From an uncultured Chloroflexota bacterium (GTDB lineage: Bacteria > Chloroflexota > Anaerolineae > Anaerolineales > Villigracilaceae): 33,269 nt of DNA. The stretch is taken from positions 1 to 33,269 of the forward strand of contig CAIWRB010000273.1 of assembly GCA_903914955.1 (NCBI GenBank), in the 5' to 3' direction. The notes under the pieces are model-generated. The model saw nothing but the letters and a program-made list of their open reading frames with translations, ran no database searches and was not told the DNA's origin. Positions 1 through 33,269 of this stretch are shown here, piece by piece (positions within the stretch are counted from its first letter, which is position 1; each line of letters opens with the position of its first letter). The translations under genes were made by a program, and so were the position numbers.

Positions 1-133
1 ATCATGTGACGCCACTTTCGGAGGTCCAAACAAAAATCTTATTTTTGCTGGGCTTCCCGACAAGTATCTATACCCAACTGGTTGATAATTTTTCGAAACC
101 TATCTCAAAAATGACCGAACCATGAGTCATAGA

Positions 134-197
134 ATAACAAAGAAAATATATTCGATCTATTGGGAAAACGACGAACCACTTTTTTTGAAGTGGATGG
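134..197 (+). pseudogene. Decayed copy of the 5' end of the DUF3592 gene
   Basis: These 64 bases align with 760-824, the first codons of the DUF3592 gene. I count about 55 identities in 65 columns, with one single-base gap. In this copy the start codon reads ATA instead of ATG, and the one-base deletion near 183 shifts the frame, so it cannot make the same product. Similarity stops after the shared tggatgg at 191-197 and does not extend upstream of 134. It is either a remnant of a tandem duplication or one end of a direct repeat flanking the two-gene cassette at 251-697. The match is seen directly; the mechanism is inference. Confidence 0.75.
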
Positions 198-208
198 TAC
201 GGAAGGTC

Positions 209-217
209 TGCTATAAT
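209..217 (+). promoter_or_regulatory. Extended -10 promoter for the DUF2283 cassette
   Basis: TG-C-TATAAT is a perfect -10 hexamer (212-217) with the extended TGn motif. No good -35 lies 16-18 bases upstream, which fits an extended -10 promoter. The predicted transcript start near 224 lies 27 bases before the ATG at 251. It sits just downstream of the decayed gene-start copy. Confidence 0.55.
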
Positions 218-250
218 TTGGTGGAGGCAGTCACTTACTGACTCATGTAA

Positions 251-487
251 ATGAAAACGACACAATATTTTCTCTACACACGTTTGCGTCCTGACCGCAT
301 ATTCATCAAGGATGAATGGATTGAGCATGTTATCAAAAACCCGCTGCGGGAAGAACGGCAGAGTGACGGAAGAATTCGGCGGTGGGCGCGGATCGCCGAA
401 ATGGAAAATCGTATTCTACGGATTATTCTATTGGAAGATGGCGAGACGGTTCACAACGCTTTTTTTGACCGTAACTTTAAGGAGTAA
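251..487 (+). CDS. Small hypothetical protein, partner of DUF2283 protein
   Basis: This is a 78-residue soluble protein with no signal peptide or membrane segment. It is rich in charged residues, with a central Arg-rich stretch (about 34-47) and a C-terminal hxxxxFFDRNF segment. Its size, its ending (an ILLEDGETVHNAFFDR-like strand pair) and the following DUF2283 gene resemble DUF4258-type small proteins, which often pair with DUF2283 in bacterial genomes. The Shine-Dalgarno sequence of the next gene (AAGGAG) overlaps its last codons and stop, so the two are probably translated together. A toxin-antitoxin role is conceivable from the layout but nothing in the sequence proves it. No clear Shine-Dalgarno precedes ATG 251; a stop codon directly upstream rules out a longer start. 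Confidence 0.6.
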   Translation: MKTTQYFLYTRLRPDRIFIKDEWIEHVIKNPLREERQSDGRIRRWARIAEMENRILRIILLEDGETVHNAFFDRNFKE

Positions 488-490
488 ATC

Positions 491-697
491 ATGAAAATTA
501 AATATTTTGCCGATACTGACACAACTTTATTGGAATTTTCAGACAACCCGCCTGTGGAAACTCAGGAACTCAATGAAAATGTTTATCTTGATCTTGATGG
601 TCAGGGGCATGTGGTGAGCATCACGATTGAACACGCCAGCGCATCCACAAACGTGGAGGAATTTTTGTATCAGCGAATACCCGCTGTCACGGCTTAG
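491..697 (+). CDS. DUF2283 domain-containing protein
   Basis: This 68-residue protein matches the DUF2283 pattern across its length: an N-terminal MKIKYFADTDTTLLEFSD strand pair, a central NVYLDLDGQGHVVSITIEHAS segment and a short C-terminal helix. The family's function is unknown. Members commonly sit beside DUF4258-like genes, as here. The start is set by AAGGAG at 479-484, six bases before ATG 491, overlapping the stop of the upstream gene. A strong hairpin (706-740) follows the stop codon and probably ends or attenuates the transcript. Confidence 0.8.
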   Translation: MKIKYFADTDTTLLEFSDNPPVETQELNENVYLDLDGQGHVVSITIEHASASTNVEEFLYQRIPAVTA

Positions 698-705
698 CAA
701 ACCAA

Positions 706-740
706 AAGACCTCCGAGTTTTTCAAAAGCTCGGAGGTCTT
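706..740 (+). terminator. 12-bp perfect hairpin, probable terminator or attenuator
   Basis: AAGACCTCCGAG (706-717) and CTCGGAGGTCTT (729-740) are perfect inverted copies separated by 11 bases that can themselves partly pair (TTTT/AAAA). It lies between the DUF2283 stop and the DUF3592 start. The T-run after the right arm is short (TT then CC), so it may be a weak Rho-independent terminator or an attenuator that insulates the next gene. Confidence 0.65.
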
Positions 741-759
741 CCAAAAAGGACAACACTTA

Positions 760-1416
760 ATGGCAAAGAAAAAGTATTCGATCAATTGGGAAAACGACGA
801 ACCATCCTCGTTTGAAGTGGATGGCGTGACGTACAACACTCTGGATGATATCCCAAACTGGAAGGACAAGGATAAACTTTCAGCCATGGTTCTGGCTGCC
901 TCTGAAGATGGTTTTGAGGAGGTCAAACTTGACGAGAAGGAAATTGAAGAACTGCAAAAAGCAGCCGATGACCCGACTATGGAAAGATGGGTGTTGGGCG
1001 GCTTTACTGCCATTGCTATGGTTGCGCTTCTGATTACCGTGTTTTCCACTTTCTCAAATATTCAAAAGATCACCAAAGAGGAAAGCACGCCCGGACGCGT
1101 AGTGGATGTGGTCACACGCCGCGAAGTAGTTGATCAAAAGAATAACATTATCCGCGATTACTATTATCCTGTCATCGAATTCACCCCCATCGATGGGCAC
1201 AAGCGCACGGTTCAGATCAGTGAAGGCAGCGATTCAGCATTCTATGAAAAAGGGGATGAAGTAACAGTGGCGTACGACCCTGAGCATCCGCTGGACGCGC
1301 GAATCAAGTCGGCGGGCAGCAGCGCGTTGATGTGGATCCTGCCATCCATCACTGGAATATTGGGAATTGCATTTTTAGGTGCGGTCTTAGTTGTAAGGAA
1401 AGTTATGTCAGCCTGA
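760..1416 (+). CDS. DUF3592 domain membrane protein
   Basis: This 218-residue protein has a charged acidic N-terminal region (1-75), a transmembrane helix at about 77-99, an extracytoplasmic beta-rich domain (about 105-180) and a second transmembrane helix at about 188-212. The middle domain, with its GRVVDVVTRREV, YYYPVIEFTP and GDEVTVAYDPEHP segments between two helices, is the DUF3592 pattern. The molecular role of that family is unknown. AAGGA nine bases before ATG 760 supports the start. The stop overlaps the start of the next gene (TGATG), suggesting co-translation. A decayed copy of this gene's first 65 bases lies at 134-197. Confidence 0.8.
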   Translation: MAKKKYSINWENDEPSSFEVDGVTYNTLDDIPNWKDKDKLSAMVLAASEDGFEEVKLDEKEIEELQKAADDPTMERWVLGGFTAIAMVALLITVFSTFSNIQKITKEESTPGRVVDVVTRREVVDQKNNIIRDYYYPVIEFTPIDGHKRTVQISEGSDSAFYEKGDEVTVAYDPEHPLDARIKSAGSSALMWILPSITGILGIAFLGAVLVVRKVMSA

Positions 1417-1715
1417 TGAAAAGATCCCATTTTGGCAGCGCGTCCATGGTCACGGCAATTTTGTCCCTCTTGTTTTTGGGAGCGAACTTTGGTGTATCAC
1501 AATTGGATATTACGCCCAGTACTTTTAATTCCTTAAATAACATCACAGTTCTGGTTAGTTGTTCTTTAGCTCCGCTGGCGATACTGCTTGGCATTTTAGG
1601 ATTTATCCGAAAAGATGATTCAAAAATGTTTTCGGGAATCGCACTGGTTTTGGTCGGCGTGCCATTTTTGATCCTATTCGTTCAATTGATCTCTTCGATT
1701 TTGAGGTCTAATTAA
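1416..1715 (+). CDS. Small integral membrane protein, three helices
   Basis: This 99-residue protein starts at the ATG that overlaps the stop of the DUF3592 gene (TGATG at 1414-1418), so coupled translation is likely. A longer in-frame start at 1332 would lie inside the upstream gene and is not needed. Hydrophobic helices are expected at about 10-28, 44-64 and 70-93, with a short basic loop (FIRKDDSKMF) between the last two. The layout resembles DUF4190-type small membrane proteins, but I cannot assign a family with confidence. Function is unknown; context suggests it works with the DUF3592 protein. Confidence 0.7.
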   Translation: MKRSHFGSASMVTAILSLLFLGANFGVSQLDITPSTFNSLNNITVLVSCSLAPLAILLGILGFIRKDDSKMFSGIALVLVGVPFLILFVQLISSILRSN

Positions 1716-1746
1716 CTGGATTTTCTCCAGGTAAAATTAGCTATCC

Positions 1747-1776
1747 AAAACCGTGAGGTTTTGTCCCTTCAAGGGA
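1747..1776. terminator. Two small hairpins between convergent genes
   Basis: AAAACC-GTGA-GGTTTT (1747-1762) is a perfect 6-bp stem with a T-run formed by its own right arm, followed by TCCC-TTCAA-GGGA (1764-1776). They lie between the ends of the membrane protein gene (+) and the dehydrogenase gene (-), where terminators for both strands are expected. The stems are short, so confidence is low. Confidence 0.4.
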
Positions 1777-1781
1777 TGGAT

Positions 1782-2729
1782 TCAAATTTCCAGTAAAACT
1801 TTAAGCACACCCGGCTGTGAGGCTCTCTCAAATGCTTTGAGTGACTCTCTCAATTTATATTGATCAGAAATTAACACACTCGGGTCAACTTCGCATTTTT
1901 CTAATAATCTTAAGGCAGGCTCAAATGGACCACAGCGTGAGCCAATAATATTGATCTCATCTACAACGATGGATGAAAAATTCACATTCATATCACCTTT
2001 GTATGTGGATTTTAAAACCAGAATTCCGCGCGGGCGAATGGCTTTTCTTGCAAGATCAAACCCGGAAGGGGAACCGGTAGCCTCCACTACCACATCCCAT
2101 TTTTTAGGCTGTATTTCATCCTCGCTGATCAACTTGATCCCGCGCGCGGTGAGCAATTGCTGCTGAATTGGATGACGGGCAACTACACTCAAGTCAACGC
2201 CGGTGAGCGCGAGGGTCTGCGCGATCAGTTGTCCAAGCCGGCCAGCGCCGATCAACAGAACGCGGTCTATCTGCTGGAATAATAGCTGCGACTGAATTTC
2301 CAGCGCAGCCGCAAGCGGTTCAGTGAATACAGCGGCTTCATCAGAAACAGAATCTGGCACACGATATAAATTTTCAAGTGGCAGGCTGGTGTATTCAGCG
2401 AACACGCCAGCGCGATTCGCAATCCCCAGTACGCTGCGATTTTCACAATGAGTCGGACGACCGTTTAAACAAGCCTCGCACCTCCCGCAGACTGCGTTGA
2501 TCTCCCCCACTACGCGCTGACCAATCCATGATTTTTCAGGCGCTTGCACCACTTCGCCAACAAATTCATGACCGAGGATGCCTGTGTATGGATAATAACC
2601 TTTCACAAGTTCGAGATCAGTGCTGCAAATGCCGGCCAGGCGAATTTTGATCAACGCTTCATTGGGTTGGTCAGGCTTTGGAATATCACGCAGTGATATT
2701 TTATTATTTTCGAGCCACAATGCATTCAT
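1782..2729 (-). CDS. Zinc-dependent medium-chain dehydrogenase (MDR family)
   Basis: This 315-residue protein is an alcohol/polyol-dehydrogenase-like MDR oxidoreductase. Catalytic zinc ligands are visible as C35 (AGICSTD) and the GHE pair H54-E55. The structural zinc lobe has C81, C84, C87 and C95. The NAD(P)-binding Rossmann fold starts with LLIGAGRLGQ (about 158-167). It is slightly shorter than typical family members (about 340-350), mainly at the C-terminus. I prefer the ATG at 2729 over the TTG at 2732: AAGGA lies six bases from the ATG. It is the last gene of the transporter operon, 19 bases after the RNA methyltransferase gene. The substrate cannot be told; threonine, sorbitol or another alcohol are possible. 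Confidence 0.85.
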   Translation of the reverse strand: MNALWLENNKISLRDIPKPDQPNEALIKIRLAGICSTDLELVKGYYPYTGILGHEFVGEVVQAPEKSWIGQRVVGEINAVCGRCEACLNGRPTHCENRSVLGIANRAGVFAEYTSLPLENLYRVPDSVSDEAAVFTEPLAAALEIQSQLLFQQIDRVLLIGAGRLGQLIAQTLALTGVDLSVVARHPIQQQLLTARGIKLISEDEIQPKKWDVVVEATGSPSGFDLARKAIRPRGILVLKSTYKGDMNVNFSSIVVDEINIIGSRCGPFEPALRLLEKCEVDPSVLISDQYKLRESLKAFERASQPGVLKVLLEI

Positions 2730-2748
2730 CAATTTTCCTTCATATTAT

Positions 2749-3525
2749 TTACTTCTTACTTCTTTGTTTCATTGCTTCGTATGTGATCAACGCGGATGCG
2801 ATGGAAACATTCAGAGAATTCACTTTTCCAAGCATCGGGATTCTTACTTTGATATCTGAGTTCTGCATCCAGAAATCCGTCAAACCTTCATCCTCTGTGC
2901 CGACCGCAAGCCCGATGGGTTCTTTCAAATCGACATCAGTGTATAAGGCTTCGGCGGATGGCGTGGCCGCAAGTACGCGCATCTTTCTTAATCTGAGAAA
3001 TGCGAGCGCATTCGGCGAATCAACCTCGACGGTAGGTACGGTAAAGATCGTCCCACGAGATGCGCGGACTACATTTGGATTCCACAAGTCTACGCGCGGG
3101 TCGCAGACGATGACTGCATCCACTTGTGCCGCGTCTGCTGTGCGGAGAATTGCGCCAAGGTTGCCGGGCTTTTCAACAGATTGTGCGACGATCACAAAAG
3201 GTGATGCGCTCATTTTCAAATCATCGAGCGATGTTTTTGGAATGGGGAAAATTCCCAGCCACCCATCGGGATTATCACGATAGGATATTTTCTCGAAGAC
3301 AGCGCGGGTGACGGTGATCATTTCAGCAGTGGGAATTTCCATTGAAACAGAAGCAAGCTCTGGCGCGGTCAGAATCATTTGCGGTTTGAGTCCAGTGCTG
3401 AGTGCCAGAGTCAACTCATCGCAGCCTTCCACAAGCATCAATCCATCCAACTTGCGTTGACGTTTGTCTTCGCGCAGCTTGACGATGTATTTTATTTTGG
3501 GGTTTTGTAAACTAGTGATATCCAA
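2749..3525 (-). CDS. SpoU/TrmH-family RNA 2'-O-methyltransferase
   Basis: This 258-residue protein is predicted to transfer a methyl group from S-adenosylmethionine to a ribose 2'-OH in rRNA or tRNA. The three SpoU motifs are present: motif 1 EKPGNLGAILRTADA (118-132, with N122 and R128), motif 2 LAVGTEDEGL (206-215) and motif 3 IPMLGKVNSLNVSIASA (229-245), which form the trefoil knot. The N-terminal substrate-binding domain (1-95) includes the usual LVEG segment. The start is a TTG directly after the stop of the upstream ATPase gene (TAA-TTG); the next ATG (residue 30) would cut into the conserved LVEG segment. The target nucleotide cannot be told. Its place in a peptide-transport operon appears incidental. 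Confidence 0.88.
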   Translation of the reverse strand: MDITSLQNPKIKYIVKLREDKRQRKLDGLMLVEGCDELTLALSTGLKPQMILTAPELASVSMEIPTAEMITVTRAVFEKISYRDNPDGWLGIFPIPKTSLDDLKMSASPFVIVAQSVEKPGNLGAILRTADAAQVDAVIVCDPRVDLWNPNVVRASRGTIFTVPTVEVDSPNALAFLRLRKMRVLAATPSAEALYTDVDLKEPIGLAVGTEDEGLTDFWMQNSDIKVRIPMLGKVNSLNVSIASALITYEAMKQRSKK

Positions 3526-4512
3526 TTACTTCACCAAAAGCAGACAGGCGGCTTGATGTGTTTTGCTGAGCGTTATAAAAGGCGGGTCGCTGACTTTGCA
3601 TGTTGCGATCGCAAGCGGGCAGCGCGGATGAAACCGACAGCCTGATGGCAGGTCAATCGGGTTGGGTGTTTCACCTTGCAAAATAATACGTTCATGCCGC
3701 AATCGCGGATTTGGAACAGGGATGACAGAGATCAATGCTTTTGTATATGGATGCTGGGTTTTTTCGAGAACTTCGAGCATGGTGCCGATCTCAACTATGC
3801 GACCAAGATACATAACGGCCACACGGTCGGCGAAGAATCCAACCGAGCCAAGATCGTGCGTGATGAAGATAACCGCGATCTGGCGCGTGATGCGAAGTTC
3901 AGCCAGCAGGTTGATGATCTCTGCGCGAATGGAGACATCCAGCATGGAGACAGGTTCATCAGCGAGAAGAATCTCTGGCTCAAGAACCAGGGCGGCGGCG
4001 ATGACAACGCGCTGGCGCTGTCCACCTGAAAGCTCGTGCGGGAATCGTTGCAGGTAAACCTCGGCTGGTTTCAATCCTGAATCTTCCATCGCTTTTTTCA
4101 CTCGTTCATCGCGTTCGATCTTATTATTTCCGATGCCGTGCACAACCAATGGTTCATTGATGATCTCTTCAATTGTTTGTGTGGGATTCAAAGATTCGTA
4201 TGGGTCTTGAAAGATCATTTGAATTTTGCGGCGCAAACCTTTGCGTTCGTTGTCGTTGAGATGAGTGATATCGCGGCCTTCAAATGAGATGTAGCCTTCG
4301 GTTGGTTCCTCCAGCCCCATCAACAAAAGCGCCAGAGTTGATTTCCCGCAGCCGCTCTCGCCAACCAAAGCGATCACTTCACTATGCCTGAGTTGAAAAT
4401 CAACACCATCCACAGCGTGTACGTGACGTGCTTCGCGGGAGAAAAAAGATGGACGATCTGCGTCAAAATATTTTTTTAATCCGCGTACTTCCAGAAAATG
4501 ATCTTTGCTCAT
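3526..4512 (-). CDS. Oligopeptide/dipeptide ABC transporter ATPase, DppF/OppF type
   Basis: This 328-residue cytoplasmic ATPase energises peptide import. Walker A is GESGCGKST (51-59), the Q-loop is IFQDPYESLNP, the signature is LSGGQRQR, Walker B is ILLADEP and the H-loop is ITHDLG. The C-terminal oligo_HPY region has the Cys-rich CRFHPRCPLAIATC segment, which in some relatives holds an iron-sulfur cluster. Its ATG overlaps the stop of the fused permease/ATPase gene (ATGA, 4509-4512), so the two are translationally coupled. It should pair with the ATPase half of that fusion. Substrate specificity cannot be read; peptides are the default for this family. Confidence 0.93.
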   Translation of the reverse strand: MSKDHFLEVRGLKKYFDADRPSFFSREARHVHAVDGVDFQLRHSEVIALVGESGCGKSTLALLLMGLEEPTEGYISFEGRDITHLNDNERKGLRRKIQMIFQDPYESLNPTQTIEEIINEPLVVHGIGNNKIERDERVKKAMEDSGLKPAEVYLQRFPHELSGGQRQRVVIAAALVLEPEILLADEPVSMLDVSIRAEIINLLAELRITRQIAVIFITHDLGSVGFFADRVAVMYLGRIVEIGTMLEVLEKTQHPYTKALISVIPVPNPRLRHERIILQGETPNPIDLPSGCRFHPRCPLAIATCKVSDPPFITLSKTHQAACLLLVK

Positions 4513-6455
4513 TTAGAAACCTCAAGCAGATGACAGCTTGCGATGTGTACAGCACTTTGAGAATCGTTTAGTTTTTGGAGAAGCGGCTGTTCAGTGTGAC
4601 AACGCGCAAATGCCAGCCGACAACGTGGAGCAAAGCGGCAGCCAATAGGGAGCGCATCCAATCGCGGTGGATACCCGGGAATGGATGAAAGTTTTTTCTT
4701 GGGTTTTGTCAGATCTGGAAAAGCCTTGAGTAATTCCTGTGTATATGGATGGCGCGATTCGTTATATATGATATCCACGTCTGCGTATTCGGCAGTGACG
4801 CCGCCATACATGACTAAAACTTTATCGCAAATTTCTGCAACCACCCCAAGATCGTGTGTCACAAAAATAATTGCGAGTCCAAGTTTCTTGCGCAAGCTAT
4901 CGAGCAGTTCCAGAATTTGGGCTTGGATCATCACATCCAAAGCGGTGGTTGGTTCATCAGCGATAATAATTTGCGGATTGCAAGCGAGTGCCATCGCGAT
5001 CATCGCGCGCTGACGCATCCCGCCAGAATATTGATGCGGATAATGCTCTTTATGGTCGGCGGCAATTCCTACCAGGTCAAGTAGTTCGATCACACGTTCC
5101 TGAAGGCGCTGGTCACGCGGAAAGCCAGGCATATGCTTGATGATCGCTTCGGCGATCTGGTCGCCGACAGTTCGCACCGGGTTGAGGGCATTCATCGCGC
5201 CTTGAAAGACGATCGAGATATCCTTCCAGCGCACAGCATTTATTTCCTGTTCATTGAGCGCGGTCAGGTCTTTACCGCTGAAGATAACCTGTCCATTCAC
5301 GATCTGTCCCGCTGATGGTAACAGCCGAAGCAGAGCAAGCATCAGCGTAGTTTTGCCGCATCCGCTTTCGCCGACCAAACCGATCAACTCCCCTTCCTTC
5401 AAGGTAAAGCTGATATTTTCCACGGCGCGTGCAGGCGGCTTACCTTCGTTAATATAATTGATGGATAGATTTCGGACTTCGAGTAATGGATTTTTTTCTG
5501 TTGGATTTTCGGATTCTCCACTCGCTTCATGATTGACTACTACTGGCCTGCCCGGCATTAAATGATGTGTATCCAGCCTTGGGTTTAAAACATGCTCAAG
5601 TCCCTGCCCAACCAGGGTGAGCCCTAGAACGACCCAAATGATTCCAATTCCAGGCGCTACCAACGCCCACCATGCCCCCGTGGACATAGCACCGCGCGCA
5701 AATGCATAATTGAGCATTTGTCCCCATGAAAGCGCAGTTGGATCTCCAAGGCCAAGGAATGAAAGTGTACTTTCGTTCAATACTGCCACAGATACAACCA
5801 GCACCGCCTGTACAACCAAGATCGGCATCACGAGCGGCAAAATGTGATGCCGGATGATATGTCTACGGCCTGCGCCGATGGCTCGTGCTCGTAAGACGAA
5901 CTTGCGCGATTTCACTGCAAGAGTTTGCGACCGTACCATCCGCGCGGTGGTAGTCCAACCAAATATTCCTATGACAAAAATAATATTGAGCAGGCTTGGT
6001 TTGGTCAACGCAACGATCACAACGATCAACGGGAGGTCTGGAATAACGAGCATTGTATCGGTGAAGCGCATAAGGATATTCTCAACGCGGCCACCATAGT
6101 AGCCGGCGACGATCCCAATCGTCCCGCCAATTCCCACTGAAATAAAAGATGCAAAAAAACCAACGAGAAGGGAAACGCGTGCTCCATACATAAAATTGGA
6201 GAATACATCGCGGCCGGCATCGTCTGTGCCAAGCCAGTGCGCCGCACTGGGCGGATTGTAAACTTGCCCAGCGCCAACCCCCGCAGAGGATTTTGGATCA
6301 TACGGGGAAAGCACAGGTGCGAAAATGGCGATCACCGTGATCACCAGCAATAGCACGAGACCGGCGATACCTAATTTACTTTGACGATAGGTTTGCCAGA
6401 AATTCGTTGAAGGTGATGGAACTTTCGCTTTGACTTCCACAGTTTGGATGCTCAT
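4509..6455 (-). CDS. Fused peptide ABC transporter permease (DppC) and ATPase (DppD)
   Basis: This 648-residue protein joins two normally separate subunits. Residues 1 to about 298 are a DppC-like permease: the N-terminal helix is near 28-50, the periplasmic HWLGTDDAGRDVFS segment is at 73-87, several helices follow, and the EAA-type loop (RARAIGAGRRHIIRHHILP) is near 189-207. A linker of about 25 residues rich in polar residues follows. From about 323 there is a complete DppD-like ATPase: Walker A GESGCGKT (362-369), the LSGGMRQR-like signature YSGGMRQRAMI, Walker B IIIADEP, the H-loop FVTHDLG, and an oligo_HPY tail with CRFAPRCRLAFARC. No stop or frameshift separates the halves. It begins three bases after the DppB-type gene. 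Similar permease/ATPase fusions are annotated in other Chloroflexota and actinobacteria. Confidence 0.93.
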   Translation of the reverse strand: MSIQTVEVKAKVPSPSTNFWQTYRQSKLGIAGLVLLLVITVIAIFAPVLSPYDPKSSAGVGAGQVYNPPSAAHWLGTDDAGRDVFSNFMYGARVSLLVGFFASFISVGIGGTIGIVAGYYGGRVENILMRFTDTMLVIPDLPLIVVIVALTKPSLLNIIFVIGIFGWTTTARMVRSQTLAVKSRKFVLRARAIGAGRRHIIRHHILPLVMPILVVQAVLVVSVAVLNESTLSFLGLGDPTALSWGQMLNYAFARGAMSTGAWWALVAPGIGIIWVVLGLTLVGQGLEHVLNPRLDTHHLMPGRPVVVNHEASGESENPTEKNPLLEVRNLSINYINEGKPPARAVENISFTLKEGELIGLVGESGCGKTTLMLALLRLLPSAGQIVNGQVIFSGKDLTALNEQEINAVRWKDISIVFQGAMNALNPVRTVGDQIAEAIIKHMPGFPRDQRLQERVIELLDLVGIAADHKEHYPHQYSGGMRQRAMIAMALACNPQIIIADEPTTALDVMIQAQILELLDSLRKKLGLAIIFVTHDLGVVAEICDKVLVMYGGVTAEYADVDIIYNESRHPYTQELLKAFPDLTKPKKKLSSIPGYPPRLDALPIGCRFAPRCRLAFARCHTEQPLLQKLNDSQSAVHIASCHLLEVSK

Positions 6456-6458
6456 AGT

Positions 6459-7487
6459 TTATTCAATCTGCACACGCGGATCAAGATAGGAATAGAGCAG
6501 GTCGGCTATAAAATTGGCAAGGATGACGCTGATCGCAATCAGGAGGAATCCACCCTGCAGGATCGGGAAATCTCTTCGGCTGACCGCTTCAAAGAGAGCA
6601 CCTCCCAACCCCGGCCATGAAAAGACTGATTCGATCTGGATAACACCCCCCACTGTAAAACCGAGGTTGATCGCAATGATCGTCACCAATGGCAGCATCC
6701 CATTTTTGAGAGCATGGTCTTTCAGAATTTGGAAAGTGCTTAGTCCCTTTGCCTTGGCGGTCAAAATATAATCCTCTGAGAGCACATCCAAAAGGCTGGA
6801 GCGCATGATCAACATATATTCACCCATGAAAACGATCGTATAAGTTAATGTGGGCAATACAAGATGCCAAAGCACATCTGTAAATTGCGTCATGAACGGA
6901 TAGGAACTCATGCCGGGCGTGGCTTTACCGCCAATCGGAAATCCATGACTACTCCCCCAAAACAACAGGATTATTCCCAGCCAAAAAGTTGGCAAACTCC
7001 ATGCGACGAGGCCGGTGATGAGCGCGCCGTAATCAACGGACGTTCTCGCTTTCCAAGCCGCCATGACGCCAAATACCACGCCTACAATGATCGAAAGGAT
7101 TTGTCCTCCGCCGATCAGCAACACGGTATTCCATAATCGCTCTCCCAAAATATCTGAGACGGGGCGATTGTAATAAAAAGAAATACCCAATTCCCCACGC
7201 GTTAGATTTTTTACATAAATAAAAAACTGGGTCTCCAGGGGATTAACTTCACAACTACCAAAACGAAGTGGATTTACGGTTTGAATACAATTGATCACAG
7301 GCTTATCCAAACCGAATCGAACTCGAATTGCCTCAATGGCTTCCTGAGTTAAACGAGGGTCTCGAATGCCCTGTCGCGCCGGGTCTCCCGGCAGAACGCG
7401 GAATAGAAAGAAATTCAATACGACCACAAAGAGGATCGTAAAAAAAGACCGGCCAGCCTTGTTACGAATATATAGCCAACGATTCAA
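6459..7487 (-). CDS. Peptide ABC transporter permease, DppB/OppB type
   Basis: This six-helix inner-membrane permease is 342 residues long with the start proposed here. Hallmarks are the N-terminal helix FFTILFVVVLNFFLFRVLPGDPA, the large periplasmic insert after helix 1, and the EAA loop near the C-terminus (YILTAKAKGLSTFQILKDHALKNGMLP). I choose a TTG at 7487 preceded by TGGAG with a seven-base gap. The upstream in-frame GTG at 7523 has no ribosome site and lies inside the loop of the hairpin at 7502-7532. It pairs with the DppC half of the next gene to form the channel. Confidence 0.9.
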   Translation of the reverse strand: MNRWLYIRNKAGRSFFTILFVVVLNFFLFRVLPGDPARQGIRDPRLTQEAIEAIRVRFGLDKPVINCIQTVNPLRFGSCEVNPLETQFFIYVKNLTRGELGISFYYNRPVSDILGERLWNTVLLIGGGQILSIIVGVVFGVMAAWKARTSVDYGALITGLVAWSLPTFWLGIILLFWGSSHGFPIGGKATPGMSSYPFMTQFTDVLWHLVLPTLTYTIVFMGEYMLIMRSSLLDVLSEDYILTAKAKGLSTFQILKDHALKNGMLPLVTIIAINLGFTVGGVIQIESVFSWPGLGGALFEAVSRRDFPILQGGFLLIAISVILANFIADLLYSYLDPRVQIE

Positions 7488-7501
7488 TGATTTACTCCAC
7501 T

Positions 7502-7532
7502 GAGCCGGGGGGCGGACGCCCACCCCCGGCTC
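7502..7532 (-). promoter_or_regulatory. Strong intercistronic hairpin after the binding-protein gene
   Basis: GAGCCGGGGG (7502-7511) and CCCCCGGCTC (7523-7532) form a perfect 10-bp GC-rich stem with an 11-base loop. It lies eight bases after the binding-protein stop codon and before the permease ribosome site. No T-run follows in the direction of transcription, so it is unlikely to be a full terminator. In ABC operons such hairpins often stabilise the binding-protein mRNA and reduce downstream expression; that role is inferred here. Confidence 0.7.
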
Positions 7533-7539
7533 GTTGTGA

Positions 7540-9186
7540 TTACTTGACGGGTTCGATGATAGTCAAAGAACTCGGATCTTCCAATGCCAATTTCGTCTCA
7601 CTGTCAAGCCAGCCTTTAAAACGGTCTGTACGATAGGCTTGAACCGCAAATGCGTAGTATGGAATGATGTAAGGAGCATCATCATGAATGATCTTCTGCA
7701 TCTCCCAAACCATTTTGAGCCGTTTGCTGCCATCCATTTCAGAGCCTTGTAACTTGAAAAGTTCATCATAGCGCGGGTTCGAATAGCCCGTTTCATTGTA
7801 ACCAGTTGGGATAGAATCGGTTATTGGAATAATTAACAGGGTGTTCGGATCAGGATCGGCAACCCAGCTCCAGATCATGATGTCGTAATCCAATGCCGGA
7901 CAGCATTTGGCAGTGAGCGCATCGCTTTCGACGGCCTGCATTTCAAGTTTGATCCCAAGTTGTTTCCACATCTCGGAAAGCAATTCGGCAATACGGGGAG
8001 CGGCATTATCACTGCTGGGCCAATTCATGCGAAAAGTAAGAGGAAGCGACCCATCCGGCATGTCTCGCGTACCATCACCATTTGCATCCTTGTAGCCGGC
8101 GTCATCCAACAATTTATTTCCCTTGGCAGGATCGTAGGCATAATCTTTGATCTCTGAATTAAACCATTCGCCCGTTCCGTTTGGAATTAATGCAATTCCC
8201 GGTGCTCCCAGACCTAGCAGCACGATGTCAATGATTTTCTGTTTGTCGGTAGCATAGGCCATTGCCAAACGCACTTGCTTGTCACGCAATGCCGGGTGAC
8301 CAGTGCACAGGCCGCCATCTGCAGTTGGGCAATTGGTAGGATCCACCATATTGAAGATAATATCCTCCAGGTCGGGCGAGAGCGGAGCGCCTGTAACCAC
8401 CTTTACATTTGCTGCCGTCCTTAATGATGCCACGCTTGTATTTGGAACACTCGTGATCATATCGATCTGTCCAGTCTTCAAAGCCTGAACGAGCGCGTCA
8501 GAACTCGAGAAAACCTGGAAGATAACTTCGTCCACTTTAGGGACTTGACCGTAATAATTCTTATTCACTCCCAGACGGATAAATTCATTCGGTTTATTTT
8601 CGAGCATTTTAAAAGGTCCGCTTCCGATCATCTCAAGATTTTCAAACGCAGCCGCGGCATCTCCCTCGGAATGATCCTTCCAGATATGTTCCGGTAAAAT
8701 GTAAAGGAAGACCAATTTGCTGGCTATGTTTGGCACTGGTTGATCCAATGTAATTACCACTGTGGAATCATCGGGAGCTTCAATGGAAGCAAAGTGTTCT
8801 GTATAGGAATTCAGCGTTGGAAAATCGGTATGCGCCTTTACAAGGTTATATGTGAAGGCTACATCCTTGGCTGTTAAAGGTTTCCCATCATGGAATTTGA
8901 TGCCATTTCTTATTTTATAGGTATATACCAAACCATCGGCTGATGCTGAAACATCTGTGCCAAGATCCAGCACAAGAGTACCATCCAATTTAAATTCATA
9001 CATTGAACTATACGTCAGTTCAGATATAGTGTAGGCAGCCATCAGCCAGGCCACGCCAATATTTAGGGAATCTGGCCCACTTGCCCAGCCGATGCGAACG
9101 ACAGAAGGCTGGCCAGATCCCGCACCGCCACATGCTGAAAGGATTAACGCGACCACGACAAAAAGATATAGGATTTTATTTTTCAT
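7540..9186 (-). CDS. Peptide-binding lipoprotein of ABC transporter (SBP family 5)
   Basis: This 548-residue extracellular solute-binding lipoprotein delivers peptides or similar solutes to the transporter encoded downstream. A lipoprotein signal is clear: MKNKILYLFVVVALILSAC with lipobox LSAC, lipidated at C19, then a Gly/Ser-rich tether. The mature protein carries the SBP_bac_5 pattern, including KFHDGKPLTAKDVAFTYN, GSGPFKM and the late NPRYDELF segment. The start is ATG 9186, with GAGGAG at a short distance; an in-frame extension to 9453 would bury the signal peptide and run through the palindrome at 9235-9267. It is the first gene of the operon. The ligand is not readable; oligopeptides are the family default and fit the S9 peptidase encoded divergently. 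Confidence 0.93.
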   Translation of the reverse strand: MKNKILYLFVVVALILSACGGAGSGQPSVVRIGWASGPDSLNIGVAWLMAAYTISELTYSSMYEFKLDGTLVLDLGTDVSASADGLVYTYKIRNGIKFHDGKPLTAKDVAFTYNLVKAHTDFPTLNSYTEHFASIEAPDDSTVVITLDQPVPNIASKLVFLYILPEHIWKDHSEGDAAAAFENLEMIGSGPFKMLENKPNEFIRLGVNKNYYGQVPKVDEVIFQVFSSSDALVQALKTGQIDMITSVPNTSVASLRTAANVKVVTGAPLSPDLEDIIFNMVDPTNCPTADGGLCTGHPALRDKQVRLAMAYATDKQKIIDIVLLGLGAPGIALIPNGTGEWFNSEIKDYAYDPAKGNKLLDDAGYKDANGDGTRDMPDGSLPLTFRMNWPSSDNAAPRIAELLSEMWKQLGIKLEMQAVESDALTAKCCPALDYDIMIWSWVADPDPNTLLIIPITDSIPTGYNETGYSNPRYDELFKLQGSEMDGSKRLKMVWEMQKIIHDDAPYIIPYYAFAVQAYRTDRFKGWLDSETKLALEDPSSLTIIEPVK

Positions 9187-9234
9187 ATTTTCTCCTCTTC
9201 TGGGTAATAATTCGGGATAGTTCCAGAAACAATA

Positions 9235-9267
9235 CGCGCCATGGCAGAAATCATCTGCCATGGCGCG
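9235..9267. promoter_or_regulatory. 14-bp perfect palindrome in divergent promoter region
   Basis: CGCGCCATGGCAGA (9235-9248) and TCTGCCATGGCGCG (9254-9267) are perfect inverted repeats around a five-base AATCA loop. The element lies between the divergent binding-protein gene (ATG 9186, minus) and peptidase gene (ATG 9371, plus). Neither side is followed by a T-run, so it is not a normal terminator. It could be an operator for a dimeric regulator or a hairpin in the 5' leader of the transporter mRNA. The structure is seen; the role is inferred. Confidence 0.6.
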
Positions 9268-9370
9268 GCTACCTAACTTTAATGAATAACGAAAGTGCTT
9301 CGGGGAATATCCACTGGTTAAGAATTTTACTGTAATTTCAGAATTATGGAAAGTAAATATTATTGGTAAA

Positions 9371-11242
9371 ATGCATATGCCTATGGATAACCCAATCAAA
9401 CTCACTGAAAAATACGAACGTAACGGCTGGCCATCTTTAAAGCGACCAGACACTAAACCGCCTGCGGGATGGAACCTCTCACTTCTTACCTCCCTCGAGC
9501 GGATTCGATCTCACGCGCTTTCTTCCCAGGGTGACATTGTTTACATCAAAGACGGCGAAACACTTTCGGATGTGTTTACGATGTCGGTAAATGGAGGCTG
9601 GCCTTCGCGTATCACTACCGACCGTCCGCTTGCGGCTTATTGGGATGATGAAATTCCCGAATGGTCACCCGATGGAAACTGGCTGACATTTGGTATTCAT
9701 GGGCACGTACATATCGTTCCGCGTGATGGCGGCCTACCGAAGAAGATTACAGATTTTACAGTTGCGGCAAGCGGAGCGCGCTGGATGCCAGACTCAATTG
9801 GGTTAATCGTAACTGTTGAAAGAAACGATACCGACCAGTTACTACTTACCAATTACGAAGGTTGCTGGCCGCGCGCGCTAACCACAGACTCGATCGGCGA
9901 TCATTGGGATGCGCAGCCGTCGCCTGACGGAAAGTTTGTTGTCTTCAACCTGCGCCGCTTCGATGACCTGAATCGACTCGATATTATTTTGCTTGAGATT
10001 ACCACTGGCAGGCAAATAACTTTATACGGGAAACCCTCTAACCGCGCGCACTCTCCAAAATGGTCGCCTGACGGTAAATGGATTTCATTTATTTCACAGG
10101 AATCAGGCTACGAAGAGTTATATCTGATTCAGCCAAATGGCGAAGGATTGCATCAACTCACAAACGCGGGACGGGATATTTTCCAATACGAGTGGTCACC
10201 ATCTGGTAAGCAGATGCTTATTGTGGTAAACAAAAGCGGCTCAAATGAACTAATGCTGCTCGAAACAGAAACGGGCTCAATGGTTGAGTTAAGAAACGCG
10301 GCGGGAATTCATTCAAATCCAAATTGGGCGCGGGATAAATCATATATCACCTTCGAATTTGAAGGCCCGACTTTTCCGCCCGACCTATATCGCATGGAAC
10401 TTCCGGGTAAAAAAGTAACGCAATTAACTTTCTCAACTCCGCTTGCGCTTCACGCGATTCGAAAAAAAATGGTTACACCTGAAATTATTTCCTACAAAAG
10501 TTTTGATGGTCTTGAAATTCCCGCATTTTTATATCTTCCTGAAAGGTCCAACGGCGCGGCGATCTTATATCCGCATGGCGGGCCAAAAGATCAATATGGA
10601 TTTGGCTGGGATGAACTCGCGCAATATTTTACCGCGAAAGGCTATACCTACCTCGCACCGAATTATCGCGGCTCCACTGGCTACGGTCGGGAATTCGAAC
10701 GCGCCAACTACAACGACTGGGGCGTCGGCGACACGCAAGACTGTTTATACGGCGCAAAATTTTTACGGACGATCACAAGTATCAGGCCAGATCGAATTGG
10801 AATCGCAGGCGGAAGCTACGGTGGTTACATGACGATAAATTCATTATCACGCGATCCTGAATACCTTTTCGCATGTGGCATTGCAAAGTATGGCGACGCA
10901 AATCTGGTCAGCTCGTGGGCTCAATGTGAAAAAAGACTGCGGCTGTACACAGAAATTTTTCTTGGGCATCCTTCTAAGAATCTGGGAATCTATTTAAAAG
11001 GCTCCCCGATTAATGACGCAAAGAATGTTCAAAAGCCTGTCTTGATCTTACACGGTTTGTTGGATACTGTCGTTCCGCCTGAAGCGAGTGAAGAATGGGC
11101 GGAAGCGCTGCTCTGTGAAGGCAAGACATTTGAATATAAAACCTACGACGATGAGCCGCACGGTTTCCTGCGTCGGGAGAATCTTTATGATGTATATGAG
11201 CGCATGGAAAGATTTCTCGATTGGTATTTACTTCCAGGATGA
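9371..11242 (+). CDS. S9 family (prolyl oligopeptidase-like) serine peptidase
   Basis: This 623-residue protein has an N-terminal beta-propeller of WD40/TolB-like repeats (about 50-370; repeats contain W-SPDG motifs such as EWSPDGNWLTF, KWSPDGKWISF and EWSPSGKQML). A C-terminal alpha/beta-hydrolase follows. The catalytic triad is visible: S482 in GGSYGGYM, D565 in HGLLDTVVPPE and H597 in DEPHGF. The oxyanion region is YPHGGP. No signal peptide is seen, so it probably acts in the cytoplasm, cleaving short peptides as acylaminoacyl-peptidases do. It is divergent from a peptide importer, suggesting a joint role in peptide use. ATG 9371 has no ribosome site; TATTAT (9358-9363) lies seven bases before it. 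In-frame ATGs at 9377 and 9383 are alternatives. Confidence 0.92.
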   Translation: MHMPMDNPIKLTEKYERNGWPSLKRPDTKPPAGWNLSLLTSLERIRSHALSSQGDIVYIKDGETLSDVFTMSVNGGWPSRITTDRPLAAYWDDEIPEWSPDGNWLTFGIHGHVHIVPRDGGLPKKITDFTVAASGARWMPDSIGLIVTVERNDTDQLLLTNYEGCWPRALTTDSIGDHWDAQPSPDGKFVVFNLRRFDDLNRLDIILLEITTGRQITLYGKPSNRAHSPKWSPDGKWISFISQESGYEELYLIQPNGEGLHQLTNAGRDIFQYEWSPSGKQMLIVVNKSGSNELMLLETETGSMVELRNAAGIHSNPNWARDKSYITFEFEGPTFPPDLYRMELPGKKVTQLTFSTPLALHAIRKKMVTPEIISYKSFDGLEIPAFLYLPERSNGAAILYPHGGPKDQYGFGWDELAQYFTAKGYTYLAPNYRGSTGYGREFERANYNDWGVGDTQDCLYGAKFLRTITSIRPDRIGIAGGSYGGYMTINSLSRDPEYLFACGIAKYGDANLVSSWAQCEKRLRLYTEIFLGHPSKNLGIYLKGSPINDAKNVQKPVLILHGLLDTVVPPEASEEWAEALLCEGKTFEYKTYDDEPHGFLRRENLYDVYERMERFLDWYLLPG

Positions 11243-11247
11243 TCTTA

Positions 11248-11754
11248 ATGAACACGGTCATTCAAAAAGAAACTTCCGAACATTATCTAGCAGTGCATGA
11301 AATTCTTATTACCAGTTTTAAGAGTGATGCTGAAAGCAAACTTGTAACCGCACTTCGCGAAAAAAGCATGGCTGTCCTTTCTCTGGTCGCATTACAAAAT
11401 GGTAAAGTTGTGGGTCATGTTCTGTTTACCGAAGTTACCACCTCCCCGTTATCTAAAGCCCAAGGTCTTGGTCTGGCACCGCTGGCTGTTAAATCCGAAT
11501 ATCAAAAACAAGGAATCGGCGCACAGCTTGTTCAAGAAGGATTGCGCCTATGCACAGGGTTGGGATATGATTACATCGTTTTGCTTGGTGATCCAGAATA
11601 TTATCAACGTTTTGGATTCAAAAGAGCCAGTGGTTTTGGTTTGCAAAATGAATATGGGGTAGACGAGCCATTCATGATCATCAAATTAACCGACTGTGAT
11701 ATTCAGAATGCGATGATTCACTATTGCCAAGAATTTTCTCTTTTCTCAGTTTAG
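11248..11754 (+). CDS. GNAT family N-acetyltransferase
   Basis: This 168-residue protein resembles YhbS-type (COG3153) N-acetyltransferases, which move an acetyl group from acetyl-CoA to an amine. The acetyl-CoA-binding stretch is LGLAPLAVKSEYQKQGIGAQLVQEGL, containing the Q-x-x-G-x-G/A motif, followed by the typical VVLGDPEYYQRFGFKRAS-like beta-bulge region (here IVLLGDPEYYQRFGF). Start choice: ATG 11248 has AGGA eight bases upstream. An ATG at 11239 overlaps the peptidase stop (ATGA) but lacks spacing for a ribosome site. It sits between the peptidase and the creatininase-like gene and is probably co-transcribed. The acceptor substrate is unknown. Confidence 0.87.
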   Translation: MNTVIQKETSEHYLAVHEILITSFKSDAESKLVTALREKSMAVLSLVALQNGKVVGHVLFTEVTTSPLSKAQGLGLAPLAVKSEYQKQGIGAQLVQEGLRLCTGLGYDYIVLLGDPEYYQRFGFKRASGFGLQNEYGVDEPFMIIKLTDCDIQNAMIHYCQEFSLFSV

Positions 11755-11764
11755 GAAAAATAAT

Positions 11765-12964
11765 ATGAAAAATATAACTCCTATATTGCCTACGCGAAAC
11801 ATAACAATATTCAATTATGATTCTATGACCTGGCCAGAAGTCGCTGAATTGCCGCGTGACACACCACTCGTTCTCCCGCTCGGGTCTGGCTATGACTTCA
11901 ATCTGCTCGCTGACCAACTAAGCAATCCGCCCCGAATCGGACTCCTGCCAACATTTCCGTTCGGCTGGCGTGGCAGTGGATTGGAAGTACCGGAGGCTAT
12001 ATTCGCTCAATACATTTTGAATCTGCTGGATAGTTTGCGTGATGATGGCTTCACAAGAGTGTTTTGCCTCGCGCCGCAAGGGGTTGATCCACAATCAAGT
12101 TTTATTCTTCATAATTCAGTTTCAATTCTTCGGCTTCCTCACGCTTCATCATCCGCACCAAAAATTTTTCTCCCGCCAGACAGCGAGCGCGGGAAAGTTA
12201 TTTTGATTCCAATCGGCCACACAGAACAACACGGATTCCACCTCCCCCTCTCGGTTGACTCAATCATAATTGACTCGATAGCCAGGGGAGTAACCATCAA
12301 AGTGCCTACGCGCAGCTTTACTTTGCCAGTTATGCCTTATGGAGTGAGCACACATCGTTCGTCATTCGCAGCAACTCTAAACGCGGGTGGACGCGCCTTC
12401 GAAGATTTTTGGCTTTCAGTAATTGACATGCTCGCCGCGCGCGGATTTGATCGCTTTTATCTTATGAGCGGACATGGTGGCAATAGTTCGTTTCTAGTGA
12501 ACATTGTTAAATATGCAGGCGAACGGCATCGACGAATATTCTGTGCGACTGCCTTTCTGCACACGTCAGGCGCCATTGGGGCGGCGGCTTTGAATAAATA
12601 CCGCACGTCAAAGATTGGCGGCATGGGGCACGCGGGCGAATTGGAAACGTCCTACATGCTTCACTTGCGGCCAGACATGTGTCACATGGAACGAGTTGTA
12701 GACGAAACGGATTTTATTTCCACACCTGATTATTATATGGATTGGATCGAGGGCGGCTCTCTGGTTGCCAACCCGCCATGGGATGATGATTCAAAAACAG
12801 GCGCGTACGGCGCAGGCAGTCATGCCACCGCAGAAAAAGGCCGTCTTTGGTTGGAGGCGGCTATCGAAGAGAAGATTGATCACGTTGAACAAATACATGA
12901 ACAACATGAACGACGCGAGAAAAGAAGGAGTGAAGGCTTTGGAATGTGGGGTAAGCTTACTTAA
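11765..12964 (+). CDS. Creatininase-family amidohydrolase with degenerate N-terminal half-domain
   Basis: This 399-residue protein is longer than usual for the family (about 240-270). Residues 143-370 form a complete creatininase-type domain: metal ligands E154 and H156 (GHTEQHG), D165 (LPLSVDS), H237 (SGHGGN) and E292 (GHAGELETS). These bind two divalent metals in known members that hydrolyse cyclic amides such as creatinine or formylated intermediates. Residues 15-106 look like a second, decayed copy: TWPEVAELPRDTPLVLPLGS, LPTFPFGW and LLDSLRDDGFTRVFCLAPQG parallel the C-terminal domain, but the ligand segments are replaced (SGYD for TEQHG, APQG for GHGG). The true substrate is unknown. The gene ends in an eight-base overlap with the convergent lipoprotein gene. 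Confidence 0.87.
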   Translation: MKNITPILPTRNITIFNYDSMTWPEVAELPRDTPLVLPLGSGYDFNLLADQLSNPPRIGLLPTFPFGWRGSGLEVPEAIFAQYILNLLDSLRDDGFTRVFCLAPQGVDPQSSFILHNSVSILRLPHASSSAPKIFLPPDSERGKVILIPIGHTEQHGFHLPLSVDSIIIDSIARGVTIKVPTRSFTLPVMPYGVSTHRSSFAATLNAGGRAFEDFWLSVIDMLAARGFDRFYLMSGHGGNSSFLVNIVKYAGERHRRIFCATAFLHTSGAIGAAALNKYRTSKIGGMGHAGELETSYMLHLRPDMCHMERVVDETDFISTPDYYMDWIEGGSLVANPPWDDDSKTGAYGAGSHATAEKGRLWLEAAIEEKIDHVEQIHEQHERREKRRSEGFGMWGKLT

Positions 12965-13667
12965 CTTCAAAAGTAAATTTCATGCCGCAAAAAGGGGTCC
13001 TGCCAACCTTCAAAGTCCAGATCATGTTATAAGTGCCTGGACTTTTAGGCGCTGTAAGTGAAATGTTGAGTGTGATTTCATTTCCAGGAGCAATTGTTTT
13101 TGGTAGATCTTGAATTGGTTTGCCGTCGTTGCGAAAACCGCTATTGTATCGAAAATCAACGCCATTATTCGTCCATGTTTTTGTGCCTGAATTAAATATG
13201 GTTACTGAAAAAACATAACTAACACCCTGCTTAATGACCGCCCCCATCGGGGGTGTCTTTTCCCTGATGCCGCATGTCCACTCCTTGAGCGTAAAAGGGC
13301 TATCAATATCCTCTTTTGAAGAGCCAGTTCCACCGGCTGGTATTTGAATAACCGGTCCTGGCGTTGGCGTCCACGTTGGTAAAGGAGTAAAAGTAGGCAA
13401 GGCAAAAATAAAGGCCGATGGGGAAAATAATGGAATCAGCGTTCCTGTTGGAATTCGTGTCACAGATGGAGTTAAGGATGGGGGCATATAAACAACTGTC
13501 TGTGTTTTGGCGGCTTCAGCAGTTTGCGCGATCGAGGTTCCCAACAATTCAGGCGACAAGGATTGAGAAACTTGAGTTGGTTTGCCTAATAAAGGCAAAC
13601 CACAGGCAACCAAAAGCATGGCTGTCACCAAGATGGTAATTATCCGCCGAAATCGCTGTCCACTCAT
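12957..13667 (-). CDS. Lipoprotein with NBR1-type Ig-like domain
   Basis: This 236-residue exported lipoprotein has the signal sequence RIITILVTAMLLVAC, lipobox LVAC and lipid Cys C22. Residues 60-115 are a Pro/Thr-rich linker (PSLTPSVTRIPTG, PTFTPLPTWTPTPGP) typical of Chloroflexota surface proteins. Residues of about 130-236 form an NBR1-Ig-like domain: FSVTIFNSGTKTWTNNGVDF, TIAPGNEITLNISLTAP and SPGTYNMIWTLKVG. In autophagy receptors this fold mediates protein binding; in bacteria its role is not established and it is probably structural or adhesive. GAGGAT upstream of the ATG fits a ribosome site. Its stop codon region overlaps the creatininase-like gene end-to-end by eight bases. Confidence 0.85.
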   Translation of the reverse strand: MSGQRFRRIITILVTAMLLVACGLPLLGKPTQVSQSLSPELLGTSIAQTAEAAKTQTVVYMPPSLTPSVTRIPTGTLIPLFSPSAFIFALPTFTPLPTWTPTPGPVIQIPAGGTGSSKEDIDSPFTLKEWTCGIREKTPPMGAVIKQGVSYVFSVTIFNSGTKTWTNNGVDFRYNSGFRNDGKPIQDLPKTIAPGNEITLNISLTAPKSPGTYNMIWTLKVGRTPFCGMKFTFEVK

Positions 13668-13695
13668 GTGCTGATCCTCTTTTTTTGTATCCTAA

Positions 13696-13704
13696 ATTCT
13701 ATCA
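13696..13704 (-). promoter_or_regulatory. Extended -10 promoter for the NBR1-Ig lipoprotein
   Basis: On the minus strand TG-A-TAGAAT (hexamer at 13701-13696) gives an extended -10 site, followed by a GAGGAT ribosome site before ATG 13667. No convincing -35 was seen. It lies in the 79-base gap after the MttB-family gene. Confidence 0.4.
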
Positions 13705-13746
13705 GTAATCCTTCTGTTAAATATTACTGAAAGGTTGTAATATGCA

Positions 13747-15162
13747 CTAATGACTTTGCTGCTTAATAAATTCTTCACCCCACCCTATCAGGTCGGCATG
13801 GTCTTCAGGGATCGGTAAACTTGCAAGCAGACTCTGTGTTTTTTCACGCAAGACCTGACGAGCTGGCGGCTCGCCGGCTTCCTGCCATTTTTCCATGCTA
13901 TAGCGCGGATAGACTTTGCTAACATAATAACCAGTTTTATAATTCTTCAAGGTGGATGGCTGACTCAGAAAGCTTTTGCCCGGGCCAACTTTATGGATCT
14001 CATCAATTGCAGAATTGAATTCATCCAATTGGAAGCCGTTCGCGAAACGCAAGGACTGGTCAATGATCTCGTGGACGTGGACAATGGTGGTCGGGGAGAT
14101 GGACTTCGAGCCAAGCGAATCTCCAATGAACGGGGCCAGATGTCCGCTTGAGAGAAGAAGCGCGAGGGTGTTCATCCAATACGTGTCGGCAGCAATTAAA
14201 TCCATGCCCCAGCCTGTTCCACTTCCAGAAGTTGAGCAATGCGGGATGCCATAATATTTCATCATTTCGGAACATGCCACACTGATCAATACGCTTTGCG
14301 GATCATAAAAATTGAGCATGGTGCGCATGTCGAAATAAACAGGCAGCATGCCGAGCAGGATAGGCGCGCCTTTCTTGATGGTCTGGCTGATGACGAGACC
14401 GGCGAGTAATTCAGCCATGAGCAACGTGAGTGTGCCAGCTGGCGTGAGCGGTGTGGACGCACCAGCCATGCTGTAGTTTGAGAATATGACCGGCAGACCG
14501 CGCTCGATTGAAATTTTCATTTTATCCACAGTGCCGGCATTCATTACCAGCGGACTGACCGGGTTGAAGTACGGGATGATAAATGGCTTCGTGCCGAGGT
14601 CGCCGTGTAATTTTTCGTACATCTGCAAAATGACGGGGAATTTGTGTTCATCGGAAACAAGTAGAACCAGCGGCTTGGTTGTATTCGCAATATGTTCAAG
14701 TGAACCAAGTAGGTCACTCAATTCTTCAGGCACGTCTCGAATAACACCGACAGTGGAAATAACATCATAGAGTGGTAAAGCAGATCCAAGCCGTACGAGC
14801 TCCTGAAAATTCTCCCGCTTGAATAGATCTAATTTTTCATCAATGGAATTTTGATAAAACAAAGCCGTCACTCCCACGCCGAAACTGAGGCGATTATCTC
14901 CAAGTTTAAGTTTATGTTCGCCGCGACGATCGTATATGTCAATTGTCCTTGGCGCAGACTTTATTGCCTCCTCTACAACTTCGGTCGGGAATTTGATGAT
15001 GCGATCCTGAGATTTAGTTCCAAGTTTTCGTTCAAGCATTTGCAGAATTTCGGGAGAATCAACTCTGACTCCGGTTTCACTTAATACGCGCAGGGTATTT
15101 CGATGCGCTTCCTGGATCTGTTCTTCCGTCATTAAAGTTAAATGTGGTCGGACGTTGTTCAT
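13747..15162 (-). CDS. Trimethylamine methyltransferase (MttB) family protein, non-pyrrolysine
   Basis: This 471-residue protein matches the MttB superfamily throughout: the N-terminal RPHLTLMTEEQIQEAHRNTLRVLSETGVRVDSPEIL, the PRTIDIYDRRGEHKLKLG strand region, central TIM-barrel segments (PLVLLVSDEH, NPVSPLVMN, MAGASTPLTPAGTLTLLMAELLAGLV) and the C-terminal RYSMEKWQEAGE. Family members pass a methyl group from a quaternary or tertiary amine to a corrinoid protein. The frame has no internal amber codon, so it belongs to the non-pyrrolysine group, some of which act on glycine betaine, proline betaine or carnitine. No corrinoid protein or methylcobalamin transferase gene is nearby. GAGGAG with a nine-base gap supports ATG 15162. 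The substrate is unknown. Confidence 0.88.
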   Translation of the reverse strand: MNNVRPHLTLMTEEQIQEAHRNTLRVLSETGVRVDSPEILQMLERKLGTKSQDRIIKFPTEVVEEAIKSAPRTIDIYDRRGEHKLKLGDNRLSFGVGVTALFYQNSIDEKLDLFKRENFQELVRLGSALPLYDVISTVGVIRDVPEELSDLLGSLEHIANTTKPLVLLVSDEHKFPVILQMYEKLHGDLGTKPFIIPYFNPVSPLVMNAGTVDKMKISIERGLPVIFSNYSMAGASTPLTPAGTLTLLMAELLAGLVISQTIKKGAPILLGMLPVYFDMRTMLNFYDPQSVLISVACSEMMKYYGIPHCSTSGSGTGWGMDLIAADTYWMNTLALLLSSGHLAPFIGDSLGSKSISPTTIVHVHEIIDQSLRFANGFQLDEFNSAIDEIHKVGPGKSFLSQPSTLKNYKTGYYVSKVYPRYSMEKWQEAGEPPARQVLREKTQSLLASLPIPEDHADLIGWGEEFIKQQSH

Positions 15163-15336
15163 AAAGTATTCTCCTCAGCCCAATTTTACAGTAAAACTTA
15201 AACGAGCCTAAAGTCTCCCGAGAAAAGTATTGGCAGACGCGGGTTACTTCATGCAAATAGATATTCCACAAAGGGGGATTTGCCTTAGTCGATTAGAGAA
15301 ATCGTCTGATCCTATTTCTGAATAAAATCCTCAAAA

Positions 15337-15426
15337 AATAACTAATAGATGAACAGGTAACCAGCACAGGTTTGCAAGCGTAATGAAAGTTTACTTTCTG
15401 GCTACCAAGTTCATCATATAGTTATT
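15337..15426 (-). terminator. 90-bp imperfect palindrome followed by T-run
   Basis: AATAACTAATAGATGAAC (15337-15354) pairs with GTTCATCATATAGTTATT (15409-15426) at 15 of 18 positions. The stem continues inward with AGGTAACCAG (15355-15364) against CTGGCTACCA, and a small GAAAG-TTTA-CTTTC hairpin sits near the tip. On the minus strand the stem is followed by TTTTTT (15338-15333), directly downstream of the ATP-grasp gene stop. It probably acts as that gene's terminator. Its length is unusual for a simple terminator and could reflect a small palindromic repeat. Bases 15163-15336 otherwise hold the leader of the MttB-family gene; I see no gene there. Confidence 0.6.
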
Positions 15427-15428
15427 GC

Positions 15429-16400
15429 TTATCTTGCAAGTCTCAATTTTTGTCTTACAAATGCTGCTTGGAATATTTTATTAAAGAAACCTTTATATCC
15501 CTCTACGTCGTATAAAATCATATAATCCGCCGGGCCATATTCCTCCGGCTTGAACATGATGCCGCCATTTGGATTAATCTCCAGTATAAACAGTTCACCT
15601 TGATCGTTCATGCGGATATCGCAACGCCCATAGCCTGAACAACCCATAGCGAGATACATTTTCTTTGAAATATCATGCAAACGTGAAGTTAGCTGCGGGT
15701 CAACCACTTTTTTGAAATCAAAAGGCGCGTTGTAATTCCACTTGACATCCACATGCCAAAACTCTTCATTTGGAGGAAATATCAACTCTGCAGGCGGGTA
15801 TGCAAATGGCTGGCTCAAGTCATTAGCATTGTCCACAATAAGCACGTTATATTCCTTGCCAACAATGAATTCTTCCATGCGCGCTGCGCCAAACTGCGAA
15901 CAGATCCGATCTACCTGAGTTCGGACTTGTTCCAACGTATCTGCCCGCGAGTCTTTGGTCATGCCAGTACTTCCATAACTTTTCGGATGCTTAACCATGA
16001 TGGGATAGCGTAAATTAATGACTAATTTTTCAGCTTCTTCAACATTTTTTACATGATAACCTTTTACAAAATTGATGCTATTTGCCTCTGCGGTGAACTG
16101 CATCTCCTCCCGTGTTGGATCAAAACAATTCGAATCCGCTCCAGTAAAAGACAAGTCCAGTTCTTCCAAAGCATTAACGACTTCTATCGCTTGGTACCCA
16201 CTCACCGAATCTTCCTCATCTTCGAATTCATATCCTTCACAAATATTAAGGAATACATCGAATTCATTTTTTTTTGCCAATGCGCCAATTTTTTCCCGGA
16301 CTGGTGCAGTCAAAGTTATCAATTTCCAGTCGAAATCTTTTATATACGGAGCGGGGTCGAAATCTGAAATCTCTTCATCTGAAAGAATACAAACTCGCAT
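15429..16400 (-). CDS. ATP-grasp ligase, D-alanine-D-alanine ligase-like
   Basis: This 323-residue protein has the D-Ala-D-Ala ligase layout. The N-terminal domain carries LNICEGYE (51-58). The ATP-grasp domain has the phosphate-binding loop VKHPKSYGSTGM (136-147) and an EEFIVGKEYNV strand (176-185). Metal-binding residues near the C-terminus include D261 in GYGRCDIR and E274 and N276 in ILEINPNGG. Such enzymes make an amide bond between an acyl phosphate and an amine. A true Ddl role is possible, but divergence from canonical Ddl at the substrate loops and the lack of mur neighbours make another peptide-forming role equally likely. AGAGGT before ATG 16400 supports the start. The gene lies between two terminator-like hairpins, so it is probably transcribed alone. 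Confidence 0.8.
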   Translation of the reverse strand: MRVCILSDEEISDFDPAPYIKDFDWKLITLTAPVREKIGALAKKNEFDVFLNICEGYEFEDEEDSVSGYQAIEVVNALEELDLSFTGADSNCFDPTREEMQFTAEANSINFVKGYHVKNVEEAEKLVINLRYPIMVKHPKSYGSTGMTKDSRADTLEQVRTQVDRICSQFGAARMEEFIVGKEYNVLIVDNANDLSQPFAYPPAELIFPPNEEFWHVDVKWNYNAPFDFKKVVDPQLTSRLHDISKKMYLAMGCSGYGRCDIRMNDQGELFILEINPNGGIMFKPEEYGPADYMILYDVEGYKGFFNKIFQAAFVRQKLRLAR

Positions 16401-16452
16401 GGTCTACCTCTTTATTGTTTTGGGTATTATCATATAATATTTTTATATAAAA

Positions 16453-16480
16453 CAAAAAAAGAGCAGCGCCGAACTGCTCC
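16453..16480 (-). terminator. Rho-independent terminator of the SIS-domain gene
   Basis: On the minus strand GAGCAG-TTCGGCG-CTGCTC (16479-16461) is a perfect 6-bp GC-rich stem followed by TTTTTTTGTTTT. It lies 18 bases after the stop codon of the SIS gene and upstream of the ATP-grasp gene. It separates the two genes into different transcripts. Confidence 0.88.
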
Positions 16481-16497
16481 TTAAAAAACTGAAGGCA

Positions 16498-17535
16498 TTA
16501 TTTTGTCCGCGTCACCTTGCGGATACTGCGCGGTTGTTCGGCATTTAATCCTTTTGCCAATGTTAGATGATAGGCAAACAATTGCGCGGGGAGAATACTT
16601 ACCAGTGGAGATAACCACTCGGGCACCTCCGAAGGAATGGTCACGGGTGTTTGAGCCGTCGCCAACGCTCTTTTGTCATTCGAGATCACAACGAGTTCTG
16701 CTGAAAAATCTTTGCGAAGTCTTTTCAACATTTGAAGCATGGAATCAAACACCCTCCCTTTTGGCGCGACGGCCATAACTGGAAAACCCCTCTCCACCAA
16801 CGCAATAGGTCCGTGCGCAAAATCGGCGGAGGAATATGGCTCGGCTTTCACGTAGGATAACTCTTTTAATTTTAACGCCCATTCAAACGCGGTGGCATAA
16901 TTAAATCCACGCCCAAGCACAATGGTTTGATCCATATAGCGATAGCGCTGTGCGACTTCTGCAATAAATTCATTTTGCCTCAAGACTTCCTTCATCCAGT
17001 TAATAGTTTTGGTTAGGTCTTCCCAATATTTTTTATTTCCGTTTAGTGCCGCTGAGAGCATCGCTATTGACATCAACTCGGTGGTATAAGTTTTGGTCGC
17101 GGCCACGGCTTTTTCAGCTCCCGCATTAATATCCAATAGAAAATCTGCGCTGTGTGCGAGTGGAGACTTTGACTCATTCGTGATCGCAAGCGTTAAACAA
17201 TTTTGCCGCCTGCCCTCCTCCAGCACGCTGACAATATCAGGAGACTGCCCCGATTGTGAAATGCCAATGACCAGCGCGTTCTTCAATTTTGGTGGCTGTT
17301 TGTAATATGTAAAAAGAGACGGGGTCGCGAGCGCAAGTGGAAGTCCATTCAGGGCACCCAGAAGATAATTTGCATAGCGCCCAGCGTTATCAGATGTACC
17401 GCGTGCCGCGAGAAAAACATATTGAATTTCACGTTTATGGATGGCGGCAACGATCTGCCCTACAGTTTTTTTCTGTGAACTAAGCAGTGCTCTAATACGT
17501 TCAGGCTGTTCGGCGATCTCAGAATAAATAGTCAT
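16498..17535 (-). CDS. SIS-domain sugar-phosphate isomerase/deaminase (NagB-II/GlmS-like)
   Basis: This 345-residue protein has two SIS domains and no N-terminal glutaminase domain, so it is not full GlmS. Key segments are ARGTSDNAG (44-52), GISQSGQSPD (91-100), ATKTYTTE (146-153) and KELSYVKAEPYSSADFAHGP (224-243), which form the sugar-phosphate pocket. The tail NAEQPRSIRKVTRT is like the GlmS C-terminal NPDRPRNL-V-KSVT segment. It is predicted to deaminate or isomerise an amino-sugar phosphate such as glucosamine-6-phosphate. There is no Shine-Dalgarno; TAAAAT lies six bases before ATG 17535, so a leaderless mRNA is possible. It is divergent from the metal-responsive repressor gene and may share its operator region. 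Confidence 0.85.
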   Translation of the reverse strand: MTIYSEIAEQPERIRALLSSQKKTVGQIVAAIHKREIQYVFLAARGTSDNAGRYANYLLGALNGLPLALATPSLFTYYKQPPKLKNALVIGISQSGQSPDIVSVLEEGRRQNCLTLAITNESKSPLAHSADFLLDINAGAEKAVAATKTYTTELMSIAMLSAALNGNKKYWEDLTKTINWMKEVLRQNEFIAEVAQRYRYMDQTIVLGRGFNYATAFEWALKLKELSYVKAEPYSSADFAHGPIALVERGFPVMAVAPKGRVFDSMLQMLKRLRKDFSAELVVISNDKRALATAQTPVTIPSEVPEWLSPLVSILPAQLFAYHLTLAKGLNAEQPRSIRKVTRTK

Positions 17536-17551
17536 AAGTCTATTTTACACC

Positions 17552-17580
17552 TTGACTCAAACCTTAATGATGGCTACAAT
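17552..17580 (+). promoter_or_regulatory. Sigma-70 promoter of the DtxR/MntR-type repressor gene
   Basis: TTGACT (17552-17557) and TACAAT (17575-17580) are separated by exactly 17 bases, an almost ideal vegetative promoter. The predicted start near 17587 lies inside the palindromic operator at 17579-17602, so bound repressor would block initiation. Confidence 0.85.
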
Positions 17581-17602
17581 AATTTAGGTTCACCTAAATT
17601 AT
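17579..17602. promoter_or_regulatory. Palindromic DtxR/MntR-type operator
   Basis: Half-sites ATAATTTAGGT (17579-17589) and ACCTAAATTAT (17592-17602) are perfect 11-bp inverted repeats around TC. The TTAGGT-ACCTAA core matches the half-sites of known DtxR/IdeR-family operators. It overlaps the -10 end and start point of the repressor gene's promoter, implying metal-dependent autorepression and control of the downstream Nramp gene. The minus-strand SIS gene starts 44 bases away and could also be affected. Confidence 0.88.
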
Positions 17603-17649
17603 ATTTTACCATTAATAAAATTTTAACTTCCATAATATAAAGGAACAAC

Positions 17650-18321
17650 ATGCCTGAAATCCTGACCCAATCCATTCAAGATTATCTCAAGCATATTTAT
17701 AAACTCAATGAAAATGGCGATGCTGCCAGCACGAACGATCTTGCGACGCGTCTCAACATTGCACCTGCCTCGGTGACTGGCATGTTGCAAAAATTAGCAA
17801 ATTCCAAACCTGCGTTGGTTCTTTACAAAAAACACCAAGGCGCCACTCTCACAAAACCCGGCGAGAAAGCCGCACTTGAGGTGATCCGCCATCACCGCCT
17901 GCTTGAAACTTTTCTCGTCACCACACTCGGTTATTCATGGGATGAAGTCCATTCCGAAGCGGACAAACTCGAGCATGTGATTTCGGAAGATTTTGAAGCG
18001 CGCATAGCGAAAGCATTAGGAAATCCGAGTCGTGACCCGCATGGTGAATTAATTCCAACCGCGGATCTGGTTATGCCTTCCGATGAATCACGCCCTCTCG
18101 CCTCATTGCGAACCGATGAAGCTGCAACTGTCAAACGAGTATCAGACGATGACCCGGCATTACTCCGCCATCTGCGAGAGATCGGCGTTGTACCTGAGGT
18201 GAAACTCACTATTAAAAATTATTCCGAGTTCGATGGTAATCTTACGATCAAAGTTGAAGGTCAAAAGTCAAATGTGGTACTTGGCAAAGAAGTTACGAGT
18301 AAGGTATTTGTGGATAAATAA
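17650..18321 (+). CDS. mntR: DtxR/MntR-family metal-dependent transcriptional repressor
   Basis: This 223-residue repressor has a winged-helix DNA-binding domain (about 5-70; recognition helix near APASVTGMLQKLA). A metal-binding/dimerisation domain follows (75-140), then a C-terminal SH3-like FeoA domain (about 148-222). Metal residues aligned to DtxR/MntR are D11, H82, D105, E108 and H109 (DKLEH). The position of DtxR Cys102 is Asp here, closer to the acidic ligand of Mn-sensing MntR. The neighbouring Nramp transporter gene and the operator in its own promoter suggest control of manganese or iron uptake. Which metal is sensed is inferred, so the symbol is provisional. AAAGGA precedes ATG 17650. 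Confidence 0.88.
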   Translation: MPEILTQSIQDYLKHIYKLNENGDAASTNDLATRLNIAPASVTGMLQKLANSKPALVLYKKHQGATLTKPGEKAALEVIRHHRLLETFLVTTLGYSWDEVHSEADKLEHVISEDFEARIAKALGNPSRDPHGELIPTADLVMPSDESRPLASLRTDEAATVKRVSDDDPALLRHLREIGVVPEVKLTIKNYSEFDGNLTIKVEGQKSNVVLGKEVTSKVFVDK

Positions 18322-18335
18322 AGAAAAGACGTTTC

Positions 18336-18520
18336 TAATCCTGTCCTTTGCAGTTATCGCAGACAGCTGGTTCATTGCCACGATGGCAATCGTCGCATTC
18401 ATCCTGCTTGCAATTAGACTACCAGACGAGGAAGCTCATCTCATCGAAAAATTTGGTGATGAATATCGCGTTTACATGAAATCCACGGGCGCATTCCTGC
18501 CCCATTTTGAAAAGAGATAA
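18336..18520 (+). pseudogene. 5'-truncated isoprenylcysteine carboxyl methyltransferase-like fragment
   Basis: The reading frame here encodes one hydrophobic helix followed by AIRLPDEEAHLIEKFGDEYR and a MKSTGAFLPHF tail. This is the characteristic C-terminal end of bacterial ICMT-family membrane methyltransferases, which are normally about 150-200 residues with several helices. Only about the last 60 residues remain. Upstream, the frame runs out of phase into the repressor gene, so no N-terminal part exists. It sits between the repressor and the Nramp gene in the same direction. The only in-frame ATG (18385) would give a 45-residue peptide. I read it as a gene remnant left by a deletion; a short functional peptide cannot be excluded. 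Confidence 0.7.
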
Positions 18521-18526
18521 TCCAGT

Positions 18527-19837
18527 ATGGCAAAAATCAAAAATACAACAGTACAAGTGCGTAAAGATGATGTCAACACGCTGCACTCGGCCAACGAGAT
18601 ATTAAAGGGCACAAGTAAAAAGGGTTTTTTTGCCCGCCTACTCCCCTTTATGGGACCAGCCTTCGTAGCCTCAGTGGCGTATGTTGACCCTGGTAATTTT
18701 GCAACAAATATTCAAGGCGGCGCCCAATTCGGTTACATGCTCTTATGGGTAATCACAGCTAGTAACTTGATGGCAATGCTCATTCAAACACTATCCGCTA
18801 AATTGGGAATTGCAACGGGCAAAAATCTGGCAGAACTTTGCCGTGAACATTTTCCGAAATGGGTTTCTGTCAGTATGTGGGTACTAATGGAACTGGTGGC
18901 AATGGCAACCGATCTGGCTGAATTTCTTGGAGCCGCACTTGGATTTAACCTGCTTTTCCATATTCCCTTGTTTGCGGCAGCCTTGCTGACAGCCTTTACA
19001 ACTTTCATCATCCTCGGTCTGGAGCGAAGAGGGTTTCGCCCCCTCGAAGCAGTCATCACGGCCTTGGTCGGAGTGATCGCGTTTTGTTACATCATCGAAA
19101 CGTTCCTGGATCGTCCGGATATTTCACAAGTTTTTTTTCATGCCTTTGTGCCACAATTTTCAGGCGTGGAGAGCGTACTTCTTGCAACCGGGATCCTGGG
19201 TGCAACTGTGATGCCGCATGTTATCTTCCTGCATTCATCGCTCACCCAAAATCGAATCCCTACAAAAAACGACGGCGAACTCAAGAAGTTATTTCGCTTC
19301 CAATTGTTTGACGTGACGATAGCCATGGGACTGGCGGGTCTGGTAAATGGCGCAATGCTAATCATGGCATCATCTACATTTCACGCTCAAGGACTGCAGA
19401 ATGTCGGCTCGATCGAGGAGGCGTATCGAACTCTAACGCCTTTGCTGGGTTCGGCGGCAAGCACCGTGTTCGCCATCTCCCTGCTCGCGTCCGGCTTGTC
19501 ATCTTCTACAGTCGGCACAATGGCAGGACAGGTCATAATGCAGGGTTTTATTCATCGCAGTATTCCAGTTTGGGTAAGGCGCGCCTTTACCATGGGTCCA
19601 CCACTTATTGTCATTGCGCTCGGACTCAACCCAACGCGCACTCTCGTGCTCAGCCAGGTTGTACTAAGTTTTGGCCTGCCGTTTGCAATCATTCCACTCG
19701 TCATGTTTACAAGACGCAAAGATGTAATGGGAATATTAGTTAACCATAAAATAACCACTATAATAGCCAGCATGGTAACAGCCTTGATCGTATCCCTAAA
19801 TCTATTCCTGCTTTATCAACTCACATTCGGTGGATAA
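18527..19837 (+). CDS. mntH: Nramp-family divalent metal transporter (MntH-like)
   Basis: This 436-residue integral membrane protein imports Mn2+ or Fe2+ with protons. The two metal-binding signatures are present: DPGN in helix 1 (54-57) and MPH in helix 6 (229-231). About 11 helices are expected (first near 40-60, last near 408-432), and the family's conserved AGLVNGAMLIMAS and SGLSSSTVGTMAGQV segments are visible. An N-terminal extension of about 35 polar residues precedes helix 1. It is downstream of the metal-responsive repressor with its own operator, so repression by metal is likely. The stop overlaps an upstream alternative start of the next gene. Confidence 0.92.
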   Translation: MAKIKNTTVQVRKDDVNTLHSANEILKGTSKKGFFARLLPFMGPAFVASVAYVDPGNFATNIQGGAQFGYMLLWVITASNLMAMLIQTLSAKLGIATGKNLAELCREHFPKWVSVSMWVLMELVAMATDLAEFLGAALGFNLLFHIPLFAAALLTAFTTFIILGLERRGFRPLEAVITALVGVIAFCYIIETFLDRPDISQVFFHAFVPQFSGVESVLLATGILGATVMPHVIFLHSSLTQNRIPTKNDGELKKLFRFQLFDVTIAMGLAGLVNGAMLIMASSTFHAQGLQNVGSIEEAYRTLTPLLGSAASTVFAISLLASGLSSSTVGTMAGQVIMQGFIHRSIPVWVRRAFTMGPPLIVIALGLNPTRTLVLSQVVLSFGLPFAIIPLVMFTRRKDVMGILVNHKITTIIASMVTALIVSLNLFLLYQLTFGG

Positions 19838-19841
19838 ACCC

Positions 19842-20750
19842 ATGTTTAAACGTATTCTCGTTCCCCTCGATGGTTCGAATTTGGCAGAAGCAAGCCTGCC
19901 CGCCGCCGCATCACTTGCCGAAAAAATGAGTGCACCCGTTACCCTGCTACATGTCATTGAACAGAACGCACCGGAAACTGTCCATCACGAGCGGCATCTC
20001 ACACATCCGCAAGAAGCAGAAAGCTATCTTCAAGATTTGGCTGGGCAAACTTTTTCAGCAGTGGTCAAAGCCAATTGGCACGTCCACAGTTCACAGGTTA
20101 AGGATGTGACTGCCAGTATCGTCGAACACGCCGCCGAATTTGATCCAGGTCTGATCATCATGTGCGCGCATGGGCGCAGCGGTATCCGCAGTTTGATATT
20201 TGGCAGGATCGCAGAACAAGTTGTCGCAAAAGTGTCAACTCCATTACTTCTGCTTCAGCCTATGACTTCACAGCGAAATCCATTCCAACTACGCCGAATC
20301 CTGCTTCCACTAGACAGCGAATCAGTTCACGATGACAGTTTTTCGCTTGCGAAGATTCTGGCAAAAGCCTATGATGCAGAGCTATCCTTGTTATGCGTTA
20401 TTCCAACATTCAGCACCTTGCGTGGCGATGAAGCGGCGACTAGTACGATTTTGCCCGCTACAACCAACGCGCTTTTGGATATTAAAGAAGAACATGCCAA
20501 CGAGCATCTCCAGGAGCATCTGAGTGAATTAGCCGGCGAGGGGTTTCGCGCTTCAGCAGAGATAGCACGCGGTGACCCTACTCAAACCATCGTCAATGTT
20601 GCTGAACATAGCGGAGTGGACCTGATCGTGATGAGCACTCATCGCAGAGCAGGCATGGACGCATTCTGGGCGCGTAGTGTTACCCCCAACGTAGCGCGGC
20701 GAACGCGTATTCCCCTGTTAATTATTCCGTTACCGCCACGATCACAATAA
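19842..20750 (+). CDS. Universal stress protein with two UspA domains
   Basis: This 302-residue soluble protein has two UspA domains (about 1-143 and 148-300), each starting with the RILVPLDGS-like strand (RILVPLDGSNLAEAS; RILLPLDSESVHDDS). The nucleotide-binding motif is only partly kept. Domain 1 has AHGRSGIRSLIFGR, where the final Ser/Thr is Arg. Domain 2 has STHRRAGMDAFWARS, where the first Gly is Arg and the second is Ala. ATP binding in domain 2 is therefore doubtful. I prefer ATG 19842, with GGTGGA seven bases upstream; a GTG at 19830 overlapping the mntH end is possible. Tandem USPs next to Nramp transporters occur in other bacteria; here it is probably co-transcribed with mntH. Confidence 0.88.
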   Translation: MFKRILVPLDGSNLAEASLPAAASLAEKMSAPVTLLHVIEQNAPETVHHERHLTHPQEAESYLQDLAGQTFSAVVKANWHVHSSQVKDVTASIVEHAAEFDPGLIIMCAHGRSGIRSLIFGRIAEQVVAKVSTPLLLLQPMTSQRNPFQLRRILLPLDSESVHDDSFSLAKILAKAYDAELSLLCVIPTFSTLRGDEAATSTILPATTNALLDIKEEHANEHLQEHLSELAGEGFRASAEIARGDPTQTIVNVAEHSGVDLIVMSTHRRAGMDAFWARSVTPNVARRTRIPLLIIPLPPRSQ

Positions 20751-20791
20751 ACTTTATGCCAAGGTTATTAGGTTGGGTTTACAATTAGCAA

Positions 20792-21736
20792 ATGTCTGAT
20801 AATCATACCCACTTGCATTTGGATAATATAACTTCTCAAACCACAAAAAGACTCGCGCTATCACTCGGATTAACAGCTGCGTTTGTGATCGTCGAGATTG
20901 TCGCGGGGATTTTTGGAAACAGCTTGGCGCTCCTCACCGACGCTGCGCACAACTTTACAGATGTGATCGCTCTCGGTTTAAGTTGGTATGCGATAAAACT
21001 TGCCACACAACCTGCTCATGCAGGTAAGACTTTCGGCTATCATCGCGCGGGAATTTTAGTAGCGTTGATAAATTCCACAACTTTGATTTTGATTGCAATG
21101 GGGATTTTCTATGAAGCATATCATCGCTTCCTCTCTCCGCCCGAGGTTAATTCAGCGATTCTGATAATCGTAGGCACTTTGGCATTTCTGATCAATGCGG
21201 GCACTGCATGGCTGGTCAAAAGCGGAAGCGAACATGATCTAAACCTGCGCAGCACATTCCTGCATTTGATGGGCGACGTACTATCCACGATCGGCGCGGT
21301 CATCGCCGGATTTATCATCGCGTTTACAAATTGGAACTGGCTTGATCCGCTGGTGAGTGTGATGATCGGAGCATTTATTTTATGGAACGCATGGGGAATC
21401 TTGCGGCAGGCAACCAATATCCTACTTGAAAATGCCCCCGAAAGTTTTGACATAAACTCGATGGTTAGTGACCTGCTCAAGGTGGAAGGTGTGCGGGATG
21501 TTCACGATCTACACGTCTGGAGCATCAATGAAAATCTGCGTGCGCTCTCCGCCCACATCATCACAGATGATGTACTGGTCAGCGCGGGGCTGCCAATTCA
21601 ACGTGACCTGAATGAAATTCTGGCACACAAGTACAACATCCGCCACGCGACGCTGCAACTGGAATGTGAATGTATCGGACAAAATATTCTATATTGCGAT
21701 ATTCATGAAGTAACTCATACTCACGGGATCGCATAA
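20792..21736 (+). CDS. Cation diffusion facilitator (CDF) metal exporter, CzcD/ZitB-like
   Basis: This 314-residue membrane protein has six helices and a C-terminal cytoplasmic domain (about 215-300), and exports divalent metal, most likely Zn2+, by proton antiport. The transport site shows the HxxxD pair in helix 2 (DAAHNFTD, H53 and D57) and in helix 5 (HLMGD). The HxxxD form is typical of the Zn-transporting group. A His-rich N-terminus (DNHTHLHLD) and a C-terminal Cys/His tail (ECECIG, HEVTHTHG) could help bind metal. No ribosome site is seen; TACAAT (20780-20785) lies six bases before ATG 20792, suggesting a leaderless transcript separate from the mntH operon. Confidence 0.9.
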   Translation: MSDNHTHLHLDNITSQTTKRLALSLGLTAAFVIVEIVAGIFGNSLALLTDAAHNFTDVIALGLSWYAIKLATQPAHAGKTFGYHRAGILVALINSTTLILIAMGIFYEAYHRFLSPPEVNSAILIIVGTLAFLINAGTAWLVKSGSEHDLNLRSTFLHLMGDVLSTIGAVIAGFIIAFTNWNWLDPLVSVMIGAFILWNAWGILRQATNILLENAPESFDINSMVSDLLKVEGVRDVHDLHVWSINENLRALSAHIITDDVLVSAGLPIQRDLNEILAHKYNIRHATLQLECECIGQNILYCDIHEVTHTHGIA

Positions 21737-21783
21737 GTACTTTTATAAAAAAACTTGTTTTTCTTCTTACTTTAGTAACAAAT

Positions 21784-22410
21784 TTACCGGCCGCGTAAAA
21801 ACGAAATCAGTGCACCTAAGGCTCCAATAAAACCGAAACCAAAGATCAATAATCCGACAGGCATACGGTCAATTGCCGAAGTATCCGCGTTAAATTTTGT
21901 TATGACCAGTGCTGCCGGCGGAGTGAAAGTTGGTAAACGGGTTGGAATGACAGGCGAGCTAAATGCCGCCAGCAAGGTTGGGTCTATATCGAAAATCAGC
22001 GTTGCCGCAGGGGTTGGCGTAGGCGGCGAAACCAACGCGGGTAATGACCCCGTCTTTACGATCTTCACAAAAGGTGCATAAACCCATGCAACAGAATTTG
22101 TTACTCCGGGATAATAGATCTGTATATAAGTTTTATCTTCTGAGTAGCCGTAAGCCGGCACCTCTTGTCCAGCCAGCAACACTCCGATCGCTGGGTATAA
22201 AAATTCGCTTGGACCTGAATACACATTGATCTGAAGCAGGTCAAGGAAAACACCAACAACCGGCCCGGAAGGTGTGCCTGTAACCGTTGGAATGGAACCT
22301 GTCGGCTGTTGAGCCAACGCAGAAGAATATGGGGAAAAGTCCGTAAGTATCAAGCCTATGAACAGAATTAAAAGAAAAGTGATCGACTGTATGATTCGAG
22401 TGGAATTCAT
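21784..22410 (-). CDS. Envelope protein with SH3-like domain and C-terminal membrane anchor (paralog 2)
   Basis: This 208-residue protein has a signal peptide (about 1-33), then an SH3b-like domain (about 48-123: GVFLDLLQINVYSGPSEFLYPAIG, GQEVPAYGYSEDKTYIQIYYPG, AWVYAPFVKI). A Pro/Thr-rich linker (SPPTPTPAAT, PTRLPTFTPP) and a C-terminal membrane helix (about 183-204) ending in RGR complete it. It shares this whole layout, including PGxTN/PGAPY-WVY and IDPTLLAxF segments, with the gene just upstream (22415-23026), so the two are tandem paralogs. SH3b domains often bind cell-wall peptides; a cell-surface sensing or anchoring role is plausible but unproven. The start follows the paralog's stop by four bases. 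Confidence 0.78.
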   Translation of the reverse strand: MNSTRIIQSITFLLILFIGLILTDFSPYSSALAQQPTGSIPTVTGTPSGPVVGVFLDLLQINVYSGPSEFLYPAIGVLLAGQEVPAYGYSEDKTYIQIYYPGVTNSVAWVYAPFVKIVKTGSLPALVSPPTPTPAATLIFDIDPTLLAAFSSPVIPTRLPTFTPPAALVITKFNADTSAIDRMPVGLLIFGFGFIGALGALISFLRGR

Positions 22411-22414
22411 TGGA

Positions 22415-23026
22415 TTATCGACGTAAAATAACTGAGAGCAAAAAGCCGATCAATCCCAGAGTCGCGAGAGCGAGAATAATAACTGCCTTTGAAACAGAGC
22501 CACTGGAATTCGCAACTTGTGTTTCCATGTAAGGTGGGGCAACTAATGATGGGGGCGGCGTGAAAGTCGGCGGACGCGTATTTGTAGGAACAACAACAAA
22601 TTGCGCGGCGAGCGTGGGATCTATGGTGGCAGTCGCGGGCGGGATGGGAGTCGGGGGCGGTCCAGCAATTTGCAAGGTACCCGGAGAAACCTGTACCAGC
22701 GGGGAATATACCCAGCCTTGATCATAAGGCGCTCCTGGATATTCGATCTTGATCCAATCTCCGCCTGCAGATCTTCCCAAGGCTGGGGCAGTGTCACCGG
22801 GATATAAAATTCCAACCTTGGGATATATTATCGAACTCGGCCCCATGCGAACATTCGCAAACGGCTCATCAGAAAGAACAGTGATATACATCCCATGAGA
22901 TTGAGGATCAGGGGTATCTGTGGATTGCTGAGCCTGCACAAGGGTCGAAGTGAATGCGATTAATATCCAAACATCAAGGATATTAATGATGGCAAAAGCT
23001 AAAGGGTAAAACCATTTTCGTTTCAT
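22415..23026 (-). CDS. Envelope protein with SH3-like domain and C-terminal membrane anchor (paralog 1)
   Basis: This 203-residue protein starts with a signal peptide (about 1-32, ending in VQAQ). An SH3b-like domain follows (about 45-118: MYITVLSDEPFANVRMGPSSIIYPKVG, LYPGDTAPALGRSAGGDWIKIEYPG, GWVYSPLVQV). Then come a Pro/Thr linker (GPPPTPIPPATATIDPTLAAQF, RPPTFTPPPS) and a C-terminal helix (about 178-200) ending in LRR. It is the first of two tandem paralogs on the minus strand. The bitopic layout places the SH3 domain outside the cell. Function is unknown. No strong ribosome site precedes ATG 23026. The gene is divergent from the zinc-ribbon gene, with 49 bases between the starts. Confidence 0.78.
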   Translation of the reverse strand: MKRKWFYPLAFAIINILDVWILIAFTSTLVQAQQSTDTPDPQSHGMYITVLSDEPFANVRMGPSSIIYPKVGILYPGDTAPALGRSAGGDWIKIEYPGAPYDQGWVYSPLVQVSPGTLQIAGPPPTPIPPATATIDPTLAAQFVVVPTNTRPPTFTPPPSLVAPPYMETQVANSSGSVSKAVIILALATLGLIGFLLSVILRR

Positions 23027-23062
23027 TTTATAGTTACTCTTAAGGAGAATCGCAAAGGCGAT

Positions 23063-23068
23063 TATAAT
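23063..23068 (+). promoter_or_regulatory. -10 box of the zinc-ribbon protein gene
   Basis: TATAAT lies seven bases before ATG 23076. A weak -35 (TTAAGG, 23040-23045) lies 17 bases upstream. No Shine-Dalgarno is present between the box and the ATG, so transcription would begin at or next to the start codon. Confidence 0.5.
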
Positions 23069-23075
23069 CTAATTC

Positions 23076-23666
23076 ATGGAACGAAAAATCTATCATGGAA
23101 CCATCAAACCCGTAGATATTACTCAGGCTTTACTTGGTGAATTTAACCAAGGAAATACCCGCGCCCAAACTATCGGTCAAAGCGATAAGATGATCCTGCA
23201 AATTGGAACGCGGCCTGGGGCCTCGTCAGGCGGACAGACTGCGATGACGGTGACCATCCAAAAATTGGAGGATGGCATCATGGTCGAGCTGGGACAGCAG
23301 GCATGGCTTGGCGTAGCCGCCAGCCTGGGAATGAGCGCAATTTCCGCCTTGCGAAATCCGTTTAGTTTGCTCGGACGGCTGGATGATATCGCGCAGGATA
23401 TTGAAAACCTGCAAATGAGCGAGCGTATCTGGCAGGTGATCTCGCAGGCGGTTCAGGCAAGCGGAGCTTCAACAGATCTTTCAGAAAAACTCAAGCGATT
23501 GACTTGCGAGTACTGTAACGCCGCAAACCCGGTTGGCGAGCCGTCTTGCGTAGCTTGCGGCGCACCTCTTGGGAATGCCCAGCCTGATACCTGTAAAAAA
23601 TGCGGGTACGTAGTCAAGACAAAAGATAAGATCTGCCCAAATTGCAAACAGGCACTGTTAAGATAA
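23076..23666 (+). CDS. Double zinc-ribbon protein of unknown function
   Basis: This 196-residue protein ends in two zinc ribbons: C144-x2-C147 with C158-x2-C161, and C173-x2-C176 with C187-x2-C190. The N-terminal 135 residues form an unassigned domain containing a beta-rich part (ILQIGTRPG, TAMTVTIQKLEDGIMVELG), then a small hydrophobic stretch (AWLGVAASLGMSAISAL, about 76-92) that may be a membrane-touching helix, and a helical part (about 98-130). It probably mediates protein or nucleic-acid contacts, but no function can be assigned. A terminator-like hairpin (23668-23693) follows. Confidence 0.75.
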   Translation: MERKIYHGTIKPVDITQALLGEFNQGNTRAQTIGQSDKMILQIGTRPGASSGGQTAMTVTIQKLEDGIMVELGQQAWLGVAASLGMSAISALRNPFSLLGRLDDIAQDIENLQMSERIWQVISQAVQASGASTDLSEKLKRLTCEYCNAANPVGEPSCVACGAPLGNAQPDTCKKCGYVVKTKDKICPNCKQALLR

Positions 23667-23667
23667 T

Positions 23668-23693
23668 AAACCGGCTGATAACTCAGTCGGTTT
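23668..23693 (+). terminator. Terminator-like hairpin after the zinc-ribbon gene
   Basis: AAACCGGCTGA (23668-23678) pairs with TCAGTCGGTTT (23683-23693), with one G-T wobble and loop TAAC, followed by a short T-run then CC. It directly follows the zinc-ribbon stop. Its right arm contains the left target duplication of the adjacent MITE-like element, so the T-tract was probably altered by the insertion. Confidence 0.65.
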
Positions 23694-23866
23694 TCCAGCA
23701 ATTCCAAATCTAAAACCGAACAGGCTCAAGATCAGGTAAACTCGGCTATCTTGCAGCAATAATGGTATTGCGCCAGCTGTAGATAAGTGTAAATGCCTCA
23801 TAATCTGGTCAAAAGCACCGTTATACCAAGAATTGAATTTCAGATTTGGAATTGCTGTCGGTTTTC
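23687..23866. mobile_element. MITE-like element with 16-bp TIRs and 9-bp target duplication
   Basis: The element spans 23696-23857 (162 bp). Its ends are perfect inverted repeats, CAGCAATTCCAAATCT (23696-23711) and AGATTTGGAATTGCTG (23842-23857). Directly outside both ends lies the same 9-base sequence TCGGTTTTC (23687-23695 and 23858-23866), as expected for a target duplication made on insertion. The 130-base interior has no credible gene. This is the structure of a miniature inverted-repeat transposable element moved by a transposase encoded elsewhere. A 9-bp duplication occurs with several transposase families, and none is assigned. It inserted between the zinc-ribbon terminator and the FHA gene promoter. 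Confidence 0.75.
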
Positions 23867-23874
23867 AGTTAGTC

Positions 23875-23903
23875 TTGCAGAAAAACCGACCACCTTCTAT
23901 AAT
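23875..23903 (+). promoter_or_regulatory. Sigma-70 promoter of the FHA/FtsW operon
   Basis: TTGCAG (23875-23880) and TATAAT (23898-23903) have a 17-base spacer. The predicted start is near 23910, giving a 15-base leader before ATG 23925. An inverted repeat GTCGGTTTT (23857-23865) / AAAACCGAC (23882-23890) brackets the -35. Its left arm is part of the target duplication of the MITE-like element. Confidence 0.8.
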
Positions 23904-23924
23904 GATTGGAGAAGGTCAAATAAA

Positions 23925-24752
23925 ATGAATTTAAAAGAATTAGAAGCTCGTCTCCAATCTCTGGTGGAAGTGGATCTGCTAAAAATACTTCCGAGTAGAA
24001 AAGTGGAGGATGTCATCATCCAAAAACTGGCGGCGGCAATCCAGCTCAACACAATTTTATTGGAGAATGGCTCGATCGTTGCTCCGGATGTTTATACCTT
24101 GATCATGCACCCAAGCACTTCTGCAAATTGGCAGGATCAGCAATTAATTTCAATTCTATTAAATTCAATTACTACAGTTGCGCAGGAAGCAGGTTTTCGG
24201 TTTACAATATCCCCTACAATCACCGTCTCAACGGACGAAAAAATATCTATATACGATGCCGTGATCGTGGCATCACATCGGATCGAATCTATGGCAGAAA
24301 CCAACGCATCGCCTCTGGATACCGGAAATCTTGAGTCCACCGGAAAATTACCCGAAAATGCCTTTTTGATCGTTGAAGGGGTTAAAATTTTCCCGTTGAC
24401 TTTAACTGTGGTAAATATCGGCCGCAGATTGGATAACCAATTAATTATCGATGACCCGCGTGTCTCTCGTAATCATGCACAGTTGCGGGCCATTAAAGGA
24501 CGGTATGTGGTCTTCGACTTAAATTCCACCGGGGGAATTTTTGTAAATGGACAACGCGCCAACCAAAGTGTGCTGTATCCGGGGGATGTTATCTCCCTGG
24601 CTGGCGTAGCTCTCATCTTCGGACAGGATAATCCACCCCCTCGCCCTGACTTAAAATCCACAGCGCCTTTGAAAAGCGGGGAAGAAAATTCCCCAAATCG
24701 TCCTACCGCGGCATTTAAAGATCGTTCCACAGCGAAAATTAAGAAAAAATGA
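23925..24752 (+). CDS. FHA-domain protein with DUF3662 N-terminus (FhaA-like)
   Basis: This 275-residue protein has an N-terminal DUF3662/FhaA_N domain (about 1-125: LEARLQSLVEVDLLKILPSRKVEDVIIQKLAAAI, APDVYTLIMHPS) and a C-terminal FHA domain (about 150-230). The FHA signature residues are visible: NIGRRLDNQLII, DPRVSRNHAQL and NSTGGIFVNGQ. FHA domains bind phosphothreonine peptides. In actinobacteria FhaA links Ser/Thr kinase signalling to cell-wall synthesis. The start is ATG 23925, with AGG nine bases upstream; an in-frame extension to 23793 would run through the MITE-like element and the promoter. Its end overlaps the next FHA gene by four bases. Confidence 0.9.
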   Translation: MNLKELEARLQSLVEVDLLKILPSRKVEDVIIQKLAAAIQLNTILLENGSIVAPDVYTLIMHPSTSANWQDQQLISILLNSITTVAQEAGFRFTISPTITVSTDEKISIYDAVIVASHRIESMAETNASPLDTGNLESTGKLPENAFLIVEGVKIFPLTLTVVNIGRRLDNQLIIDDPRVSRNHAQLRAIKGRYVVFDLNSTGGIFVNGQRANQSVLYPGDVISLAGVALIFGQDNPPPRPDLKSTAPLKSGEENSPNRPTAAFKDRSTAKIKKK

Positions 24753-25219
24753 GCGGTCCCATTGTTTTGGCCTTACGGCTAATTACTGCGGTCGCGCTAT
24801 ATAGCTTTCTGGGATGGGTTTTATTTTTTTTATGGCGTGAAGTTCAGCAGCAAAGCCAGTCACTGGCAAATCGGCGTGTTCCTGGGATCAGCATCACGGT
24901 CAAGCATGCAGACGACCCTTCCATCCTCAAGCATTTCGCACAAGCTGAAATCACATTGGGCCGTGACCCTGGCTGCGATATTCCATTAATGGACGACACG
25001 GTATCCACCCGCCATGCTCAATTGACCTATCATCACACACAATGGTGGCTGACGGATCTCTCATCCATGAACGGGACGATCCTAAATCAAGCGACCGTGA
25101 GCATGCCCACGGTGATCACGTCTGGTGATGAAATTATGTGTGGATCAACAAGTTTGACCATTGCTCTTTCACCCAACCTGGTAATTGAACCCACTCAAAG
25201 ATTGGAAAAACAAGAATGA
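24749..25219 (+). CDS. Membrane-anchored FHA-domain protein (FhaB-like)
   Basis: This 156-residue protein has one N-terminal membrane helix (about 8-29) followed by a cytoplasmic FHA domain (about 65-140). Key segments are ITLGRDPGCDIPLMDDTVSTRHAQL and LSSMNGTILNQ, which give the Arg, Ser and Asn residues that bind phosphothreonine. The helix-plus-FHA layout and position match actinobacterial FhaB (FipA), encoded next to fhaA and rodA. Start ATG overlaps the stop of the first FHA gene (ATGA, 24749-24752), and its own stop overlaps the next gene in the same way, so the three are translationally coupled. Confidence 0.9.
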   Translation: MSGPIVLALRLITAVALYSFLGWVLFFLWREVQQQSQSLANRRVPGISITVKHADDPSILKHFAQAEITLGRDPGCDIPLMDDTVSTRHAQLTYHHTQWWLTDLSSMNGTILNQATVSMPTVITSGDEIMCGSTSLTIALSPNLVIEPTQRLEKQE

Positions 25220-26082
25220 CAGAAAATATATCCATCGCCATCATCGGCGGCTCTGGTTTGTATCAAATGTCGGGGCTGATTGATGTAACAGAACACATTA
25301 TTGATACGCCCTTTGGTAAAACAAGCGCGCCGATTGTTGTTGGCACACTTGAAGGCATCCGGGTGGCATTCCTTGCGCGTCATGGTCTTGGTCATCATAT
25401 TACTCCGAGCGAAGTACCTTATCGCGCGAACATTTACGCACTGAAATCGCTTGGCGTGGAACGTGTAATCAGCATTAGCGCGTGCGGTTCATTGCGCGAG
25501 GATTACGCACCCGGCCACATAGTGATCCCTGATAACATTTTTGACAATACCAAAGATCGCGCCCGCACATTTTTTGGGGACGGTTTTGTTGGCCACGTCA
25601 GCGTGGCAGACCCATTCTGCGAAGACCTTTCGAATCAGGTCGAAGTTGCCGTGCGTTCCACAGGTGCAGTCACTCATCGCGGCGGTTCGTTTATTACGAT
25701 CGAAGGGCCGCGCTTTTCCACAAAAGCAGAATCAAATGCTTTTCGAAACTGGGGCATGTCCATAATCGGAATGACCGCAGCTCCGGAAGCATTCCTTGCA
25801 CGCGAAGCTGAACTCTGCTATTCAACGATGGCGCATGTCACTGATTATGACGTCTGGCATGAAAGCGAATCACCTGTGACCGTTGACATGGTGATCCAAA
25901 CACTTCATAAGAACACGCATCTTGCACAACAGGCGATCCGCAATTTGTTGCGGGAAATTAAACCCGAACGCTTATGTCAATGCGGCCAAGCGCTATCCAC
26001 CGCCTTAATTACAGACCCAAAATCAATCCCCGTTGAAACGCGCAAAAGGCTAGACTTAATTGTAGGCAAATACTTAAAATAA
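25216..26082 (+). CDS. mtnP: S-methyl-5'-thioadenosine phosphorylase
   Basis: This 288-residue enzyme cleaves 5'-methylthioadenosine with phosphate to adenine and methylthioribose-1-phosphate in the methionine salvage pathway. Family motifs are IIGGSGLY (9-16), RHGLGHHITPSEVPYRANIYALK (55-77), ISACGSLRED (87-96), IEGPRFSTKAE, the nucleoside-binding IIGMTAAPEAFLAREAELCYSTMAHVTDYD. The TDYD-W ending favours methylthioadenosine over inosine/guanosine, although close relatives with altered specificity exist. It starts inside the FHA gene stop (ATGA). Its place between FHA and FtsW genes is unrelated to cell-wall function as far as can be seen, and may only reflect shared expression. Confidence 0.92.
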   Translation: MTENISIAIIGGSGLYQMSGLIDVTEHIIDTPFGKTSAPIVVGTLEGIRVAFLARHGLGHHITPSEVPYRANIYALKSLGVERVISISACGSLREDYAPGHIVIPDNIFDNTKDRARTFFGDGFVGHVSVADPFCEDLSNQVEVAVRSTGAVTHRGGSFITIEGPRFSTKAESNAFRNWGMSIIGMTAAPEAFLAREAELCYSTMAHVTDYDVWHESESPVTVDMVIQTLHKNTHLAQQAIRNLLREIKPERLCQCGQALSTALITDPKSIPVETRKRLDLIVGKYLK

Positions 26083-26084
26083 AT

Positions 26085-28508
26085 ATGCCAGACGCGACGC
26101 AAAGCCGCCTCTTACGCTGGGCGACATTCATTCTCTTCGTCCAAGCGACGATCCTGACAATCTCTCCCGCAGTGCGCGAACATACCTGGAATGTAAATTT
26201 CAGGTTGTCACACTGGCTGGGATTTTTTATTTGGATCGTTCTCATGAATTTTGCGCATCGCGCAACCGCCAAACAATTACAAGAGCGCGACCCATATCTT
26301 CTTCCAGCAGCAGGCCTACTTAGCGGATGGGGACTCCTAACCATTTGGCGCCTGGATGAAACCTTTGGGCTACGTCAAACGATCTGGCTCGCTGTAAGTA
26401 TTATCGTTTTCATTTCGGCTCTGTATCTCCCCAAAAATCTCGCCTTCCTCAGGCGCTATAAATATGTGCTTCTGAGCGGCGGGCTGATCATCACAACACT
26501 GACTCTCTTCCTTGGCACAAACCCGCTTGGAGTAGGTCCTCACTTATGGCTGGGCTGTTGCGGTATCTATCTCCAACCATCCGAGCCGCTTAAATTATTA
26601 CTGGTGATTTATCTATCAGCATATCTCGCAGACCGCGCAAGTATTCGGCTGACATCATTACCATTACTCGTGCCAACGGTCGTCGTCACCGGACTTGCAC
26701 TTTTACTGCTGCTCGTTCAACGCGACCTTGGCACAGCCTCGATATTTGTATCAATATTCACCATTCTTATTTTTATCGCGACCGGCAAACGACGGGTGTT
26801 ATTAAGTGTAATTTTCTTTTTGATCATCGCTTTGGCTGTAGGTTATTTTTTCATTGATATTATTCAAATTCGCGTGGAAGCCTGGCTCGACCCGTGGGCT
26901 GACCCTTCCGGGCAATCCTATCAGATCGTGCAGTCAGTACTGGCAGTTGCAAACGGAGGCATCATTGGGCGCGGACTTGGGCTGGGAAGCCCGCTTCTGG
27001 TTCCTGTTGCTATATCAGATTTTATTTATGCGGCAATAGCAGAAGAAACGGGTTTGGCCGGGAGTATAGGATTGCTCGCCTTGATCTGGTTGATCCTGGC
27101 CCGAGGAATGATCATCGCCCTAAACTCTACCGATCGATTTCGCCGTTATCTCGCGGCTGGCATAGTGACATACTTCGGCATTCAGAGCCTGCTGATCATC
27201 GGCGGAAACCTGCGTATGCTTCCGCTGACAGGTGTGACATTACCCTTTGTTTCCTACGGCGGATCTTCGTTATTGACCTCTTTCATCGCCTTGGTCATTT
27301 TGCTCATCATCAGCAACGTGGAAGACAACGAACCCGCCCCACTGCCTGATCCAAGACCGTATACGCTGCTTACAGGCATGCTCGTTCTGGGATTTGCCAC
27401 ACTCGCATTTGCCAGCGCCTGGTGGGCGGTCTTCCGCGGACCAGACCTGCTCAACCGCACAGATAACGCACGCCGCTCTATCGCAGATCGATACATGGCA
27501 CGCGGCGAGTTATTAGATAGAAACAATCACCCCATCAATATTACCGAAGGCGAAAGCGGAACCTATAACCGTGTCTACGTTTATCCTGATCTCGCACCGA
27601 TTAGCGGCTATACAAATCCGATCTATGGACAGGCCGGCTTGGAAGCAACACTTGATGATTATTTACGAGGTTTGAAGGGAAACCCGGCCAGTCTCATTTG
27701 GTGGGATTATTTACTTTACGGCACTCCCCCGCCCGGTCTGAACGTTCGACTGAGCATTGACCTCTCCCTTCAAACCGAAGCGGATCGATTGCTCGGTGAA
27801 CACGCTGGCTCAGTTATCCTGATGAATGCGCAAACGGGCGAGATCCTTGTGATGGCATCGCACCCGACTTATGATCCAAACAAACTGGACACAGAAGGTG
27901 ACGCTCTTTCAGCAAATTCATCTGCGCCATTGGTTAACCGAGCAACCCAGGGGTTATATCAAATTGGCACAGCCATACTTCCGTTGCTGCACGCAGAATT
28001 TGGAGATACTCAGCCAATAGATTCCGCGCTGAAAAAGTACTATCAAAAACTTGGCTTGTATCAAGCGCCATCCATCAATATGCCTGTTGCATTTGATGCG
28101 GAAGAAAATTTAATAAAAGATCTCAAAGTAAGTCCATTGCAGATCAGTCTCGCGGCCGCGCTGCTAAGTAATCAAGGGATCAAACCTGTAGCGAGAATTG
28201 CAATGGCGGTGGAAACACCTGCGCAAGGATGGGTGGTGCTGTCAAACGAGAGTCAGCCTGTTGAGTTGATTCAACCCAAAGCGGCGAATGAAGCGGCTCT
28301 GTCTTTCGTCCTGGAAGGCAAACCTTACTGGAGTCATACCAGTCAGGTATTCGTAGATAAGAGTCCAATTACATGGTTATTATCCGGCACATTGCCGGAT
28401 TGGGGCGGTACACCGTTGGTGTTGGTGGTCGCGCTCGAGGAAAATAATATTTTCCTCGCCGATCGTATTGGGACAGAAATTCTTGACATGGCATTGAATC
28501 AAAAATGA
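26085..28508 (+). CDS. FtsW/RodA glycosyltransferase fused to a degenerate PBP transpeptidase domain
   Basis: This 807-residue protein joins a SEDS-family domain to a penicillin-binding-protein domain. Residues 1 to about 410 form a membrane SEDS domain with conserved segments PHLWLG-IYLQPSEPLKL, AIAEETGLAGS and LPFVSYGGSS, consistent with peptidoglycan glycan polymerisation. A single helix (about 425-450) links to a PBP-like part: GELLDRNNHPIN, the PIYGQAGLEATLDDYLRG region, SIDLSLQTEADRLL and SVILMNAQTGEILVMASHPTYDPN. The catalytic motifs are gone. Where SxxK is expected (NRATQGLYQIGTAI, near 618-631) there is no Ser-x-x-Lys, no SxN is found, and KTG is replaced by WSHTSQ (near 748-753). 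The VSPLQ-SLAAALLSNQG helix is kept. The PBP half probably activates or supports the SEDS half without transpeptidase chemistry. Confidence 0.88.
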   Translation: MPDATQSRLLRWATFILFVQATILTISPAVREHTWNVNFRLSHWLGFFIWIVLMNFAHRATAKQLQERDPYLLPAAGLLSGWGLLTIWRLDETFGLRQTIWLAVSIIVFISALYLPKNLAFLRRYKYVLLSGGLIITTLTLFLGTNPLGVGPHLWLGCCGIYLQPSEPLKLLLVIYLSAYLADRASIRLTSLPLLVPTVVVTGLALLLLLVQRDLGTASIFVSIFTILIFIATGKRRVLLSVIFFLIIALAVGYFFIDIIQIRVEAWLDPWADPSGQSYQIVQSVLAVANGGIIGRGLGLGSPLLVPVAISDFIYAAIAEETGLAGSIGLLALIWLILARGMIIALNSTDRFRRYLAAGIVTYFGIQSLLIIGGNLRMLPLTGVTLPFVSYGGSSLLTSFIALVILLIISNVEDNEPAPLPDPRPYTLLTGMLVLGFATLAFASAWWAVFRGPDLLNRTDNARRSIADRYMARGELLDRNNHPINITEGESGTYNRVYVYPDLAPISGYTNPIYGQAGLEATLDDYLRGLKGNPASLIWWDYLLYGTPPPGLNVRLSIDLSLQTEADRLLGEHAGSVILMNAQTGEILVMASHPTYDPNKLDTEGDALSANSSAPLVNRATQGLYQIGTAILPLLHAEFGDTQPIDSALKKYYQKLGLYQAPSINMPVAFDAEENLIKDLKVSPLQISLAAALLSNQGIKPVARIAMAVETPAQGWVVLSNESQPVELIQPKAANEAALSFVLEGKPYWSHTSQVFVDKSPITWLLSGTLPDWGGTPLVLVVALEENNIFLADRIGTEILDMALNQK

Positions 28509-28550
28509 AAGGATAAATTTTTTTCAATCCAGGGAGTATTTGATCGAATC

Positions 28551-28581
28551 AAAAAAGGCCAGGGATTGCCTGACCTTTTTT
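28551..28581. terminator. Bidirectional Rho-independent terminator
   Basis: AAAAAAGG (28551-28558) and CCTTTTTT (28574-28581) form the outer stem. CAGG (28560-28563) and CCTG (28569-28572) extend it past one mismatch, with a five-base loop. T-runs follow on both strands. It lies between the convergent FtsW/PBP gene and ferredoxin gene and should end both. Confidence 0.88.
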
Positions 28582-28595
28582 GCCTTGGAAATTAA

Positions 28596-29009
28596 TTATA
28601 TGCCTTTATCGTTATCTTTGGCCCCGTAGCCAGGACCGCTTTTGAAGAAAGTATAGTTTGGTTTAATGTCGGGGGTCAGGTCAACAACTTCACCCGCAGC
28701 GAGTTGTTTCGCGGTTTCAAGAACAACGGCTTTACCATGGTGATTTGTAGCTTCATAATGACCAGTGAGACCAACATTGCTGATATATTCGCCGCCCTTC
28801 GCGGTGTACGCAGCAGGAACTTCATCTTCAGGGAAGATGGCGGCAAATGGGCACTCGGGGACACAAGCACCACAATCGATGCAGGTGTCAGGATCAATAT
28901 AGATCCACGGCCATTCTGCAAGAGGCTGGCCAGGGATCATACACTCGACGGGGCATACATCGATGCAACCGCGGTCACGAACGCATAAACTGGTAATAAT
29001 GTGAGTCAT
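28596..29009 (-). CDS. Ferredoxin with two Fe-S cluster motifs
   Basis: This 137-residue electron-transfer protein has two cysteine motifs: C9-x5-C15-x3-C19P-x2-C23 and C43-x2-C46-x2-C49-x3-C53P. The second is a standard [4Fe-4S] motif. The first has wider spacing and may hold a [3Fe-4S] or [4Fe-4S] cluster, as in seven-iron or eight-iron ferredoxins. A C-terminal extension of about 80 residues (after 60) contains a conserved-looking YISNVGLTGHYEATNHHG segment and no further cysteines. AGGAG precedes ATG 29009. It has its own promoter (29054-29081) and terminator, so it is probably a single-gene unit. Redox partners cannot be read. Confidence 0.9.
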   Translation of the reverse strand: MTHIITSLCVRDRGCIDVCPVECMIPGQPLAEWPWIYIDPDTCIDCGACVPECPFAAIFPEDEVPAAYTAKGGEYISNVGLTGHYEATNHHGKAVVLETAKQLAAGEVVDLTPDIKPNYTFFKSGPGYGAKDNDKGI

Positions 29010-29053
29010 TTAATTTTGCTCCTGATTGAAATGTAGTTGAATGGAACGAGCCA

Positions 29054-29081
29054 ATTATATCTTCGTTTATGTTCGTGGCAA
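29054..29081 (-). promoter_or_regulatory. Sigma-70 promoter of the ferredoxin gene
   Basis: On the minus strand TTGCCA (29081-29076) and TATAAT (29059-29054) have a 16-base spacer. The predicted start near 29047 gives a leader of about 38 bases containing the AGGAG ribosome site. Confidence 0.75.
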
Positions 29082-29125
29082 GGGTAAGTTTATTTTTTCA
29101 CGATACACACGTTTGGTGTGGAAAA

Positions 29126-29554
29126 TCAATTTGAACGAACCCACATAACATTATCCATCTCTTTATGGTTAGTAATGTCATGAATAATTGAAAAAAGAAG
29201 CTGCTTTTCCTGCAACACAAGCGGAGATGAATACACTTCCACAATGCGCTCTTCTCCGCTGGCTAACTTGTGTGGAAAAACAAAATAATTTCTCTCCTCA
29301 TGCACCGCTTTTTGACGCTCCACCGCCACCTGCTCTGGTGATAAAGTATTGATCTCCTGGATCAACATTCCGCAAAGTTTTGTTTTGGGGTATCCATAAA
29401 AATCAACAGCAACTTGATTGGCGTCAAGAATAACACCTGTTATAGGTTCAATGAGCAGCATGATCTCCGGATCTTTCTCAAACATAAGGCGGAAAGCCTG
29501 CTCATCAGGCACAAGCGCCAGTTTATTTTCCGGGGTTTCCTTTTTTGAAGCCAT
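29126..29554 (-). CDS. Stand-alone PAS-domain protein
   Basis: This 142-residue soluble protein is one PAS domain (about 20-130): FRLMFEKDPEIMLLIEPITGVILDANQVAVDFYGYPKTKLCGMLIQEIN, then HKLASGEERIVEVYSSPLVLQEKQLLFSIIHDITNHKE, the last part being the PAC motif. No output domain follows; the last ten residues diverge from the usual kinase linker. The start is ATG 29554, with AGGAG seven bases upstream; an in-frame TTG at 29587 would overlap that ribosome site. It lies downstream of a phosphorelay operon and may supply a sensor module, or be a remnant of a longer sensor protein. Ligand unknown. Confidence 0.8.
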   Translation of the reverse strand: MASKKETPENKLALVPDEQAFRLMFEKDPEIMLLIEPITGVILDANQVAVDFYGYPKTKLCGMLIQEINTLSPEQVAVERQKAVHEERNYFVFPHKLASGEERIVEVYSSPLVLQEKQLLFSIIHDITNHKEMDNVMWVRSN

Positions 29555-29609
29555 TGAATTACTCCTATTACATTTGACACTATTCAATTTTCTATTAAGT
29601 ACTACGATG

Positions 29610-29615
29610 ATTATA
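29610..29615 (-). promoter_or_regulatory. Candidate -10 box for the PAS gene
   Basis: On the minus strand a perfect TATAAT (29615-29610) preceded by TG lies 55 bases upstream of ATG 29554. A good -35 is not obvious. The 207-base region 29555-29761 otherwise shows no gene. Confidence 0.4.
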
Positions 29616-29761
29616 CATTATCGGAAACAATCTGAAGATTTTGCACATCTGCGCACTACGATTCTTAAAATCAAAACCTTTTTCCGCTTATGGCATAGTT
29701 CCTTAATGTTTTATCTTCGTGTCCGCTATTACCGATAAATAGATTTATGGAATCTACCTGA

Positions 29762-30676
29762 TCAAGAAAAAACTACGCGGTTGCCGCCTTCACGTTTAGC
29801 GCGGTACATGGCTTCATCAGCGTCATTCATTAATTGATCTAAACTGCTTTCCGCGTTTGCCGTGGCAACTCCCATGCTCATCGTTACCGACACTTCACCG
29901 GTGGTGGTCTTGATCGGGGATTCGGAAATGCTGGTTACCAATCTTTCAAAGAGGTTCTTGTAATATTCTTCATCACTTTCCAGCGCCACCACCAGGAATT
30001 CATCACCGCCCAGGCGGCTAAAGGAATCATATACCCGAAGTTGGCGCCCTAAAATTTCCGCGATCCCGCACAACACTTCGTCCCCGGTCTGATGCCCATA
30101 CTGATCATTGACATGTTTAAAATGGTCGATATCAAAAAAACCAATACTAAGTCTTTTACCCACACCGTCAGAATCGCTGCGCCGGATCCGTGATAATTCC
30201 TTGGAAAGTTGATCTCTGATGGCGCGGCGGTTAAGAATGCCCGTCAGCGGATCATGAGTGGCGAGATGCGCCATGGTTTGCTGAGTTTCGTACAGGCGCG
30301 TTTGCAATTCAACTGAACGCTGACCGACTCGGATTCTGGCGAACAATTCCTCGTGATCAAACGGCTTTTTGACATAGTCGTTGGCACCAGTTTCAAGGCC
30401 CGAAAGAATGTCACCCTTTTCATCCTTGCTGGTGAGTAGAATAATATAAGGCGGCTGCTCAGTTAGCTGGGCGCGCACCCGACGGATAACTTCCAGCCCA
30501 TCTAAGCCCGGCATCATCCAATCCAAAATGGCCAGGCGCGGCGAATCTGGTTGTTGCAGAATTTCCCAGGCAGCCAGCCCGTCTTTGACCACCACAGGAT
30601 CGTAATCCCATTTCTTCATGATCCCTACGAGAATAGTTCGGGCAGTAACATCATCTTCCGCGACCAAAATGCGCAT
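29762..30676 (-). CDS. Response regulator diguanylate cyclase (REC-GGDEF)
   Basis: This 304-residue protein has an N-terminal receiver domain (1-120) with phosphoacceptor D52 (AILDWMMPGLDG), acidic pocket E7-D8-D9, T82 and K104 (KKPF). A GGDEF domain follows (about 135-304). The active site GGDEF (223-227) and DIDHFKHVND (182-191) are intact, so it should make cyclic di-GMP from two GTP. An inhibitory I-site R214-x-x-D217 lies exactly five residues before GGDEF, suggesting product feedback. AAAGGA precedes ATG 30676. It is encoded 14 bases after a single-domain receiver and downstream of a hybrid kinase, which probably controls it by phosphorylation. Confidence 0.93.
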   Translation of the reverse strand: MRILVAEDDVTARTILVGIMKKWDYDPVVVKDGLAAWEILQQPDSPRLAILDWMMPGLDGLEVIRRVRAQLTEQPPYIILLTSKDEKGDILSGLETGANDYVKKPFDHEELFARIRVGQRSVELQTRLYETQQTMAHLATHDPLTGILNRRAIRDQLSKELSRIRRSDSDGVGKRLSIGFFDIDHFKHVNDQYGHQTGDEVLCGIAEILGRQLRVYDSFSRLGGDEFLVVALESDEEYYKNLFERLVTSISESPIKTTTGEVSVTMSMGVATANAESSLDQLMNDADEAMYRAKREGGNRVVFS

Positions 30677-30690
30677 GCTATTCCTTTAGG

Positions 30691-31086
30691 TTATGAAATA
30701 AGCTCAAGTTTGCGTAATTCTTTCAACAATTGTTCCTTATGAATGGGCTTGGACAGGTATCCATCGCAAAGGCCGGAAAACGCGCTGATCTTATTCTCCA
30801 TATCATCCAAAGCAGTAGTCATGATTATTTTAGCACCATCGGTTGAAAAAATACCTTTTTCCTCTTCCATCTCCCTGATCACTCTCAGGGTCTGCTGTCC
30901 ATCTAATTCCGGCATCATAATATCCAAACAGACCAGGTTGTAAGGCTCTCCATTTTTTAGAGCCAACCGCACGGCTTCCACGCCTTCCTGTCCATCCACG
31001 GCAACGTTCACCATCCCAAAACCCTTCAACAATTCCTGCATCAGCAGGCGGCTTGTAAAATCATCCTCAACGATTAATGTTTTCAT
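30691..31086 (-). CDS. Single-domain response regulator (CheY-like)
   Basis: This 131-residue receiver domain has no output domain. Phosphorylation residues are E7-D8-D9, D55 (LVCLDIMMPELDG), T90/T91 (IIMTTALDD) and K113 (LSKPI). It probably shuttles phosphate in a relay or acts by protein contact. GAGGAG nine bases before ATG 31086 supports the start. It lies between the hybrid kinase (which ends in an HPt domain) and the REC-GGDEF gene, all in one direction, so it is likely a relay partner of both. Confidence 0.92.
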   Translation of the reverse strand: MKTLIVEDDFTSRLLMQELLKGFGMVNVAVDGQEGVEAVRLALKNGEPYNLVCLDIMMPELDGQQTLRVIREMEEEKGIFSTDGAKIIMTTALDDMENKISAFSGLCDGYLSKPIHKEQLLKELRKLELIS

Positions 31087-31174
31087 GGTTCAAATCTCCT
31101 CTTGATAGAATGGTATTTCAATTAGTAGGATAGCGCTTTCCGATTCTTTTTGCAGCTCCATCCGCTGATCTATT

Positions 31175-33269
31175 TTAAACATCATTTTTCAACACTTCTC
31201 TTAAGCGCTCAAATTGCAATTCCAATTTACTCATACGTTTTCGAATGGCGGAAAGATCCCCGGCCTTGCCGTTCTTTTCCATCTCAAAGGCTGTCGCCCG
31301 GAGCGCCTCGGCGCCAATGTTAGCGGCCGCACCCTTAATGGTGTGCGCCTGACGTTCGGCACCTGCGCCGTCACTCGCCGCCAGATAGTCTTTCAATGAT
31401 TGTATTTGAAGTGGGATATCTTCCAGAAAACCTGCGATTACAATTTGAACCAGCTCCTCGTCATCCATCAAGCGCTGCAACAATGCTGATTTATCGAATA
31501 TCGGCACATCGCTCGCGGGTAAGCCGGGAGCTGCTTCCGGCGCGGCAGAAGATTGGCTTTCCATGGCATTCTCTTCAACAGGTAGCCAACGATTTAATGC
31601 CTCCGTCAGCGACTGTGAATTGATTGGCTTGGGCACGTAGTCGTTCATGCCTGCCTCCAGACAAAGTTCACGGTCACCTTGCATGGCGTTGGCAGTCATG
31701 GCAATAATTGGAATATTATGATTGAGTACTCCCGAATGAACATCGCGGATGTGACGGGTGGCTTCCAATCCATCCATCTCGGGCATCTGTACATCCATAA
31801 GCACAATGTCATAAGGAACGCTCTCCAGGGCTCTCACTGCCTCGGCGCCGTTGGCTACGGCATCTGCTCTGAGTCCAAGTTTCTTGAGGATTCCTAAAGC
31901 CACCAGTTGATTGGTTCGGTTGTCCTCTGCCAGCAGGATGCGCATCGGAATCACAGCACCCACGCCTCCACGCTGAATCTCGCGGACGGAGTGGCGCGTT
32001 ACGATCGGAGTTGTTTCAGTTGGCGAAACATTCCCGGCGAATGCAATAGATAGTACGTTGCGAAGGTCTGTGGGAACCAGAGGTTTTACCAGATAACCTA
32101 TAAAACCGATCTTCGCATAACGGCGGGCATCGCCTCGTTCTCCCAGTGAAGACAACAAGATAAGATGAGTCCCGCTTAAGTGTTCATTTTCTTTGATCTT
32201 CTGGGCAAGGGTCGCTCCATCCATGATCGGCATCTTCATATCCAAGATCGCAATTTGGAAGGGATCACCCTGCTCTTGCGCTTCAAAAAGCGCTTGAAGT
32301 GCGGCATCCCCGTCATTCACTTCGGCCGGGCGCATGCCCCAGTCTGCCAGCCGTACGCTCAAGATCTCACGACTGGCCGCGTTATCATCCACGATCAGTG
32401 TTCGCACTTCTTTCAGGTCAACCTGAACAGGTAATTTTCCACTCAATCTGCCTGGTGCGCCTTCGGGTTGTTCTTTCATACGTACAGTAAACCAGAATTC
32501 AGATCCACGGCCTACCTCGCTATTTACGCCAATATTCCCGCCCATCAATTCAACTAACTGTTTCGAGATGGCCAATCCCAACCCGGTGCCGCCGAACTTA
32601 CGTGTGGTCGAAGCATCCACCTGGGTAAATTTATTAAATAGCAGTCCAATCTTTTCGGGCGAGATACCGAGGCCGGTGTCGCGGATCGAGAAACGCAGTT
32701 CAACTTCGTTATTGGCTTCAGACAAGCAAGTGACGCGTACTGCAACTTCACCCTGGCTGGTAAATTTGATGGAATTTCCCACCAGGTTAGTAAGCACCTG
32801 ACGCAGGCGTCCCGGATCTCCCTGCAGAAAGATGGGCACTTGAGGGTCGGCGGCGCAAATAAACTCAAGTCCTTTTTCCTGGGAACGCAGAGCTAGCGTG
32901 GCGGCAAAATCGTCGAGCAAACTCTGCAAGTCAAAATCCAATACTTCCAGTTCCAGCTTCCCGGCTTCTATCTTGGAGAAATCCAGGATGTCGTTGATCA
33001 GGGTCAGAAGTGCCTCACCGCTGGAGCGCACGATTTCAGCATAGCGCTGTTGTTCTTCATCCAATTGGGTATCGAGCAGTAGGCCAGTCATTCCGATGAC
33101 ACCGTTCATGGGCGTGCGGATCTCATGACTCATGTTTGCCAGAAACTCGCTCTTGGCAATACTGGCCATTTCAGCCTGTGCCGCAAAAGCATTAGCGCGG
33201 ATGATCGACTCTTCGAGTTGAGTATTGGTTTCCAAGATTTCAGTCTCGGCTTGTTTGCGTTCGGTAATG
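31175..33269 (-). CDS. Hybrid histidine kinase (PAS/PAC-HisKA-HATPase-REC-REC-HPt), 5' end outside window
   Basis: The reading frame stays open to the window edge and begins with ITERKQAE, the usual end of a PAC motif, so at least one PAS domain lies beyond 33269. A coiled coil then leads to a HisKA domain ([15 protein letters not shown], phosphorylated His codon near 33125-33127). A HATPase domain follows with N, G1 ([11 protein letters not shown]) and G2 ([10 protein letters not shown]) boxes. Two receiver domains come next ([11 protein letters not shown] and [11 protein letters not shown]), then a C-terminal HPt domain ([13 protein letters not shown]). This is an unorthodox phosphorelay kinase. 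Both receivers keep their Asp. Its stop is 88 bases before the single-REC gene. The TTG near 33235 is not a real start. Confidence 0.92.

Follow-up and report, generated by a model that had tools for sequence, protein, structure and literature searches.

A SEDS glycosyltransferase fused to a class B PBP without transpeptidase motifs in Anaerolineae

An uncultured Chloroflexota bacterium of the class Anaerolineae encodes, in one polypeptide, a SEDS glycosyltransferase with its active-site aspartate and a class B penicillin-binding protein (PBP) without the SxxK, SxN and KTG motifs of transpeptidases. The gene lies in a contig of 33,269 nucleotides, analysed whole and called the window hereafter. 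Motif loss of this kind recurs in dozens of genomes, and is thus neither chance nor sequencing error. We consider it likely that the gene encodes a third SEDS protein, dedicated to peptidoglycan polymerization, and that its partner from class B would be a covalently attached pseudoenzyme that activates or regulates it, with crosslinking provided in trans.

Results

The SEDS domain of the fusion is recognized by Pfam with 239.9 bits (PF01098, cut-off 26.4). Of the transpeptidase profile PF00905, only positions 1-43 of 299 are matched, at residues 575-628; PBP_dimer_2 scores 26.2 bits at residues 473-554, against a cut-off of 27. An AlphaFold2 model of the whole fusion, calculated from an alignment of 27 rows, reached a pLDDT of 87.3 and a pTM of 0.79. 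Its SEDS half superposes on FtsW (8bh1) with Z 36.0 and rmsd 2.3 over 327 residues, and its PBP half on PbpA (3un7), among the closest solved folds for this half, with Z 35.9 and rmsd 2.8 over 331 residues. By the latter match the fusion has both the pedestal and the transpeptidase fold of a class B PBP; the claim of an earlier, sequence-only reading that the fold is kept is thereby borne out. In a search of plasmid records, none covered 80% of the query.

Table 1. Features of the fusion gene and of the genes preceding it (positions in the window).
Feature	Position	Strand	Basis
FhaA-like gene (FhaA_N + FHA)	23793..24752	+	PF12401 26.0 bits (cut-off 25); PF00498 E 3e-17
FhaB-like gene (FHA), named by gene order	24749..25219	+	PF00498 E 2.5e-17
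Phosphorylase-superfamily gene between FHA genes and fusion	25216..26082	+	PF01048 E 7.4e-45
SEDS–pseudo class B PBP fusion, 807 aa	26085..28508	+	ORF, Pfam, AF2 model
SEDS glycosyltransferase domain, residues 93-411	26361..27317	+	PF01098 E 5.4e-71; fold match FtsW 8bh1
D312 in ISDF, equivalent of catalytic Asp (E. coli RodA Asp262)	27018..27020	+	SEDS alignment; role from a passage of PMC10449877
PBP transmembrane helix, residues 424-450	27354..27434	+	Helix in AF2 model
Pedestal region, about residues 466-560	27480..27764	+	PBP_dimer_2 473-554 just under cut-off; dN/dS 0.045
Transpeptidase-fold part without catalytic motifs, residues 561-807	27765..28505	+	Pfam, alignment, profile, structure match
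SxxK site, TAIL (629-632)	27969..27980	+	Alignment columns
Shortened helical lobe at expected SxN place, residues 633-681	27981..28127	+	Lobe-length comparison
KTG site, HTS (751-753, within WSHTSQ)	28335..28343	+	Alignment columns

We aligned 139 PBP halves (the fusion and 138 others) together with three intact PBPs from the same genome. At the SxxK column the fusion reads T629-A-I-L632, at the KTG column H751-T-S753, and the SxN region falls in a gap where the lobe is shortened; this structure-informed alignment confirms the absence of the three motifs first noticed from the letters. The Ser and Lys of SxxK occur together in none of the 85 distinct degenerate rows and in all 45 intact ones. 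Ser alone persists at the first motif in 12 of the 85, Lys in none, and the third motif is HTG or HSG in nine; even if HTG is counted as a kept third motif, all three are absent in 80 of the 85. In a separate comparison, a profile of 19 related halves matched the part of M. tuberculosis PbpA that begins with the pedestal and extends to the C-terminus, and placed degenerate segments opposite SxxK, SxN and KTG of that protein and of an Eggerthella PBP.

The motifs have not moved elsewhere in the domain. Within residues 456-807 the single S-x-x-K is SALK, at 647, which is not conserved, and no alignment column carries the motif in more than nine of the 85 distinct degenerate rows. The sequence-only reading had proposed aligning homologs at the three positions, and had named an intact SxxK and KTG elsewhere as the finding that would tell against it: loss of the Ser/Lys pair proves common to all 84 fused rows, with no conserved alternative S-x-x-K column.

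The helical lobe differs in length between families. The segment between the SxxK site and SPLQ counts 47 residues in the row that stands for f1, whereas the 31 intact rows have 114-147. The same segment measures 25-80 residues in families f1, f2, f4, f8, f10 and f16, and 105-125 in f5, f6, f7, f9, f11, f13, f14, f20, f22, f24 and f34.

The SEDS half keeps its hallmarks, as had been claimed. P307 and D312, in periplasmic loop 4, are invariant across 27 rows. The catalytic Asp is present in 51/51 SEDS rows of the degenerate group and in 32/32 of the intact group (30/30 in a repeat); in that repeat, which included the genome's own FtsW and RodA, the neighbouring Pro and the Asp occur together in 51/51 and 30/30 rows. 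The catalytic role of this residue is described for E. coli RodA (Asp262) in a passage of PMC10449877. The genome's own RodA-type SEDS (L007, contig C242) has a Lys at the conserved Pro column (QLKVRHTDF), which an alignment shift may explain.

Fifty-eight of 61 genomes (that of the window and 60 relatives) contain a match to the fusion protein at E 1e-30; at this threshold none was found in G003 (77% complete), G013 (71%) and G050 (95%). One further genome, G232, gave weak PBP matches only, and judging from G050 and G232 the fusion gene seems not to be universal in the order. When 251 genomes from across the phylum were searched with the profile of the PBP half, 177 had matches, ordinary PBPs included. 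For 59 of those genomes one stretch each was fetched, picked by eye to span families and hence non-random; same-class genomes with weak or no matches (for example G095, G192, G264 and G240) lie outside the fetched set.

The 84 fused rows among the 139, all degenerate at the Ser/Lys pair, comprise 77 distinct sequences and come from 61 genomes in 14 family codes and from 23 named loci, some of them from the same genomes. All 45 intact rows are separate genes, from 44 genomes in 31 family codes and one Clostridiales MAG locus. This coincidence of fusion with loss of the pair counts for a pseudoenzyme partner. Nine rows, from eight genomes and one named locus, are degenerate yet separate, so motif loss is not strictly tied to fusion; the remaining row is cut by a contig end. 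Since no SEDS gene occurs in the stretch examined for 13 of the 45 intact rows, these possibly do not pair with SEDS proteins of this type.

Named carriers of the fusion include Levilinea saccharolytica KIBI-1 and Candidatus Mesolinea. On the Levilinea contig NZ_LGCM01000042.1 the fusion stands twice, as mirror images (L180 and L181), which gives the contig a palindromic appearance that probably stems from its assembly. Among the nine degenerate rows counted as separate, G016 (L053) and L170 have a broken frame, perhaps through sequencing error, in what is apparently one gene.

Three of the 58 genomes with a match, all 93-97% complete, have the SEDS part only: G038 (L067), G047 (L066) and G060 (L068). 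No match to the PBP profile lies within about 4 kb downstream of their related SEDS gene, and genome-wide their only PBP matches resemble ordinary PBPs. In these genomes the pseudo-PBP may be dispensable, or may have diverged beyond recognition.

We built a first SEDS tree of 86 rows and a second of 81, from which the contig-cut L120, L187, L115 and the rows labelled ownRodA and ownFtsW were removed; both omit most f1 rows and twelve named near-duplicates. In the quick tree the degenerate rows group together except L112. Two changes of state are needed on 81 rows and one when a single row is left out; a tree holding all 51 degenerate rows as one clade fits better by 9.58 lnL (p-AU 0.738). With the own FtsW and RodA as outgroup (83 rows), two changes are counted, one of them forced by starred branches. 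The fusion state needs four changes on the SEDS trees. Taken together, the trees allow one ancient loss of the transpeptidase motifs without proving it, and motif loss appears to be an old trait of a lineage, not peculiar to this gene.

The exception, L112, is both fused and degenerate; it belongs to G070 (family f34), which lies outside the class of the window's bacterium, and the quick tree places it among intact rows. An independent loss in G070 was considered and not upheld, as the tree that holds all degenerate rows together fits better.

Against the closest relative, L173, dN/dS is 0.076 for the SEDS half, 0.148 for the transmembrane helix and linker, 0.045 for the pedestal, 0.140 for the N-lobe of the transpeptidase part and 0.143 for its rest, at dS 0.21-0.35. 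This is the only one of eight comparisons that is unsaturated throughout, most having dS above 1 or not being computable; wherever a value was obtained for a PBP region, dN/dS is low. By these ratios the PBP half is under purifying selection, and the earlier claim that it does not simply decay holds; constraint on the pedestal is no weaker than on the SEDS half.

Identity ratios, taken with one row per family code and the named loci left out, indicate where constraint lies. The ratio of the C-terminal transpeptidase part to the pedestal has a median of 0.70 in degenerate rows (17 rows; leave-one-out means 0.69-0.71) against 1.14 in intact ones (31 rows; 1.11-1.14). Relative constraint is, on this measure, shifted from the transpeptidase core towards the pedestal in the degenerate group, which is the expectation if catalysis is unselected but contact with the SEDS half is selected. 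The N-lobe to pedestal ratio falls from 1.32 in intact to 1.14 in degenerate rows and still exceeds 1; mean identity in the latter is 0.437 for the N-lobe (561-640) and 0.396 for the pedestal. Such conservation of the N-lobe is not accounted for by SEDS contact alone, and this lobe may have a role of its own.

Upstream of the fusion stand two FHA-domain genes and a gene of the phosphorylase superfamily, the latter presumably of the MTAP-like kind. In many related stretches a homolog of this gene is present on the same strand. Where at least 2.5 kb upstream is covered, FHA genes precede 31 of 43 degenerate rows (the 43 include the contig-cut L120) and 20 of 34 intact ones. Ten neighbours scanned between 18527 and 29009 contain no kinase or phosphatase domain; kinase-domain matches of this genome lie on other contigs.

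Besides the fusion, the genome (98.68% complete) encodes two SEDS proteins and four PBPs whose motifs are intact; the separate active-type PBPs that the sequence-only reading had suggested looking for are thus present. Contig C242 carries MreC, a PBP above the cut-off of NCBIfam pbp2_mrdA and a SEDS protein above that of a RodA subfamily. On C220 a SEDS protein scores best with ftsW and a PBP with spoVD_pbp, both under the cut-off; named by their neighbourhood, they would be FtsW and FtsI. A further class B PBP on C288 is nearest to pbp2_mrdA, under the cut-off, and we take it to be MecA-like. In each of 14 other fusion-bearing genomes tested, alignment identified two or more PBPs that have both SxxK and KTG; among these proteins, L206 and L219 read SCD at SxN.

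Discussion

In Anaerolineae the fused PBP domain probably serves only to switch on or regulate the chain builder, by analogy with known SEDS partnerships. As in RodA-PBP2 and FtsW-FtsI, the SEDS active site would be held, and activated or gated, by the transmembrane helix and pedestal of the PBP half. Glycan strands would then be polymerized without coupled crosslinking by the same complex and crosslinked in trans by other PBPs, and acylation of the PBP half by a beta-lactam could not stop polymerization by this complex. Only the regulatory half of the partnership between SEDS and class B PBP would be left in the fusion. The activating role of the pseudo-PBP is inferred from published work on pairs of SEDS and class B PBP. 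The FtsW- and RodA-type proteins and intact PBPs of the same genome count for a third synthase. Our confidence in an activator is lowered by the three genomes with SEDS only, and the presence of FHA genes before no more than 31 of 43 degenerate rows counts against the preferred reading; the idea that the FHA proteins encoded nearby control the fusion is guesswork based on gene order.

The conservation of the N-lobe in degenerate rows, the purifying selection on the transpeptidase parts (dN/dS about 0.14) and the three genomes in which the SEDS gene persists but no such PBP half turned up would also suit a pseudo-PBP acting mainly as a docking or sensing module, for stem peptides, another PBP or a regulator, and not as an activator of SEDS. 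We hold this to be unlikely: the helical lobe, with its 25-80 residues in f1, f2, f4, f8, f10 and f16 where intact rows have 114-147, argues against a kept substrate pocket. It is distinctly improbable, in our estimate, that the SEDS half changed its job, to another lipid-linked glycan or to no polymerization at all, and that the loss of crosslinking followed. An extra SEDS beside FtsW- and RodA-type proteins would agree with such a change, but the Pro and Asp are kept in 51/51 rows, as in intact pairs, and the PBPs of sister gene pairs in the phylum still have their motifs.

There is very little chance that the transpeptidase still works through other residues. Some rows do retain a Ser at the first motif (12/85) or HTG/HSG at the third (nine), but the Lys is found in no row, SxN is replaced by a gap or another residue, and no S-x-x-K column is conserved elsewhere. 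Motif loss, repeated shortening and a stop inside five match rows (G004, G014, G016, G039 and G058) could finally be signs of a decaying pseudogene, an idea that we find hardly credible: no stop is listed in the remaining match rows, the fold is predicted with confidence, and low dN/dS in every computable PBP region led us to reject it.

The proposed pseudoenzyme partner has precedents in the laboratory. Contact of the pedestal with loop ECL4 activates FtsW and RodA, and in B. subtilis and S. aureus division is at least partly sustained by inactive PBP2B and PBP1, respectively, another PBP doing the crosslinking (PMC8078798). Inactive C. difficile SpoVD (S311A) likewise supports division at least partly and needs SpoVE, with redundancy provided by PBP3 (PMC12713402). 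The transmembrane helix of PBP2 stimulates RodA (passage of PMC10449877), and PBP2 activates RodA through one interface and inhibits it through another (passage of PMC10257715). The engineered class B PBPs share the dead catalytic site; they are laboratory mutants, whereas here motif loss is natural and clade-wide.

In RodA-PBP2 and FtsW-FtsI one finds the same SEDS fold with its catalytic Asp and a class B PBP with transmembrane helix and pedestal, and our model matches both halves; here, in contrast, they form one polypeptide, without transpeptidase motifs and with a shortened helical lobe. Natural SEDS-PBP fusions, also single open reading frames, are mentioned in PMC10449877, whose reference 18 is the Rhodococcus RHA1 genome; the passage is silent on motifs. 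The sequence-only reading had not seen such a protein described: fusions as such were already in print, as that passage attests, and the version with a dead PBP seems to be new, since no natural SEDS fusion or pair with a dead PBP was found in the open-licence literature. The apparent novelty is a natural, clade-wide dead class B PBP with SEDS.

In Actinobacteria the cluster runs FhaA-FhaB-PstP-RodA-PbpA-PknA-PknB. An annotated fha-rodA-pbpA example lists no PstP. Both arrangements have genes with FhaA_N/FHA and FHA domains ahead of RodA and a PbpA-type protein; here, unlike there, the two genes are fused, the PBP motifs are lost, a phosphorylase-superfamily gene is inserted, and neither PstP nor PknA or PknB lies within 18527-29009.

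If true, the preferred reading would make this family a natural experiment that separates the two jobs of a class B PBP, crosslinking and SEDS activation. What was kept (transmembrane helix, pedestal, N-lobe) as against what was discarded (nucleophile, much of the helical lobe) would show which part activation requires. The reading further suggests a SEDS synthase with a partner through which beta-lactams could not stop its polymerization, and the fusion offers a single-chain construct for structural work. With somewhat less than an even chance, we would extend the reading: Anaerolineae and some relatives may have a natural polymerase-only SEDS synthase, with a class B PBP that has been purely allosteric for about the age of a bacterial order, delivering uncrosslinked, beta-lactam-blind strands to other PBPs, possibly together with a class A pseudo-PBP found in several of the same genomes.

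This class A PBP-like protein is encoded outside the window, on contig C357 of the same genome (L006:382-2889, + strand). Compared with the genome's own intact PBP of that class, it differs at the Glu positions of GT51, which have a catalytic role, and at all three transpeptidase motifs. Of 20 loci including this one, L241 alone retains the Lys of SxxK and SxN, both being lost in the other 19. Eighteen have an altered third motif, the exceptions being L240 with KSG and L241 with KTG. The first GT51 Glu is lost in 17 of 18 covered loci and the second in 19 of 19.
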